From Arenibacter amylolyticus (GTDB lineage: Bacteria; Bacteroidota; Bacteroidia; Flavobacteriales; Flavobacteriaceae), in contig NZ_MTAZ01000025.1 of the NCBI RefSeq assembly GCF_002150785.1, positions 1 through 63,221 of the forward strand: a stretch of DNA of 63,221 bases, in the 5' to 3' direction. Shown here piece after piece: positions 1 through 63,221 of this stretch. The position numbers were made by a program, and so were the translations under genes. The notes below the pieces were generated by a model. That model did not search any database. It had not been told where the DNA came from and worked only from the letters and a program-made list of their open reading frames with translations. Positions within the stretch are counted from its first letter, which is position 1; each line of letters starts with the position of its first letter.

Positions 1-315
1 TGCGGACTTTATAAACAAGCGGCATATAGTTACGTGTTGGACAGGATAACCCCCAATTTGCCACTGGAACTCGTAGAGCACCATATGGCAAACGGATTCA
101 AGGAGGCCTTGGTGACCGTTGCCAATGAGCGGGAGCGTCTGGCACAGGCCAACACACTCCGAGCAGGATGGAACGCCCTGGAAACGCTCATGGGCCCTAC
201 CACCTCTCAAGAGGAGGAAGCCTATAACGGGTTTAAAGACGAGCTTACGGATTATTCCAAATACAAAGAGAATTGGTTTTTAGAAAGTTGGGGCGGCCTA
301 AATTTTGGGCCTTAG
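1..315 (+). CDS. 3' end of an unknown gene (5' truncated by window)
   Basis: The frame is open from base 1 to the TAG at 313-315, so about 104 C-terminal residues are visible. The first in-frame possible start inside the window is a GTG at 34, but the frame reads through it from upstream, so the gene probably begins outside. The product is soluble, acidic and mostly helical, with no signal or membrane segment and no motif that I recognise. Its codons are richer in G and C than those of the toxin and integrase that follow, which suggests mixed ancestry within the integrated element. It ends 7 bp from the convergent toxin gene. No function is assigned. Confidence 0.6.
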   Translation, partial: CGLYKQAAYSYVLDRITPNLPLELVEHHMANGFKEALVTVANERERLAQANTLRAGWNALETLMGPTTSQEEEAYNGFKDELTDYSKYKENWFLESWGGLNFGP

Positions 316-321
316 GAATTC

Positions 322-624
322 TTAATATCCAAGTGGTTCCTTTCTTGCGTAGCGTACACGGATAATATATACGGCCTCCTCCTCCACCAAATAGGATATT
401 CTATAGGTGTGTTTTTCGTATGCCCTGATATTCCCATTATTGTTTTCCTTGAGGATATCCAACTTATATATCTCTGGATTGGTCGCTAATATCGCAGCCG
501 ATTCATAAATTTCAGTGATGATCTTAGTGGTGGTTTCAAGCGACTCGGATTGCTCCAATAAGTCCAAAAAGGCTTCATTGAGCTCTGCATCTGCCTGATG
601 GGTCCAGATTATTGTTTTCCCCAT
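322..624 (-). CDS. RelE/ParE-family toxin
   Basis: A 100-residue basic protein with the layout of RelE/ParE toxins. It starts IIWTHQADAEL, has a helical hairpin in the middle, and ends in the typical strands YRISYLVEE and IIRVRYARKEP with an arginine-rich last strand. Toxins of this family either cut mRNA at the ribosome or poison gyrase; the sequence alone does not say which. The gene starts inside the last codons of the preceding antitoxin (16-nt overlap), the usual antitoxin-first operon order. Its place next to an integrase fits an element-stabilising role. Family identity is well supported; the target is unknown. Confidence 0.85.
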   Translation of the reverse strand: MGKTIIWTHQADAELNEAFLDLLEQSESLETTTKIITEIYESAAILATNPEIYKLDILKENNNGNIRAYEKHTYRISYLVEEEAVYIIRVRYARKEPLGY

Positions 625-845
625 TTTTTAATGCGCTCTTCCATTTGTTGGTGAGTGTACGTCTGTCCGCTTTCTATTTGAGCAATGGATGTGTCAATTT
701 CCTGATTATACTGTTCGATACTGATACGCTCCGATGATACTTTCTTATTGTATTTCAGCATATTCTTTATTGCTTCGATAAATATAGGGTCTTTTACTTT
801 ATCGAGCTCTTTGTGTATCCATTTTAAATCCGCCTGTAAGTCCAT
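609..845 (-). CDS. Antitoxin of the ParE/RelE-type module
   Basis: A 78-residue, highly charged, helical protein directly upstream of the toxin and overlapping it by 16 nt. It is rich in Glu, Lys and Gln, as expected of a labile antitoxin that wraps around its toxin. I see no clear ribbon-helix-helix or helix-turn-helix start, so DNA binding is uncertain. It should neutralise the toxin and possibly autorepress. A sequence reading TATCTTTA on the minus strand (867-874), close to the Bacteroidota -7 box TAnnTTTG, lies about 25 bp before the ATG and may be its promoter. The call rests mainly on operon position and size. Confidence 0.75.
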   Translation of the reverse strand: MDLQADLKWIHKELDKVKDPIFIEAIKNMLKYNKKVSSERISIEQYNQEIDTSIAQIESGQTYTHQQMEERIKKWGKQ

Positions 846-945
846 TGTAATTTTATTTACTCACTGTAAAGATACAATTAATGTTCTATAATTATTTGGA
901 TATGACCTTGGTTAGATATTTTTCTCTATAGCCATCGGAAGGGAA

Positions 946-2166
946 TTAAAAATTAATGACCTTCTCCAAAGCATTATCTGTGTCCCTATGCATAAAATTT
1001 GCCTGGTAATTTATGGTGGTGGTCACCGAGGAATGCCGATAAAGTTTTTGCAACATCTGAATAGGTATTTTATCACCTGCTATATTACCGAAACTATGAC
1101 GAGCTATATGCATGGTAAGCTTTTTTGTTATCCCCGCTTTTTCTGCAATTTTGCCTAGGTATTTATTAACCTTTCTATTCCCGTTTTTCAATTTTTTAAA
1201 GTAATCCTTGGGATTTTTCAGATTGGCCGTTTTCATTTCAGGAAAAACAAAATCATCATCAAATCGCTTGTCCTTTTCATAAACCTTAAGTATCCCGTTT
1301 ATTTTATCGGGTAATTTAAATGACAACAGCTTATTATTCTTTCCCATACGATAGTGTAACCGACCATCATAAATATTATTCCATTTTATCTGTAGAACAT
1401 CACCGACTCGCATTCCTGCAAGATAAAAACTAAAGAGCCAAATACTTCGGGCATTAAATTCCTGCTTAGATAAATCATCCAATGCCTCAAGAGACTGTAT
1501 TTCCTCTATATTCAATCCTACTTTTTTTGTTTCCGGAAATTTTAAAGATATTTTGTGGGCCCCAAAGGGATATTGTTTTTGGTCCACAATTCCTAATCGT
1601 ATAGCTTTGTTGAAAAGGGTTCTTAAAACAATTAAATTGTTAACCACCGAACGTTGGGATAGATTTCTAGTTGATTTCAAATAAAGAGAAAAGCGGCGCA
1701 ACAAGGTCTCATCAATTTCCTGAAAGCTTAATTCTTCATTGTTAACAAACCTGATAAAATGACCAATTCGAGCTTTATCAGATGATAAACGTTGAAGTTT
1801 ATTTGTTTTTTCCAACCCTTCTAGATATTGGTCAGCAATTTCCTTAAAGCTAGTTTTGGAAAGAGGATTTGCGATCTCCTTTTTTATTTGCTTAGACGAA
1901 ATATCATTTTTCCGTGTTTGAAGGTCTATTCTAGTTTGATTGGCTTCAGCCAACTTTTGTACGAGCAAATTATTTAGGCGTTGAGAATTTGGATGGGATT
2001 TCCTTACCTCTAGTTTTTCTTTATCCCAATATTTAGCGTCGATATAATGTCCAATATACAAATAGTTGGTTTTCCTGTCCTTGGTGATTCGAACAGCTAA
2101 GGGGAAATGACCTTGTTTGTTTGCTTTTTTCCGAAGCGTTATCTTTATACTTGACCCCATAACCAC
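946..2166 (-). CDS. Tyrosine recombinase / integrase (Bacteroidota element type)
   Basis: A 406-residue site-specific recombinase. Residues 1-100 form the small arm-binding beta domain typical of Bacteroidetes integrases. Residues about 105-200 are the SAM-like core-binding domain and 215-406 the catalytic domain. Visible catalytic residues are R253 (GMRVGD), H353 and R356 (HIARHSF), H378 (YRHSS) and the nucleophile Y387 (TINYQ). The usual LGHSS box reads YRHSS. The gene points away from the putative attachment site at about 2320, which lies 150 bp upstream of its start. It should catalyse integration and excision of the element that extends left out of the window. Length and motifs are complete, so it looks functional. 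Confidence 0.95.
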   Translation of the reverse strand: MVMGSSIKITLRKKANKQGHFPLAVRITKDRKTNYLYIGHYIDAKYWDKEKLEVRKSHPNSQRLNNLLVQKLAEANQTRIDLQTRKNDISSKQIKKEIANPLSKTSFKEIADQYLEGLEKTNKLQRLSSDKARIGHFIRFVNNEELSFQEIDETLLRRFSLYLKSTRNLSQRSVVNNLIVLRTLFNKAIRLGIVDQKQYPFGAHKISLKFPETKKVGLNIEEIQSLEALDDLSKQEFNARSIWLFSFYLAGMRVGDVLQIKWNNIYDGRLHYRMGKNNKLLSFKLPDKINGILKVYEKDKRFDDDFVFPEMKTANLKNPKDYFKKLKNGNRKVNKYLGKIAEKAGITKKLTMHIARHSFGNIAGDKIPIQMLQKLYRHSSVTTTINYQANFMHRDTDNALEKVINF

Positions 2167-2192
2167 TAGTTTGTATTAAATATACGAATTCT

Positions 2193-2214
2193 AGGTACAA
2201 CATAGGTACAACAA
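2193..2214 (+). repeat. 22-bp direct repeat, copy 1 (GGTAC motif pair)
   Basis: The sequence AGGTACAACATAGGTACAAC plus AA contains two AGGTAC half-motifs spaced 11 bp apart. It matches copy 2 at 2411-2432 in 20 of 22 positions. It sits just upstream of the integrase start, so it could be an integrase arm-binding site or an operator of the integrase promoter. Confidence 0.6.
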
Positions 2215-2238
2215 ATGATGGTTTTTCTTGGTTTTATA

Positions 2239-2307
2239 TGGTTTTATATGGCTCTTCAAAAAACACTAACAACCTGTTTATAAGCCATTTAGAGCCATAT
2301 AAGACCA
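2239..2307. repeat. 17-bp inverted repeat at the element end
   Basis: Arms at 2239-2255 (TGGTTTTATATGGCTCT) and 2291-2307 are reverse complements with one mismatch, and 12 bp (2244-2255 and 2291-2302) pair perfectly. A further partial copy of the left arm (TTGGTTTTATATGG) lies at 2228-2241. The repeats lie between the integrase gene and the tRNA fragment, where tyrosine-integrase arm sites or excisionase sites are expected. The role is inferred from position. Confidence 0.6.
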
Positions 2308-2319
2308 GACAATCGAGAA

Positions 2320-2368
2320 TTCAAAATCCAGTTCCTTTGGAGTGTGGGTTCGATTCCCACCTCGAGTA
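2320..2368 (+). other. 3' half of a tRNA-Leu(CAA)-like gene, probable att core
   Basis: Starting in the anticodon loop, the DNA reads TTCAAAA (2320-2326, anticodon CAA) and TCCAG (3' anticodon stem). A class II variable arm TTCC-TTT-GGAG, a perfect T arm GTGGG-TTCGATT-CCCAC (2344-2360), the 3' acceptor strand CTCGAGT and discriminator A (2368) follow. The sequence upstream does not pair with the anticodon stem and has no D arm, so only the 3' half exists here. This is the footprint left when an element integrates at a tRNA 3' end; the intact tRNA should lie at the other end of the element, left of the window. tRNA identity rests on the loop and the long variable arm. Confidence 0.8.
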
Positions 2369-2370
2369 CG

Positions 2371-2404
2371 AAAGGCTTTAACGGAAATGTTAAAGCCTTT
2401 TTTT
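2371..2404 (+). terminator. Intrinsic terminator of the tRNA locus
   Basis: A perfect 12-bp stem AAAGGCTTTAAC / GTTAAAGCCTTT with loop GGAAAT is followed by a T run. It directly follows the tRNA 3' end and is best read as the native tRNA terminator, so the att core may extend through it. Confidence 0.85.
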
Positions 2405-2410
2405 ATTCCC

Positions 2411-2432
2411 AGGTACCACATAGGTACAATAA
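2411..2432 (+). repeat. 22-bp direct repeat, copy 2
   Basis: AGGTACCACATAGGTACAAT plus AA matches the repeat at 2193-2214 in 20 of 22 positions, in the same orientation. It lies on the far side of the tRNA fragment and terminator. Having both copies around the core resembles an intact attP, or the junction of two tandem elements. Confidence 0.6.
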
Positions 2433-2468
2433 TAAAAGAATAAATTTTTCCATAGGATATTTAAAAAA

Positions 2469-3320
2469 TCACAATAGGCAGATAAATCCATTATTCTGCC
2501 AGCTACTAAACCTATTAGAAAGCATAGGAGACACTAAGTTTTTAAGCAAGCTAATTACACTATATGCCGCTAGTACACTAGATTTAGGATTGTCCTTAGA
2601 TGGTGTTGTCTCAATCACCACACTAACATTTACCGTTTCTCCTACTAGCACAATCTTATGCTTGTTGTTTTTAAACCCAGGTATACTTTTAATAGATACG
2701 TTAGTACTTTCAACTCCCGTTGCTGCCAAGGCAGTAGCCACCGCAACATTAACATTTTTTGGAAAATGTTTTATTGCCTCCAACGCAGAACCACTAAATA
2801 TTTCTTCTACTTTATCCTCAGAAAGCTCCCTGCCTCCTAAATATGGAGCTCCATTTAGTGATCTAGGGGATTTTTCCGTGGTAATACTTACCTCTACCTC
2901 CTCCATCAACATAGATCCACGCAAAACATCTAAACCTCCTACTGCTCCGGAGGGTATATGAACGCGACAACCATGATCCGAGGCTGTTTTTTTTACCTTA
3001 TTGTAAAATTCCCCGTCTGCAAGAGCACCAACCGATAAAGGAATTAAACTTATGCCGTTTTCCAGAATTTCCATTCCAATATCTTTAAACACCTCTGGAG
3101 AGGCAGCTTCAACAATGTAATCTGGCTTATCGTTTATTACCTCGTTTAACGTTTTATACACCTTGCAGCCAAGCTCATCTGCTAACTTTGTTGCATTTTC
3201 TATCCTTTCGCTAAAAATACCTAACACCTCATAACTATCATGCAAATCTTCGGTAACAACCTTCCCGATGATGCTTCCTAGCGATCCACTACCTATCAAA
3301 GCTAATTTATACCTCCTCAC
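2469..3320 (-). CDS. Aspartate dehydrogenase-like protein (NadX/DUF108 family)
   Basis: Family members oxidise L-aspartate to iminoaspartate with NAD(P), a possible entry to NAD synthesis. An N-terminal Rossmann motif GSGSLGS is followed by SGAVGGLD and by the family signature FPKNVNVAVATALA, and the C-terminal part NPKSSVLAAYS matches the family end. I chose a GTG start at 3320 because AAAGGAGG lies about 6 nt before it and residue 3 begins the first strand; an ATG at 3377 would add 19 unlikely residues. Such a strong Shine-Dalgarno is unusual here. The last 20 residues look like an extension. It lies between the att site and a terminator, apparently monocistronic; no NAD genes are nearby. 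Confidence 0.8.
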   Translation of the reverse strand: MRRYKLALIGSGSLGSIIGKVVTEDLHDSYEVLGIFSERIENATKLADELGCKVYKTLNEVINDKPDYIVEAASPEVFKDIGMEILENGISLIPLSVGALADGEFYNKVKKTASDHGCRVHIPSGAVGGLDVLRGSMLMEEVEVSITTEKSPRSLNGAPYLGGRELSEDKVEEIFSGSALEAIKHFPKNVNVAVATALAATGVESTNVSIKSIPGFKNNKHKIVLVGETVNVSVVIETTPSKDNPKSSVLAAYSVISLLKNLVSPMLSNRFSSWQNNGFICLL

Positions 3321-3393
3321 CTTATCCTCCTTTATTAAATCTTTTAAACAATCTAAATATACCCACAAAAATGACAAGTATAGGTAAAATTAA

Positions 3394-3424
3394 AATGGCA
3401 AGGTACCTTTGGAGCCTTGCCATT
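3394..3424 (-). terminator. Intrinsic terminator after the lipoprotein gene
   Basis: A perfect 10-bp stem AATGGCAAGG / CCTTGCCATT with an 11-nt loop is followed on the minus strand by TTTTAATTTT. It lies 28 bp past the stop of the minus-strand lipoprotein gene ending at 3452. Confidence 0.75.
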
Positions 3425-3451
3425 GCAACTAACTCAACTTGTATGCTTACA

Positions 3452-4138
3452 TTATAGGAAACCTTTATAAAATGATAGCGCATCCAAGTGAAATTTCCCC
3501 TCGGTGATCACCAGTTTTTCTGGACTTTCAGCCTCGCCCATAGCTTTAAACAGATCGTACTCAAAAGTACCGGAGAGATGAGTATATCCCTCCACGGTTT
3601 CCCCATAGAAACCAAATTTGCCTGTTTTAAAACCATTGATTTTCACACTTCTTTTAGATTTCACTTTACCAGCAACATCATCGGAAATATAATAATCCCA
3701 TAATTGCTCCTTCTCAACAGTTGATTTATGGAAAACAACCATACTTTCCCCATTAGCATCCAGATTATCGTCATCCAATGAACCTGCCACATAAGCTCCA
3801 TTAGGATCATTATATTTATTCATGGGGATCACTATGATAATACCAAGGCTCTCCACCTCCTCCCCTAGCACGGCTTCTGCATCGCAATCCTCGCATTTAA
3901 ATCCTGAGATACCCACTGTAAAGAAATCCTCATTTCCTTCTTCTGCCGCCTTATAAAAGGTGGTCACCCCAGCCAAATCACTTTTCCACACCTGTCCATT
4001 GATCTTCATGCTTATATAACTATCCCCTGACACATCCTCTAGACCACCGCGCCCCTCATCTTTAGAACAGGCAGAGATGCCAAATAGCATTACTGATACA
4101 ATTAAAAAGCCTAGTGTATTACTATAAATTGATTTCAT
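3452..4138 (-). CDS. Predicted lipoprotein (DUF6252-like)
   Basis: A 228-residue secreted protein. A signal peptide ends in the lipobox GISAC (Cys about residue 24), followed by an acidic, glycine-rich linker and a beta-rich domain beginning with YISMKINGQVWKS. That opening and the CEDCD segment resemble Bacteroidota DUF6252 lipoproteins; I am only moderately sure of that family. It should be anchored in the outer membrane. The gene follows the beta-barrel gene at 4157 by 18 bp on the same strand, so they are probably one operon. Function is unknown. Confidence 0.8.
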   Translation of the reverse strand: MKSIYSNTLGFLIVSVMLFGISACSKDEGRGGLEDVSGDSYISMKINGQVWKSDLAGVTTFYKAAEEGNEDFFTVGISGFKCEDCDAEAVLGEEVESLGIIIVIPMNKYNDPNGAYVAGSLDDDNLDANGESMVVFHKSTVEKEQLWDYYISDDVAGKVKSKRSVKINGFKTGKFGFYGETVEGYTHLSGTFEYDLFKAMGEAESPEKLVITEGKFHLDALSFYKGFL

Positions 4139-4156
4139 TTCTTACGTATTCTTATT

Positions 4157-4663
4157 TTATATTGAAAAATTATAAGCTATCCGCGCTCCTAAAAAATTGG
4201 CATTGCTCACTATCTGATACCTCAATCCAAAATCCCACTCCCCGGTGCTATAACCTCCTCCAAGAGACAAACTCACTTCGGTAGCTGAAGAACTCCCTCC
4301 AAAACCAGACATATCTATTTTGGAGCTCAATGCCACTAGCCCCAATTGAGGCTCAATATAAAGTCCATCAAAATCGTGATGATAGCCAAACATAATGGGC
4401 ACCATGCCCATATGCCCACTAACATCCGGACCCCCGTCCAATCCAAAACGGATATATCCCAAGGTCCCCGTAATATTAGCGTTTTCATTGAGCCCGTAAT
4501 ACACTTTGCCCGTAGCCCCAAAACCACTATTGTATGCCTTTCCAAAGTCCCCCATAGGGAGTCCAATTTCGGCCCCAACCCCTATTTTATGAAAGCCATC
4601 CTGTGCCATTGCACCCACTGCAACCAAGAGCGCAAAAGTGGTCATTAAAATATTTTTCCTCAT
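4157..4663 (-). CDS. Small outer-membrane beta-barrel protein
   Basis: A 168-residue protein with a signal peptide ending AVGAMAQ. Alternating beta strands follow, such as KIGVGAEIGLP, ATGKVYYGL and ITGTLGYIRF, and the chain ends in an aromatic/hydrophobic strand (ARIAYNFSI) typical of barrels inserted by BamA. This is the architecture of the OMP_b-brl/OmpW-like families with eight strands. The ligand is unknown. It is the first gene of a two-gene unit with the lipoprotein ending at 3452. Confidence 0.85.
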   Translation of the reverse strand: MRKNILMTTFALLVAVGAMAQDGFHKIGVGAEIGLPMGDFGKAYNSGFGATGKVYYGLNENANITGTLGYIRFGLDGGPDVSGHMGMVPIMFGYHHDFDGLYIEPQLGLVALSSKIDMSGFGGSSSATEVSLSLGGGYSTGEWDFGLRYQIVSNANFLGARIAYNFSI

Positions 4664-5188
4664 AATTGTTTAAATTGATTGTTTACATATTCCTGAATTG
4701 TTTTTTTTCCATTCCCTTCAAAACACCCTTTATTTAATCCGGTTCACAAGAGCAAACTAGTAAACGCCACCCCCTATTTAGTAAACCCGGCAACCCAATT
4801 AGAATTACGTTTATAGAGGCATACTCAATGAATCCCCAGAAATTCTCACCCAAAACCACTATATAATAAATGGGTTAGACAGGACACCGACAATAGGACC
4901 ACTATCACCGATATAACACCCTATCACCCAAACAAGTAGGTTATATTTAAATTGAATTTTTAATCCCCCAGGGAAATGACGATAATAGTACCCATTAGCA
5001 GCATTATAAGAAATGGATTCAGCAGGTTTTCTACCCCCCAACCCTCCATAAAACCACCTACTGCCTTGCACAAGTCTCAGAACAGTGATTCGTATTTCCA
5101 ATGCCAAACTTATAGCCGCGTTCTTCCCTACACCCTTCTTTAATATAAATGCTAACCCTACGCAAACAGACCGAACCACTAATTTCAT
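4664..5188. other. 525-bp intergenic region, no gene recognised
   Basis: This spacer separates two divergent genes, so it should hold the promoters of both the beta-barrel operon (minus) and the sensor kinase operon (plus). I see no consensus TAnnTTTG box, RNA or strong repeat. A minus-strand frame (4859-5188) is open but shows no family features. Confidence 0.5.
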
Positions 5189-7249
5189 ATGGGCAACAAA
5201 AAAGATATTTTGATTTATAGAGCTTCAGCATTAAGACATCGCCCTCATTATTTGGCTCTTTTACTATTCTTTATGTGGGCTGGGTGTATGGCCCAAAGTA
5301 AACTGGACCAATTGCAACAAGAGCTTTCCACAGCGACTACCGACTCCCTAAAGACGGCCTTGAAGATAAAGATATCTAGAGAGCTTCACAGGCAATCAGA
5401 TCACGGGGAAGAGGATTTAGAAATTGCCACAGAAGCTGTAAACCAAGCAATAAACGCCCCCAATTCCATTATATACGCCCGGGCCCTCAACAACTTAGGC
5501 TTACTATACCGCTATCACCAACAATACCCGCTATCCATACCGCTTCATGTAAAGGCCTTTGAAATTGCCAAAAATTTTGAGGGGCATTCCCTGGATAAGA
5601 TGATATTTGCCAATAACGCCGGGGTTGCCGGAAGGTATAATGCAGACTATGAGTTGGCGGTTGACTTTTATATGAAAGCACTGCGGATAGCAGAAGCAGA
5701 AAACAATTTACTAAACATAGAAATAGCTTGCAATGGGCTTGGCAATACCTTTATGGCCATCCCACAAAGACAAGAAGAAGGCCTACATTACCTACAGCGA
5801 GCCCTAGAGGCTGCCCAAGAAGGAGATAACCGTTTAGGTTTGGCTATGAATTACATAACCATAAGCGGCTACCACGACCAATTACGCCAGCACGAAACAG
5901 CCCGTTCCTATTTACGAAAGCTACTAAAATTAAACCAAGAGCTGGATGACACCTATGGGATAGCCATGACCTTAAAATCCTTTGGAGCGAGTTACCTTCT
6001 AGAAAACAAGCATCTAGACATTGCCGAAGATTACTTTTTGGAAGCCCATCAAATTTTTGAAGAACTGGGAAATAAGCAAAGACAGGCGTTAACCCTCTAC
6101 AACCTAGGGGAAGTTGCCTTTAAACAAAAAAAGTACAACCTAAGTCTGGCAAGACTAAACAAGGCATTAAATCTAGCTGAAGATTTAAAGGACAAGGTCT
6201 TAATTGTAAATATCTCTGAAATAATATCGGCCATATATGAAGAAAAGTCCAATTACAACAAGGCACTTTCCTACTATAAAAAGGCGCGGGATTATCAGGA
6301 CAGCATAAACCTGGCCTCCCAAGAAATAAAAATTGCTACCCTAAGTAAACAATTTAATCTAGAAAAGAAGGAAACAGAAATAGGCTTATTAAAGAAAACA
6401 CAAGCCTACCAAGAAAGCCAGATAGCTAACCAACAAGCAGCCATCAGAAATAGGGGGATTATCATTTTCCTATTAGCTGCAGTTTTTCTAACCTTGGCCC
6501 TCATAATATGGCTGCAGTACAGAAACCACCAAAACAAAAAACTAACCCAATCCATCATCCATCAACAAGAAAAGGAAAAGGTAGCGGCAGAATACAAACG
6601 AAATTTATTGGAGGCAGAAATTTTGGCAAATAGGATGAAATTAAATCCACATTTTTTATTTAACTGCCTTAATTCCATCAAATATCTAATTCAGCAAAAC
6701 GACAACAAGAAAGCCGTAAAGTATTTGGTGAAGTTCTCTAGATTCACAAGAATGGTATTGGAGACCGCCAACAAACCTATGCACAGTCTCCAAGAAGAAT
6801 TGGAACTCACCACCTATTATCTGGAATTGGAAGAAAATAGATTTAGCAGTGACTTTACCTACACGATCTGCAACTCAATTGGCAGTGAAGCAAATAAGGT
6901 TTTTCTTCCCACCATGCTATTACAGCCTTTTGTAGAAAACGCCATTTGGCATGGGCTGTTACCCAGTAAAAAGGACTCTAAATGTGTTGCCATAAAGGTT
7001 GAAAAAAGAATGGATAGGGTAGAAATTCATATCGATGACAATGGCCAAGGGCGACAAGAAAATAAAAGATCCTCCTATAAACCACATAAAAGCAGGGGCA
7101 CCGAAATAGTAAATGAGCGAATTAAACTGTTCAACAAAAGTTATGACCAGTCTGTAAACTATACTATAGTGGACAAAACGGATGACAAGGGGAAGGCCTT
7201 GGGCACTTGCGTTGTTTTTAATATTAATAAATTAAACGGAACAAGGTAA
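5189..7249 (+). CDS. TPR-containing LytS-type sensor histidine kinase
   Basis: A 686-residue sensor. A signal or anchor region (about 20-36) is followed by a long series of tetratricopeptide helices in the periplasm (about 40-400), then one membrane helix near 425-450. Next come a coiled coil, a His_kinase domain with the phosphorylated His in LNPHFLFN (H488), and an HATPase domain with N box QPFVENAIWHGL and G box DDNGQGR. The TPR region presumably binds a protein or peptide signal. The stop overlaps the start of the LytTR regulator by one base (TAATG), so the two are translated together and form a two-component pair. Confidence 0.93.
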   Translation: MGNKKDILIYRASALRHRPHYLALLLFFMWAGCMAQSKLDQLQQELSTATTDSLKTALKIKISRELHRQSDHGEEDLEIATEAVNQAINAPNSIIYARALNNLGLLYRYHQQYPLSIPLHVKAFEIAKNFEGHSLDKMIFANNAGVAGRYNADYELAVDFYMKALRIAEAENNLLNIEIACNGLGNTFMAIPQRQEEGLHYLQRALEAAQEGDNRLGLAMNYITISGYHDQLRQHETARSYLRKLLKLNQELDDTYGIAMTLKSFGASYLLENKHLDIAEDYFLEAHQIFEELGNKQRQALTLYNLGEVAFKQKKYNLSLARLNKALNLAEDLKDKVLIVNISEIISAIYEEKSNYNKALSYYKKARDYQDSINLASQEIKIATLSKQFNLEKKETEIGLLKKTQAYQESQIANQQAAIRNRGIIIFLLAAVFLTLALIIWLQYRNHQNKKLTQSIIHQQEKEKVAAEYKRNLLEAEILANRMKLNPHFLFNCLNSIKYLIQQNDNKKAVKYLVKFSRFTRMVLETANKPMHSLQEELELTTYYLELEENRFSSDFTYTICNSIGSEANKVFLPTMLLQPFVENAIWHGLLPSKKDSKCVAIKVEKRMDRVEIHIDDNGQGRQENKRSSYKPHKSRGTEIVNERIKLFNKSYDQSVNYTIVDKTDDKGKALGTCVVFNINKLNGTR

Positions 7250-8007
7250 TGAACATTGCGATATTGGATGATGAACTACATTGCGTAGAAAGCCTATTAT
7301 TTCACATCCGTCAATTATTCCCAAATTTTAAGGTCGTTTTTAAAGGCACCGACCCCATAGCGGCATTACCAGCCTTAAAAAGATTGGATATAGACCTGCT
7401 TTTTCTGGATGTGGAGATGCCCGGTATGAACGGTTTTGAACTACTGGAGAAATTCAACAAACTTCCCTTCGACGTTATATTTACTACCGCCTATAGCAGA
7501 TATGCCATCAAGGCCTTTAAGGCCAAGGCTATTTACTACTTATTAAAACCAATAGACGAAGAGGAACTGGAAGAGGCAATAAAGCTATGGCAAGAAAAGT
7601 CGCGCTCTAATGAAGAGACTTCCTCTGACATTCAAAACCTTCTAACCCACCTTAAACAAGAAAACATCTTACAAAACAAGATAGCCATCCCTGTAAGTGA
7701 TGGTCTGGAGTTTGTAGAGGTGCAGAACATACTCTATTGTCAGAGTCAAAACAACTACACCTCCATATTTTTACAAAATGGGCAAAAACTTTTTATTAGT
7801 CGCACCCTAAAAGATATGGAAAAGCTATTGAAAAGATTTTCCTTTCTTAGGGTACATCAATCCTATTTGGTGAACCCTACTTATATGCAAAAATATTTCA
7901 GGAACGATGGGGGCTATATCCTAATGACCAATAACCAAAAGATACCGCTAAGCAATTCTAAGAAATCCTTGGTTGCCAAGACCTTTCAAGGGATTAATTA
8001 CCTATAG
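7249..8007 (+). CDS. LytTR-family response regulator
   Basis: 252 residues. The N-terminal receiver has acidic pocket residues D7 and D8, phospho-acceptor D54 in LFLDVEMPGMNG and the conserved Lys in LLKPID. The C-terminal LytTR DNA-binding domain (about 150-250) has the typical YCQSQNNYT and FLRVHQSYLVN segments. It is translationally coupled to the kinase upstream. LytTR proteins bind pairs of short direct repeats near promoters. The adjacent porin and nitrite reductase genes are candidate targets, but I could not find an unambiguous LytTR site. Confidence 0.93.
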   Translation: MNIAILDDELHCVESLLFHIRQLFPNFKVVFKGTDPIAALPALKRLDIDLLFLDVEMPGMNGFELLEKFNKLPFDVIFTTAYSRYAIKAFKAKAIYYLLKPIDEEELEEAIKLWQEKSRSNEETSSDIQNLLTHLKQENILQNKIAIPVSDGLEFVEVQNILYCQSQNNYTSIFLQNGQKLFISRTLKDMEKLLKRFSFLRVHQSYLVNPTYMQKYFRNDGGYILMTNNQKIPLSNSKKSLVAKTFQGINYL

Positions 8008-8203
8008 GCGCCCTAATTGAAAATTGGCTTCCACTCACCCACATGCTATTTTTTTTTAGTAAGAAACGACAGAGCTGATTTTCGTCATAGTAAACTATAC
8101 CGGAAAATTAAATTTTTGCATCTGATAGTTGGTATACTAGGAGGAACAGAATGTGTAATTACTTCTCTTGATATCGCTCAACCCAATAAATAACAGACCC
8201 GGC

Positions 8204-9466
8204 ATGAAACCACAGCACCTCATCAAAATCCTATTTTGCTTTTTCATCACTTCTTTGGGATACGCACAATTCAACCTGGACGCGGAATTACGTCCACGAT
8301 CCGAATATCGCCATGGCTACAAAACGCTATTTCCGGACAACACGGATGCCGCCTTATTTGTATCGCAACGGACAAGACTTAATACGGATTACAAATTGGA
8401 AGGCCTTACCTTTTATCTAAGCATCCAAGATGTTAGGGTTTGGGGTGATGTGCCCCAACTAAACCTATCTGACGAGAACGGACTTGGTATTCATCAAGCT
8501 TGGGGAGAGGTTTTACTGCAAGAAGGAGTATCCGTTAAATTGGGAAGACAGGAAATTAGTTATGATGACCATCGGATTTTTGGTAATGTGGGATGGGCCC
8601 AACAAGGACGTAGCCATGATGCCCTATTGTTAAAGTATCACAAGCAGGATTTCAACATCCATTTGGGCCTCGCCTACAATCAAGATTCGGAAAATCTTTT
8701 CGGAACTACCCTAACCACACCGGGCACCTATAAGAGTTTACAGTATCTCTGGGGAAACAGAACATGGGATCGGTTTTCTGCCAGTCTTTTATTTTTGAAT
8801 AATGGGATGCAATTTATAGACCTAATAAATAGCAATAACAACGAAACTCGATATAGCCAAACCCTTGGAACCCACCTTACATTCCAAGAAGGACCTTGGA
8901 GCTTAACCTCCAATATTTTCTACCAGATGGGCAAGGATGTCGCCAATAACGATTTAAACGCATTTCTTGTCGCTCTGGAAGGCAATTATAGGATAACAGA
9001 AAAATGGCAGATAGGTCTTGGCGGGGAGGCACTAAGTGGAAATAACAACGGAGTTTCCGCCAACGGGAAGAACAAGGCTTTTACCCCGTTTTATGGCACC
9101 AACCACAAGTTCAATGGCCATATGGATTATTTTTATGTGGGCAACCATATCAACAATGTTGGATTGGTGGATCTCTATCTAAAAACCAAACTGGTACTTG
9201 GCGAAAAAGGCAGCCTGAATATTGCGCTACATAATTTCTCTGCGGAGGCCCCCATAGCTGGCACCAATAAGAAACAACTTGGAAGTGAATTAGATCTGGC
9301 CTATAACCACAAACTACAAAAATATGTCTCGATAACAGCTGGGTACTCACAGTTATTCCCAACTACTGGAATGGAAGCATTAAAAGCAAATTTTGATGGA
9401 AACACAAATAATTGGGGATGGATAATGATGACCATTAACCCCACATTATTTTCCTCCAACAATTAA
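8204..9466 (+). CDS. Alginate-export-type outer-membrane porin
   Basis: About 420 residues. The chosen ATG at 8204 gives a clean signal peptide ending LGYAQF; an upstream ATG at 8168 would put 12 polar residues before it. The mature protein is a run of amphipathic strands with ELRPRSEYR, FVSQRTRLN and KLGRQEISYDD, matching the Alginate_exp family of 16 to 18 stranded porins. In this family a true alginate substrate is known only for AlgE-like members. Here it sits between a LytS/LytTR pair and nirK, so an anion (nitrate or nitrite) channel role is an inference. No alginate genes are nearby. Confidence 0.85.
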   Translation: MKPQHLIKILFCFFITSLGYAQFNLDAELRPRSEYRHGYKTLFPDNTDAALFVSQRTRLNTDYKLEGLTFYLSIQDVRVWGDVPQLNLSDENGLGIHQAWGEVLLQEGVSVKLGRQEISYDDHRIFGNVGWAQQGRSHDALLLKYHKQDFNIHLGLAYNQDSENLFGTTLTTPGTYKSLQYLWGNRTWDRFSASLLFLNNGMQFIDLINSNNNETRYSQTLGTHLTFQEGPWSLTSNIFYQMGKDVANNDLNAFLVALEGNYRITEKWQIGLGGEALSGNNNGVSANGKNKAFTPFYGTNHKFNGHMDYFYVGNHINNVGLVDLYLKTKLVLGEKGSLNIALHNFSAEAPIAGTNKKQLGSELDLAYNHKLQKYVSITAGYSQLFPTTGMEALKANFDGNTNNWGWIMMTINPTLFSSNN

Positions 9467-9553
9467 AAAGAACAAGGATTTCTTTCTTTAACATGTAATA
9501 GCCTTAAGATTGCTGCATGGAGCATCACCTATATTCCCCAAAAACGAAACGGG

Positions 9554-9727
9554 ATGGAATTAGTTGCAATTTCCGCTGCACCACAGGCCCTAAAACGCAC
9601 CCTTTATCCTTTGGATCCCTCGCTTTATACACCCGCCGGTTTACCTCCGAAGGTGGCCGTAAAGGAGCTGTTTAGAAAAACAATACCCTATAATAAATCC
9701 CAGTATGATCCTTTCGCTCACTTTTAA
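9554..9727 (+). CDS. Possible small protein of 57 residues
   Basis: An ATG at 9554 opens a 57-codon frame ending at TAA 9725-9727. It encodes a Pro-, Leu- and Lys-rich chain (start MELVAISAAPQ, end QYDPFAHF) without a signal peptide or known motif. The same frame is open back to the stop codon of the porin gene, so 87 codons after that stop lack another stop. It could be a genuine small gene, or the remnant of a larger one, in the porin-nirK spacer. No recognisable start signal precedes it. Confidence 0.35.
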   Translation: MELVAISAAPQALKRTLYPLDPSLYTPAGLPPKVAVKELFRKTIPYNKSQYDPFAHF

Positions 9728-9803
9728 TCCGCATGGTTCCTAGCCAGTTCAATAAATTGATAGCAACAATAACCATCGCAATGGTCTAATAAAAAGGAAC
9801 AAC

Positions 9804-9817
9804 ATGATAATTCTCAT
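9804..9817. promoter_or_regulatory. Candidate FNR/CRP-family operator upstream of nirK
   Basis: The sequence ATGA-TAATTC-TCAT is an inverted repeat with the TGA-N6-TCA core recognised by CRP/FNR-family regulators. It lies about 92 bp before the nirK start codon. Nitrite reductase genes are commonly controlled by FNR, DNR or NnrR, so the placement makes sense. A four-base half-site can arise by chance, hence the moderate confidence. Confidence 0.4.
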
Positions 9818-9908
9818 AATTATTACATCCAAATTTAACTAATCTTGACACTTAAAACCCAACATATTTATACATCACTTTTATAAACCAAACCATAAAA
9901 CGATTATT

Positions 9909-11368
9909 ATGAAAATTAATACTACTAAAAAACTAGTTTTGCGATCAACCCAACTTGCGGGGGTGGCTTCCCTTCTTTTTTCCTGTGCGGAAAAGGAGAA
10001 AAAAGTTTATGCCAGTACAGCTGAAATCCCGGCCATAAGGGAAATGACCGCAGAATTAACCTCCCCCCCACATGTTCCGACCCCGGTAGGAAAGAGAAAG
10101 GCAAAAAAGCTGATTGTCGACATGGAGATTTTAGAGTTGGAATCTGAAATGACCAATGGGGTCCGTTATGTATATTGGACCTTTGGAGGTACGGTACCCG
10201 GAAGTTTTATCAGGACAAGGGTTGGTGACGAGGTAGAATTCCGATTAAAAAATCACCCGGACAACAAATTGCCGCATAACATAGATTTACATGCCGTTAC
10301 CGGTCCCGGCGGTGGTGCAGAATCCTCCTTTGTAGCTCCCGGTCGCGAAAAGGTATTCTCCTTTAAGACCCTCAACCCCGGCCTATATGTATACCACTGT
10401 GCCACGGCCCCAGTAGGTATGCACATTGCCAATGGAATGTACGGCCTAATCCTGGTAGAACCGGAAGGCGGATTGCCACGGGTAGATAAGGAATATTACA
10501 TTATGCAGGGTGATTTCTATACCAAAGGCGCCAATGGGGAACGAGGATTACAACCGTTCGACATGCAGAAAGCGGTCAACGAACACGCAGACTATGTAGT
10601 ATTTAATGGAAGTGTGGGCGCTCTTACCGGAGATAATGCCATCACCGCAAATGTTGGAGAGACCGTACGCCTATTTGTTGGTAACGGAGGTCCAAATTTA
10701 GTTTCTTCCTTCCATGTGATCGGAGAGATATTTGATAAAGTTTATGTTGAGGGAGGCGACCTGATCAATGAAAACATTCAGACCACCCTAATCCCTGCTG
10801 GTGGGGCAGCCATTGTAGAATTTAAGGTAGATGTTCCGGGAACGCTAATTCTTGTAGACCATTCTATTTTTAGGGCCTTTAATAAAGGGGCACTGGGAAT
10901 GTTAAAAGTAGAAGGTGAAGAGAACAAAAAGATCTATTCCGGAGAATTGAGAGAGGGCATCTATTTACCGGAAGGCCCAGGGATACAGACCATGCCAAGT
11001 ACGGACGAAACTCCAGAATCCGAAATACCCGCCAAAACAATGGCTGAGAAAATGGAATTCGGGAAAGCGACTTTTATGCAGACCTGTTTTGCCTGTCACC
11101 TAGGAGAAGGACAAGGTATTCCAGAGGCATTCCCCCCCTTGCAAATTCGGATTATTTAAATGCCGATGTTGAACGGGCCATAGATATAGTTTTGTACGGT
11201 TTAACCGGGGAAATAACCGTAAACGGCAAGAATTATAATAGTGTGATGACCGCTCAGACCCTATCCGATGAAGAGGTGGCCAATGTTTTGACCTATGTTT
11301 ACAACAGTTGGGGAAATTCTAAAAAGGAAGTTACCCCGGCCATGGTAAAGAGCAGAAGAAGTAAATAA
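9909..11368 (+). CDS. nirK: Copper nitrite reductase fused to cytochrome c, frameshifted near its end
   Basis: Reduces nitrite to nitric oxide in the periplasm. The signal ends in lipobox LFSC (C26), so it is lipid-anchored. Two cupredoxin domains carry type 1 copper ligands H123, C164, H172 and M177, type 2 ligands H128, H163 and H318, and catalytic D126 and H269. A C-terminal cytochrome c domain has CFACH (393-397). In the run of seven C at 11132-11138 the frame shifts: frame one stops at 11157-11159 (residue 416). The -1 frame continues with [13 protein letters not shown] and the Met-containing [20 protein letters not shown] to TAA 11366-11368. One missing C restores a full haem domain. 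Confidence 0.92.
11132..11138 (+). other. C7 homopolymer at the nirK frame break
   Basis: Seven C follow the TT of a Phe codon, so the zero frame reads C CCC CCC, an all-C slippery heptamer aligned for a -1 shift. Eight C would join the two halves of the cytochrome domain directly. Sequencing error, contingency-locus slippage, real decay and recoding are all possible. Confidence 0.85.
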
Positions 11369-11393
11369 ACCTTTATAAACAAAACAAATAAAT

Positions 11394-12191
11394 ATGAGTC
11401 CCTTCATAAGAATCGCCATAACCTTTATCTGTAGTATCATTGTATTTACCACCTCTGCTCAGCGGAATGATATGGCCGAGGTAAAAGGAGGGACTTATAT
11501 TCCACTCTACGGAGTAGACTCTACCACCGTTGATGTACAGTCCTTTAAAATGGACGTATATCCCGTGACCAACAGGGAATATTTAAACTTCGTAAAGGAA
11601 AATCCACAATGGCAACGCAGCAGGATAAAACGATTGTTTTCGGACGGCAGCTACTTGTCAGACTGGGAAGGGGACCTTTCTTATGGGGAAAAATTAAAAC
11701 CCAATGCCCCTGTTACCAGTATCTCGTGGTTTGCCGCAAAAAATTATTGTGAGCTACAAGGCAAACGCTTGCCCACTGTAGACGAGTGGGAATATGCTGC
11801 CATGGCCGACCAAACTACAGCAGATGCCCGAAGAAAAGAAAGCTACAACCAGCAGATTTTAGATTGGTACGAGGCTCTCAAAACCTTTAAAAAAGAGATT
11901 GGTTCTACCTTTAAAAATTACTGGGGTATATACGATCTCCATGGATTGGTATGGGAATGGACCCTAGATTTCAATTCGGTATTAATTTCCGGGGAATCTC
12001 GGAAGGATGTTGATAAAGACAGTAATCTTTTTTGCGGAAGTGCCGCTGTAGGAGCTACGGACCTTATGAACTATGCCGCCTTTATGCGCTATGCCTTAAG
12101 AGGCAGCTTAAAAGCTAATTATACCATGCGAAACTTGGGATTTAGATGTGTAGCCCCTCTTGAAAATATAAATGAAAACCATAGTAAGTAA
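11394..12191 (+). CDS. nirV: NirV-like protein (SUMF1/FGE-sulfatase domain)
   Basis: 265 residues with a signal peptide (ending TTSAQ) and a SUMF1 fold: MAEVKGGTYIPL, MDVYPVTNREYLNF, PVTSISWFAAKNYCELQGKR, LPTVDEWEYAA and DLHGLVWEW. Genes of this type next to nirK are called nirV, whose exact role is unknown. The final segment runs LRGSLKANYTMRNLGFRC and lacks the paired active-site Cys of true formylglycine-generating enzymes, so sulfatase activation is unlikely. The gene lies 25 bp after the restored end of nirK and 12 bp before the SCO gene, suggesting an operon nirK-nirV-sco. Confidence 0.85.
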   Translation: MSPFIRIAITFICSIIVFTTSAQRNDMAEVKGGTYIPLYGVDSTTVDVQSFKMDVYPVTNREYLNFVKENPQWQRSRIKRLFSDGSYLSDWEGDLSYGEKLKPNAPVTSISWFAAKNYCELQGKRLPTVDEWEYAAMADQTTADARRKESYNQQILDWYEALKTFKKEIGSTFKNYWGIYDLHGLVWEWTLDFNSVLISGESRKDVDKDSNLFCGSAAVGATDLMNYAAFMRYALRGSLKANYTMRNLGFRCVAPLENINENHSK

Positions 12192-12203
12192 ATAGGAAGT
12201 AAG

Positions 12204-12908
12204 ATGAAAAACACCTTAAAAATAGTCCTTTTGTTTTTGCTTATAGGCACCCTTACCGGTTGTAATTTCGGTAAGAGCGACAAGCTGGAAACCGTCACCT
12301 ACGAATGCCCCATGTTTTGTGAAGGAGAAAAAACCTATGAGGAACCTGGGACCTGCCCTATCTGTAATATGGACTTAACATTAGTGGCGGAAAAAGAAAA
12401 AAAAGAGGGTGAAATCTCCGATCTTTCCATCTACAACCTACCGTCTGTTTGGACTACCCAGCACAACGAGGAAATTGAATTAAAGGAGTTACAGGGCAAT
12501 GTGGTGGTAATGGTGATGATCTATACCTCTTGTCCGGCTGCATGCCCAAGACTGGCTGCGGATATGCGCAATATTGAGAAACAGATTCCGGCAGACAAAA
12601 AAAAGGATGTAACCTTGGTGCTGGTTAGTATCGATCCAGAAACCGACACTCCTGAGCGATTGGCCGCTTTTGCCAAAGAAAATTTGATGGAGTCTAACCA
12701 GTGGGTATTATTAAGGGGGACCGAAGCAAATACACGCGAATTTGCGGCCGTGCTGGCGGTTAACTATAAAAGGATTTCTCCATTGGATTTCTCCCATAGC
12801 AATATCATTAGCGTCTTTGATCAAGGGGGCGAATTAGTCCATCAAAAAGAAGGCTTAGGTGTTAACCATCAGGAAACGGTTTCAAAAATTCTGGAACTGG
12901 TAAACTAG
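12204..12908 (+). CDS. SCO1/SenC copper-delivery lipoprotein with heavy-metal-binding motif
   Basis: A 234-residue lipoprotein (lipobox LTGC, C20). Residues 33-58 carry a heavy-metal-binding YHS-like motif with two CxxxC/CxxC pairs (C35, C39, C51, C54) and ICNMDL. The thioredoxin-like SCO domain follows, with copper ligands C110 and C114 in TSCPAACPRL and H198 in DFSHSN. SCO proteins load copper onto periplasmic oxidases. Here, following nirK and nirV by 12 bp, it most likely supplies copper to the nitrite reductase; a role in cytochrome oxidase assembly is the alternative. Confidence 0.92.
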   Translation: MKNTLKIVLLFLLIGTLTGCNFGKSDKLETVTYECPMFCEGEKTYEEPGTCPICNMDLTLVAEKEKKEGEISDLSIYNLPSVWTTQHNEEIELKELQGNVVVMVMIYTSCPAACPRLAADMRNIEKQIPADKKKDVTLVLVSIDPETDTPERLAAFAKENLMESNQWVLLRGTEANTREFAAVLAVNYKRISPLDFSHSNIISVFDQGGELVHQKEGLGVNHQETVSKILELVN

Positions 12909-12942
12909 CAAACTACCATTCAAATTAATGTTTCTTACAATC

Positions 12943-12969
12943 TAGGGGCTTTAAAGGCCCCTATTTTGT
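12943..12969 (+). terminator. Intrinsic terminator of the nirK operon
   Basis: Stem TAGGGGC / GCCCCTA around TTTAAAG, followed by TTTTGT, lies 35 bp past the SCO stop codon. It is a likely end of the nirK-nirV-sco transcript. Confidence 0.7.
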
Positions 12970-13180
12970 AGAAACCACTACTTGGGAACCACCCTCATTC
13001 AACCATTAACCTTTTGGCATATCACCCCAAATAGCATACGTACTATGCTTATTGTATAAAACCCTAAAACCTCGATTGGGCACATATCCTGAAACCCCAC
13101 TAAGGGCTATAGGTTTTAAATCTTTCCCCATCTTTAGGGGAAAGCGAAATCTCTAGTTATATTTGTAAAAAATTTTACGG

Positions 13181-16100
13181 TTGACAAAATCTATCCTGCC
13201 ACCACTGTTTGCACAGTCTCCGCAACTGCGAAAACTGCAGAATTCCATTGCCAATTCTCAAAATAAAACGACAAAGGACCCCGCTTCCGTGACCAATATT
13301 AAGGGCTTGGTGGGCTCTTCCCTGTCCTTTGTAGTCGCAGAAGCTTTCCAAAAAGCATCTTCGCCCTTTCTCTTTGTTCTATCCGATAAGGAGGAAGCCG
13401 CCTATTATTTAAACGATTTGGAGCAACTTATTGGGGAAAAGGATGTCCTCTTCTACCCGGGAAGCTATAGAAGGCCCTATCAAATAGAGGAAACGGATAA
13501 CGCCAATGTATTGTTGCGGGCAGAGGTTCTAAACCGCATCAACTCCAGAAAGAAACCGGCTATTATCGTTACCTATCCCGATGCCCTATTCGAAAAAGTA
13601 GTCACCCGTAGGGAGCTGGAAAAAAACACCTTAAAAATTAAATTGGGGGACACCCTTTCGCTCGATTTTTTAAATGAGGTGTTGTTCGAATACCAATTTA
13701 AACGGGTGGATTTCGTGACCGAACCAGGTGAATTTTCACTCAGAGGGGGAATTATGGACGTGTTTTCCTTCTCCCACGATGAACCCTACCGTATCGAGTT
13801 TTTTGGGGACGAAGTTGATAGTATCCGAACTTTTGATGTAGAATCACAGCTCTCTAACCAAAAGGTAAAGAAGATCACTCTTATCCCCAATGTAGAGCAT
13901 AAGTTTTTGGACGAAAGCAGGGAGAGCATTCTTAAGTACATTGCCCCCAACACCCTTATCTTCAGCAAAAACCTCCACCATCTTTACCACAGGTTGGACG
14001 ATTTTTATGAAAAGGCCAAAGAGGCCTTCGCCAAATTATCCAAAGAAATTAGGCGGGCAGAGCCCTTAGAGCTATTTGCCAATGCTGATACCATTAGGGA
14101 ACAATTGGAAGATTTTAGCGTATTTGAAATAGACGGAAACAAGGATTCCAATACGGGGGAAACCATACTTTTTAATACCCAACCCCAACCTTCCTTCAAT
14201 AAAAAGTTTGATCTTTTAATAGACAACCTCAACCAGAACCACAAAAATGGGTATATAAATTACCTCTTTTGTGCCACAGAGCAGCAGGCCCAACGTTTCC
14301 ATGACATTTTTGACGAGGTGGATAAGGAAGTACATTACAAAACAATTGTCTCCCCGCTGTACCAAGGATTTGTAGATAAGGACTTAAAAATTGCCTGTTA
14401 TACAGATCATCAGATTTTTGAGCGCTACCATAAATTCCACCTAAAAAACGGTTACGCCAAGAAACAGGCCATTACCCTAAAAGACCTGAACAAATTGGAG
14501 GTAGGGGACTATGTAACCCATATAGACCACGGTATCGGAAAATTTGGCGGACTCCAAAAAATAGATGTGGAAGGCAAGATGCAGGAGGCTATAAAACTGA
14601 TGTACGGGGAACGCGATATCCTATATGTGAGTATTCACTCCTTACACAAAATCTCCAAATTTAACGGCAAGGACGGCTCACCCCCAAAAATATACAAGCT
14701 AGGGTCCGGGGCATGGAAAAAAGTTAAGGACAAGGCTAAATCGCGCGTAAAGAAGATTGCTTTTGACCTTATCCAACTTTATGCAAAACGTCGCGCTAAA
14801 AAAGGATTTCAATACGGTCCGGACAGTTACCTCCAACACGAATTGGAAGCTTCTTTTATCTACGAGGACACCCCAGACCAGAGCAAGTCTACTGAGGACA
14901 TTAAAAAAGACATGGAAAGCGATCGGCCTATGGACCGACTTGTTTGTGGGGATGTAGGTTTTGGAAAGACCGAGGTGGCCATCCGTGCCGCATTCAAAGC
15001 AGTGGATAACGGCAAGCAGGTAGCCGTACTAGTACCCACCACTATTTTGGCATTTCAACATCACCGAACCTTTTCGGAACGCCTAAAAGAGATGCCCGTT
15101 TCCATTAACTACCTCAACCGCTTTAGGAGCGCCAAGGAAAGGAAACAAACCTTGGAGGATTTGGAAGCTGGAAAAGTAGATATCATTATTGGCACCCACC
15201 AATTGGTGAATAAAAACGTTAAGTTTAAAGACCTTGGGCTACTGATCGTAGATGAGGAACAGAAATTTGGCGTATCCGTAAAAGACAAGCTCAAAGCTAT
15301 AAAGGAAGATGTAGATGTGCTTACCTTAACGGCAACCCCCATTCCTAGGACGTTGCAATTTAGCCTTATGGCTGCAAGGGACCTTTCTGTAATTAATACG
15401 GCCCCTCCAAACAGGTATCCGATACAAAGTGAGGTTATCCGTTTTAATGAAGAATTAATCAGGGATGCTATTTCCTATGAAATTCAACGTGGCGGTCAGG
15501 TTTATTTTATTCATAATAGGGTAGAGAACATCCAGGAAGTAGCGGGAATGATTCAGCGTTTGGTTCCAGATGCCAAAATAGGAATTGGTCATGGGCAAAT
15601 GGAGGGTAAAAAGCTAGAAGCCCTTATGTTGGCCTTTATTAATGGGGAGTTTGATGTACTGGTATCCACTACCATCGTAGAAAGCGGTTTGGATGTTACC
15701 AATGCCAATACCATCTTTATTAACAATGCCAATAATTTTGGACTGAGCGACCTACACCAAATGCGGGGACGTGTAGGCCGAAGCAATAAAAAAGCCTTCT
15801 GTTACTTTATTACCCCACCCTATGAGGTTATGACTAACGATGCCCGAAAGCGAATTGAGGCCTTGGAGCAATTCACAGAGCTGGGAAGTGGCTTTAATAT
15901 TGCCATGAAAGATTTAGAAATTAGGGGAGCCGGTGACCTTTTGGGAGGCGAACAGAGTGGGTTTATCAACGATATTGGGTTTGACACCTACCAAAAAATA
16001 TTGTCTGAGGCCATTGATGAGTTAAAGGAGAATGAATTTAAGGAACTCTACGAAGAAGTGGAAGGAAAGCCCACTGTTTTTGTAAAGGACACCCAAATAG

Positions 16101-16576
16101 ACACAGACCTGGAACTGTTATTCCCAGACGATTACATCAATAATATAACCGAACGCCTTAATCTGTATACAGAACTCAACCAAATTAAGGAAGAAGAAGC
16201 CCTGCAGAAATTTGAATCGCACCTTATAGATCGCTTTGGGGAACTGCCCACCCAAGCAGTAGACCTATTAAACTCGGTTCGCATTAAATGGATTGCCAAT
16301 GGCATAGGCTTAGAGAAAATTGTAATGAAAAAGGGGAAGATGATAGGGTATTTCATTGCCGATCAGCAATCCAAATTCTATCAAAGCAAACAGTTCACTA
16401 CGGTTTTACAATTTATCCAAAGCAATCCTAAACTAGCCAAGCTTAAGGAAAAAGAAACCCGTAAAGGACTGCGACTTTTGTTGGTGTTCAATGATATTAA
16501 ATCCTTGGATAAGGCCTATAGAGCCATGCAGCAGCTTGCCCCTGCGCAACTAACTTCTAAAGTGGAATCTACCTAA
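13181..16576 (+). CDS. mfd: Transcription-repair coupling factor
   Basis: A 1131-residue Mfd, which pushes stalled RNA polymerase off damaged DNA and recruits UvrA. Domains in order are UvrB-like D1-D3 (about 1-400), the RNA polymerase interacting CarD-like domain (about 425-490, GDYVTHIDHGIGKF), the RecG-like translocase with Walker A GDVGFGKTE near 590 and DEEQKFGV near 690, motif VI (QMRGRVGRS), and the C-terminal TRCF domain. The start is a TTG codon at 13181; no upstream in-frame ATG is plausible and the N-terminus aligns with family length. It is a housekeeping gene followed at 13 bp by a thioredoxin-like gene. Confidence 0.97.
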   Translation: MTKSILPPLFAQSPQLRKLQNSIANSQNKTTKDPASVTNIKGLVGSSLSFVVAEAFQKASSPFLFVLSDKEEAAYYLNDLEQLIGEKDVLFYPGSYRRPYQIEETDNANVLLRAEVLNRINSRKKPAIIVTYPDALFEKVVTRRELEKNTLKIKLGDTLSLDFLNEVLFEYQFKRVDFVTEPGEFSLRGGIMDVFSFSHDEPYRIEFFGDEVDSIRTFDVESQLSNQKVKKITLIPNVEHKFLDESRESILKYIAPNTLIFSKNLHHLYHRLDDFYEKAKEAFAKLSKEIRRAEPLELFANADTIREQLEDFSVFEIDGNKDSNTGETILFNTQPQPSFNKKFDLLIDNLNQNHKNGYINYLFCATEQQAQRFHDIFDEVDKEVHYKTIVSPLYQGFVDKDLKIACYTDHQIFERYHKFHLKNGYAKKQAITLKDLNKLEVGDYVTHIDHGIGKFGGLQKIDVEGKMQEAIKLMYGERDILYVSIHSLHKISKFNGKDGSPPKIYKLGSGAWKKVKDKAKSRVKKIAFDLIQLYAKRRAKKGFQYGPDSYLQHELEASFIYEDTPDQSKSTEDIKKDMESDRPMDRLVCGDVGFGKTEVAIRAAFKAVDNGKQVAVLVPTTILAFQHHRTFSERLKEMPVSINYLNRFRSAKERKQTLEDLEAGKVDIIIGTHQLVNKNVKFKDLGLLIVDEEQKFGVSVKDKLKAIKEDVDVLTLTATPIPRTLQFSLMAARDLSVINTAPPNRYPIQSEVIRFNEELIRDAISYEIQRGGQVYFIHNRVENIQEVAGMIQRLVPDAKIGIGHGQMEGKKLEALMLAFINGEFDVLVSTTIVESGLDVTNANTIFINNANNFGLSDLHQMRGRVGRSNKKAFCYFITPPYEVMTNDARKRIEALEQFTELGSGFNIAMKDLEIRGAGDLLGGEQSGFINDIGFDTYQKILSEAIDELKENEFKELYEEVEGKPTVFVKDTQIDTDLELLFPDDYINNITERLNLYTELNQIKEEEALQKFESHLIDRFGELPTQAVDLLNSVRIKWIANGIGLEKIVMKKGKMIGYFIADQQSKFYQSKQFTTVLQFIQSNPKLAKLKEKETRKGLRLLLVFNDIKSLDKAYRAMQQLAPAQLTSKVEST

Positions 16577-16589
16577 CACCTACTCCATT

Positions 16590-17921
16590 ATGACAATAAA
16601 GAACACCTTGCTATTTTTGGGAATCATCTTGGCCTTCAACCTCCAGGCCCAACATAGTATTTCGGGGAATATGGCGCCGGCAGAAGACCTAAAATGGTTA
16701 ATTGCCTATAAAATAAATGCAACCGATCAATCTTATATTGCGGATGCCGCTATTACAAATGGCGCATTTAAATTGGAAATCCCTGAAAACTCCCCCACAG
16801 GAATGTATCGCATTGTTTACGCCATTCCTCAGGACCAATTTTACTTCGATCTAATCTACAACGGCAAGGAAGATATTGTACTTTCCTTTGATCTGGAAAC
16901 AGGCTTGGAATTCCAGGCCTCCCAGGAAAACATTATCTACTATAATTACTTTGATCAGGTAAATGAATTGGAGTATCTAATAGACCAACTATATGCCAGC
17001 AACCGTCCCAATCAAGATATGATTGAGGAACATTTTAAGCAACTTAGAGGTATTCAGCTATCGTATGAACAACAGGCTAAAGGACTTATGACTGAACGGT
17101 TTGTGAAAGCCAACCAGCCTTATATCCCTAAGGAGTACCAACACAGAGAAAAATATCTTATCCATAAAAAGAAACATTATTTTGACGCCATAGATTTTAA
17201 AGACCCGGTACTCCAAGGATCTAGTTTTCTTGTAAATAAGGTTACAAACTATGTGTTTAACACGTTCTCCACCCAATCCCTGTCTATGGATAAGGTAGCA
17301 TTGGAGTTACAGCAAAATATAGATCGTGTTGCTGCCATGTTGGATACGGTAGATCCCGAATTTGCGACTCAAATAATGGATAAACTGTGGGATATAGCGG
17401 TAAAAAACCAGCTGAACCCCACTGCCCAGTATATCTACAGTGCGTATTTACAGCCATTGGCGAAAGCGACCAACAACACAGGCCTTATCCAGAAAATAGC
17501 CACCCACAACCGATTGCAGATAGGTGCTGTTGCCCCGGAAGTAGCATGGAATGGGGAAGGAACATCCTATAAGCTGAGCGAATTGTCTGGGAACGAATAC
17601 TACGTTTTGGTATTTTGGAGCAGTGAATGCTCCCATTGCACCACCCAGCTCCCAAAATTACAGCAAGAAATGAAAGCTTTTTCCTCCGCCAAAGTACTAG
17701 CTATAGGACTGGAAAATGATCAGGAAAATTGGAAAATGGAAGCTTCTAGATTACCCGACTTCATTCACGGGATCTCTCTGGGAAAATGGGAAAGTCCCTA
17801 CGTAAAAACCTACGATATTTATCAAACCCCTACCTACTTAATTTTGGATGCGGAAAAACGGATTCTTGCCAAGCCAGGAAATTATGAAGAGGTGGTTCAA
17901 TTTTTAAAAGAACAGTACTAA
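16590..17921 (+). CDS. Secreted TlpA-like thioredoxin-domain protein
   Basis: 443 residues. After the signal peptide (ending FNLQAQ), an N-terminal DUF4369-like beta domain (about 25-110) and a helical middle part come before a C-terminal thioredoxin fold with FWSSECSHCTTQL, a CxxC active site (CSHC), and the cis-Pro segment YQTPTYLILD. Such proteins are common in Bacteroidota and work as periplasmic thiol oxidoreductases; substrates are rarely known. It lies 13 bp after mfd and may be read from the same transcript. Confidence 0.87.
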   Translation: MTIKNTLLFLGIILAFNLQAQHSISGNMAPAEDLKWLIAYKINATDQSYIADAAITNGAFKLEIPENSPTGMYRIVYAIPQDQFYFDLIYNGKEDIVLSFDLETGLEFQASQENIIYYNYFDQVNELEYLIDQLYASNRPNQDMIEEHFKQLRGIQLSYEQQAKGLMTERFVKANQPYIPKEYQHREKYLIHKKKHYFDAIDFKDPVLQGSSFLVNKVTNYVFNTFSTQSLSMDKVALELQQNIDRVAAMLDTVDPEFATQIMDKLWDIAVKNQLNPTAQYIYSAYLQPLAKATNNTGLIQKIATHNRLQIGAVAPEVAWNGEGTSYKLSELSGNEYYVLVFWSSECSHCTTQLPKLQQEMKAFSSAKVLAIGLENDQENWKMEASRLPDFIHGISLGKWESPYVKTYDIYQTPTYLILDAEKRILAKPGNYEEVVQFLKEQY

Positions 17922-18092
17922 TTTAGTGCAATCAAGAACCCCTACTCTGCGGATAGTACCTAGGGATTTACTGCCATAAATAGAGGTTGGATTATTATAA
18001 AAGCTCGGTAAACCAAGCCTCTACGCATAGTTTTTAAGGCTGTAGTAGATAGAATTACCCCACCTATATAGTAACACAGCGCCAAATGAATG

Positions 18093-18252
18093 CATTGTTA
18101 CAGGATTGCATTATTTCATTGGCACATTGCTACATTAACCAATTGCTACATTATCTAATTGGTACATTAGCTCATTGCTACATTATCTAATTGGTACATT
18201 AGCTCATTGCTACATTATCTAATTGGTACATTAGCTCAATGCTACATTAACA
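18093..18252. repeat. 8-bp-phased tandem repeat with 32-bp higher-order unit
   Basis: About 20 consecutive 8-mers, most beginning CATT or AATT, stay exactly in phase across 160 bp, for example cattgcta, cattatct, aattggta, cattagct. Within it a four-unit block of 32 bp repeats three times without change (18142-18173, 18174-18205, 18206-18237), flanked by diverged units. It fills the spacer up to the 3' end of the gene ending at 18255. The pattern is too short and spacer-free to be a CRISPR. Confidence 0.9.
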
Positions 18253-18254
18253 CC

Positions 18255-18914
18255 TTACAAGGTCTTTAAATCCTTAATGGTTCTAAAGGCTACATCTACC
18301 TGCTCATCATTTACGATAATAGTAAACTCATTGGTGGTAGAGATCACTTCGTACAACACAATCCCCTCCCAAGCCAAGCGCTGAAAAATGAAATAATAAA
18401 TACCGGGTACGGAAACATTCTCTGAGGGCAGCTTTACCGTAATGGAGGAAAGGTGTTCGGCCTTTTGGGTGCATTTTTCCTGCTTAAACAATTCCTCTAC
18501 AGCAGCATCCAAACTATTGCTCACCACAATGTTCATTTCGTTTACCCCCCTAGAAGAAGTATAGAAAACGTCCTTGTTCTTGTTGATCTCTTTCAATAAA
18601 GCAGTTTGGTTTTCTAAAATGCTATCGGAAATTAAAAATGTAAAATCCGTTAAGGAGGAGCGAACGGTTATCTCCCCAATATTTTTTAGAACTTTAATAA
18701 TTTTATGAGTCGCACGAAATTCAAGATCATCGGAAAGTCGTTTTAAAGCCATTACGATAGCTCCGTTTCTAATATCCTTTCCCAATTCCATCTCTATCTC
18801 GGGCTTTACAATCCTAGACAAGGAGGTGAGATTTATAATTCCCTGAGCCAACGCACTTTGCAGGAATGGTTTTTTCTTAATATAATCCTCTACAACCGCT
18901 GAAATAGTTCTCAT
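18255..18914 (-). CDS. ACT-domain protein related to aspartokinase C-termini
   Basis: 219 residues without a signal peptide. An N-terminal helical region (about 1-65, TISAVVEDYIKKKPFL) is followed by two ACT-like beta-alpha-beta segments: ITVRSSLTDFTFLIS and VSVPGIYYFIFQRLAWEGIVLYEVISTTNEFTIIV. This is the arrangement of the regulatory end of aspartate kinases without the catalytic part. Stand-alone proteins of this kind are widespread in Bacteroidota and may sense an amino acid; no ligand is known to me. It shares strand with the yraN gene, separated by 51 bp. Confidence 0.75.
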   Translation of the reverse strand: MRTISAVVEDYIKKKPFLQSALAQGIINLTSLSRIVKPEIEMELGKDIRNGAIVMALKRLSDDLEFRATHKIIKVLKNIGEITVRSSLTDFTFLISDSILENQTALLKEINKNKDVFYTSSRGVNEMNIVVSNSLDAAVEELFKQEKCTQKAEHLSSITVKLPSENVSVPGIYYFIFQRLAWEGIVLYEVISTTNEFTIIVNDEQVDVAFRTIKDLKTL

Positions 18915-18965
18915 TTTATCAAAATTTCTGTAAAATTAACAAATTGTTACAAATAAAACAAATGT

Positions 18966-19325
18966 TTAGAAATGATAAAAGGCATTTTCCCAGTGATCTA
19001 CCTTAAAATTAGGGCCTTCCTTAAGCACTGTCACAATATCAAATCTTACCTCCACATCCAAATCTTTACTAACTACATAATGATTTGCCGCCTTCACCAA
19101 TAACTTGATTTTCTTATCGGTTATAGTAGCTGCAATATCCTGCCAATATTCGGAACTTCTCGACTTCACTTCTACCACAACCAACAAATCGCCCTTCCGG
19201 GCAATAATATCAATTTCGGCTTTTTGATACCGATAGTTTTTATGGACAATTCGGTATCCTTTCTTTAAAAGGTACGCCTCCGCCAATTTCTCTCCTTTCG
19301 CCCCAAATTCGTTGTGCTTTGCCAT
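18966..19325 (-). CDS. YraN/UPF0102 family nuclease-fold protein
   Basis: 119 residues with the family hallmarks: GAKGEKLAEAYLLKKGYRI at the start, then AEIDIIARKGDLLVVVEVKSRS, the Holliday-junction-resolvase-like core with acidic residues and EVKxR. The fold is that of a small endonuclease, but the cellular role of YraN is not settled. Length is normal and the start ATG matches the family. Confidence 0.93.
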   Translation of the reverse strand: MAKHNEFGAKGEKLAEAYLLKKGYRIVHKNYRYQKAEIDIIARKGDLLVVVEVKSRSSEYWQDIAATITDKKIKLLVKAANHYVVSKDLDVEVRFDIVTVLKEGPNFKVDHWENAFYHF

Positions 19326-19515
19326 ATAACACTAAAGATACTATAAAAATAAAGGGAATCTTGTAGAAAACACGGCTTGCAAAGATCCAAAACTACCGTT
19401 AGCACGTATTACAATTGGTGTTATAACGAGTTTACTAGGAAGCACATACTTTGCTGGAAAATAAAACGTTATCCCAATAACCCCTATCAACAACCCGTAA
19501 AATGCAGTACTACCC

Positions 19516-21024
19516 ATGGATTATTTTATAAACTGCAACACCTCTCCCCTAACGCCCTACACCCCTCCCTTGGATTCTTCCAGGGTTGCCCATTTATATA
19601 GGCGCTTGGGATTTAGCGCTTCAGTCCAGACCATAGATCAGGCTACGGGGCAAACTGCAAATACCTTGGTGAACAATTTAATTGCCGAAGCCCAAAACAT
19701 GTCCCCTTTGCCCGCTCCACCTTGGGCCAATTGGAACAACAGTAATTATCCCGCAGACAGGGATGAGAGCAATGAAATTAAAAGAACCCAAGAAGCAACG
19801 TGGCGCATTGCTTATACCGATGCGCTTTTAAATAACAATCTAAGGGACCGACTCAGTTTTTTCTGGAGTAATCATTTGGTAACGCAATTGGAGGTCTACA
19901 GGTGTAACCAATTTTTATATGAATATATAGATTGCCTACAGCGAAATGCCTTAGGAAACTTTAAGACCATGGTACACGAAATTGGACTTAGCAGTGCCAT
20001 GCTCTATTACTTGGATGGAGCCTATAGTAACGGGAACAATCCCAACGAGAATTATGCCCGAGAATTGTTCGAATTATTTACGATGGGCGAAGGAAACGGC
20101 TATACTGAAGAAGACATTATAGAAACCGCCAAAGCCCTAACTGGCTATGTGAATCGCGGAGAAATTGGCTGTACCAAGGTTACTTTTGATGCCTCCAAAT
20201 ATAATAACGATCAGAAAACTATTTTCGGTAGAACGGGTAATTGGGGCTATGACGATGTGCTGGATATCCTTTTTGAGGAAAGAGCCAATGAAATAGGCTA
20301 TTTTATATGCAAGAAGCTATACGAGTTTTTTATTCATCCAGATGCTACCGATGAGGCTACCAATGCACAATCCATTATAAATGGACTCTCTGCCACCTTC
20401 ATTACCAATAATTTTGAATTGGCTCCAGTAGTAAGTCAACTTTTTAAAAGTCAGCATTTCTTCGATGAAAACGCCCTAGGAGTGATCATAAAGAGTCCGT
20501 TCGATATGTTCCTTAATTTGATGAACGAAACCAGTTTTTCCTATGACGATTCCATGCTAAGCACCGTTGAAGAAGCATGTAGGTTACTGGGTCAGGAGGT
20601 CTTTAACCCCTACGATGTAAATGGCTGGCAACGCAACCGAACGTGGATCAACACCAATTTTATGATTGGCAGGTGGCTGACCAGTGAGATGGTGCTACAA
20701 AAATTTTATGGTGCCCAACAGGAAGAGTTTAGGGATTTTGCAATGGCCGCAGTTGGGGAGAATAACCGAAACACCAGTAACCCAAGAATTGTAGTAGAGG
20801 CAATTGTGAATAAAATACTACCCAAAGGACTACTTACAGAGCAAGATTTTAACAATGCTATGGATGTTTTTATGATTGAGGAGGTCCCAGATAATTACTA
20901 TGGGGCGGATTTTATTGAAGGAGGGAATGGCTATTGGATATTGAGCGTAAGCCCTGAAGTGCCCTCGCAGGTATATTTTCTGCTATTACACTTGGTAAGA
21001 CAACCCGAATTTCAACTAAAATAA
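19516..21024 (+). CDS. DUF1800 family protein
   Basis: 502 residues typical of DUF1800: HLYRRLGFSAS near the start, WRIAYTDALL, RLSFFWSNHLVTQ, NENYARELFELFTMGEGNGYTEEDIIETAKALTGY and LMNETSFSYD. The conserved His, Arg and acidic residues suggest an unknown enzymatic or binding role. No signal peptide is visible, unlike the partner DUF1501 protein, which has a Tat signal. The two genes are 10 bp apart, the standard DUF1800-DUF1501 pairing, so a complex exported together is possible. The function of the pair is unknown. Confidence 0.92.
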   Translation: MDYFINCNTSPLTPYTPPLDSSRVAHLYRRLGFSASVQTIDQATGQTANTLVNNLIAEAQNMSPLPAPPWANWNNSNYPADRDESNEIKRTQEATWRIAYTDALLNNNLRDRLSFFWSNHLVTQLEVYRCNQFLYEYIDCLQRNALGNFKTMVHEIGLSSAMLYYLDGAYSNGNNPNENYARELFELFTMGEGNGYTEEDIIETAKALTGYVNRGEIGCTKVTFDASKYNNDQKTIFGRTGNWGYDDVLDILFEERANEIGYFICKKLYEFFIHPDATDEATNAQSIINGLSATFITNNFELAPVVSQLFKSQHFFDENALGVIIKSPFDMFLNLMNETSFSYDDSMLSTVEEACRLLGQEVFNPYDVNGWQRNRTWINTNFMIGRWLTSEMVLQKFYGAQQEEFRDFAMAAVGENNRNTSNPRIVVEAIVNKILPKGLLTEQDFNNAMDVFMIEEVPDNYYGADFIEGGNGYWILSVSPEVPSQVYFLLLHLVRQPEFQLK

Positions 21025-21034
21025 TCTAGGCATT

Positions 21035-22735
21035 ATGAGCAACACGCCCACCCATCACCACAAAAATGGCGCCCAGGAAGACAGTCACGATCTAGAGCAC
21101 GAATACTGGAGCAGACGCTCTTTCCTACAGACATTGGGTATTGCCGGGTCTGGCACCCTAATGCTGGGAAGTAATTTACTCACTGCCTCGGCCCTATCCC
21201 CGCTAACCGCAGCCATTGCTGCAGCGGAAACAGACAATATCCTATTGCTAATCCGACTCGCAGGGGGCAATGATGGCCTTAATACCATTATTCCCATTTC
21301 CCAATACGATATTTATGCTAATGCACGGCCCAATATTTACATCCCAGAGAGTAAGATAGTACGGTTAACAGATGAATTTGGAGTCCCAACGTATATGAAA
21401 TCCTTAGAATCCATGTGGGGTGAAGGCCAGTTTAAGGCAGTACATGGGGTAGGCTACCAAAATCAAAATCTATCTCATTTTACGGGTTCGGATATATTTG
21501 CCAATTGCGATCTAACCTCCACCGGCTTTAATAGACTGAATACTGGCTGGATGGGAAGACATTTTGAGAATCGCTATCCAGATTATTTGGTAAACCCTCC
21601 AGATGCTCCAGCGGCCATTCAAATAGGTAACTATGGTAATCTAGTCTTCCAAGGGGAAGAGACCAACTATGCCTTTGTTACCTCCAACGTAGATCAGTTA
21701 GAACAAATTGCCGCCACTGGTTCGCAATACAGTTTAGACGAAAGCCTATTTGACCCCTGTATGTACGGGGACCAATTAAAGTTTTTAAGAGGTACTGCCA
21801 ATACCACCTATGAGTATTCGGGAAAAATCCATGAAGCGTATGCCCGTGGTAAAAATGAGGTAACCTATCAAAAAAACGGATTTGCAAGACAATTGGCGCT
21901 CTTGGCGCGACTCATAAAAGGAAATTTGGGCACCAAGGTATATATGGTAAGCATGGGCGGATTTGACACCCATGGGAATCAGCCTCTAGTGCACGAACAA
22001 CTGATGTCTAACCTATCTATAGCCGTCAATAATTTCTATCAAGACCTGGCATATTCCCAACAGGAAAAACAGGTATTGGGAATGACCTTTTCAGAATTTG
22101 GAAGGCGTATTTATGAGAACGGTTCCAATGGCACCGACCACGGGAAGGCAGCCCCCACCCTTTTCTTCGGATCTGGGTTAAATGGCAGTGCTTTTGTGGG
22201 CGATCATCCTGCCTTGGATGACCCAGACGGACGGGGAAATTTGGAGTTCACCATGGATTTTAGGGATCTCTATGCTACGGTTATGGCAGAGTGGCTTTGC
22301 GTCCCCATCCCCCTTGTAGAACAACACCTATTAAACCATCCCTACGCTCCCGTAAATTTAGGCTTTAATTGCAGTGGCACGGAATTCCCGGATATTACCG
22401 TGGACAATGGGCAACCCAATCCCCCGCCAACACCAGATCCAGACGGTACCGTACCCGATGTGGAATTGGCAAACAGTATAATACACAAACCCTATTATCC
22501 CACGGACCAAACCCCACACCTCCATGTGGAAATGCCCTTTAGCGCAGAAGTGGATATCCGATTATTCAACATTATGGGGCAACACCTGGGAATAGTCTAT
22601 AATGGGATGATGCCGCAAGGTGTCACCGAAATTAATATTAGAGAGCAACTCCCCATGCACATTGGTTCCGGGAAATACATCTACCAGATTCAGGTACAAG
22701 ACCAAAAACTTAGTAAGTCCATCATGGTAGCATAA
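21035..22735 (+). CDS. DUF1501 protein with Tat signal and type IX sorting domain
   Basis: 566 residues of the sulfatase-like DUF1501 family. Residues about 27-45 carry a twin-arginine signal (SRRSFLQTLGIAG), followed by LLLIRLAGGNDGLNTIIP, MGGFDTHGNQ and FSEFGRRIYENGSNGTDHG, which hold the likely metal-binding residues. A proline-rich linker near 465 leads to a C-terminal domain of about 75 residues (VDIRLFNIMGQ, ending SKSIMVA) that matches type A sorting domains of the type IX secretion system. It should be folded in the cytoplasm, exported by Tat, then moved to the cell surface. It is coupled to DUF1800 upstream. Confidence 0.92.
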   Translation: MSNTPTHHHKNGAQEDSHDLEHEYWSRRSFLQTLGIAGSGTLMLGSNLLTASALSPLTAAIAAAETDNILLLIRLAGGNDGLNTIIPISQYDIYANARPNIYIPESKIVRLTDEFGVPTYMKSLESMWGEGQFKAVHGVGYQNQNLSHFTGSDIFANCDLTSTGFNRLNTGWMGRHFENRYPDYLVNPPDAPAAIQIGNYGNLVFQGEETNYAFVTSNVDQLEQIAATGSQYSLDESLFDPCMYGDQLKFLRGTANTTYEYSGKIHEAYARGKNEVTYQKNGFARQLALLARLIKGNLGTKVYMVSMGGFDTHGNQPLVHEQLMSNLSIAVNNFYQDLAYSQQEKQVLGMTFSEFGRRIYENGSNGTDHGKAAPTLFFGSGLNGSAFVGDHPALDDPDGRGNLEFTMDFRDLYATVMAEWLCVPIPLVEQHLLNHPYAPVNLGFNCSGTEFPDITVDNGQPNPPPTPDPDGTVPDVELANSIIHKPYYPTDQTPHLHVEMPFSAEVDIRLFNIMGQHLGIVYNGMMPQGVTEINIREQLPMHIGSGKYIYQIQVQDQKLSKSIMVA

Positions 22736-22829
22736 GCGGCAAAAGAAACCTTTAATGGGAAGCCCAATCCCATTTGCACCTCCTAGGCTTATTTTTTGGT
22801 AGAATGCCCCACCTCCAAGCAAAAATCTT

Positions 22830-22837
22830 TATTTTTG
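22830..22837 (+). promoter_or_regulatory. Candidate -7 box for metG
   Basis: TATTTTTG fits the Bacteroidota -7 consensus TAnnTTTG exactly, 18 bp before the metG ATG at 22856. No TTTG lies at the normal 19 to 21 bp upstream, so only the -7 element is supported. It places transcription start downstream of an alternative upstream ORF start at 22796, which argues against that start. Confidence 0.45.
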
Positions 22838-22855
22838 CAGCCTAATTATACAGTG

Positions 22856-24934
22856 ATGTCACAAAACCAACATAAGCCTGCAAGATATACTATTACCGCC
22901 GCACTACCCTACACCAACGGCCCCATTCATATTGGACATTTAGCCGGGGTGTATGTACCTGCCGATATTTACACCAGATACCTAAGATCCACCGGAAACG
23001 ATGTGGCATTTGTATGTGGCAGTGATGAGCATGGGGTGGCTATATCCATGAAGGCAAAAAAAGAAGGAGTATCGCCACAAAATATCATCGATAAATACCA
23101 CGGTATTATTAAACAATCCTTTGCCGATTTTGGAATTACGTTTGACAACTACTCCCGAACCTCGGCAAACATTCACCATGAAACAGCCTCCGACTTCTTC
23201 ACTAAGCTATACGAAAAAGGCGATTTTATAGAGGAGTCTACCGACCAATTATACGATGAAGAGGCACAACAGTTTTTAGCAGACCGTTTTGTTACCGGGA
23301 CCTGCCCAAAATGTGGTCATGAAGAAGCCTATGGAGATCAGTGTGAAAACTGTGGAACTTCTTTAAACGCCACCGATCTCATAAACCCAAAATCGACCCT
23401 CTCTGGCGCCGTTCCTACCTTAAAAAAGACCAAACACTGGTTTTTACCCTTAGATAAGCATGAAGCATTTTTAAGGGAATGGATTCTCAAGGATCACAAG
23501 AGCGATTGGAAACCGAATGTCTATGGCCAGTGCAAGTCTTGGATAGATGAGGGACTAAAGCCTAGGGCCGTAACAAGGGATTTGGACTGGGGAATTCCAG
23601 TTCCGGTTCCTGGCGGCGAAGGAAAGGTGCTGTACGTTTGGTTTGATGCACCCATCGGGTATATTTCCTCTACCAAAGAATGGGCCCAACGAGAAGGGAA
23701 AGACTGGGAGCCCTATTGGAAGGATAAGGATACCAAAATGGTTCATTTTATAGGGAAAGACAATATAGTTTTTCACTGTATTATTTTTCCGTGTATGTTA
23801 AAAGCGCATGGCGATTTTATACTACCAGAAAATGTTCCCGCCAATGAATTCTTAAACCTGGAAGGCAATAAATTGTCCACTTCCAAGAATTGGGCCGTAT
23901 GGTTGCATGAGTACTTGGAAGATTTCCCGGATATGCAAGACGTGCTTCGTTACAGCTTAACGGCCAATGCCCCGGAAACCAAGGACAACGATTTTACCTG
24001 GAAAGATTTCCAGGCAAGGAACAATAATGAACTGGTTGCCATTTATGGAAATTTCATCAATCGTGTGGTAGTACTTACCAACAAGTATTACAATGGGTTG
24101 GTTCCCAGTCCTGGCGAATTTAGCGAAGTGGATAAACAAACCTTGGAGGAAGTAAAGAAATTCCCAGGGATAATTGCCAGCTCTATAGAAAGGTATCGCT
24201 TCCGAGAGGCAGGCCAGGAGGTGATGAACTTGGCACGTTTAGGCAACAAATACTTGGCCGATGAAGAGCCTTGGAAAGTAATTAAACAAGATGAGGAGCG
24301 CGTAAAGACCATTATGTTCGTAGCCCTTCAAATTTCTTCTGCACTAGCCGTTTTAAGCGAACCATTTTTACCTTTTACAGCGCAGAAACTGAACACTATG
24401 TTGGCAACAGAAAAGCTAGAATCGGCATTAAAATGGGAGGCCGTTGGCCAGCGCGATGTCCTATTACCCTCCGGACACCAAATAAATAAGGCTGAACTTT
24501 TATTCAGTAAAATTGAGGACAAGACCATAGAGGCACAATTAAACAAATTGGAAGCCACCAAGAAAGCAAACGAACAAATGAACAAGGATGTAAGCCCACA
24601 AAAAGACACCATCACCTTTGACGATTTTTCCAAACTGGATATGAGGGTGGGCACCATTATAGAAGCTGCCAAAATGCCAAAGGCCAAGAAGCTTTTGGTC
24701 TTAAAGGTAGATACCGGACTAGACGTCAGAACCATTGTTTCTGGTATAGCAGAGAGTTTTAAAGCCGAAGAAATCGTGGGAAAAAAAGTAACCGTTTTGG
24801 TCAACTTAGCCCCTAGGGCCCTACGAGGAGTAGAAAGCGAGGGAATGATCCTCATGACCGAAAACAAAGACGGAAAATTGGTATTTGTGAATCCCGATGA
24901 AGACGATGTAGCTAACGGGGAGACCATTAATTAA
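22856..24934 (+). CDS. metG: Methionyl-tRNA synthetase
   Basis: About 692 residues from the ATG at 22856. A longer frame from 22796 would add 20 residues not typical of the family. The class I catalytic domain has the HIGH motif in [10 protein letters not shown], a zinc knuckle CPKC...CENC, and the KMSKS equivalent written KLSTS near residue 337. The helical anticodon-binding domain follows, then a C-terminal OB-fold tRNA-binding domain ([12 protein letters not shown]) that dimerises the enzyme. It charges tRNA-Met. All domains are complete. Confidence 0.97.
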
Positions 24935-25278
24935 GTTGCCGATAAAAGGAAGAGCATCTCAGCTGTGGCATTGCATGCTTTTGGCAATGCGCAGTTGAGA
25001 TCTAATAAAAACCAGTGGTGAATAATACCTGATTATGCGTAGTCGACATCGGAAGAACAACAAATGCTAGCAGTCCGATGATGCACAGTCGAGACCCAAT
25101 AAGCACACAAATGTGAACACTGTCCGGTTAAGTGGAAGCGAGACCTGAAAAACCTCGACTGCGCTCGATCCGGGAAACGTTGGACAACTTAAATTCGAAA
25201 TCGTCTTTCAACATATAATTCCTAATTAGACAACCCTGAACGGTGTTCCCACCGTATCCCTAAAAATTACCATACCTC
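24935..25278. repeat. 344-bp repeat-rich intergenic region
   Basis: No gene is seen. It contains a long imperfect hairpin (24956-24974 with 24984-25001, including the perfect core GCATTGC/GCAATGC), a second inverted repeat CATCGGA/TCCGATG (25047-25053 and 25074-25080), a direct repeat ATGCrnAGTCGA (25035-25046 and 25081-25092), and the near-palindrome TCGACTGCGCTCGA (25155-25168). The cluster looks like overlapping dispersed intergenic repeat units. Confidence 0.6.
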
Positions 25279-27405
25279 ATGAATTTGATCTCCTATATTA
25301 CCAAACACACTCAATTACCCATTAAAAGCGTGGAAAACACGGTTGGCTTATTGAATGAGGACTGTACCGTCCCCTTTATTTCCCGGTACCGTAAGGAAAG
25401 AACAGGGAATTTGGACGAAGTACAGGTAGGTGAGATCGTACAATACAAAGCGCAGTTTGAAGCCTTGGAAAAAAGAAAGGCGGCCATTCTAAAATCTATT
25501 GAGGAGCAAGGTTCCCTTTCCAAGGATTTGGAACAAAACATTAAAAAAGCAGAAGACCTAGTTACCCTAGAAGACCTCTACCTCCCCTTTAAGAAAAAGC
25601 GGAAGACCAAGGCGGAGACAGCCATAAAAAATGGATTGGAGCCTTTGGCAAAAATCATGATGGCACAGCGGTCCGATGAATTGGAGTATGAGGCCTCCAA
25701 ATACCTCAGCGATACCGTTCCCTCGGAAGACGAGGCGCTGGAAGGGGCGCGCCATATCATTGCTGAATGGATTAACGAACGTACCGATATTAGAAATTTG
25801 CTTAGGAACCAATTGGAACGGCATGCACAACTTACCACGAAGGTAATATCCACCAAGAAAGAAGACGAAAAAGCACAGAAATACAGGGATTATTTTGATT
25901 GGAGCGAATCATTAAACCGATGTCCGTCTCACCGACTTTTGGCCATACTGCGCGCAGAGAATGAAGGTATTATACGCGTAAAAATAGACATAGACCACGA
26001 TAGGGCCATCTCTAACATAGCCAACAGAATTATACGCTCTAATAACGCTTGCACCCCACAACTTCAATTAGCTATAGAAGATTCGTACAAGCGATTATTA
26101 TACCCCTCCCTTTCCAAAGAAACCCTTAAAGTTGCCAAAACCAAAGCCGATGAAGCTGCTATCCTGGTGTTTTCCAAAAACTTAAGGCAACTACTGCTTG
26201 GATCCCCTTTGGGTGAAAAAAGGATATTGGCCATAGACCCAGGATTTAGAACTGGCTGTAAGGTGGTGTGCCTTAGTGCCCAAGGAGAATTGGAACACAA
26301 CGAAACCATTTATCCCCATGCTCCAAAAAATGACAGCATTGGTGCCATAAAAAAAATAAGCTCCTTGGCAGATGCCTACAAAATAGAAGCCATTGCCATT
26401 GGCAATGGAACCGCCTCTAGGGAAACAGAGCAACTAATAAAACGAATTCAGTTTAAAAACAACATAGAAGTATTTGTGGTTAGCGAAGCGGGTGCCTCCA
26501 TTTATTCTGCCTCAAAAATTGCTAGGGACGAATTCCCTAATTATGATGTTACCGTACGTGGGGCGGTATCTATTGGCCGCCGCCTAGGTGATCCCTTAGC
26601 AGAATTAGTAAAAATAGATCCAAAGTCTATTGGCGTTGGCCAATACCAACACGACGTGGACCAAACCCTATTAAAAGACTCCTTGGACATGGTAGTAGAA
26701 AGCTGTGTGAATACCGTTGGGGTTAATATAAACACCGCCAGTGTTCCCCTACTGAGCTATGTATCCGGTATAGGACCAAAGCTAGCAGAAAACATTGTGG
26801 CGTATCGCAATGAAAATGGCCCGTTCACAAGTAGGTCTGAGATAAAAAAAGTACCCCGATTAGGACCAAAAGCCTTTGAACAAGGAGCTGCTTTTTTACG
26901 GATTAAAAAAGCAAAAAACCCCTTGGACGATTCTGCAGTACACCCAGAGAGCTATTCCATAGTGAAGCAAATGGTGAAAGACCAAAATATTGCCCTTACA
27001 GATATTATTGGCAATAAAGAAGTCATTAAAAAAATTGATCTACAAAAATACTGTACGGATACAGTAGGCTTACCCACCTTGGAAGATATTATTAAGGAAT
27101 TGGAGAAGCCTGGCCTAGACGTTCGTGAAAAAGCAAAGGTTTTCACCTTTGACCAAAACATACGGAGCATCTCCGATCTTAGAGAGGGGCAACTACTCCC
27201 CGGAATTGTAAACAATATCACCAACTTTGGTTGCTTTGTAGATATTGGAATTAAAGAGAGCGGATTAATCCATATCTCTAATCTTTCGGACAGTTTTGTA
27301 AAGGATGTTAACGAACATGTAAGCCTGCACCAACAAATAATAGTGAAGGTACTGGAGGTAGATATCCCTAGAAAACGCATCCAATTGGCCTTGCACAAAA
27401 AGTAG
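25279..27405 (+). CDS. tex: Tex family transcription accessory / S1 RNA-binding protein
   Basis: 708 residues. The order is the Tex N-terminal helical domain (FISRYRKERTGNLDE), a YqgF/RuvC-like domain (ILAIDPGFRTGCKVV, IAIGNGTASRETE), tandem helix-hairpin-helix motifs (VSGIGPKLAENIVAYRNENGPF) and a C-terminal S1 domain (GIVNNITNFGCFVDIG). Tex is a conserved nucleic-acid-binding factor linked to transcription and toxin expression in several bacteria. Length and motif set are normal. No operon partners are evident. Confidence 0.95.
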   Translation: MNLISYITKHTQLPIKSVENTVGLLNEDCTVPFISRYRKERTGNLDEVQVGEIVQYKAQFEALEKRKAAILKSIEEQGSLSKDLEQNIKKAEDLVTLEDLYLPFKKKRKTKAETAIKNGLEPLAKIMMAQRSDELEYEASKYLSDTVPSEDEALEGARHIIAEWINERTDIRNLLRNQLERHAQLTTKVISTKKEDEKAQKYRDYFDWSESLNRCPSHRLLAILRAENEGIIRVKIDIDHDRAISNIANRIIRSNNACTPQLQLAIEDSYKRLLYPSLSKETLKVAKTKADEAAILVFSKNLRQLLLGSPLGEKRILAIDPGFRTGCKVVCLSAQGELEHNETIYPHAPKNDSIGAIKKISSLADAYKIEAIAIGNGTASRETEQLIKRIQFKNNIEVFVVSEAGASIYSASKIARDEFPNYDVTVRGAVSIGRRLGDPLAELVKIDPKSIGVGQYQHDVDQTLLKDSLDMVVESCVNTVGVNINTASVPLLSYVSGIGPKLAENIVAYRNENGPFTSRSEIKKVPRLGPKAFEQGAAFLRIKKAKNPLDDSAVHPESYSIVKQMVKDQNIALTDIIGNKEVIKKIDLQKYCTDTVGLPTLEDIIKELEKPGLDVREKAKVFTFDQNIRSISDLREGQLLPGIVNNITNFGCFVDIGIKESGLIHISNLSDSFVKDVNEHVSLHQQIIVKVLEVDIPRKRIQLALHKK

Positions 27406-27582
27406 ATATCCCCATATTTCACTATCATAATAAGGAGTTGGGAGGCCAAGCCACCGCAAGATCAATACCTTGCAAACACCTCTTCTTTAAACTGAATGTC
27501 AGACAATTGGCCCCTGCAGTTTGCTATCCATCATAGGTATCAACTTTAACATTTTATCTTATTTAGATTCATTTAAAATAAA

Positions 27583-27590
27583 TACTTTTG
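27583..27590 (+). promoter_or_regulatory. Candidate -7 box for the small Cys/Lys-rich gene
   Basis: TACTTTTG matches TAnnTTTG and lies 22 bp before the GTG start at 27612, implying a very short leader. No good -33 TTTG is seen at the standard distance. Confidence 0.45.
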
Positions 27591-27611
27591 CCATGGTAAT
27601 ACAGAACTACT

Positions 27612-27824
27612 GTGGGTAAAAAGAAAAAAGAAGACAAAAAAAAAGACGACAAGAAGAAGCATAAGAAGCTGAAAAAAGCGGCTAAAAAGGAGCAGAAAAA
27701 ACTCCTTAAAGCATTGGCTCCTCCTGGTTGTAAGACTAAATGCTGTGAAAAGTATCTAAAATCCGAATCCAAACGATGCAAACGCTGCCCATGTTTTGAT
27801 TTGATGGATAAAAAGGTGGCGTAA
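27612..27824 (+). CDS. Small Lys-rich protein with a Cys cluster
   Basis: 70 residues from a GTG start; an ATG at 27593 is closed by a stop after eight codons. The first 30 residues are almost all Lys, Asp and Glu. The rest holds seven Cys in the pattern CKTKCC...CKRCPCF, which suggests a metal site. The highly basic N-terminus could bind nucleic acid or ribosomes. I recognise no named family. A consensus -7 box stands just upstream, supporting a real, separately transcribed gene. Confidence 0.65.
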   Translation: MGKKKKEDKKKDDKKKHKKLKKAAKKEQKKLLKALAPPGCKTKCCEKYLKSESKRCKRCPCFDLMDKKVA

Positions 27825-27841
27825 ACACCTGAACTGTAATA

Positions 27842-27931
27842 GCTACGATTTCGTCTGACAGTTTTAAGGATTAATATTTGTTGTTTTCACTCTTTAAATA
27901 TAATTCTTAACTGTCAGATTTTATCGTGGTT
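27842..27931. repeat. Long imperfect inverted repeat
   Basis: Arms of about 28-30 bp (27842-27871 and 27901-27931) share CTGACAGT and flanking bases as reverse complements, with a 29-bp AT-rich centre. It follows the small Cys-rich gene. It could fold into a long hairpin in RNA, or be a small non-autonomous mobile element. Confidence 0.6.
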
Positions 27932-28067
27932 ACTTCACCGAACCATTCTCCCTTTTTCCGATGACATTTTCGCTCCCTTGAAGAGGGTTCTAAGTGTAAC
28001 CGCTACGCTACCATATAGCTGTGGTTTTATACCTCGTTCATTACTAACAAGATAACTTACGTAATAC

Positions 28068-28102
28068 ATAAAGACCTGTTGCTACAAACAACAGGACTTT
28101 AT
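28068..28102. terminator. Hairpin downstream of ssb
   Basis: Stem ATAAAG-A-CCTGTTG pairs with CAACAGG-A-CTTTAT (13 bp around one A/A mismatch, 7-nt loop). It is placed 18 bp past the ssb stop on the minus strand. No long T run follows, so termination is only probable. Confidence 0.5.
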
Positions 28103-28120
28103 CTTATAAATAAGCCTACC

Positions 28121-28453
28121 TTATTTCCCCAACATCAGAAGCTCGTTACATCGTATTTCCGTAACATAACGCTTCTCTCCCTCTTTGGTTTCATAGCTTT
28201 TTGTGGTAAGCTTTCCCTCTATGGCCACTTCCTTGCCTTTGTTTAAATAACTTTCCACAATCTCTGCGGTTTTACCCCAGGCCACCACATTATGCCACTG
28301 GGTATCGGTTACCTTCTCCCCTTTGGAATTCTTATAAATCTCATTAGTGGCGATGGAGAACTTGGCCAGTTTGCCACCTCCATCCAAATTAATAATCTCT
28401 GGGTCGTTCCCCAAGTTTCCAATCAACTGTACTTTGTTTCTAAGTGCGTTCAT
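28121..28453 (-). CDS. ssb: Single-stranded DNA-binding protein, short form
   Basis: 110 residues from the ATG at 28453 (NALRNKVQLIGNLGNDPEI). The upstream in-frame ATG at 28498 would add 15 atypical residues. The OB-fold shows FSIATNEIYKN, VTDTQWHNVVAWGKTAEI, LNKGKEVAIEGKL and the last strand YVTEIRCNELLML. The chain ends there: the flexible linker and the acidic C-terminal tip that recruits repair proteins in standard SSBs are missing. It is thus a short or secondary SSB; the main one is presumably elsewhere. Confidence 0.9.
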   Translation of the reverse strand: MNALRNKVQLIGNLGNDPEIINLDGGGKLAKFSIATNEIYKNSKGEKVTDTQWHNVVAWGKTAEIVESYLNKGKEVAIEGKLTTKSYETKEGEKRYVTEIRCNELLMLGK

Positions 28454-28949
28454 AATAAAAAGATTTAATGTTAAACAGTTAAGATTTTTTGATACCACAA
28501 ACCTAATCCCAGAAGCAAGGGCTAGTCGGTTGATAACTACTTAATTTCGCTTGTAAACATTTGTAGTCGTTTACACGTATCTATAAAATCCTAAATCAGC
28601 CTAGCGCCTAGAGGAGATTTCCTCTGTCTCTTCTCCACACTCACTCCTTGTTTGTATAATCCATCAAACTATATGTATCCCCTAATTACAAGCTCCTTGG
28701 GGGCTAATTATATCTTTAATAATTAGTATCTTGCCCCTTGTTGAATTTTCATCAACCAACTTAAAATACCAGTGGAACGACTAATAAAAGAATGTCAACA
28801 TCAGTTGCATCAATTAAAAATAGAATTATAGATAAAAGAAGCAGGTTCAGTGTCAGCATACCATTGGCATCACTTACTCATTACATTGCTTTGTTTATTA
28901 ATTCATAAAAAAACGGAACTCCAAACCTTTAAATTCAAAATAAATACGC
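28454..28949. other. 496-bp intergenic region with two palindromes, no gene seen
   Basis: It holds the perfect inverted repeat TGTAAAC-N9-GTTTACA (28553-28575), about 100 bp upstream of ssb and a candidate operator. It also holds CTAATTAT-N7-ATAATTAG (28704-28726). The rest is AT-rich with no supported reading frame; promoters for ssb (minus) and the M60 peptidase (plus) must lie here. Confidence 0.5.
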
Positions 28950-30560
28950 ATGAAAAAACATTTCATTTCCCTTCTCTTTTGTTCCATTTTTATTGCAGGC
29001 TATAGTCAATCTGCTACAGAAATAGCCTCCATCTACCAGGACCTCTCGGTATTTGAAACGCCCATGGCCCTTTCCCTCAGGAAAAAGGTGAAGAAAAAGG
29101 ATATAGCCAACATAAAGAACAAGCAGTTACGGGAAGTGGCTACTGCCCTAAATGCCAATTCCTACGATTCTAATTTTAGAATGGCCCAGTATAAAGCATA
29201 TCTCTCCCCTAAAGTCTTAGGTCAGCAACTAATGATTGGGGATGGCTACAGCAAGTATGAAAATATAACGGGCATCTATCTACCTATTGGGGAACACCTT
29301 GTGCTGGCAGACGGCATTGAAAACAACACCGAGGTTAGTGTAGTAGTTGTAAACTGGAACCGCAGAGCCCCAGAAGGTATAGACCCCACCAAGGATCCCG
29401 CAGGATGGGGAATCCAAAAGAAAAAATTTAAATTACAAAACGGTGTTAACCTAATTACTATTGCCGACTTTGATGGATTGGCCTATATCGATTATTTTTC
29501 TGAACAACCCGAAAAAGAGCCTACCATCCAAGTACACTTCCCAGCTGCTGCGGTGAACGGTTATTTTGATAGCGCCACTGATACGGATACTGATTGGAAT
29601 TCCCTGGTAGATAATGCCATTTACCCTATTGTGGATGCACGGGGAAAGCACATCCAAATTGCCTACCCTGCAGAAGCTATTAAAAAGTATGCTTACAACA
29701 GGGGCTTGGAGTTAATCAATAATTACGACACCCTGGTGTATAGACAACACCGACTCTTGGGGCTGATTAAATACAATAAGGTTCCCAAAAATAGAATTCT
29801 AGCACGTGTAAACTATAATTACTATATGTTTAGGGATAAGGACGGCGTGGCCTATATGGGGACAGATCCTGGAAACGCCATGTCCATGGTGGTAGATCCG
29901 AGTAGCGTAATTAAAGGTGATCCCTGCTGGGGCTTTAGTCATGAAGTAGGTCACGTACACCAAGTACGTCCGCATTTTAATTGGGGCGGACTTGGGGAAG
30001 TGAGTAACAACGTATTCTCTCTCTATGTCACTACCTCCTTTGGGAATAAAAGTAGGATTTCTGCTCAAAACAATTATTCAAAGGCAAGGGAAAGCATTAT
30101 TGACGGTAAAATAAGTTACCTCCAGGATGGGGATGTGTTTAACCGAGTAGTTCCCTTTTGGCAACTACAATTGTACTTCTCGGGCATTGGGGAAAATCCC
30201 GATTTTTATCCAGACCTTTTTGAAGCATTCCGCCAACAAGGTGAGGAAAGTAGACAAAAAAGCAGCAATCCTCGGCATTCTGGTGGTTGGGGAGACCGTG
30301 GTAACAATCCCGCCAAATACCAGCTCAACTTTGTTAAAACAGCCTCGGAAGTGAGCAGAACAGACCTGACCGAATTCTTTGACAAATACGGTTTTTTCCA
30401 TGTGGGCGAGTTTGATTATAATGACTATGGAAACTATAGCTATAAGATGACCCAAGAAATGGTAGACGAATGCAAGGCAGCCATCAAAGCCATGAACCTC
30501 CCAAAGCCCAAAATAGATATTAGCACCCTAGAAGATGTACAACCCCAAGAGGTTCCGTAA
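28950..30560 (+). CDS. Secreted M60-family (enhancin-like) metallopeptidase
   Basis: 536 residues with a signal peptide (ending IAGYSQS). The middle part holds the zinc site HEVGH near residue 331, with a downstream Glu in GGLGEVSNN, fitting the M60 pattern HExxH-x(8-24)-E. The preceding WNRRAPEG and PAAAVNGYF segments match the beta domain before M60 catalytic domains. Relatives cleave heavily glycosylated proteins such as mucins. In a marine bacterium this may serve polysaccharide- or glycoprotein-rich food. It has no sorting domain, so it is periplasmic or released otherwise. It is followed by a clear terminator. Confidence 0.88.
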   Translation: MKKHFISLLFCSIFIAGYSQSATEIASIYQDLSVFETPMALSLRKKVKKKDIANIKNKQLREVATALNANSYDSNFRMAQYKAYLSPKVLGQQLMIGDGYSKYENITGIYLPIGEHLVLADGIENNTEVSVVVVNWNRRAPEGIDPTKDPAGWGIQKKKFKLQNGVNLITIADFDGLAYIDYFSEQPEKEPTIQVHFPAAAVNGYFDSATDTDTDWNSLVDNAIYPIVDARGKHIQIAYPAEAIKKYAYNRGLELINNYDTLVYRQHRLLGLIKYNKVPKNRILARVNYNYYMFRDKDGVAYMGTDPGNAMSMVVDPSSVIKGDPCWGFSHEVGHVHQVRPHFNWGGLGEVSNNVFSLYVTTSFGNKSRISAQNNYSKARESIIDGKISYLQDGDVFNRVVPFWQLQLYFSGIGENPDFYPDLFEAFRQQGEESRQKSSNPRHSGGWGDRGNNPAKYQLNFVKTASEVSRTDLTEFFDKYGFFHVGEFDYNDYGNYSYKMTQEMVDECKAAIKAMNLPKPKIDISTLEDVQPQEVP

Positions 30561-30590
30561 GGAAAAGGATTTTCTAATAATTAAAACCCT

Positions 30591-30630
30591 AAAAAAGTTG
30601 GTCCCCTTACCGGGGCGGCCAACTTTTTTT
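30591..30630 (+). terminator. Intrinsic terminator after the M60 peptidase gene
   Basis: Stem AAAAAAGTTGG / CCAACTTTTTTT with an inner CCCC/GGGG pairing, followed by a T run, starts 30 bp past the stop codon. Confidence 0.9.
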
Positions 30631-30778
30631 ATTTTAAATAGGTTATACGGAAATGGTAAAACAGAAAACTCGTACGAATGCCATAACTTTGTAAGAAAGG
30701 CAAGGCATAACATTCCTAACAACCCCCACTACCTTAATAGGCAACACACGCTACAACATTAAATTAAGCTTATCTGTA

Positions 30779-31351
30779 ATGAACAATCCCTTTATAGTAG
30801 ACCAATCCTTCAAAAATGTAGATTTCACCATAAACAAACTACCGAAAGGCGAGTACGAGCACTGTGTGTTTGATTCTTGTACCTTTTCCAAGGCCAGCCT
30901 TGCCAATATTTCCTTTATGGAAAGCACCTTTATAGCCTGCGACCTCAGTAATGTAGACCTTAAAAACACCACTTTAAAGGAAACCGAATTTGAACATTGT
31001 AAAATGCTAGGAGTCAACTTTGACGCCTGTAACCCATTTTTACTCTCGTTTCAATTTGTGGGCTGCAACCTTAACCTGTCCTCCTTTTACGGCTTAAGCA
31101 TCAGGCAAACTATATTTAGAGATTGTATGCTGCATCAGGCCGATTTTACAAATGCCGATCTCTCCAATGCACAATTTGATAAGTGCGACCTTCAGAATGC
31201 TATTTTTATGAATTCGGTCTTATTAAAAACCGATTTCCGTTCTACTATCCATATTAACATCGACCCAGAAAACAACAAACTAAAAAAGGCTAAGTTTTCA
31301 AGAGAAGGTGCATTGGGTCTCTTAACTAAATACGATTTGGATATTAGCTAG
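30779..31351 (+). CDS. Pentapeptide-repeat protein
   Basis: 190 residues built of A(D/N)Lxx-type five-residue repeats, for example FTNADLSNAQFDKCDLQNAIF, which form a right-handed quadrilateral beta helix. No signal or membrane segment. Family members include DNA-gyrase-protecting Qnr-like proteins, but most are of unknown role; nothing here specifically points to quinolone resistance. It seems to be a single gene. Confidence 0.9.
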   Translation: MNNPFIVDQSFKNVDFTINKLPKGEYEHCVFDSCTFSKASLANISFMESTFIACDLSNVDLKNTTLKETEFEHCKMLGVNFDACNPFLLSFQFVGCNLNLSSFYGLSIRQTIFRDCMLHQADFTNADLSNAQFDKCDLQNAIFMNSVLLKTDFRSTIHINIDPENNKLKKAKFSREGALGLLTKYDLDIS

Positions 31352-31478
31352 GCAAACACCCTTCATTTAGGAGTACCAACCCTCTATGCTGCATTTTCAC
31401 TATATTGGGATAGCGATTTGGAAATTCAACCACAAAAAACAACCAAAACCAACCCTCCTAACTTTTAAATAGTGGCAA

Positions 31479-31829
31479 ATGGAAAAAAAATGTCTGGAAT
31501 GCGGGGAGAAAATAGTAGGACGCATCGATAAAAAGTACTGTTCGGACTACTGCAGGAATTCCTACAACAACAAACTAAACAAGGACAGTAAAAATTTGGT
31601 GCGTAATATTAATAACCGCTTGCGTAAGAACTATAGGATATTGGACAGTTTTCCCCTTAAAGACGGAAAAACCAAGACTACAAAAACCCGCCTAATGGAT
31701 AAGGGGTTCGATTTTGAATACCTAACCAACCTGTACACCACCAAAAAAGGAACTACGTACTATTTTGTATACGACTTGGGCTACCTGCCTTTGGACAATG
31801 ATTATTATATGATTGTAAAACGCGAATAA
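31479..31829 (+). CDS. Small protein with N-terminal zinc ribbon
   Basis: 116 residues. The first 25 carry CLECGEKIVGRIDKKYCSDYCR, a CxxC...CxxxC zinc-binding knuckle of the treble-clef or DUF2116-like kind. A basic helical middle part and a C-terminal beta region (YYFVYDLGYLPLDNDYYMIV) follow. Proteins like this are frequent and uncharacterised in Flavobacteriia. Nucleic acid binding is plausible from the zinc knuckle and positive charge. Confidence 0.8.
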   Translation: MEKKCLECGEKIVGRIDKKYCSDYCRNSYNNKLNKDSKNLVRNINNRLRKNYRILDSFPLKDGKTKTTKTRLMDKGFDFEYLTNLYTTKKGTTYYFVYDLGYLPLDNDYYMIVKRE

Positions 31830-31912
31830 CACTCCCCTCTAGCATCTTGGAAGTAGCAACAATAGGAACCGTTTACCAACTCCAATTTCCCCGTAAACAA
31901 AAACTGCACGTT

Positions 31913-32380
31913 CTAATATTTCCAATTTTGCCCGCTTAGCCTCAAAGCAGCGATCACTATATCTTTTCTACTTATCTGCCCCACTAGCCTATTGTTTTCC
32001 ATTACCGGCAACCTCCTTCTATTGTGTGCCACAAAAATTCCGGCAGCGTCAAAAATGGTGGTGTCATGGGCAATAGTCTCCACGTTCTTGCTCATAAATC
32101 GCTCTACCCTTTTATCCATAATCGGTTGATTAAAATAACGGCTTTCCGAGATTTCCTTCATACAATCGGCCTCAGAAATAATACCCACCAAGCAGCCGTC
32201 CTTATCAATTACAGGTCCCCCAGAAATATGGTGTTTGGCAAAATCCTCCATGACCTCTAAGATGGATTGATCTGGTGAAAAAGTCACCAATTTTTTAGAC
32301 ATATAATCCGCTACCAAAATAGGAGCCTCAAATGCCTGTTTTACAGGTCTCCGGACCCCTTGAAAGTTCTTTATAGCCAT
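31913..32380 (-). CDS. CBS-domain pair protein
   Basis: 155 residues with two CBS motifs: YMSKKLVTFSPDQSILEVMEDFAKHHISGGPVIDKDGCLVGIISEADCM and FMSKNVETIAHDTTIFDAAGIFVAHNRRRLPVM, here in pieces of the chain 28-80 and 95-145. Such pairs usually bind adenine nucleotides and regulate an enzyme or channel. It stands alone, so the partner is unknown. No membrane segments. Confidence 0.9.
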   Translation of the reverse strand: MAIKNFQGVRRPVKQAFEAPILVADYMSKKLVTFSPDQSILEVMEDFAKHHISGGPVIDKDGCLVGIISEADCMKEISESRYFNQPIMDKRVERFMSKNVETIAHDTTIFDAAGIFVAHNRRRLPVMENNRLVGQISRKDIVIAALRLSGQNWKY

Positions 32381-32569
32381 AATACAAAGTTTTAGGTTGA
32401 CATTAAATATAGCTTTTTAACGACAAATACACAACAAACAGGAAGATTCACCACGCTTACATCAATAAAATCAATATTTTACTGAGGATTACCCAATATA
32501 CACCCTTATACAAACAGCACACTTATTTAATGCGAAAAGAATTTCTTAATTTTAAGTTTTTCCAAACCC

Positions 32570-34858
32570 ATGATGAAAAGATTTCCAACCGTTATCCCCC
32601 TTCTACTTATTCTATTGGCCATTTACATTAGTTTTTGGTCTTCCATGCCCACCTATAAACCAGATATTGATTTGGACAAAACCCAATTTTCCACGGATAG
32701 GGCATTTATGCATGTAAAGAACATGTCCCAGGAACCGCATGCCGTTGGCTTCCCCGCTCATTCCGCAGTTAGGGAATACCTTATTTCCCAACTAGAGCAA
32801 CTTGGGCTAAACCCCATACTACAAACGGGATATACTGCAGGAGATTGGGCCAACTTTAGCAAGGTGACTAATATTATGGCGCGTATAGAAGGCAGCAATC
32901 CAGGAAATGCCCTCTTATTGCTATCGCATTATGACAGTAGTCCGCACTCCTCCTTAGGTGCCAGTGATGCTGCCAGTGGGGTAGCAACCCTTTTGGAGGG
33001 AGTAAGGGCCTACTTATCAGGTGAAAATCGCCCAAAGAATGACATTATTATTCTATTTACCGATGCGGAGGAACTGGGTCTAAACGGGGCCGATTTATTT
33101 GTTAATAACCACCCCTGGGCTAAGGAAGTGCGATTGGCCCTGAATTTTGAGTCGAGAGGCAGTGGCGGTCCCTCCTATATGTTGTTGGAAACCAACCAAG
33201 GCAACAGTTCCCTGATCGATGGCTTTATAGCTGCCAACCCCCATTACCCCGTTGCCAATTCCCTGGTATATAGTATTTATAAAATGCTCCCCAATGATAC
33301 CGACCTTACGGTCTTTAGGGAGGATGGGGATATAGATGGTTTTAATTTTGCTTTTATCGATGACCATTTCGATTATCATACCGCCAAAGATACTTATGAA
33401 AGGTTGGATGCCAATACGCTGGCACATCAAGGGGCTTATTTAATGCCACTCTTAAACTATTTTAGCCATGCCGATCTTACCCAACTTAAAAGTGAAAAAG
33501 ACCTAGTCTATTTTAATATTCCCTTCTTTAAATTAGTATCCTACCCCTTTAAATGGATATTTCCCATGCTTTTGGGAGGCATTATTTTATTTTTGATTTT
33601 ACTTACCCACGGATTTCGAAAAAAAATCCTGAAACTAAAGGAAATTGGGAAGGGGTTTGGTCCTATGCTCTTATCCCTGTTCATTAACGGTCTTATAGGA
33701 TATTTTGGATGGTCTTTAATCCTGAAAATTTACCCTCAGTACCAGGATATGCTTCATGGGTTCACCTATAATGGATATACCTACATTGCTGCCTTCGTTT
33801 TCCTTTCTATGGCAGTAAGCTTTTGGTGCTACCATCGATTTGGGAAAGCCAGCACCCCCAATCTCCTAATTGCCCCAGCCTTATTTTGGTTGTTTATCTG
33901 TGCACTCCTGGCCATTTACTTAAAAGGGGGAAGTTTCTTTTTAATCCCAGTATTGGCACTATTAGCCTCGCTATGGATCCTATTAGGGGAGAAATCGCCC
34001 AACCCCCTATGGTTCGTATTTTTGGCCTTACCTGCCCTTTGGATATTCTCTCCCCTTATTAAAATGTTTCCCGTAGGGCTAGGACTTAAAATGATAATTA
34101 CCTCAACGGTACTCACCACCCTTACCTTCTTTCTACTGCTACCTCTATTAGGGAATACCAAACCAAAACTTCAATTGGCCTCCCTCTTCTTCATTCTATT
34201 TATAGGTTTTATGGTGTCCGCCCATTTAAATTCTGATTTTAGTAAGGATACGGCCAAACCCACCAGCCTTGTCTACCTGTTGGATGCAGACAGCCAAACA
34301 GCACAATGGGCAACCTATGACCGGGTACTTTCTGGTTGGACCTCACAATATATTGGGGAACAAAAGGAAGTGCCTCCTTCAACCGATCACCAAAACCTCA
34401 GTAGTAAATATGGAACGGGCTTTCGTTTTGTAAGCAAAGCACCATTGAAAAATTTAGCACATCCGGAAATAACGGTTCTTAAGGATACCCTTGTTGGGAA
34501 CGAAAGAAGCATAGAGATTACATTTACGCCTAAAAGACAAATAAATAGGCTGGAGGTATTTACCAATGACATAGCCCTATCCAGAGCGGAGATCAATAGT
34601 ATTCCCTTATCCAATTTCTTTTTAGAAAATAGAAGGAGCAATAAATTGATTACGCATTACGTGAGCGATAACGATCCTACCAACCTAAAATTGTTCTTCC
34701 CAAAAGACAGCGAATTACAACTTACCTTCTATGAGGCATCCAATGATTTATTAGAGCATCCCAATTTTAGCGTCCCCCCTAGACCGGACCACCATATTCC
34801 GATGCCCTTTGTCTTAAACGATGCCATACTAATCACAAAAAAAATCCACTTTGAATAA
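32570..34858 (+). CDS. Membrane-bound M28 family aminopeptidase
   Basis: 762 residues. One N-terminal membrane helix comes first, then an M28 zinc peptidase domain (about 60-300). The two-zinc ligands show as SHYDSS, GASDAASG, TDAEELG and FDYHTAKDT. About eight further membrane helices (roughly 320-555) and a C-terminal beta-rich extracytoplasmic part follow. The layout resembles vacuolar membrane protease (Pff1)-like M28 proteins. It likely trims peptides at the periplasmic face. The stop overlaps the next gene by 8 nt. Confidence 0.9.
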   Translation: MMKRFPTVIPLLLILLAIYISFWSSMPTYKPDIDLDKTQFSTDRAFMHVKNMSQEPHAVGFPAHSAVREYLISQLEQLGLNPILQTGYTAGDWANFSKVTNIMARIEGSNPGNALLLLSHYDSSPHSSLGASDAASGVATLLEGVRAYLSGENRPKNDIIILFTDAEELGLNGADLFVNNHPWAKEVRLALNFESRGSGGPSYMLLETNQGNSSLIDGFIAANPHYPVANSLVYSIYKMLPNDTDLTVFREDGDIDGFNFAFIDDHFDYHTAKDTYERLDANTLAHQGAYLMPLLNYFSHADLTQLKSEKDLVYFNIPFFKLVSYPFKWIFPMLLGGIILFLILLTHGFRKKILKLKEIGKGFGPMLLSLFINGLIGYFGWSLILKIYPQYQDMLHGFTYNGYTYIAAFVFLSMAVSFWCYHRFGKASTPNLLIAPALFWLFICALLAIYLKGGSFFLIPVLALLASLWILLGEKSPNPLWFVFLALPALWIFSPLIKMFPVGLGLKMIITSTVLTTLTFFLLLPLLGNTKPKLQLASLFFILFIGFMVSAHLNSDFSKDTAKPTSLVYLLDADSQTAQWATYDRVLSGWTSQYIGEQKEVPPSTDHQNLSSKYGTGFRFVSKAPLKNLAHPEITVLKDTLVGNERSIEITFTPKRQINRLEVFTNDIALSRAEINSIPLSNFFLENRRSNKLITHYVSDNDPTNLKLFFPKDSELQLTFYEASNDLLEHPNFSVPPRPDHHIPMPFVLNDAILITKKIHFE

Positions 34859-35660
34859 AACTATAGGGATATTAGGATGTGGATGGCTTGGACTACCCCT
34901 TGCCACTGAATTGGTCAATACCCACTACCAAGTAGTTGGATCCACCACTACCCAAGAGAAATTGAAGCAATTAAAAAAAATAGGGATAACCCCCTTTTTA
35001 ATTCAACTTTCGGAGACGGGAATCGAGGGGGATATTCAAGGATTTCTAAAAGACGTAGATGTATTGCTTATAAATGTGCCCCCTAGACTGCGGAGCACCC
35101 CCAAGGAAGACTATGTTAAAAAAATTAGTCATTTACATAAAGCCCTTATTGCGGCTAAGATTAAAATGGTAATTTTCATCAGCAGTACTTCGGTTTATGG
35201 GGACCACCAAGGTAGGGTAACGGAGGCCACCCTGGCGGAACCCAGTTCGGAATCTGGGAAGCAACTATTGGCAGCGGAAGACTTACTGAGAAATGACCGG
35301 AATTTGAATGTTACTATTATACGGTTTGGCGGACTCATTGGCCCCAATCGGCATCCCGCTAATTTTGTAGCTGGAAAAACAGGCCTTTCCAATGGAATGG
35401 CACCCGTGAATTTAATTCATCTAGACGACTGTGTGGGGCTCATCCGTACGGTAATAGCAAACAATCCCACCAACCTTTTAATCAACGGAGTGTATCCCTT
35501 ACATCCCAGCAAACAAGCATATTATACCGAAGAGGCAACCAAAAAAGGGATCGCTCCCCCATCTTACCTCCCATCCTCCAATGATAAAAATCATAAAATT
35601 ATAGAAAACGCCCCAGAAATTGTTAAAATATACCAATATCACACCTCAATTATCAGTTGA
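34851..35660 (+). CDS. NAD-dependent epimerase/dehydratase-like protein
   Basis: 269 residues from a TTG start that overlaps the M28 gene by 8 nt. A nucleotide-binding motif GILGCGWLGLPLA is followed by LINVPPRL, a Ser in FISSTSVYGD with the Tyr of the SDR pair, and a conserved IIRFGGLIGPNRHPA, as in the YeeZ/SDR_a5 branch of extended short-chain dehydrogenases. The classic YxxxK Lys is not clear, so catalysis may be absent or altered. Substrate unknown. Confidence 0.82.
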   Translation: MNKTIGILGCGWLGLPLATELVNTHYQVVGSTTTQEKLKQLKKIGITPFLIQLSETGIEGDIQGFLKDVDVLLINVPPRLRSTPKEDYVKKISHLHKALIAAKIKMVIFISSTSVYGDHQGRVTEATLAEPSSESGKQLLAAEDLLRNDRNLNVTIIRFGGLIGPNRHPANFVAGKTGLSNGMAPVNLIHLDDCVGLIRTVIANNPTNLLINGVYPLHPSKQAYYTEEATKKGIAPPSYLPSSNDKNHKIIENAPEIVKIYQYHTSIIS

Positions 35661-35781
35661 TTCACCACACAATTTCACACTTTCACAACAAAGGGCACTT
35701 CCATTCGTTAAATTAAATCGACGAATTACAACATTTCATCGACAAGCCATACCTTTAAACAAAAATAAAACAAAGGATATT

Positions 35782-36159
35782 ATGGAAAATTCAGGCCTAA
35801 AAAGCAGGGTGTTTAAGGAAGTCCAAAACTTGGTTTCCAGCAGCTGCTACAGTCTGGAAACATCAAGAAAACACCAGATTTTACATGAAATGATAGTGAA
35901 AAAGCACTATAATGCAGTGGATATCACCATAGATTATCACCGCAACAGGATACTAATGGACCTTGTAGTGGACGATAGTAGTTACGATCCAAAAAACTTA
36001 ACTTTCTCTACTCCCCTTATGAGGACTAATATGTATTACGACAACTTAAAAGGGTTTTTACTTTCCTGTTTAGAAACGGACAATGCCAGCATTGCCTTTT
36101 ATGCCAACCTCCTAAAAACTTTCAGGAATAGTAAGAAAAAGGAGGTTATAATGGCCTAG
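35782..36159 (+). CDS. Conserved hypothetical protein, 125 residues
   Basis: The ATG at 35782 is preferred over an upstream one at 35620, which overlaps the epimerase gene and adds 54 low-complexity residues. The product has no signal or membrane segment. Helical halves flank a beta segment NAVDITIDYHRNRILMDLVVDD. I do not recognise a family. It is followed by a terminator, so it is the end of a transcript. Confidence 0.65.
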   Translation: MENSGLKSRVFKEVQNLVSSSCYSLETSRKHQILHEMIVKKHYNAVDITIDYHRNRILMDLVVDDSSYDPKNLTFSTPLMRTNMYYDNLKGFLLSCLETDNASIAFYANLLKTFRNSKKKEVIMA

Positions 36160-36193
36160 GTACTAGATCTCCCCAACGGTAAAAATAAGATTG

Positions 36194-36219
36194 AAGGATG
36201 CCCTTGGGCATCCTTTTTA
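36194..36219 (+). terminator. Intrinsic terminator
   Basis: Perfect 10-bp stem AAGGATGCCC / GGGCATCCTT with a TT loop and T tail, 35 bp past the stop of the 125-residue protein gene. Confidence 0.9.
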
Positions 36220-36301
36220 CTGCCTATCAAAGCTTTAAGACTACGCATAACAGTAGAAATAAAATAATTCACTAGATTTGGCTCACTAAAAAATAAAAAA
36301 G

Positions 36302-36997
36302 ATGAAAAAAATAGGATTGATACTCCTTCTTCTGGTAGGAATTTCGGCGCAGGCCCAGACCAAGAGTGAGTTGCTTAAGCATTATGAGGCATTTTATAAT
36401 CAAATGAGACTGCAAGGTGATGTGGACGGGGTGATCAATGCCTTGACCCACCTCAATATTCTTTCGCCCAGCCCGGAACGAAATGATACCTTGGCTTACA
36501 TCTACGCCAACGACAATCAGCACCTACAGGCTTTAAACACCATAGGAATAGAGAAGAACGAAAATGACTCTGACCTAGCAGTACAGGTAAAAGCAATTTC
36601 CTTAAAGGCTTTAAATCAGCCCAAAAGAGCCTTAGAACAATTTGAAATATTAAACAAAAGAGATCCAAATCCATACTTGGCCTACGAAATGGCCGATCTA
36701 AAGATTCAGACCGGAGACAATGCAGGAGCGGCAGCAAATATTGAATATGGCATAGCAAACGCCACAAACGATATGAAGTATGCCTTCTATGAAAGGCAAC
36801 AACCCTATGAAGTATCCTTAAAGGCGGCGTTACTTCATCTAAAGGCCCTAGTGCAGTTCAATAACGACCAAAGCAATATAGACCAAGCATTGGCAACTAT
36901 TGATGAAGCTCTAAAGATTTCTCCTAATTTTAATTTGGCAGGTTTAAGCAAGCAGGCCTTGCAGTCCAGAAAAGAAACCCCAGAGACACAGGAATAA
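36302..36997 (+). CDS. Secreted tetratricopeptide-repeat protein
   Basis: 231 residues, with a signal peptide ending ISAQAQ. The mature part is alpha-helical with TPR-like pairs, for example LAVQVKAISLKALNQPKRALEQFEILNKRDP and a C-terminal ALATIDEALKISPNFNLAG. It is probably a periplasmic scaffold. Partners cannot be told from context, since flanking genes are unrelated and a terminator follows. Confidence 0.85.
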   Translation: MKKIGLILLLLVGISAQAQTKSELLKHYEAFYNQMRLQGDVDGVINALTHLNILSPSPERNDTLAYIYANDNQHLQALNTIGIEKNENDSDLAVQVKAISLKALNQPKRALEQFEILNKRDPNPYLAYEMADLKIQTGDNAGAAANIEYGIANATNDMKYAFYERQQPYEVSLKAALLHLKALVQFNNDQSNIDQALATIDEALKISPNFNLAGLSKQALQSRKETPETQE

Positions 36998-37044
36998 TGC
37001 CTCAATATTACCAGGGTTACCGCAAGTACCTAAGGTATAAAACC

Positions 37045-37078
37045 AAAAAAGCCACTAATTATAGTGGCTTTTTTTTTG
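37045..37078. terminator. Bidirectional intrinsic terminator
   Basis: Stem AAAAAAGCCACTA / TAGTGGCTTTTTT with a 4-nt loop and T run on plus (A run serving minus). It lies between convergent genes ending at 36997 and 37108. Confidence 0.9.
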
Positions 37079-37107
37079 CTGTAAATTTTTCAGTGCATCG
37101 CTATTCC

Positions 37108-37608
37108 CTATTGTTTCTTAAACTTTTCTATGATTTCGTTGTCCGTTTCCTGCTTGATCCGCACTACCTCGGACACATTTTCATTAGGGATTACTATGGA
37201 AAGCACATAATGGGATATTTTCCATTCCCCATGTATTCTTTGTAGCACCCCAGAGCCGCGACATAGCTTCATTTGGGTATCCAACAACTCGTCAAACCAC
37301 ACCATATCCTTAGCTTCATTAAAATAAAGGTGTTGTTCCAGAATTTTAAAACTCCATGCTTTTCCTTTATCAAAATGTGGCTTGGCATAGGCCATAAACG
37401 CTTCTTTATCCCAGCGCTCCCCTGCTTCCGTTCCAATAAAGATTGCCTCTTCGGACATGGCATTAAAATAATCTTGGAACCGGGCTTCGGAAGCGGCCAA
37501 GTGCCATTCCTCTAAAACGGTACGTACAGCTTCCTTCTCCAAGTTTTCCTGGGAGTGAACTGGAAACCAAGCCATAAGGGCTACAAAAAATATATAAAGG
37601 TTATTCAT
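37108..37608 (-). CDS. Secreted SnoaL/NTF2-like protein
   Basis: 166 residues with a signal peptide (ending PVHSQ) and a single NTF2-like cone fold: VRTVLEEWHLAASEARFQDYFNAM, EAIFIGTEAGERWDKEAFMAYAKPHF, WSFKILEQHLYF and IHGEWKISHYVLSIVIPNEN. The fold serves enzymes and binding proteins alike; no catalytic set is apparent. It overlaps the preceding lipoprotein gene by 8 nt, so they form an operon. Confidence 0.87.
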   Translation of the reverse strand: MNNLYIFFVALMAWFPVHSQENLEKEAVRTVLEEWHLAASEARFQDYFNAMSEEAIFIGTEAGERWDKEAFMAYAKPHFDKGKAWSFKILEQHLYFNEAKDMVWFDELLDTQMKLCRGSGVLQRIHGEWKISHYVLSIVIPNENVSEVVRIKQETDNEIIEKFKKQ

Positions 37609-38095
37609 TTAAAATCAGACTTGTATCTAACTCACTATTTACCAGTACGTTAAATTGATTTCTATAAGCGTTGTATGCCGCAATCATATCCAAGGTAGTT
37701 TCTTTGGTATCCATCCGGTATTCCAGATTCCCCTTGGTCTTTAAAATAAAGGTATGAAGCACTATTAACCTACTCTTAATCTGCGGCTTATCAAAAATCT
37801 CTGGGTACGTGGAAGCCTCCAGTTGCTTCTGTTTCTCAAGAAGATCGTCTATCACCAAGCTAAGGTCTTCCCGGTTTTCCACCCGATAGAGCGACTCAAA
37901 GGTAGTTTCCATATTGTAAAAGGCTTGCCAGTTTTTTAAAATTGCCTCAGCCTTAGCATTTACGGCTATAGGTCTGGGAAGAGAGTCTATATTGATAAAC
38001 TCCTCCTGTGCCGCCACCGTAATTTCCTTGTCCGCTTCTTCCTTGCATGATACCAGCAAGAATAGAACCATGCCCAACAACCAAATTTTTTCCAT
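37601..38095 (-). CDS. Predicted lipoprotein, helical
   Basis: The ATG at 38095 gives a canonical lipoprotein signal (LLGMVLFLLVSC, Cys near 16), better than the in-frame ATG at 38110. The mature part is about 145 residues, almost all helical, and acidic. I recognise no family. It overlaps the NTF2-like gene downstream by 8 nt. A promoter-like GTTG-N20-AAAATTTG lies just upstream on the minus strand. Confidence 0.75.
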   Translation of the reverse strand: MEKIWLLGMVLFLLVSCKEEADKEITVAAQEEFINIDSLPRPIAVNAKAEAILKNWQAFYNMETTFESLYRVENREDLSLVIDDLLEKQKQLEASTYPEIFDKPQIKSRLIVLHTFILKTKGNLEYRMDTKETTLDMIAAYNAYRNQFNVLVNSELDTSLILNE

Positions 38096-38107
38096 AGGAC
38101 GAAGGTA

Positions 38108-38139
38108 CAAATTTTAATAAAAGGTATATTTATGCCAAC
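38108..38139 (-). promoter_or_regulatory. Candidate promoter of the lipoprotein/NTF2 operon
   Basis: On the minus strand GTTG (36-39 of this line, 38136-38139) is followed after 20 bp by AAAATTTG (38108-38115), near the Bacteroidota TTTG-N19-TAnnTTTG pattern with some mismatches. It sits 13 bp before the ATG at 38095. Confidence 0.35.
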
Positions 38140-38159
38140 TTTTAAATCATTTCATTTTA

Positions 38160-39113
38160 ATGCAAAAGTCGATATTGATATTAGGTGCCTGCGGGCAAAT
38201 AGGAACTGAATTGACCATGGCATTGCGCGAACGCTATGGCAACGACAAGGTAATAGCCAGTGATATAAGGGAAGGCAACAGCGCATTAATGGAATCTGGA
38301 TCTTTTGAGCTTCTGGATGCTACCAACTATGAAGCCGTAGAAAACATTGTAATGCATTACGAGATTGAAGAGGTCTATCTCATGGCGGCTATGCTAAGTG
38401 CCACAGCCGAAAAATTTCCGATGCGGGCGTGGGATTTAAACATGAATTCTTTACTACATGTATTAAACCTTGCCAAGGATAAAAAAATAAGCAAAGTATT
38501 CTGGCCATCCAGCATTGCAGTTTTTGGTTCCAACACTCCCAAAGAGGATACTCCACAACATACCATCATGGAGTCTAGTACGGTGTATGGCATTAGCAAA
38601 CAAGCCGGGGAGCGCTGGTGCGCGTATTACCATAAAAAGTACGGGGTAGATGTTAGAAGCGTACGATATCCTGGCCTAATCAGCTGGAAAACCCTTCCTG
38701 GAGGTGGGACCACCGACTATGCCATTGACATCTATCACAATGCCCTAGCCAATAAAAAATACTCTTGCTTCCTAAAGCAAGACACCAAATTGCCCATGAT
38801 GTATATGGACGATGCCATTAGGGCCACCATAGCTATTATGGAATGCGATGCCGAGGCTATTAAGGAAAGATCGTCTTACAACTTAGCCGGGATGAGTTTT
38901 ACCCCGGCAGAATTAGCTGAAAGCATCCGAAAGCGGTTCCCAAATTTCGAAGTTGAATACCATCCAGATTTCAGGCAGGATATCGCCGATTCCTGGCCCA
39001 GTAGTATTGACGACTCCGAAGCCAGAAAAGACTGGAATTGGAAATCAGAATTCGATTTGGAACAAACTACCGAGGAAATGATTAAAAACCTAAGAAGCTC
39101 CGATACCCTATAG
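38160..39113 (+). CDS. L-threonine 3-dehydrogenase, short-chain (GalE-like) type
   Basis: 317 residues. Rossmann motif GACGQIG, an acidic end to strand 2 (ASDIREG), [15 protein letters not shown], a catalytic Ser in WPSSIAVFG and YGISK (Tyr-Lys pair). [19 protein letters not shown] and [13 protein letters not shown] are hallmarks of SDR threonine dehydrogenases, known from Flavobacterium and from animals. It oxidises threonine to 2-amino-3-oxobutyrate with NAD, for glycine formation through Kbl, which is not in the window. It runs convergently into rimK, overlapping by 6 bp. Confidence 0.92.
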
Positions 39114-40487
39114 GAGACTAAATTTTAGTTTTTTCTCAATTGCCTTAATCATCATACTGGCAATGTCTTTCTCTGTGGCATCCTCTATCCCTGCCAAACC
39201 GGGGGAAGAATTTACTTCAAGAAGCAAAGGGCCTTTGTTGGAGCGGATAATATCTACTCCGGCAACGGCCAAATTAAGTACTTTTGCTGCCTTAATTGCC
39301 AGCCTTCTTTCTTCTGCGGTAATCTTTACCACCGAAGCCTCCCCTCCTTGATGTATATTAGCTCGGAACTCCCCCTTTGCCGCTTGGCGCTGCATGGAGG
39401 CAACTACCTTACCGTCTATAACAAAGCATCGGATATCCTGGCCATTGGCCTCCTTGATGAATTCTTGCACCAAGATATTGGTCTGCACACTTTTAAAGGC
39501 ATTGATAACACTTTCTGCCGCCTTATTAGTTTCAGCTAACACCACGCCCTTCCCTTGGGTACTCTCCAATAATTTTATGATTAAGGGCGCACCATTTACC
39601 ATTTGAATTAAATCCTTAGTATCCATGGGCGATTTTGCAAAGCCCGTAATAGGAATATGGATATCATTCTTAGAGAATAGCTGCGAGGCAAATAGTTTAT
39701 CCCTAGATTGGGTGATGGATTCGGCTGAGTTTAGGCAGTACACCCCAAGGTTGTGAAACTGACGAATTAGCGCGCAGCCATAAAAGGTTACCGCTGGTTT
39801 AATCCTAGGGATTATAGCATCAAATTCGTTTAAGATATTACCGCCTCGGTATCTAATTTCGGGCGAATTGGCATCGAGCTTCATATAGGCGTGCTCCACA
39901 TTTAGGAACACCATTTCATGGCCACGGGCCTCCCCAGCCTCCATAATCCTTTGATTACTGTACAATTTAGGATTACTGGCCAAAAGGGCAATTTTTAATC
40001 CGGTCTTCTCCTTCACAAAGGAAGCATATTGATCTGTTACCTCCTTATGGCTCATCTCTTTCACATTAAAGCTAATAGCCGGATTTACAATATACCTACC
40101 ATTTAGGGCTTCTCTCCCTAAAAGCATTCGGTATTCCATGGTATTCCTACTGGCCAAGGTGAGCTCTATATCAAAGGTAGCATCCCCCAAGCTTACCGGG
40201 GTTTTAATCACATAACGCTCCTCGGATACACCGGAAGAACTTTTTACCGTTCTACGATCTATCAAAGGGGCCTTACATTCAATAACAATACTCCTATTTT
40301 CCTGCAAGGGATTTACTTCAAATTGCACCCAATCCTGAGTTCCCTTTTTAAAGACCTTTATATTATTTGCCTGAATAGAAGAGGTTTTGGCACCAGAATC
40401 TACCCTAGCCTTAATAGCCGGAATTTCCAATTCCCCAAAAACACACCACTCTTCACTACCAATTACCATTAGCTCGTTATCCGTCAT
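39108..40487 (-). CDS. rimK: RimK-type ATP-grasp ligase with N-terminal retropepsin-like (RimB) domain
   Basis: 459 residues. Residues about 1-145 form a retropepsin-like domain of the RimB/ATP-dependent zinc protease family, with the DSGAKTSS motif near 31 and MLLGREAL near 120. Residues about 160-459 are RimK: pre-ATP-grasp [50 protein letters not shown], and the Mg-binding end [15 protein letters not shown]. RimK adds glutamates to ribosomal protein S6. In other bacteria RimB is a separate protein that trims or modulates it; here both are one chain. Confidence 0.93.
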
Positions 40488-41246
40488 TACTCAATAACTG
40501 TTTTTATGTGGCAACATAACCCAGCAACCCTTTAGGTGCAAGGTTTCCTGCCCATTTAATTTTAATATTAATTGCCTTGCCACAGGAGGCCATCCCATAA
40601 AAAGACCATTTTTTACATCGCATCCAAAATTTTCCAAAATCAATAAAGCATTGAACACCGCTATTATTTAAAGCCCCTCTTAGGGTTATCCATTCGGAGA
40701 AAGAATAAATTCTTACAAGATACTAAGAAACCCTTCAACCACTTTAAATCTAACAACTATGTACCCGCACCAATTCCAATGGAATTCTTCAGCAGTAGGT
40801 ATTCCCTACTAATTTCCTCCCTCTTGAAGTGATTTTGCTGCCACCGGCAGTTCTCCAGGATCGTTCCAACTTTAATTAAAGGGAACAAGTGTATAAAGGA
40901 CGGAACATTTTATGAATAGCACAAAAATAGGGTAGGCATTTTTCCTTGAAAAAAAAATGTTACACCGGTTTTCAACTATGTTTAGATGGCGAACTGGTTC
41001 CCTCTATTATTTAATGCGAAAGGCGGAGGTATCTCCGTCCTACAACAAAGGCTCCCCTTCCAAAGAATGGGACAGGACAGTCCCTCGGGGAGCCAGTAGT
41101 ATACTTAAATTGAACTGTTTCGATAGAACAGGTGAACTAGCACTTTGCAAAAAGTCAACTCCCAAGAATCCAGATATTGCTCCAATAGCAATTTTCACTT
41201 TAAACAATTGGGGTCTAGAGGCTTTTACAATGCTTCAGCGTTGATG
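40488..41246. other. 759-bp intergenic region with GC-rich hairpins, no convincing gene
   Basis: Between the rimK start and the 3' end of the polyamine cluster (both minus). It contains hairpin CTGCC-ACC-GGCAG (40838-40850) and the hairpin pair at 41022-41094 described separately. A 95-codon plus frame (40957-41244) covers the hairpins but is low-scoring. The rimK promoter must be here; no consensus -7 box is evident. Confidence 0.5.
41022..41094. ncRNA. Candidate structured RNA: two GC-rich hairpins
   Basis: Hairpin 1 is GGCGGAG/CTCCGTC (41022-41039) with a GTAT tetraloop. Hairpin 2 has an 8-bp outer stem GGCTCCCC/GGGGAGCC (41050-41057 and 41087-41094) and an inner stem GGGAC/GTCCC (41069-41073 and 41080-41084). 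The 11-nt and 2-nt side loops and an AGGACA end loop fit an asymmetric internal loop. No T run follows in either direction, so it is not a plain terminator. Identity is unknown; a dispersed repeat is the alternative. Confidence 0.35.
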
Positions 41247-41561
41247 CTACAGGTCCACGTCATCATCTTCCATTCCTTCTATATCTACATCTGGAATAGC
41301 TTCTGGATCGTCTTCATCGAAGTCCTCATAATCGTCCTCATCATAATTTGCCATGGTCATCTCTAGCTTGGCACTAATTTTCACTAGATACTTGGTATCT
41401 TCGGTAGTAACCTCTACTGCCTCTATACGTTCCCCTTTGGCATTCTTAAAAGTGATGATGTTAAGATCGTCATACCCATCTGGATACTTTTCTACCAATA
41501 GCTTTAAAACTTCTGGCGTAAGCTTCTTAAAATCAACAATAACTCTTTTTAAATTATCCAT
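41247..41561 (-). CDS. Small acidic-tailed conserved protein
   Basis: 104 residues, no signal. The first 75 residues form an alpha/beta unit (LKRVIVDFKKLTPEVLKLLVEKYPDGYDD...IITFKNAKGERIEAVEV). The last 35 are almost entirely Asp and Glu. Proteins like this are frequent in Flavobacteriia and sometimes mislabelled DNA primase; I see no primase feature. It follows the DHS-like gene by 3 bp, so it is read with the polyamine genes, although a direct role is unproved. Confidence 0.8.
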   Translation of the reverse strand: MDNLKRVIVDFKKLTPEVLKLLVEKYPDGYDDLNIITFKNAKGERIEAVEVTTEDTKYLVKISAKLEMTMANYDEDDYEDFDEDDPEAIPDVDIEGMEDDDVDL

Positions 41562-41564
41562 AAA

Positions 41565-42542
41565 CTACATATCTAATAAATAAGCGAAAATTAAGGGAGC
41601 AACTATAGTAGCATCGCTCTCTATTATAAATTTAGGGGTATTAATATCCAATTTACCCCAGGTAATCTTCTCATTAGGCACAGCACCAGAATACGATCCA
41701 TAACTTGTGGTAGAATCACTGATCTGACAGAAGTAACTCCAAAATGGAGTATCTGTACGCTCTAGATCTTGGTAGAGCATAGGTACCACACAAATGGGGA
41801 AGTCCCCAGAGATACCGCCACCAATCTGGAAAAATCCTATCCCATTTTCGGAATTGGCGGTATACCAATCCGTTAAAAAGGTCATATATTCTATCCCAGA
41901 TTTCACTGTACTTGCCTTTAGCTCTCCTTTTACTACATAGGAAGCAAAAATATTCCCCATGGTACTATCTTCCCATCCTGGACATACGATAGGTAGGTTC
42001 TTCTCAGCTGCGGCATACATCCAAGAATCCTTGATATCTATCTCATAGTATTCCTCCAATACTCCAGAAAGGAGTAATTTATACATATATTCATGGGGAA
42101 GATAGCGTTCGCCAGCAGCTTCTGCATCCTTCCATATCTTATGAATATGTTTCTGCAATCTCCTAAAAGCTTCTTCCTCCGGGATACAGGTATCCGTTAC
42201 TCGGTTAAGACCTTTCTCCATTAAATCCCATTCCTCTTGCGGGGTTAGATCCCTATAATTGGGAACTCGCTTGTAATGTGAGTGTGCCACTAGATTCATA
42301 ATATCCTCTTCTAGATTGGCTCCAGTACAGGATATAATATGCACCTTGTCCTGACGGATCATCTCGGCAAAAATCTTACCTATTTCGGCGGTACTCATGG
42401 CACCGGCCATAGCTACCAACATTTTGGATCCTTGAGCCAATTGAGCCTCGTATCCCTTAGCTGCATCCACTAAGGCCGCAGCATTAAAATGCAAATAATA
42501 TTTTTCAATAAAATTAGAAATGGCACCTTTATTCTTCATCAT
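41565..42542 (-). CDS. speY: Deoxyhypusine-synthase-like homospermidine synthase
   Basis: About 325 residues. The start is ATG 42542 or 42539, both overlapping the end of speB; a more distant in-frame start at 42572 is unlikely. The bacterial DHS fold shows AGAMSTAEIGK, HIISCTGANLEEDI, PIVCPGWEDSTMG and IGGGISGDFPIC. The active-site lysine lies in EKITWGKL, equivalent to the WGK of human DHS. Bacteria lack eIF5A; in cyanobacteria the homologue SpeY joins two putrescines into homospermidine. Being translationally coupled to agmatinase and next to arginine decarboxylase, it very likely does that here. Confidence 0.9.
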   Translation of the reverse strand: MMKNKGAISNFIEKYYLHFNAAALVDAAKGYEAQLAQGSKMLVAMAGAMSTAEIGKIFAEMIRQDKVHIISCTGANLEEDIMNLVAHSHYKRVPNYRDLTPQEEWDLMEKGLNRVTDTCIPEEEAFRRLQKHIHKIWKDAEAAGERYLPHEYMYKLLLSGVLEEYYEIDIKDSWMYAAAEKNLPIVCPGWEDSTMGNIFASYVVKGELKASTVKSGIEYMTFLTDWYTANSENGIGFFQIGGGISGDFPICVVPMLYQDLERTDTPFWSYFCQISDSTTSYGSYSGAVPNEKITWGKLDINTPKFIIESDATIVAPLIFAYLLDM

Positions 42543-43473
42543 CTGTAAATTTTGTTTTGTTACTACCACCACTATTAGACTTTAGCTCATACGTATTATC
42601 ATAGTCATCTGTTACGGCCTCTCCCATAAACTTATAACTCAACATTTTATAATACAATTTTGCCGCTAAAAAATCTGAGGATTTTTCTTGTTCGTTGGGA
42701 CAAAGCTCCACCATATCGAACCCAACCACATTCTTTTCCGAAAACACCTGTTTTAAGAACTCCAGGGTTTCGTAATAGAACAACCCTCCTGGCTCCGGGG
42801 TACCGGTAGAAGGCATAATGGAAGGGTCTAGGGCATCTAGGTCAAAGGTAATAAATACATTGTCTGTCATTAGATCGATCACCTTATCTACCCAATACGT
42901 ATCCTGCACCATATCATGGGCAAAAAATGTTTTCTCCTCGTCCATAAAGGTCCTCTCAATAGCATCCATGCTTCGGATACCTACCTGGATAAGATTGGTA
43001 GTCTGACTGGCTTCATGAACTGCACAGGCGTGATTGTAAGGAGTACCCTCGTAGGATTTCCTTAAGTCTGCATGTGCATCTATATGCAGTACAGTTAAAT
43101 TGTCGAAACATTCATTAAAAGCACGAATCGTCCCTATGGAAATGGAGTGTTCCCCTCCAAATAAGGTCACAAACTTATTGCGTTTAATATAGGCCTTGGT
43201 TGTTTTGTGCACTGCATTCACCATAGCTTCCGGAGAGCTGTTTTCATCCACCGGCTTAGCTAGGTAAATCCCTTGCTGATACACTTCAGTATCGGTTTCT
43301 ATATCATAGAGTTCCATATTCTCGGAAGCCTCCAAAAAGGCCTGAGGACCTTTATCCGCTCCCTTTCCCCAAGTACTGGTTCCATCATATGGCACAGGTA
43401 TTAAAACTACCTTTGCCTTCTCCAATTGCGCAAATTCATCTGGTATGCCAGCGTAATTGTTAGTCGTTTTCAT
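42529..43473 (-). CDS. speB: Agmatinase
   Basis: 314 residues of the ureohydrolase family, splitting agmatine into putrescine and urea. Manganese ligands are visible in GGEHSIS, HIDAHADLRKSYEG and TFDLDALDPSIMPSTGTPEPGG. Also FFAHDMVQD and VGFDMVELCP. It lies between speA (94 bp upstream) and speY (overlap about 14 bp), forming the second step of an arginine to homospermidine route. Confidence 0.95.
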   Translation of the reverse strand: MKTTNNYAGIPDEFAQLEKAKVVLIPVPYDGTSTWGKGADKGPQAFLEASENMELYDIETDTEVYQQGIYLAKPVDENSSPEAMVNAVHKTTKAYIKRNKFVTLFGGEHSISIGTIRAFNECFDNLTVLHIDAHADLRKSYEGTPYNHACAVHEASQTTNLIQVGIRSMDAIERTFMDEEKTFFAHDMVQDTYWVDKVIDLMTDNVFITFDLDALDPSIMPSTGTPEPGGLFYYETLEFLKQVFSEKNVVGFDMVELCPNEQEKSSDFLAAKLYYKMLSYKFMGEAVTDDYDNTYELKSNSGGSNKTKFTDDEE

Positions 43474-43567
43474 TTTTTAACTTTTATAGTTTTTAGTGGT
43501 CTGGCCTACCAAATGGCAGGCAGGTTATAATTAATAATACGCATTAATCCGAAATGGCATTCCCCTC

Positions 43568-44968
43568 CTAGCTAGCACCGTAACCTAGGATATGAAGCAG
43601 CTCATCGGCTTTTTGCTGTTCGCTGAACAGCTCCGTCGTAATATTCCCATTCTCATCCTTATTTATCAAGATATGCTTAGGATGTGGAATTAAACAATGT
43701 TGCAAGCCACCATAGCCACCAATAGTCTCTTGATACGCACCTGTATTAAAGAATCCGATATATAAAGGCTTGTCCCTTTTATATTTTGGCAAATAAATGG
43801 CGTTCATATTCTGTTCACTATTATAGTAATCATCGCTATCACAGGTTAATCCGCCCAAAAGCACGCGCTCATACTCCTCATTCCAACGATTAATCGCCAA
43901 CATAATAAATCGTTTGTTAATAGCCCAAGTATCTGGCAGTGTCGTAATAAAAGAAGAGTCTATCATATTCCACTTCTCCCGATCGTTCTGTTGTTTCTGA
44001 TATAGTATTTCATAGATGGCTCCCCCACTTTCCCCTACGGTAAAGCTCCCAAATTCGGTGAAAATATGGGGCACGGGAACCGATGCCTCTTGGCAGGTTA
44101 TATTGATCTGATTGATGATCTCATCTATCATATACTGATAATCATATTCAAATGCCAAAGAGTTTTTGATAGGGAACCCCCCACCGATGTTGAGGCTATC
44201 CAAAGATGGACAAATCTTCTTAAGCCTTACGTACACTTTTAAACATTTTACTAACTCATTCCAATAATAGGAATTATCCCGAATACCGGTATTGATAAAG
44301 AAATGAAGCATCTTTAACTCCACCTTATCGTTATCCCGTATCTGATTCTCGTAAAAAGGTACAATATTTTTATATCCAATCCCCAAACGCGAAGTATAGA
44401 ATTCAAATTTAGGCTCCTCTTCAGAAGCAATACGAATACCTACTTTAAAGACATCGTCAATGGCATCGGTCAAAAGATCCAACTCCTCATAGTTATCTAT
44501 GATTGGGATGCAATTTTGATGTCCGCTATTAATAAGCCTCGCAATATTGGAAATGTACTGGTCCCTTTTAAACCCGTTGCAAATAATATAGGTATCGTCC
44601 TTTATCTTCCCTGTCTGCTTTAGTCTTTCTACTATATTAATATCAAACGCGGAAGAGGTCTCTATATGGATGTCATTATTTAATGCTTCGTTTAAAACCG
44701 GCTTAAAATGGGAGCTTTTGGTACAATAGCAATAGTAGTATTTCCCTTTGTAGTTATTCTTTTCAATAGCCACTTTAAACCATTCCTTCGCCTTGTTTAT
44801 ATTCTCGGATATTTTTGGAAGATAGGTGAATTTTAGGGGACTCCCATACTTCTCCACCAAGTCCATAAGTGGAATATCGTGAAATTTTAGGCTGCTATCC
44901 TCCAAGGTAAATTCCTCTTGTGGAAAATCATAGGTCTGTTCTATTAAATCGATATATTTAGTATTCAT
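43568..44968 (-). CDS. speA: Biosynthetic arginine decarboxylase, Bacteroidota form
   Basis: 466 residues, shorter than the roughly 630-residue proteobacterial SpeA. It is a fold III PLP enzyme: the PLP lysine is in YYCYCTKSSH, with the phosphate-binding glycine loop NIGGGFPIKNSL and the active-site Cys segment GLTCDSDD. It makes agmatine from arginine, feeding SpeB and SpeY just downstream. First gene of the polyamine cluster; its promoter should lie in the 471-bp spacer upstream. Confidence 0.93.
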   Translation of the reverse strand: MNTKYIDLIEQTYDFPQEEFTLEDSSLKFHDIPLMDLVEKYGSPLKFTYLPKISENINKAKEWFKVAIEKNNYKGKYYYCYCTKSSHFKPVLNEALNNDIHIETSSAFDINIVERLKQTGKIKDDTYIICNGFKRDQYISNIARLINSGHQNCIPIIDNYEELDLLTDAIDDVFKVGIRIASEEEPKFEFYTSRLGIGYKNIVPFYENQIRDNDKVELKMLHFFINTGIRDNSYYWNELVKCLKVYVRLKKICPSLDSLNIGGGFPIKNSLAFEYDYQYMIDEIINQINITCQEASVPVPHIFTEFGSFTVGESGGAIYEILYQKQQNDREKWNMIDSSFITTLPDTWAINKRFIMLAINRWNEEYERVLLGGLTCDSDDYYNSEQNMNAIYLPKYKRDKPLYIGFFNTGAYQETIGGYGGLQHCLIPHPKHILINKDENGNITTELFSEQQKADELLHILGYGAS

Positions 44969-45439
44969 AATGGTACCTGTAAAATAAAGAATTATGCAAA
45001 TATTTAATTTTTGCCAATGGCAATGATTTCAGAAAGTTACATTTTTATTTCTTAGATCATCAATTCTTTTGCCGTGAATGGTTTAAACCTATAGGCATGC
45101 CTAGCTGTAACGGAAAGATACAATTTTAGCGTTCGTAGCCATTTTAGGCGTAGGTTCTTTGGCGGAGTTCCCAGATTTTTTTGGTCTGGGCTACAATGTC
45201 CAAATCTATAAAGGTGGTTCATCTTTAACAGTAGGACGTTTTAGGTCCCAACGAATTTTAACGCTTATTTTGAGGCAGCAAATGAAAACAAAAAAAATGG
45301 AAAAACAAGGCTTTTAAAAAAATTTAGGATAAAGATTATCACACAGTAAATTAACGGCAAATTACAAAAACCCCAAAAGTCCTTATTCTATTGAATTTCA
45401 ATTATTTAATTCATATATTTAATCGTCAAATTACTCATT
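44969..45439. other. 471-bp intergenic region, divergent promoters expected
   Basis: It separates divergent speA (minus) and a secreted-protein gene (plus). A plus frame of about 67 codons near 45117-45317 has a hydrophobic stretch and no start codon, so I treat it as chance. No RNA, repeat or clear -7/-33 pair is identified. Confidence 0.45.
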
Positions 45440-46162
45440 ATGAAAACTACAAAAACCTGTTTAATCCTGGCCATTTTTACTATCCTGACATTTTCCAATA
45501 GTCTTAGCGCGCAAATTGCGGCCAACGTATATCATTTTGATGAGCAAAAGGAGGAGGGAACCATAAAGCACGAAATAAAAATAGATGGCAATTATTTCAT
45601 TCACAGTACCTATAAGGAATCTCCCCCTACCTTTTTAAGGACCTATGGCGGATTCTATACCGCGGAAAATAATAATTTAAAGTTGGTTATGGAATTCGAT
45701 TCCAATTATGAAGCCGGCAACTCCAAAGAAACTGAAATCCCCTTCCAAATGGAGGGCGATCAACTTATTTTGGAATTAGGTACTCCCATGTCCTTTATCC
45801 CAGTTGCCAAAAATCAACAGCCCTTAGACGGAAAGTGGTTATTTTCTGGAAGGGTAACAGACCAAGGGGAAGACAGGGTAGATACCTCCAGGCCGCGGAA
45901 GACCATGAAGTTTTTGATGAACGGACATTTTCAATGGATTGCCTACAACACAGAATCCATGCAATTTTTTGGTACGGGAGGAGGCACTTATTTAGCCAAG
46001 GATGGGAAGTATACGGAACATATAGGTTACTTCTCTAGAGACAATTCCCGGGTAGGCGCAAGCCTCACATTCAACTATAAGGTAATGGGCAAGGATTGGT
46101 ACCATAGCGGAAAGAGTAGCAAGGGGGACCCCCTGCACGAAATATGGTCTAAAAGAGAATAA
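45440..46162 (+). CDS. Predicted secreted protein, unknown function
   Basis: 240 residues. A signal peptide (ending SNSLSAQ) precedes a beta-rich mature part with two similar lobes: one opens YHFDEQKEEGTIKHEIKIDGNYF and the other has PLDGKWLFSGRVTDQG. The GKW motif and strand pattern are lipocalin-like, but I cannot assign a family with confidence. It ends in a strong hairpin shared with the convergent gene. Confidence 0.75.
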   Translation: MKTTKTCLILAIFTILTFSNSLSAQIAANVYHFDEQKEEGTIKHEIKIDGNYFIHSTYKESPPTFLRTYGGFYTAENNNLKLVMEFDSNYEAGNSKETEIPFQMEGDQLILELGTPMSFIPVAKNQQPLDGKWLFSGRVTDQGEDRVDTSRPRKTMKFLMNGHFQWIAYNTESMQFFGTGGGTYLAKDGKYTEHIGYFSRDNSRVGASLTFNYKVMGKDWYHSGKSSKGDPLHEIWSKRE

Positions 46163-46178
46163 GTCACCCACCATAAAA

Positions 46179-46213
46179 ACGCCCGGCATACCGCTATTGG
46201 TAATGTCGGGCGT
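46179..46213. terminator. Hairpin between convergent genes
   Basis: Stem ACGCCCG-G-CATACC / GGTAATG-T-CGGGCGT, 7 + 6 bp with a mismatch and a short loop. It is flanked by A-rich DNA on the left (serving the minus direction as T run). It lies between stops at 46162 and 46241. Confidence 0.75.
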
Positions 46214-46240
46214 CCTAAATGGTTTAAGCTAGGCCTCTAA

Positions 46241-46750
46241 TTAGGCAACTTTTTTGACCATTGCCTTATTTTTAGCCGCCTCATTAATAATGGCCTTCCA
46301 TTTCTCTGCTCGTCTTTGCTCGTAGTCCTCAGTATAGATTTGCCCCAGTTCATAAAAATTAAGTACAAGGGGGTTATCTGGTTGATCGTAGCATACAATG
46401 GCCAACTCCATTTTTTGTAACAGCTTCTCTTTTACCGCATTTACTTTCACGGTTTTGGTCTCCATTTGAACTTCTACTTTTTCTACTTTTTCCAGGGCGA
46501 TTTTCCTTATCATCACCTCGCCGTTTACCATCCTCGAGAAAACCAGTACATTTCGATTTTTATCAATGGCGATAAACCTGTTGCCCCAACTTTCCTTGGC
46601 ATCAAATTTAAGCTGGGCCTCTTTGGCATATTCTTTGGTTTTATGGATGACTGTTTTGGTCTCCCCTTTCCCGGAGATATTTAAAACTATTAATGGAACC
46701 ACCACTGCTAGTACCAATAACACGGATATTAAAATCATTGAGTTACTCAT
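46241..46750 (-). CDS. Single-pass membrane protein, unknown
   Basis: 169 residues. The N-terminal membrane helix (about 5-25, ILISVLLVLAVVVPLIVL) is followed by a soluble part with an alpha/beta pattern reminiscent of PH-like domains (RFIAIDKNRNVLVFSRMVNGEVMIRKIALEKVEKVEVQ). The orientation suggests that the soluble part may face the cytoplasm. No family recognised. Confidence 0.75.
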   Translation of the reverse strand: MSNSMILISVLLVLAVVVPLIVLNISGKGETKTVIHKTKEYAKEAQLKFDAKESWGNRFIAIDKNRNVLVFSRMVNGEVMIRKIALEKVEKVEVQMETKTVKVNAVKEKLLQKMELAIVCYDQPDNPLVLNFYELGQIYTEDYEQRRAEKWKAIINEAAKNKAMVKKVA

Positions 46751-46944
46751 TCTTTTTTCTTTTTAATTACGACCCACATAAATCCCGAGCTACCATACCT
46801 CTAAAAGGCCATGGAAATCCTAGCTGGTATTTAAATTAGTCTGGATAAGCTTGATTTTTAATTATAGTCTTGCCTCCCTCCACTAGGGAGAAGCATTTTT
46901 TTTGGATAGGATTCCTATCAAAAAAGTTTAATGAAATCAAGCTT

Positions 46945-47298
46945 CTAGAAAAAAGTGTGAAAAGGGTAAATGAGCGTCAGGCTATCCAGACCTACTGTGA
47001 TATCCGTTTTCTTTCTTAACGGCAACACTGGTTTCCTGCCTGCGAGAGAAGTATAATTTTTTTCCTGACGGGATAGTAGCGTATAATTGGATTTGGAGGG
47101 GGCAGGCAATTCCGAGTTGCTTTCCTGCAACACCAAACTTACCGACAAAGGCAGATCCCCATACAGTTGTTGGTTATTCTTTTCTACCCCATAATCCGGA
47201 ATCTCGTTGAGATCCATTGGAGGTGCCGCCATAACTGCACTTCCAAGTCCCAGCAAGAGGAGTAAGAGTATAATCCTATGATGTATAGCTACTTTCAC
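46945..47298 (-). CDS. Small secreted hypothetical protein
   Basis: 117 residues from a GTG codon at 47298. The signal peptide (LLLLLLGLGSAVMAAPP) makes coding likely; the mature 90 residues are low in structure. A perfect TATCTTTG box ends 4 bp before the GTG, so the message would be nearly leaderless. No homologous family recognised. Confidence 0.55.
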   Translation of the reverse strand: MKVAIHHRIILLLLLLGLGSAVMAAPPMDLNEIPDYGVEKNNQQLYGDLPLSVSLVLQESNSELPAPSKSNYTLLSRQEKNYTSLAGRKPVLPLRKKTDITVGLDSLTLIYPFHTFF

Positions 47299-47302
47299 CT
47301 TA

Positions 47303-47310
47303 CAAAGATA
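47303..47310 (-). promoter_or_regulatory. -7 box directly upstream of a GTG start
   Basis: On the minus strand TATCTTTG matches TAnnTTTG and ends 4 bp before the start codon at 47298, implying a transcript start at or within a few bases of the GTG. Confidence 0.45.
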
Positions 47311-47348
47311 AGACTATATTCTATTAAGATGTTGTTAAAAATAATGGC

Positions 47349-47792
47349 CTAACTACCCTCCACGTTTTTGGTTCCTATATCGGATTTACCCCCTGTTTTT
47401 AAGACCAATTTTATATTTAGAATTTCAATTCCCTTGTCAATGGGTTTTAGCATATCGTACATATTTAGAGCTACAATACTGGCCCCGTGCATGGCCTCTA
47501 CCTCTACCCCGGTTTTGTAAATAGTTTTAACCGTTACCAGTACTTTAATTTGCAATCCTTCTATAGAATAGGTGATATCCGTAAACTCTATGGGTAAGGG
47601 ATGACAGTCCGGTAACAGATCCGGTGTTTTCTTAACCCCCAATAATCCCGCTGCCTTGCTCATGGCAAAAACATCCCCTTTGGGAACGGCATTATTCTTT
47701 ATGGCTTTTATGGTGTCTTCCGAACTTAGCTGTACCACCGCCTGGGCAATGGCCGTGCGTAGCGTCTCTTTTTTATGGGTGATATCTACCAT
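47349..47792 (-). CDS. moaC: Cyclic pyranopterin monophosphate synthase
   Basis: 147 residues. MoaC converts the MoaA product into cyclic pyranopterin monophosphate in molybdenum cofactor synthesis. It shows MVDITHK at the start, the signature CHPLPI (about residue 77), VEVEAMHGASIVALNMYDMLKPIDKG and the end LKTGGKS. It follows moaE by 3 bp. Other cofactor genes (moaA, moaD, moeA, mobA) are not in the window. Confidence 0.95.
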   Translation of the reverse strand: MVDITHKKETLRTAIAQAVVQLSSEDTIKAIKNNAVPKGDVFAMSKAAGLLGVKKTPDLLPDCHPLPIEFTDITYSIEGLQIKVLVTVKTIYKTGVEVEAMHGASIVALNMYDMLKPIDKGIEILNIKLVLKTGGKSDIGTKNVEGS

Positions 47793-47795
47793 AAC

Positions 47796-48236
47796 CTATG
47801 TATTTACTTTCCATTGATAGGAATCGTCCTTAAACAGCTCCTTACCGAATATGGGAACCTGACTCTTAATTTCGTCCACGATATGATGCATGGCTTTAAA
47901 AACTTCCTTTCTATGCGGAGCAGAAACAAAAACAAATAGACAAATTTCTCCGGCATTCACCCTTCCCAAACTGTGGTAGATGTGCATACAACTGAGATCG
48001 AATTTCTCAAAAGTCGCTTCTCTTATTTCGTGAAATTTCAGATTGGCCATCTCCTCATAAGCGGTATATTCTATAGCTGCAACCTCCTGGTCGTTAATTA
48101 TATCGGCCCTTACCTGGCCCAAGAAAATATCATGGGCCCCAATAGTGGTCTTGGATTGGTGCTTGGCAATGGAATTAGCAATAAATTCGGGGCTTATAGC
48201 ACCTTGTACAAATACATTTTTTATTTTTTTCTCCAT
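47796..48236 (-). CDS. moaE: Molybdopterin synthase catalytic subunit
   Basis: 146 residues. MoaE with MoaD adds two sulfurs to cyclic pyranopterin. Motifs are FLGQVRADI, IEYTAYEEMA, HSLGRVNAGEI, VSAPHRKEVFKA and the catalytic Lys region IKSQVPIFGKE (usual VPIWKKE). Coupled to moaC downstream by 3 bp. Confidence 0.95.
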   Translation of the reverse strand: MEKKIKNVFVQGAISPEFIANSIAKHQSKTTIGAHDIFLGQVRADIINDQEVAAIEYTAYEEMANLKFHEIREATFEKFDLSCMHIYHSLGRVNAGEICLFVFVSAPHRKEVFKAMHHIVDEIKSQVPIFGKELFKDDSYQWKVNT

Positions 48237-48407
48237 GTGAATAAAATTAAGGCAAACGCTTATCTTCCGCTTAGCCTAGGATTTTAAAACTTTTGGGCAA
48301 GTTAGAAATTAATTGTCTATTACCCCCTTTAGTAATCAAAAAAGGGAGGCACCCCCAATTCCCATGGGAGCCGATTTAGAAACCATAAACCTCATGGCAT
48401 GATTAAC

Positions 48408-48431
48408 AAAAAAAGGGGGCTCCGTAGGAGC
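48408..48431 (-). terminator. Intrinsic terminator of the TMEM175-like gene
   Basis: On the minus strand GCTCC-TAC-GGAGC is followed by CCCC and seven T. It starts 19 bp after the stop at 48450. Confidence 0.8.
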
Positions 48432-48449
48432 AATAATCTAAGCGTACTG

Positions 48450-49022
48450 CTACTTAAGCTCCTTTTCTATTCTCCTATCTGGTATAATCCAATATATAGC
48501 CATAAAGATATATATTGCAACACTTATAATAGGCTCTACAAAGGCTAAGACAACCCCCGATGCGTAGAGTGCCATGGAGACATATTCTTTTTTGTTATTC
48601 TGAAGTACTTTCCCAATCACCGACTCTCTTCCCTCGCTTTTAATTACATAGTGGGATAAAATTTTATAGGCAATGGCTGCCAGCAGTAGCACAATACCGT
48701 AGAGAGCTACAGGGTTCTGTTGAAAATGATTTTCACCCATCCAACCTGTTACAAAAGGAAAGAGGGATAGCCAAAAAAGCAAGTTTAGATTGGCCCAAAG
48801 AATGGATCCGTTCACCTTATTGGTTGCTTGCAGCAGGTGATGGTGATTGTTCCAGTAAATCCCCAGGTAAATAAAACTTCCCAGGTAGGTAAGGAAAACT
48901 GGCAATACGGGGAGTAATGCGTACATGTCCGTACCCTGGGGCACCTTCATTTCCAGCACCATAATGGTAATAATAATGGCCAAAACCCCATCACTGAACG
49001 CTTCCAATCTACCTGTTTTCAT
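48450..49022 (-). CDS. TMEM175/DUF1211 family membrane protein
   Basis: About 190 residues from the ATG at 49022; the longer frame from 49058 adds a poorly fitting leader. The start RLEAFSDGVLAIIITIMVLE carries the FSD motif of the TMEM175 potassium channel family. Five further membrane helices follow, including the HHHL segment of helix 3. Bacterial members are six-helix potassium channels that assemble as tetramers. The terminator follows. Confidence 0.92.
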   Translation of the reverse strand: MKTGRLEAFSDGVLAIIITIMVLEMKVPQGTDMYALLPVLPVFLTYLGSFIYLGIYWNNHHHLLQATNKVNGSILWANLNLLFWLSLFPFVTGWMGENHFQQNPVALYGIVLLLAAIAYKILSHYVIKSEGRESVIGKVLQNNKKEYVSMALYASGVVLAFVEPIISVAIYIFMAIYWIIPDRRIEKELK

Positions 49023-49129
49023 ATAAATAATTTTAAAAATCTTTTTTAATAAAACCACTACAGCTCTGCACTATGCGATTGCAAAATACATTTCTTCAAG
49101 ATTTTTTCCTTAAAACCGTCAATTTTTTT

Positions 49130-49633
49130 TTAAGTGGCAACGTCCTCCAATATCATGGAATCCACCTCATCCATCGCGCTACTGTGCAAAACGGAAATAT
49201 CGCCCGTACTTTCAAATATCACAGCCTGAACTTCTGAAAACTTGTGAACGTTTGCCTCCCTTAGTTTTGCCATTAGATCACTCACCCCAACATTACATTT
49301 TTGCAGATTATCATAATAAATCTCGCCGTCCTTCATCAACATTTGGGGTTTATTGGTAAACAGTTTTTTGAACCAATCATTTTTCCTCACCAAGAAGGAA
49401 AACAGGGTTTGGAATCCAATAACACAGACCAGGGCCAAGATTCCCTTTAAGACACCTTGGTCTTTATTGATAACAATCGCTGCTAAGATGGAACCAACAG
49501 CAATGGTGGAGGCAAAATCGAAACTAGACATTTTGGCAAACGTCCTCAGTCCAAAAATTCTTGTTATAATTATTATGCCCGTAAAAATTCCAAAAACACT
49601 AAGGATTACAAGTATGGCGGTATCGATATTCAT
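49130..49633 (-). CDS. DUF421 (YetF-like) membrane protein
   Basis: About 167 residues from the ATG at 49633 (NIDTAILVILSVFGIFTG). It has three membrane helices, the RTFAKMSSFDFASTIAVGSI motif typical of DUF421, and a cytoplasmic domain with PQMLMKDGEIYYDNLQKCNVGVSDLMAKLREANV. The family is known in sporulation and general envelope roles but its activity is unclear. It lies 108 bp upstream of the TMEM175-like gene on the same strand. Confidence 0.9.
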   Translation of the reverse strand: MNIDTAILVILSVFGIFTGIIIITRIFGLRTFAKMSSFDFASTIAVGSILAAIVINKDQGVLKGILALVCVIGFQTLFSFLVRKNDWFKKLFTNKPQMLMKDGEIYYDNLQKCNVGVSDLMAKLREANVHKFSEVQAVIFESTGDISVLHSSAMDEVDSMILEDVAT

Positions 49634-50214
49634 AAGGTTAGATTTTAGGTTCAAAGCATCTCTTAACTCCAATGACAAGGAAAACTCTCAAAAGACTAGC
49701 CAACATTGGATTATAGACAACAAGGTTTGATTATTTTGTCTTTACTAAACTAAGGCTTTTAGAGAGGTTATTTTAGGAGCTGTGGAGAAAATGCCCCACT
49801 ATTTAATTAAGAAGTGGTAAACGCAAGCGGCTTGAAGGGGATTTATTATTTAATTCAAGGAGTGCGGTTTAATACTGGGTTCTTTACTACCTCTTCTATC
49901 CTTTAATTTCGATTGCAACCTCCACCAAGGGGGATCAATCCATTGATGTATTTTATGGGAATAATGTCTTTTTCCTACAAACAACCCAAAAATCTTATTC
50001 AGCGTGGGTATTTTCAGATAAACAAGAGGCATCAAATCAGAAATTCACCATAATGCCTATCAGCTACCACTTGATTAAATCGTCACCACTTACAAAACGG
50101 ACTACAAGACACCAAAGGCTATTGAACGAATAAATTAACCTCTTAACGCAGAAAAGTATTCATCCTCTAAGGTTCTCGTTAGCAACCAACAAAACTTATA
50201 TAAACCATAAAACC
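49634..50214. other. 581-bp intergenic region upstream of the pilus-like operon
   Basis: Divergent genes flank it, so it carries promoters for DUF421 (minus) and the fibre operon (plus). I see no exact TAnnTTTG box, no RNA and no strong repeat. A 61-codon minus frame at 49850-50035 has no coding character. Confidence 0.45.
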
Positions 50215-50778
50215 ATGAAAAAAATTACAAAAACTATTTTAGCTAGCTCAGCCCTGTTGTTCGCATTTGCTGTAAATGCGCAAACAGAAACGGCCGATGT
50301 CACCTTAAACGTAAAACTTAAAGGTATTCATACTATCACGGTGAACCCTGCGCAAACAACAGTGGATTTAGTATATGACACAGAAGCAAAATATGCAGCT
50401 GGTGTGAAACTTCTTCAAGAAGACCATTTAGAGATTTTTAGCACTGGAGGCTTCCAAGTAACCGCAAGTTCATCAGTGGATGATATTGACAACACAGTAG
50501 CGAATGGATCTCATGGATCAATCGCAGCGAATACCATAACAATCTCTGCATTAGAAGGTACAACTAAACCTATTACTAGTTCCCCAAAACCTTCCTACTC
50601 AACCGGAGTTGCTTTATCTAAAACGGGAAGCACTATTGTAAGTTATAATAAAGGTGCCGCTAGAAAGGGTATCAACATAGAATATGGAGGAGGCGACAGC
50701 TATTTGGATTATTACGTAAAAGATCAAGGAACCTCAATCTATCAAACGACCGTAACCTATACTCTTACTGCCCAATAA
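50215..50778 (+). CDS. Putative major fibre subunit (DUF4402-like beta protein)
   Basis: 187 residues. The signal peptide ends FAVNAQ and a single beta-rich domain follows: TADVTLNVKLKGIHTITVNP, LEIFSTGGFQVTASSSV and a C-terminal strand IYQTTVTYTLTAQ of alternating hydrophobic residues. It is small, Thr/Ser/Gly-rich and without Cys, like pilin subunits of chaperone-usher systems. It is first in the operon and separated from the chaperone gene by a strong terminator hairpin, as expected for a subunit needed in excess. The subunit role is inference from context and the shared C-terminal motif. Confidence 0.75.
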   Translation: MKKITKTILASSALLFAFAVNAQTETADVTLNVKLKGIHTITVNPAQTTVDLVYDTEAKYAAGVKLLQEDHLEIFSTGGFQVTASSSVDDIDNTVANGSHGSIAANTITISALEGTTKPITSSPKPSYSTGVALSKTGSTIVSYNKGAARKGINIEYGGGDSYLDYYVKDQGTSIYQTTVTYTLTAQ

Positions 50779-50803
50779 TTCTATTACAGCAATCACAATT
50801 TAT

Positions 50804-50834
50804 AAAAAGTGCTATATACCATATAGCACTTTTT
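50804..50834 (+). terminator. Intra-operon terminator after the first subunit gene
   Basis: Perfect 14-bp stem AAAAAGTGCTATAT / ATATAGCACTTTTT with a 3-nt loop, 25 bp past the subunit stop and 31 bp before the chaperone start. Read-through would supply the downstream genes at lower level than the subunit. Confidence 0.85.
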
Positions 50835-50865
50835 ACCGTTTAATAAGTAAAAACTTACGCTCCCC

Positions 50866-51663
50866 ATGAAATACCCCATTCTTTTTTTATGCTTTCTTTT
50901 ATACGGCACCCTCCAGGCACAAACCGGACTCTCGGTATCGCCCCCACGGGTATATTTTGAAACAGACCCAGGACAACATAGTACCCAAAAAATAAGGGTG
51001 ACCAATGAGAGTGTTTCCAACAGCTTAGACCTTGCCATCAGCTTGGGCGATTGGGAGTACAATGTAAAAGGAGACAATATGATGTATCCTGCCGATAGTT
51101 TGGCCACCTCCTGCGCCAGTTGGGTAAGTTTAAAACAAGACCAACACTATTTCTCCCTAAAACCAGGAGAATCCAAGGAGGTAGAGGTAAGTATTGCCAC
51201 TCCGCAAACGCTTACCAACGACGTCCCTGTACATACGGCCATGTTGTACGTTACCCAAATGAACCCCATAGACGATGTTAGCAAAGCGGGCGCCAATATG
51301 AAGATTAGTGTGCGCTCTGGCATTAAGCTATACCACCGCACCAGGACAACACAGAACAAAAAGCTGGAAGTTCAAAACATGCTTTATGATCAGGAAACCA
51401 ATCAAATTGCCGTCCATTTTGAAAATTTGGGGAATATATGGACAGATGGTATTCTATACCCAGAATTATTACATACCGGTACCGGGGAAAAAATAACCCT
51501 AGACCACTTGGTGTTTTATACCATGCCAGGAAATTACAGGGAAACCCAGATTACCTTACCCCAAGACTTGCAAGCGGGGGATTACGTGGCAACCATAATT
51601 ATGGATTATGGCAATGATGCCAGCCTTGAAATGGCCGAATTAACCTTTGCCTATGAAAAATAA
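50866..51663 (+). CDS. PapD-like periplasmic chaperone
   Basis: 265 residues. The signal peptide ends GTLQAQ. Two Ig-like domains follow: the first opens LSVSPPRVYFETDPGQHSTQKIRVTNES, with the conserved Pro-Arg and Asn typical of fimbrial chaperones, and contains FSLKPGESKEVEVSI. The second has LEVQNMLYDQ...VHFENLGNI and ETQITLPQDLQAGDYVATIIMDYG. Fimbrial chaperones hold subunits by donor-strand complementation. It lies between two subunit-like genes; the third gene overlaps its end by about 11 nt. Identification as a chaperone is solid by fold pattern, less so for substrate. Confidence 0.82.
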   Translation: MKYPILFLCFLLYGTLQAQTGLSVSPPRVYFETDPGQHSTQKIRVTNESVSNSLDLAISLGDWEYNVKGDNMMYPADSLATSCASWVSLKQDQHYFSLKPGESKEVEVSIATPQTLTNDVPVHTAMLYVTQMNPIDDVSKAGANMKISVRSGIKLYHRTRTTQNKKLEVQNMLYDQETNQIAVHFENLGNIWTDGILYPELLHTGTGEKITLDHLVFYTMPGNYRETQITLPQDLQAGDYVATIIMDYGNDASLEMAELTFAYEK

Positions 51664-52627
51664 CGCTCTATATATCGTCTTTTTTATAGCTTCATTTGCA
51701 ACCCTCGATGCACAAAACATTAGTTTTGGAGTAGTTGAACAAAATCCTACGATCATTATCACGGATGAGGGTGGACAATCAAATCAGGACGCATTTTATT
51801 TTAATTTACAAGGCTCTGGGAATTCATCTATAGATAAAGGAACCTGGCGAATCTCAGTGGAGGCTATCGACCTTGACGGTTTCCCCGCAGACAAAATCAG
51901 TTTTCAACCTTCCAACACTACCAGTAATCCAAGTATTGATGAAATAGGCATGCCCACACATGTTCCTTTTCAACAAACAGCTGAAGTATTTTTAGTACCT
52001 CAATCCAACGCCTCTTTCTCAGGCACTTTTGATTTGTATTACCATGTTAGCGTAGCCGGAGGAGCCTATCTAAACACCTACCCGGAAAACTCGGAATTTA
52101 TTTTACCATTGCGCGCCAGATTTTATTATAAAAAGAATAAAAACAAAACTGATATCCTAACAACAGAATTTAATTTAAAAATACAAATTCAAATACCTCC
52201 AGTTACTCCCCAGTTTTCAATAGAAGTGAATGCCGATGCATCCAACGGCCTCTTGGAGCTAAAGTCCGTGAACGACTATGAACAAGGCACCCAAATAACT
52301 TACACAGGCGGACTAACTGTATCCGCCAATACTGATTATCAAGTACAAGTAAGATCATCTCAAGACCTCTTCAGCTCCCCTTCCGGCAACACACTTGCAC
52401 TGGAAGCTATAAGCGTTTTGCTATCCGCAGGAGCCAACAATCCCGCTACAACCAATCCCGTTCCACTAAGCAACTTGGAACAAATAATTGCGACCGGAGG
52501 AACCACAGAAGGAACACCTGTAAATTTTGACATTACCTATAAGAGCAATCCAAACGACCCTAATCTTATTAATGCCCCATCGGATATTTACAGTACAACG
52601 TTACAATATATCATCACGCCACAATAA
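51653..52627 (+). CDS. Second fibre subunit or tip protein
   Basis: About 324 residues from the ATG at 51653, overlapping the chaperone end (a TTG at 51647 is also in frame). The signal peptide ends ATLDAQ. It seems to have two beta domains: residues about 20-185, and about 190-324 after an IQIPPVTPQFSIEVN linker. It ends IYSTTLQYIITPQ, almost the same as the first subunit end. Two domains with a distal N-terminal domain suit an adhesin or tip protein. No Cys. Role inferred from the motif and operon. Confidence 0.7.
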   Translation: MKNNALYIVFFIASFATLDAQNISFGVVEQNPTIIITDEGGQSNQDAFYFNLQGSGNSSIDKGTWRISVEAIDLDGFPADKISFQPSNTTSNPSIDEIGMPTHVPFQQTAEVFLVPQSNASFSGTFDLYYHVSVAGGAYLNTYPENSEFILPLRARFYYKKNKNKTDILTTEFNLKIQIQIPPVTPQFSIEVNADASNGLLELKSVNDYEQGTQITYTGGLTVSANTDYQVQVRSSQDLFSSPSGNTLALEAISVLLSAGANNPATTNPVPLSNLEQIIATGGTTEGTPVNFDITYKSNPNDPNLINAPSDIYSTTLQYIITPQ

Positions 52628-52642
52628 ACCCCAGGCCCACCT

Positions 52643-55453
52643 ATGCGCGCATCCGTTGCTAAAAAACTCTGCTGTCTTTTTGGATTCCTATGGTGTTTTT
52701 CTACCTACGCACAACAAGGCCTAGAAATGACGGTTAAAGTGGAAGACGGAAAAGCAAGATCTAACCTGGTAGACGTACTAATAGGTCTTACCAATTCTAC
52801 TGAAAGTCCCTTTGAGGGTTTTATACAAATTAATACCCCAGCGGGATTTAAAAGTATTTCTGAGCCACTTGTTCCTATTTCCTTAGAACCTGGAGAAAAA
52901 CGCTTTATTTCCTCAAAATTATTGCGTCAACCTGCTGCCCTTGTTGGCACCTCCACTATAGGAGTAGACCTCTTGGACGCCCATAAGAAAGTGCTACAGA
53001 CCCAAGAAACAGCCCAGACGGTAAAAGAAAATAACCACATGCGACTTTTCACCGAAAGTCCTATGGTCTTATTGACCAATCCTAACGATACCTTGGTTTT
53101 AAAAGTAACGGTAAGCAACTTAGGCAACAAAATACAGGATGCTACCGTGGTGTTTAGCATCCCTAACCTTACGGGGGAAAAGAATTTCTTTGAAAAAAAT
53201 GGAGTGGTACACATAGGAGAAGACACCGATTTTATCTTGCGATTTCTACCGCCAAGGTCCTTGTTAACCTCACCACAATTCACCGTTCAGATAGCCGCAA
53301 TGCGAGGTCCGGGGAAAGATCTTTTTGGCAATACCTCTATCACCGTTCAAAACATTTCCTCTAGCAAGCAGCATCACGATCTGGGAGCTACCAGAGATAC
53401 TTATAATTCGCATCGAAACAGTATCACCACCTCCTACAGAAGACTTGGAGCAAACACCAATAGTTATCAAGTAATTGGTTCGGCAGATGTAAATCTTTCT
53501 GCGGGCTATTTGGCTATGGACGGCAATATGTATCTGACAGAGAATGCAGACGTACCTTATATAACGAACACCTCCTTGACGTATCATTTAGACAATTATT
53601 CATTGAAGGTGGGAAATATTAGTCAGCAATTGGAAATGCCACTTTATGGTCGCGGTATAGCCTCCAGTATCACCAATAGAGACAACAACAGAACCTTGGA
53701 ATTGGGTTTTATAGATCAAAACTATAATTTAATTGAGCAAAATGCTTTTTTAAAGCGGGGGTACGGAATGTATGTTAGCAGTGTTTTTGGCAATGTAAAC
53801 ACCCATAATTACACCTTGGGCAGCTATGTGTTTAAGGAGGATAAAATGGATAATTCGCGAAACCACATGCTAGGAATGGAAAAAGCCTACAGGCTTGGGG
53901 AAGGGTGGCGCTTAAACGTTAAAGGAAATGCCGCCATTAGCGACTATGAAGAAATAGATGAGAGTCAAACTTCCTACGCCTTGGAAACGCAGTACTCCGG
54001 AAATATAAAAAGGGTAAAGCTTTCAGGGAACTATTTTTTAAGCAGTGATTATTTTCCAGGTAATAGGCGTGGGGTTATTCAGATCCATCAGAACGCATCT
54101 AAAAACATATCCAAAAATCGTTCTATCTATTCCAATCTATTCATTTCCAACTATTCGCCCAAATCGCATACCTATAAGATAAATTACGCCTCTACCAATT
54201 ACCGCTTTAATATGGGGATTAATTTCCCTAGAAGGAAGGTATTTGGACTACGGCTCGGATTTTATCATCATACGGAAACCCGTACCAACTTCAGAGAAAG
54301 TGATTTGGAAACTACCTTAGGAAAAATGAGCGCCAACCGTATTACAAATAGCCTAAATTGGTCTAGCTTAAATAGGAAACACTCCGTATTACTTGGAATG
54401 GAAGAAGGGCTGGTAAAATATGCCAATGAAAGTTCTCTAAAACCTCAATTAAAAACCAATCTGATGTACCGTTTTGCTTGGATAAATGCCAATGCCACCT
54501 ATCAATATGGAAGTTTCTACCTATCTGAGAGTACTTTAGCCCAACAAAATACCAGTACAAACCAGGAATACCAACGCCTACTATTTTCGGTTTCCGCCAA
54601 CAAAAACTTTTTGGAAGATAAACTCGCTATCAACTCCGGTCTCAACTACAATAATAATTTCCAACTAGGCAGTAATATTTCCACATTTCTAAATATCCAC
54701 TATCAACCAAATAATCGATATCGACTATTTCTCAATACTTCTTGGTCCCAATATCAGACACAGCGTAATGACAATTATGTATATACTTCCCAGAACAACC
54801 AATTTACACTAGAAGCCGGACTAACCATTAATTTTAAGGGGAAAGCTCCTTCTACTGCTAGGAAAGGGAAAATTAGGGCTCAGGCATACTTCGATCACAA
54901 CGCCAATAATGTATTTGATGAAGGCGATGAAATTGCACCAGACTACCTTATTAAACTGAACGATGCTATTTTTAAAACAGACCAGAACGGTGAGCTTGTG
55001 TACAGATCTGTTCCTTTTGGAACCTACACCATTAATTCTGTTGCTGCCCAAGGATGGTTTACCAATGAACAGGAGTTTGAATTAAACGCCTACCACCAGC
55101 AGCTTTCCATCCCTTTGCACCAAACCGGAAGCGTTACAGGAAAAATACGGTATGAGTACGATCCTATGCTATCCAAAAAATTTCAACCTAAAATAGCAGG
55201 CATTCTTTTTAACATCTCCAAGGACGGGAAACATATACAGCGAATTTCCACTACCAACGATGGTGAATTCACCGTATTTTTACCGAATGGAACCTATCAA
55301 ATTTCCTTGGATAAAGGCTCTTTAGCCAGTAAGACCCATTGCGAACAACCCACCGCCAGTTTCACGGTGGAATCTGGGAAAACCAGTAAACTGTCTCCTT
55401 TTAAAATTCTAGTGGAGCAAAAAAGCATCAAGGTTAAACGCTTTGGAAAATAG
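52643..55453 (+). CDS. Usher-like outer-membrane barrel with beta-sandwich end domains
   Basis: 936 residues. After the signal peptide (ending YAQQ), about 25-260 form beta-sandwich domains (LEMTVKVEDGKARSNLVDVLIGL, VLKVTVSNLGNK). Residues about 265-735 are amphipathic strands ending AGLTINF, an outer-membrane barrel. About 737-825 is a beta domain with a calcium-loop-like DHNANNVFDEGDE; 826-936 is a second C-terminal beta domain (FLPNGTYQISLD). This order matches ushers (N-domain, barrel, CTD1, CTD2) although I see no clear PapC sequence similarity. It should export and assemble the two subunits; a T9SS-independent anchor is the alternative. Confidence 0.75.
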   Translation: MRASVAKKLCCLFGFLWCFSTYAQQGLEMTVKVEDGKARSNLVDVLIGLTNSTESPFEGFIQINTPAGFKSISEPLVPISLEPGEKRFISSKLLRQPAALVGTSTIGVDLLDAHKKVLQTQETAQTVKENNHMRLFTESPMVLLTNPNDTLVLKVTVSNLGNKIQDATVVFSIPNLTGEKNFFEKNGVVHIGEDTDFILRFLPPRSLLTSPQFTVQIAAMRGPGKDLFGNTSITVQNISSSKQHHDLGATRDTYNSHRNSITTSYRRLGANTNSYQVIGSADVNLSAGYLAMDGNMYLTENADVPYITNTSLTYHLDNYSLKVGNISQQLEMPLYGRGIASSITNRDNNRTLELGFIDQNYNLIEQNAFLKRGYGMYVSSVFGNVNTHNYTLGSYVFKEDKMDNSRNHMLGMEKAYRLGEGWRLNVKGNAAISDYEEIDESQTSYALETQYSGNIKRVKLSGNYFLSSDYFPGNRRGVIQIHQNASKNISKNRSIYSNLFISNYSPKSHTYKINYASTNYRFNMGINFPRRKVFGLRLGFYHHTETRTNFRESDLETTLGKMSANRITNSLNWSSLNRKHSVLLGMEEGLVKYANESSLKPQLKTNLMYRFAWINANATYQYGSFYLSESTLAQQNTSTNQEYQRLLFSVSANKNFLEDKLAINSGLNYNNNFQLGSNISTFLNIHYQPNNRYRLFLNTSWSQYQTQRNDNYVYTSQNNQFTLEAGLTINFKGKAPSTARKGKIRAQAYFDHNANNVFDEGDEIAPDYLIKLNDAIFKTDQNGELVYRSVPFGTYTINSVAAQGWFTNEQEFELNAYHQQLSIPLHQTGSVTGKIRYEYDPMLSKKFQPKIAGILFNISKDGKHIQRISTTNDGEFTVFLPNGTYQISLDKGSLASKTHCEQPTASFTVESGKTSKLSPFKILVEQKSIKVKRFGK

Positions 55454-55696
55454 CATCTTTATGAAACCTGAATAGTTCACTAGCCACTTACACTTCCTAG
55501 ATCCATACCCCTAGACCTTTAACCCCTTTATAAGCATATATTGGGTAGAGGGTTGCTGCATCTGGCGTTCTATGCAGTATTCTTAGTAGATGCTTAACCA
55601 CCTCCCAAAAAAAACTCCTCTTAGCAAAAGGCGTGCAAGGTGGAGCAGAGCAGCAATGTCCACCCCATATATAAAAATAGGTTTATCTTCGCGCGA

Positions 55697-56596
55697 ATGT
55701 GGATGTATTTAGGGCTTTTAGCCGCGCTTTTTTTAGGATTGCACAACTTGTGCAAAAAACATGCTGTACAGGGCAATGAGGTATTTCCGGTACTGTTGGG
55801 CACCATTGGTTCGGGATTTTTATTTATTCTACCCATTTTCTTTGGTTCCCTATTTTTTCCGGAGTACAGTATGGCTAGCGGATTTTATATTCCCAGCATT
55901 CCCTGGGAGGTACATGGCTTTATATTCATTAAATCGGCTATTATGGCGGCCTCGTGGATTTTAGCCTATCAGGCGCTAAAACATTTGCCCATCACCATTG
56001 TTACCCCCATACGATCTGCCGGACCGTTTTTCACTTTTATCGGGGCTATTTTGATATACAATGAGCGCCCGAATCTTTTGCAGTGGCTTGGATTTTTTGT
56101 CATTATTTTCTCCATGATCCTGTATTCTAGAATAGGAAAGAAAGAGGGCATTAATTTTAAAAGGAACAAATGGATATTTGCCATTATAGGAGCTACTTTC
56201 TTGGGGGCTTCCAGCGGTTTATATGATAAGTTCCTTGTGCAGTACGTGGATTTAAATCCGCAAACCTTAATTTTTTGGTTTAGTTTTTATGTGATTTTGA
56301 TTTTGCTGATCATTTTATCGATCAGCTGGTTTCCCAATGCTGAGAAACGCAAGGCCTTTACCTGGCGTTGGAGTATCCCAGCGGTGGGTATTTTTCTATT
56401 GGCTGCCGATTATTTTTATTTTAAGGCCCTACAAGATCCAGAGGCCTTAATAATGCTGCTTTCTGCCATTAAACGGAGTCAGCTTTTAATTGCGGTGGTA
56501 ATTGGCGGACTTATTTTTAAGGAACAGAATAAGCGAAAGAAATTGGTGCCTTTAGCTGGAGTGCTGCTGGGGGTATTTTTGATTTTGTATTCTTAG
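55697..56596 (+). CDS. EamA/DMT-family transporter
   Basis: About 299 residues from the ATG at 55697; the frame is open from 55640 but the extra residues are polar. Ten membrane helices form the two EamA repeats (the first with LPITIVTPIRSAGPFFTFIGAILIYNERP, the second with ALIMLLSAIKRSQLLIAVVIGGLIFKEQ). Such transporters export metabolites or move drugs; the substrate is unknown. It is a single gene. Confidence 0.88.
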   Translation: MWMYLGLLAALFLGLHNLCKKHAVQGNEVFPVLLGTIGSGFLFILPIFFGSLFFPEYSMASGFYIPSIPWEVHGFIFIKSAIMAASWILAYQALKHLPITIVTPIRSAGPFFTFIGAILIYNERPNLLQWLGFFVIIFSMILYSRIGKKEGINFKRNKWIFAIIGATFLGASSGLYDKFLVQYVDLNPQTLIFWFSFYVILILLIILSISWFPNAEKRKAFTWRWSIPAVGIFLLAADYFYFKALQDPEALIMLLSAIKRSQLLIAVVIGGLIFKEQNKRKKLVPLAGVLLGVFLILYS

Positions 56597-56635
56597 AGTG
56601 ATAGCACAAAAGATGTTTCGGGTACTTCATGAGAG

Positions 56636-56764
56636 TTAATTAGAAAGCTCCACATTTATTGCGATATTTCTATTGCTACCTGTAAACGTCGTTAGTTCAT
56701 CTGGCGCAATCCATTTTCCGCTGTAACCGAGCCAGGTATTCTTGTGACTATCCTCTTTTTCCAT
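56636..56764 (-). pseudogene. Possible gene remnant
   Basis: A 42-codon minus frame, open further upstream to a GTG at 56797, encodes HKNTWLGYSGKWIAPDEL and ends NIAINVELSN. The composition looks protein-like and the strand ending is beta-rich, as if it were the C-terminus of a secreted protein. It follows the frameshifted esterase in a different frame. Too short for identification. Confidence 0.3.
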
Positions 56765-56817
56765 GCCTATTGCAGGTTGAAAAATATCAACCGCCACTTT
56801 ACAACTGTTTTAATCTT

Positions 56818-57731
56818 CTATTCCTTTCTATATAATGCGGAAAGAATTTTACTAGCACTAGCCGACGATATGGATCGGTTAGGTTCTTTAATAAATATAT
56901 GTTGGGTAAGGGCTATATTTTCATAATTACTGTTTTCCAAAGAGGCGCTAAACTTTAATGTTGTTGGAACATTGGAAACCCTTTCTATACCTACTACTGA
57001 AATAAGGGGTTCATGCGAAGAAACAAAGACTTTTGTTGCAGGTATATCCCAATGATCACTTGCCTTGAACTTAGAGATACCATTATCTAAAACTTCGTCA
57101 TTATTCCACTCAAGCCGAGGAAAGTTTATTCCGAATCTTGTAAAATAACCATCAGAGTTTATAAAACAATAGGCAGTAAACAAACCTCCTAAAGATTCTC
57201 CTGTAACTCCTCTATCCGAATTCGTATTATAGTGCTTATCTACAAATGGAATTATTTCTGATTTTAAACTTTCCAAAAATTCGTCGGCCCCTCCAGCTTT
57301 TAAGGTCCCTTTAGGAAATCTAAAAAACTTTCCATTCTTCGCATATCCAGGGTGTCAACAGATGGCGTAAAATCGTGATATCTTTTAACAAACGAATCGT
57401 ATGAAGTAGTATTCTCGAAACCAATTCCTACGATAATAACGTCTTCCACTTCCCCCTCAGAACCCAATTTTTTCTGTGCCTCTTTAAAGTCGGATAACCC
57501 CAAGGAATTAATAACATATAATACGGGGTAAGATACTGTATCGTTTAATGAGTAACGTTCTGGAAATGATAGTTCCAGTTCATAATCGTGCCCCGTTATT
57601 TTAGAAGAAATAGTGTGGGTTCTTGTTGTTAGGCCTTTACTCACCTCTAACTCCTGACTATACGAGGACTGACTGAAAGTTAATAATACTATTGTAGTTA
57701 AAATATAATTTAAATATTTTGAAGTATTCAT
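56818..57731 (-). pseudogene. Esterase D-like alpha/beta hydrolase, frameshifted
   Basis: A secreted esterase (signal ending SSYSQE) split by one base. The upstream piece (57300-57731, 143 codons) has YPVLYVINS and VIIVGIGFENTTSYDSFVKRYHDFTPS and ends FLDFLKG-stop. The downstream piece (56818-57276) continues with KAGGADEFLESLKSEIIPF, the nucleophile GVTGESLGGLF and the C-terminal half. One extra G in the AAAGGG run near 57307-57312 would join them as LKGTLKAGGADEF. Either a decayed gene or a sequencing error; the family is that of siderophore or carbohydrate esterases. Confidence 0.82.
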
Positions 57732-57816
57732 TTAGATGTACCTTTAAAGTTAGTATAAATTATATTTTCGTGGGTCATCCACATTATAGTCAAGTTCTCG
57801 CTAAGCTAAATTCCAG

Positions 57817-58254
57817 TCAAGAATTATTGACAGCAGATTTTTTCTTAATAATATTATCCAGGGAAAACCTGTCCCATTCTCTTGGCAATAACAGCAGTGC
57901 TACTAATAGGATGGTCCGGTACATCACGTGCGACAGATCCCAAATGGGTTCTGCCAAGCCATGACCAAAAGTTACGACAACCAATACGGAAGCAAGTGCA
58001 TACAGGGCATAGTTTGTTTTAAAACCCAACACCAGCAGCAAGCCTCCAATTAACTCCACATAGGACGTATAATAGGCGGTTATCCAAATAATAGGTGCAG
58101 GTAATAGATCTTCAAAAGTCCCCTGAAAGAAGTCGGCCTGAAACACCTTTTCCATCCCCCAGGTAACGACTTTACCGAAGCCTTGCATAAAGAAAATAAA
58201 GCCCAATATTAATCTAAGGGTAAGGACAGCAACTGTTTTGTTTAAGTCGATCAT
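57817..58254 (-). CDS. DoxX family membrane protein
   Basis: 145 residues with four membrane helices: VLTLRLILGFIFFMQGFGKVV, a long loop, YVELIGGLLLVLGF, YALYALASVLVVVTFGHG, then MYRTILLVALLLL. The family covers quinone-linked and uncharacterised inner-membrane proteins. Single gene; function unknown. Confidence 0.9.
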   Translation of the reverse strand: MIDLNKTVAVLTLRLILGFIFFMQGFGKVVTWGMEKVFQADFFQGTFEDLLPAPIIWITAYYTSYVELIGGLLLVLGFKTNYALYALASVLVVVTFGHGLAEPIWDLSHVMYRTILLVALLLLPREWDRFSLDNIIKKKSAVNNS

Positions 58255-58545
58255 AATTTTTAAATAATTCTGCTACGGGATGGCTATGCAGCATTCCCAT
58301 TTTGGGTAAAAGTAAGGGATTCTAATAAGTCAACCAGGGCCATTTTAGGTATAATAACCCACCCTGGAAGCATAGCGCGATCTTCTAAAGACACCAAAAC
58401 CCGAGCTGTATTCTAATATTGCCCAACAATAACCCTTGTTAGAATGACTAATTTAAGGCTACTACAGGAAATTACGGGGGATAAATACGCATTCTGGCCT
58501 GCCATCACCCATTGTTACAGTAGTAGCTTTGCCCCAGCTGCAGTG

Positions 58546-58941
58546 TTACTCGGTGGTTTTCCAGGCAGAATAACATTCGCTAAATTTCCTATTCTCCTCC
58601 ACAGTTATTGGTAGCGCGTCTGTCCCAGCATAAAAAACAATGATCTCTGCGGGGGAATCCCCGTTATTTTCCCCAAAATGACAGGAGTTTACGAGCTCTA
58701 CCAACGCATCGCCTGCTTTTAATTGAAGCGTATTATTTTCTTCATCAACTACCGTTAATTCTCCCTTTGTTAAGACCCCAGCATTGATAACAGGGTGCTT
58801 ATGAATATTTAATCTGGAGTGAGGCGGGATGGTTATTTTCAAGATGGTAACCTTAGGTTTCCCTTTGGGGTATTGAGGCAATGCCTTCCCATTCCAGCTT
58901 TTAGTTGTTTCTATTAGGGTGACCGATTCAATCTTATCCAT
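58546..58941 (-). CDS. Cupin-domain protein
   Basis: 131 residues, no signal. One cupin barrel with the first motif PPHSRLNIHKHPVINAGVLTKGELTV (His residues of the metal site) and the second motif GDALVELVNSCHFGENNGDSPAEIIVF. Metal-dependent binding or enzymatic roles are possible. No operon partner. Confidence 0.9.
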   Translation of the reverse strand: MDKIESVTLIETTKSWNGKALPQYPKGKPKVTILKITIPPHSRLNIHKHPVINAGVLTKGELTVVDEENNTLQLKAGDALVELVNSCHFGENNGDSPAEIIVFYAGTDALPITVEENRKFSECYSAWKTTE

Positions 58942-59345
58942 ACTCCTTAGTGTTTGCTGCCGTATTATTCTAGGCGAGTTTAAAAATTGGTGTATTTAGA
59001 TGGGTCTTCCAGATTTATTTTAGAAGAAACGGCGTCTGATGTTGAACTTACGAGGTACCGATCCAAAATTCAGCACCTTTATCTTATCGTCCTGATGTTC
59101 TTCCACTTTTAAGGATGAATCTATTGATGGCACCTTTTAAGTCGAATTTTGATTACAAGCAAAACATAGCCTACTAATTAATCCTAAAACTATCTTCTTT
59201 ATTTTGAGAAATTTGTTTTTCGTATTAATGACAATGTATTTAAGTTGAGCAGGGAAATATGTTATTTACTTGATGCTTACATATCACTTTCACTGGTACC
59301 CCCACTATTAGAATGTTAACGGATATAAACTATCAATGCTATGCC
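58942..59345. other. 404-bp intergenic region, nothing recognised
   Basis: AT-rich, with stops in all frames and no hairpin or repeat of note. The cupin promoter (minus) must lie at the left end. Confidence 0.4.
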
Positions 59346-59831
59346 CTATTCTATTTTTGTGGTTAAATAGATTAACGGACCAAAAAACGGAACCAGGATG
59401 GAAATAAAGGTATGTACTAATTTCTCCATTGGATCTACTGCCGATTTGATTATTATTCTTAAGGCAACCCAAAGAAGAATAATATGCAGGAGAATTAAAA
59501 AAGGCATGAGAAAAGGTATAAGAAAAAATATATTTGGCATGGAGTTCGATTCTTGGGAAAAGGTCACTGCAACCTGATCGTTCTTGGACTGAATTTTATT
59601 TAGTAGGACCTCTAGGTCTTCGGCAGGGACATCCTTAATTCTAAAGGCCTTGGCTGCAGTGGCAGTTTCTATTATGGCATTGTTATTTTTTACGGAAATA
59701 GTATGTACCGTAGAATTCGGAAGCACCTCCTCCAAAAATTCCCTCTGTGAGACATCCTTATGGTCACTACTGCATGAGAATAATAAGAGGGAAATAGCAA
59801 TTGATAAAACAAAAAAGGTGGTTTTTTTCAT
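59346..59831 (-). CDS. Lipoprotein with FtsH_ext-like and PLDc_N-like segments
   Basis: 161 residues. The lipobox is LLFSC (Cys about 20). Residues about 28-95 (REFLEEVLPNSTVHTISVKNNNAIIE) resemble the extracytoplasmic FtsH_ext domain. Two hydrophobic segments (about 100-125 and 140-158) follow. The last, FISILVPFFGPLIYLTTK, is like the PLDc_N module found at the start of cardiolipin synthases. The combination in one small protein is unusual. A lipid-modified or membrane-inserted regulator of FtsH is a guess. Confidence 0.6.
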   Translation of the reverse strand: MKKTTFFVLSIAISLLLFSCSSDHKDVSQREFLEEVLPNSTVHTISVKNNNAIIETATAAKAFRIKDVPAEDLEVLLNKIQSKNDQVAVTFSQESNSMPNIFFLIPFLMPFLILLHIILLWVALRIIIKSAVDPMEKLVHTFISILVPFFGPLIYLTTKIE

Positions 59832-59878
59832 GTTTTTAGTTTTTTGGTTGGTTGACGGTCTTGTATAGGATTTCTTTA

Positions 59879-60307
59879 TTAATCTCCCTCGCTTAAGGAG
59901 TAACTTCCATCTCCATTAAACGAAGTTAGCGTGATTGTTACCGTCCAATTTCCAGGTTTTCCAGCTCGTGTAACACCGTCAATACTATCAGGTTCACTGC
60001 CACCGTTGAGAGTTCTGTCTAGTACTACGGTTCCTTCTGAATCTGCAACTACAATCTTAAATTTTCCAGCTGCGGTAGCAGTTATGTCAGCATTATAGTC
60101 AGCCGTCGCCAACTTATTGGTCCAATTAATCGTTCTGGAAGCATTTCCGCCATTTCCAGTGAAATCGCCACCTATGTCCCCAGATGGACCTTCGTTAACG
60201 GATATGTTAGCAGTTGGCCCATCGTCATCCGAGCAAGATGAAAATGTTCCAATGAATAATAGCATTGCAGTAAAAATTGTAAGTAGTTTAAAATTTGAGG
60301 TTTTCAT
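59879..60307 (-). CDS. Predicted lipoprotein with beta-sandwich domain
   Basis: 142 residues; lipobox FSSC (Cys about 25) followed by DDDG, typical of Bacteroidota surface lipoproteins. The mature part is a beta sandwich (TINWTNKLATADYNADITATAAGKFKIVVAD...GNWTVTITLTSFNGDGSYSL), like an extracellular carbohydrate-binding or spondin-like domain; family not certain. It lies 48 bp upstream of the FtsH_ext-like gene, so they may be co-transcribed. Confidence 0.75.
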   Translation of the reverse strand: MKTSNFKLLTIFTAMLLFIGTFSSCSDDDGPTANISVNEGPSGDIGGDFTGNGGNASRTINWTNKLATADYNADITATAAGKFKIVVADSEGTVVLDRTLNGGSEPDSIDGVTRAGKPGNWTVTITLTSFNGDGSYSLSEGD

Positions 60308-60378
60308 TATTTTTAACTTTTATTATTTATTCTATTTTATAAAACATTTAAATCGACAAAAATTCCAGTCTGATAAAG

Positions 60379-60528
60379 GTGATTTTCAAACTTAGTTTTA
60401 TAATTCTGTTACTCATCGATATTATTTTTCTAATAACCTTCAACGTAACGCTATTGCCTCCAGCATTGACCAATCTAGAAAAATATGAGCGTATTAGGAA
60501 ACTCTATCAGAAAAAGATTGCAGTTTAG
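60379..60528 (+). CDS. Possible 49-residue single-pass membrane protein
   Basis: A GTG at 60379 (preceded by AAAGG) opens a 49-codon frame ending at TAG 60526-60528. It encodes one hydrophobic helix (LSFIILLLIDIIFLITF) followed by a charged tail with YERIRKLYQKK. The positive-outside arrangement suggests the tail faces the cytoplasm. It fills an otherwise empty 321-bp spacer. No homologue known to me. Confidence 0.4.
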   Translation: MIFKLSFIILLLIDIIFLITFNVTLLPPALTNLEKYERIRKLYQKKIAV

Positions 60529-60628
60529 GCGCAAATCCTAGGAATAATTACAGAAAGTGCATTTTACGGTAAAGTCCCTTACACGGGATCAAGCCCGGAT
60601 AAAGCGTTCCCTTGAAATGCAAAAACCT

Positions 60629-61612
60629 CTAGTATTTTTTATCGATGAGGTGGGAATCCAAAGTATCAATAGCCTCAATAATCAATTCCACCGCACTTAC
60701 ATAAAAAGCGGTATCCATGTTTTGGAAGGTATCTGTTGGTTTGTGATAATCCTTATGATCTTCCACCCCAAAATATATAAAGGGAATTTGTCTTTTGTGG
60801 AATACGCGGTGATCCGAGGAAAACGTCCAATCTTGCAGTTCCTTATCATTTGGATCGTCATGACCGTAGTGCAGTGTTATTTTAGAAGATTTTATAGCAT
60901 CCAAGGGTTCTTTTAAAAATGGATAATGAAACAGTCCGGCAGCATAAAGTTGTAAAGAATCGCTTCTCCCTATCATATCCATATTCACATTTAAAACAAT
61001 GTCTTTAATGGAGATAGGAAAATTGTTGAGAAGATAATCGGCCCCCAACGACCCAATTTCCTCTGCATCCACCGCTGCAAGAATTAAGGTATGTGCTGGA
61101 GTTTTTTTCTTAAAATGGTCTGCAATGGCAAACAAGGCCGCTACCCCGGAAGCATCGTCATCGGCCCCGTTATAGATTTCTCCGTTCCGCACTCCCAAAT
61201 GGTCCAAATGGGCCGTTATTACAATGGCCTTTTCACTCTTCCCTCTAATCATCGCGACTACATTCCCCCCTGTCACCGTTGTGTCTGGCACATTGCTAAA
61301 GTCGTCCATAGGATTAGAAACAGGATAGATTCGCTGTCTAAACTTCCCTTTAAACGTATATCTAAATTCTTGAATACTGCCAGACGGGAAAGCCGGTTCT
61401 ACCCCAAGCACCCTAAATTGTTCGGCAAGGTAACGCTGCGTTTTATAGTTCCCTTGGGTTCCAAAGAATCTTCCCTGCATAGAATCATGGGAAATTACCT
61501 TTAGGTGGTGAAGCAATAGGTCTTCATCTACAGTTATACGTTGCTTGGAAGTGATGTTTTGACAAGCTACTAATAGCGGAATGCAGGCAATTAGATAAAG
61601 GTATTTTTTCAT
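60629..61612 (-). CDS. M28 family metallopeptidase lipoprotein
   Basis: 327 residues, lipobox LLVAC (Cys about 17). Zinc site motifs are ITAHLDHLG, NGADDDASGVAAL, AVDAEEIGSLGA and the terminal His in DHKDYHKPTDT. The family includes aminopeptidases, and glutaminyl cyclases in animals. It likely digests peptides at the cell envelope. Single gene. Confidence 0.92.
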   Translation of the reverse strand: MKKYLYLIACIPLLVACQNITSKQRITVDEDLLLHHLKVISHDSMQGRFFGTQGNYKTQRYLAEQFRVLGVEPAFPSGSIQEFRYTFKGKFRQRIYPVSNPMDDFSNVPDTTVTGGNVVAMIRGKSEKAIVITAHLDHLGVRNGEIYNGADDDASGVAALFAIADHFKKKTPAHTLILAAVDAEEIGSLGADYLLNNFPISIKDIVLNVNMDMIGRSDSLQLYAAGLFHYPFLKEPLDAIKSSKITLHYGHDDPNDKELQDWTFSSDHRVFHKRQIPFIYFGVEDHKDYHKPTDTFQNMDTAFYVSAVELIIEAIDTLDSHLIDKKY

Positions 61613-61900
61613 TGCGGGGGATTTTAATTGGCACTGGATATTTCCTGTTATTTAGCCGGCTAATGTAGCAAATACATCCCAAATCTACCCTCCCTCGGTC
61701 CATAGAAAATTTAGGGTTGCTAATAAACAGGAACAGTCAAGGGAGTTGGGGAAGTAGCGGATGGGTATTCTCTGATCCAGAATGCGATACCCTCTAAACT
61801 AAGGTTCTCACAAGCACAAAGAAGCGCTCTACTTTTTTATCTGTAAAGGCTCCTTAAAAATGAAGGCCACATCATCACTTGATGGCACTATTACCGTAGC

Positions 61901-62392
61901 TTAGTTCACCCAAATCTGGTCTAAAACCCCTAATAGATCGTTGCTTTTTCCATAAATCCAAAACACCAAGGGAAATGCTAGGAAGGCCAATCCGAACGCA
62001 ATAAAATAATTAATGGCATAATTACATCCAACAATCAGGCAAGAATGAGAGGTTTTACGCGGATTGTAGTACACCTTCACCTTGGTTCCCTTCTCTAATT
62101 TTTCCAGTATTTTAATTTTTTCCTTTCTATTAGTTCCCCATACCTCCAAATAGGGAAAGAGTTGTTTTCCCTCCAGCATTGGACCAATTCCCCCAACAGC
62201 GTATTCATAGGCCAGAGCTACCTTATATCTTGCAGTTCTACGTCCGTCTACATCTGTATTAATCTTTTCTGCCAGTTGGGCGCTATTAATGGTCCCCACC
62301 GTATAAGGCCATTTTTTGGCACTGCGGTCTAAGATTTTATAAACTATCCCATAGATAGTTATGGCCAATCCAATCAGTATGGTAATTATCAT
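61901..62392 (-). CDS. DUF3592 membrane protein (second of a pair)
   Basis: About 163 residues from ATG 62392, which overlaps the stop of the upstream gene (ATGA). A helix (ITILIGLAITIYGIVY), a soluble beta part with KWPYTVGTINSAQL and KVKVYYNPRKTSHSCL, and a C-terminal helix match DUF3592. It is a tandem copy of the next gene; function unknown. Confidence 0.85.
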   Translation of the reverse strand: MIITILIGLAITIYGIVYKILDRSAKKWPYTVGTINSAQLAEKINTDVDGRRTARYKVALAYEYAVGGIGPMLEGKQLFPYLEVWGTNRKEKIKILEKLEKGTKVKVYYNPRKTSHSCLIVGCNYAINYFIAFGLAFLAFPLVFWIYGKSNDLLGVLDQIWVN

Positions 62393-62940
62393 GATACTAC
62401 AGTAATTTGATCCGCTAAATAATGCGGTGGATGTTTTTTTCGTATGTAAGCCCAATATCCCAGTAAGAATGGGAAGATCATCAAAGCAATTCCAGTGCCC
62501 AAACTTTTTAGGTTAACATCGTACCTAATAAGGGAAGATTGGGATGGATTATTGGGGTTATAGTAAACCATCACCTTCTCCTTATCTTTTAACTTTAGGT
62601 AAAGCTCGTTGTGAAAGGAATTGTCATAGGCCTTTTCTCCGTTGAGTCCTATAGAGGCGTTGGTATAGGTTTCCCCATTATGGTTGTAGGCATATTGGAT
62701 AACACATTCCTCAATAGGAAATACCATGGCGGCCTCTTCGGGAAGATCGTGGTTTGGACGCTTATTCAGCGTCACTTCTACTATTTCCCCTTCTATTTTT
62801 TCCCATTGATACCGATTGTTATGGGTAAGGGTATTGATGGGTTGGTATAAATAATAGCAGCCCAATCCAAATAGTAATATCAACAAACCGAATATTACCA
62901 TAATCAATAAACTAGCAATAGAAGAATTTATCAGATTCAT
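62389..62940 (-). CDS. DUF3592 membrane protein (first of a pair)
   Basis: 183 residues with an N-terminal membrane helix, a beta domain (WEKIEGEIVEVTLNK, IQYAYNHNGETYTNAS, EKVMVYYNPNNPSQSSLI) and a C-terminal helix. The YYNP motif is the DUF3592 hallmark. It is coupled to the second copy by the ATGA overlap. Confidence 0.88.
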   Translation of the reverse strand: MNLINSSIASLLIMVIFGLLILLFGLGCYYLYQPINTLTHNNRYQWEKIEGEIVEVTLNKRPNHDLPEEAAMVFPIEECVIQYAYNHNGETYTNASIGLNGEKAYDNSFHNELYLKLKDKEKVMVYYNPNNPSQSSLIRYDVNLKSLGTGIALMIFPFLLGYWAYIRKKHPPHYLADQITVVS

Positions 62941-63137
62941 GTTAATTGTCGTTATGGGTTTATTAGAAACGAAGAAAAGGGCGTGAAATTGTATTATTAA
63001 CCGTACAAAATAAAAATCTAAACCCTACCTGCTGGAAAAGAAGGATGGTTCTCCATAGAAATCACCGAAAAAAAGGTTGAAAGAACGGGATGACGTTTAA
63101 AAATTGCGGCTCCATAAAAATTAGGCACGTGAGCGAC

Positions 63138-63175
63138 TCCTATCTACCGACAAAGGCAGGCCTGCCTGCATAGGA
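63138..63175. repeat. Palindromic intergenic repeat
   Basis: A perfect 12-bp palindrome GGCAGGCCTGCC (63155-63166) lies within outer arms TCCTAT (63138-63143) and ATAGGA (63170-63175). It has the form of a dispersed Flavobacteriaceae intergenic hairpin; copies elsewhere are not visible here. Confidence 0.5.
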
Positions 63176-63221
63176 AGGGATCATGACTAATTGTTGTGTT
63201 TAGGTAAAATATTAATGTTGA

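Follow-up and report, generated by a model that had tools for sequence, protein, structure and literature searches.

Chaperone-usher pili are textbook adhesins, and the two basic residues of their classical chaperones hold the subunit carboxylate. Type V pili are surface fibres built by strand exchange. Archaic chaperones have no analogues of the Arg/Lys pair, as stated in an excerpt of PMC4654587. In Gram-positive bacteria, WxL clusters consist of a small protein, a large protein sharing its C-terminal domain and a WxLIP protein, and a hairpin of WxLIP is predicted to close a gap in the WxL fold (excerpted text of PMC10599100). A further point of comparison is given by the TLP-1a and TLP-1b filaments (PDB 9ikj, 9ikk; released 2024-11-13), already seen by cryo-EM, for which our literature search found neither the source organism nor the assembly genes nor a publication. 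Here we compare these systems with an operon of Arenibacter amylolyticus which, in our reading, is probably a far-diverged chaperone-usher-type pilus locus.

Results

A conserved four-gene operon

The window, the whole stretch of 63,221 nucleotides that was analysed, carries four consecutive ORFs on its plus strand (50215-50778, 50866-51663, 51647-52627 and 52643-55453), and inspection by eye found in all four products a basic and hydrophobic leader with an AQ cleavage-like end and no lipobox Cys, in agreement with a preliminary description of this DNA as holding four plus-strand genes with signal peptides. The genes code for a small pilin-like subunit of 187 aa (50215..50778), a two-Ig-domain periplasmic chaperone of 265 aa related by profile comparison to PapD/FimC and WxLIP (50866..51663), a large, tip-like subunit (51653..52627) and a predicted usher-like outer-membrane barrel of 936 aa (52643..55453). 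The third gene probably starts at ATG 51653, which gives 324 aa and an overlap with gene 2, rather than at TTG 51647 as in the ORF listing. The upstream stretch expected to hold the promoter (49731..50214, plus strand) does not contain the pattern TTTG-N17..23-TAnnTTTG, a consensus of Bacteroidota type, and Rfam and tRNA scans of the window gave no matches. Elsewhere on the minus strand lie two ORFs (47349-48236) presumably resembling the molybdenum-cofactor genes moaC and moaE, and an esterase-like protein recognised by eye (56818-57731), seemingly split into ORFs 57300-57731 and 56818-57276, possibly by a frameshift.

With the barrel as query (six-row alignment) we found 58 named loci, mostly in Chryseobacterium and Flavobacterium and also in Arenibacter, Myroides, Mesonia, Weeksella, Niabella and Sinomicrobium, at least three of which (L109, L148 and L150) overlap other genome samples, being, judged by length, contigs of G012, G380 and G040. 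The order subunit, chaperone, large subunit and barrel, adjacent and on the same strand, recurs in 54 of the 58, and the grouping is therefore more than chance; three of the exceptions end at a contig edge (L117, L155, L163) and the fourth has no called large gene (L159). In operon order, the named loci have median product lengths of 174, 267, 342 and 932 aa and, with mechanical start calls, median intergenic gaps of 78, -8 and 7 bases. The closest named barrel relative, from Arenibacter sp. 6A1, is 69% identical.

The system had been placed in Flavobacteriaceae, where it is indeed present, but it is not confined to that family: the chaperone profile has matches in 70 of 395 phylum genomes and in up to 35 of 171 genera; four of the 70 genomes contribute no more than a short match within an open reading frame of >700 aa. 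Stretches were examined for 55 of the 84 chaperone match rows, mostly the better-scoring ones. The resulting set of 50 chaperone loci comprises 37 of 40 stretches, 12 other loci and the window; L074, L078 and L079, with no called chaperone ORF, are outside this count, as are 11 further stretches. A barrel was detected by the first barrel profile in the same stretch at 43 of the 50 loci, 13 of which are rows of that profile, so that independent co-occurrence amounts to 30/37. Two loci (L093, L097) match a wider barrel profile weakly, five (L085, L087, L091, L092, L094) hold chaperone relatives with no barrel detected in the stretch even by the wider profile, and in L069 and L070 the barrel lies on the opposite strand. 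Of 60 related genomes, host included, 7 have the barrel and 9 the chaperone; within the genus, only 5 of 18 genomes have both, and the system is therefore patchy. The host itself carries a second operon on contig 27 (L021, G000:C27:48000-59217), which includes several subunit genes and encodes a large protein of 476 residues; proteins that look sensor-kinase-like by eye are its neighbours.

A chaperone with profile matches to PapD and WxLIP

Profile comparison with six E. coli K-12 PapD-family chaperones gave an hhalign probability of 96.4% with 208 columns aligned; the reversed alignment reached 0.8% and 20 shuffles at most 0.3%. Arg28 and Lys154 of the window chaperone align with R8 and K112 of FimC (FimC numbering from its sequence), and all 57 sequences of the close clade, 56 named ones plus that of the window, keep both residues; across the phylum-wide set the Arg is found in 19/50 and the Lys in 10/50 chaperones. 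On this profile evidence the chaperone is related to PapD, and the two-Ig, PapD-like protein named in the preliminary description is supported by the alignment and by both anchor residues alike. That description had left the choice between a divergent and an independent version of the pathway; because of the relation to PapD, independent origin is unlikely and divergence is what stands.

At E<=0.01, PapD_N matches 6 of the 50 chaperone members (best 5.1e-7), PF06030 matches 13 and PF11797 matches 3. Taken singly, the window chaperone reaches PF06030 at E 0.055 and has no PF00345 match in the family scan; across the host genome PF00345 and PF00577 have zero matches. The sole NCBIfam match among the four proteins is the LpfB fimbrial chaperone, below threshold at E 0.023, and phmmer of the window chaperone and barrel against the PDB returned nothing relevant. 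Searches of PDB sequences with chaperone profiles led to Gram-positive WxLIP, at E 7.3e-8 with 13 homologues and, for EfmWxLIP1 over both domains, at E 5.5e-13 with 50; PapD-family chains were absent from both. A T9SS tail family was also matched in 2/50 chaperones (best E 6e-5).

Subunits resembling a filament protein

The small subunit was modelled by AlphaFold2 with a pLDDT of 88.9, and its regions are a signal peptide (about 1-23, by eye), an N-terminal extension (about 22-36) and an Ig-like fold (37-187), residues 22-38 being unpaired in the model. TLP-1 is clearly the top match of this model in the PDB, followed by chaperone-usher pilins with middling scores, and in one phylum genome TLP-like genes adjoin a chaperone and a barrel of the same kind. 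The gene 3 product combines an N-terminal domain of its own with a pilin-like domain within residues 151-326, and we read the two-domain beta protein noted earlier as a two-domain, tip-like subunit. Full-length small subunit genes number up to four per operon (L025, L099).

The first 16-row subunit profile had no match at E<=0.05; DUF4402 passed its threshold in 3 of 10 subunits selected from distant operons and was not among the matches of a separate 60-subunit family scan. Neither the scan of the window proteins nor that of the 60 subunits found a T9SS sorting domain in the subunits, and FimA/Mfa families were not among the matches of either. The idea, taken from the C-terminal strand, that the subunits are WxL proteins was dropped, PF13731 having no match in the 60 subunits at E<=0.05; it is also absent from the host genome at E<=0.001.

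The profile match with WxLIP allows a reading of the operon as WxL-like display without polymerisation, in which a small and a large subunit stay bound at the surface to the WxLIP-like protein that completes their fold, and the barrel is no more than their outer-membrane anchor. We consider it improbable: the similarity of the subunits is to the TLP-1 filament and, at a lower level, to pilins, the small one has an unpaired N-terminal extension and may be encoded by several genes in one operon, no WxL family match was obtained in the 60 subunits (0/60), and the C-terminal end of the chaperone has, by eye, no membrane helix. These points have to be set against the match of EfmWxLIP1 over both domains, the PF06030 members of the family, and the similar composition and predicted gap-filling hairpin of the WxL clusters described above (PMC10599100, excerpt).

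A predicted barrel with chaperone-like N-terminal domains

The AlphaFold2 model of the gene 4 product (pLDDT 76.2, pTM 0.49) predicts a barrel of 26 strands (259-731) with beta domains at its N-terminus (about 27-237; chaperone-like by the profile comparison below) and two further beta domains at its C-terminus (about 741-838 and 850-924), much as the 936-residue barrel with beta domains at both ends had been described. A Foldseek search of 350,542 PDB chains placed FimD (eight entries) or PapC (one) at ranks 1-9, with TM-scores of only 0.19-0.28, and global superposition on ushers was poor. In VIA, the barrel region aligned with ushers over 359-365 residues at 5.3-5.5 A, with Z level with porins and with 414 residues aligned to LptD, the model's pTM of 0.49 applying here too. 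The family scan found no PF00577 match in the window barrel, and no inserted domain that could be a plug is seen in the model, the longest inter-strand stretches being about 358-374 and 622-644. The earlier claim of an usher unlike PapC holds for the sequence; the predicted fold is probably usher-like, going by the Foldseek ranking.

Relatives from family f38 have matches to the usher profile that lie between positions 20 and 209, and hhalign to FimD spans 142-421, which corresponds to the plug, at only 5.8%. The two N-terminal domains (residues about 21-245) match the operon's own chaperone family with 95.8% in hhalign and show no match with PapD (0.2%); we know of no usher with chaperone-like N-terminal domains. 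The C-terminal beta domains match SpaA (PF17802, E 7.2e-8), the sole above-cut-off family match among the four proteins, and through these domains a 13-row barrel profile found NOMO2 and no usher. A 97.6% match between Flavobacteriia and f38 barrels was tried as a bridge to ushers and rejected: it is unfit as barrel homology because the C-terminal domains carry the score (97.5%, against 0.1% for the barrel core). Of four barrels scanned from distant operons, three (L171, L172 and L174, family f38) carry SPOR domains (PF05036, best E 5.5e-23), which suggests, from sequence, that these would be ushers tied to peptidoglycan.

That the barrel is instead porin-like, LptD-like or structural, the fibres surfacing by another route such as the type IX system, common in the phylum (PMC4793230, excerpt), and the chaperone acting in the periplasm only, is very unlikely in view of its place directly after the large-subunit gene in 54/58 loci, the ranking of ushers first by Foldseek and the T9SS sorting domain not found in the subunits, the Z tie with porins, the longer alignment to LptD and the plug not seen being the points in its favour.

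Discussion

The gene order, the family relation of the chaperone, the subunit fold and the invariant anchor residues are computed results, and we assign a probability of roughly 0.85 to the operon being a chaperone-usher-type pilus that works by donor-strand complementation. Under this model the subunits would be exported by Sec and then handled in the periplasm, each of them (the small subunit, and the C-terminal domain of the gene 3 product) being an Ig-like domain short of one strand. The Arg/Lys pair in the chaperone cleft would grip the subunit C-terminus while a chaperone strand fills the gap, and the periplasmic end domains of the barrel would take up the chaperone-subunit complexes at the outer membrane. 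At this site the chaperone strand may give way to the N-terminal extension of the incoming subunit, and by such exchange the subunits would polymerise into a fibre leaving the cell through the barrel. The gene 3 product, with its separate N-terminal domain, would be exported first and come to lie at the tip, like FimH, where it could serve adhesion.

A broader proposal, to which we give even odds, is that these operons form a fourth, phylum-wide Bacteroidota class of chaperone-usher systems, with a plug-less pore, a fused chaperone relative replacing the N-terminal domain of FimD, and a chaperone linking PapD to Gram-positive WxLIP, strand-complementing display in the two envelope types thereby belonging to a single ancient superfamily. 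PF00577 is above cut-off in none of the 395 phylum genomes and below it in 4, and therefore such a survey would score the phylum as without chaperone-usher pili. By sequence criteria a PapD-like chaperone with the Arg/Lys pair is found in this operon, and the curated usher family PF00577 is not. The window system, with its chaperone in up to 35/171 sampled genera, would fill that gap; it would also be a candidate assembly route for the TLP-1 filaments, and it opens to testing how a plug-less usher that begins with chaperone-like domains could function.

Comparison with known systems

Among the matches listed in our literature search, judged by title and abstract opening, we recognised no paper describing the window system, DUF4402 pili or TLP-1. 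The TasA fibres of Bacillus differ from the window system in having neither an outer membrane nor an usher. Type V pili of Bacteroidia (FimA/Mfa1) are surface fibres of the same phylum, whereas the window subunits have no lipobox Cys (by eye) and no FimA/Mfa family match and are accompanied by a chaperone and a barrel. With Gram-positive WxL/WxLIP clusters the operon shares a chaperone with a profile match to WxLIP over both domains, a small and a large protein with a common C-terminal domain, and strand complementation, predicted for WxL in the excerpt of PMC10599100; it differs in subunits without a WxL match, in its outer-membrane barrel and in a chaperone without a membrane helix (by eye). 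The TLP-1a/TLP-1b filaments are matched by both the subunit profile and the subunit model. Compared with chaperone-usher pathways (FimC/FimD/FimA/FimH; CsuC-CsuA/B; CfaA, EcpB), the window has no PF00577 or PF00345 match, the barrel model shows no plug, the place of the FimD NTD is taken by two domains resembling the chaperone, 26 strands are predicted instead of 24, and direct PDB sequence searches with its chaperone give WxLIP and not PapD. Shared with them are the gene cluster, the classical Arg/Lys pair in a two-Ig chaperone and a two-domain large subunit; the models further point to pilin-like subunits that carry an N-terminal extension and to a big barrel followed by two C-terminal domains.
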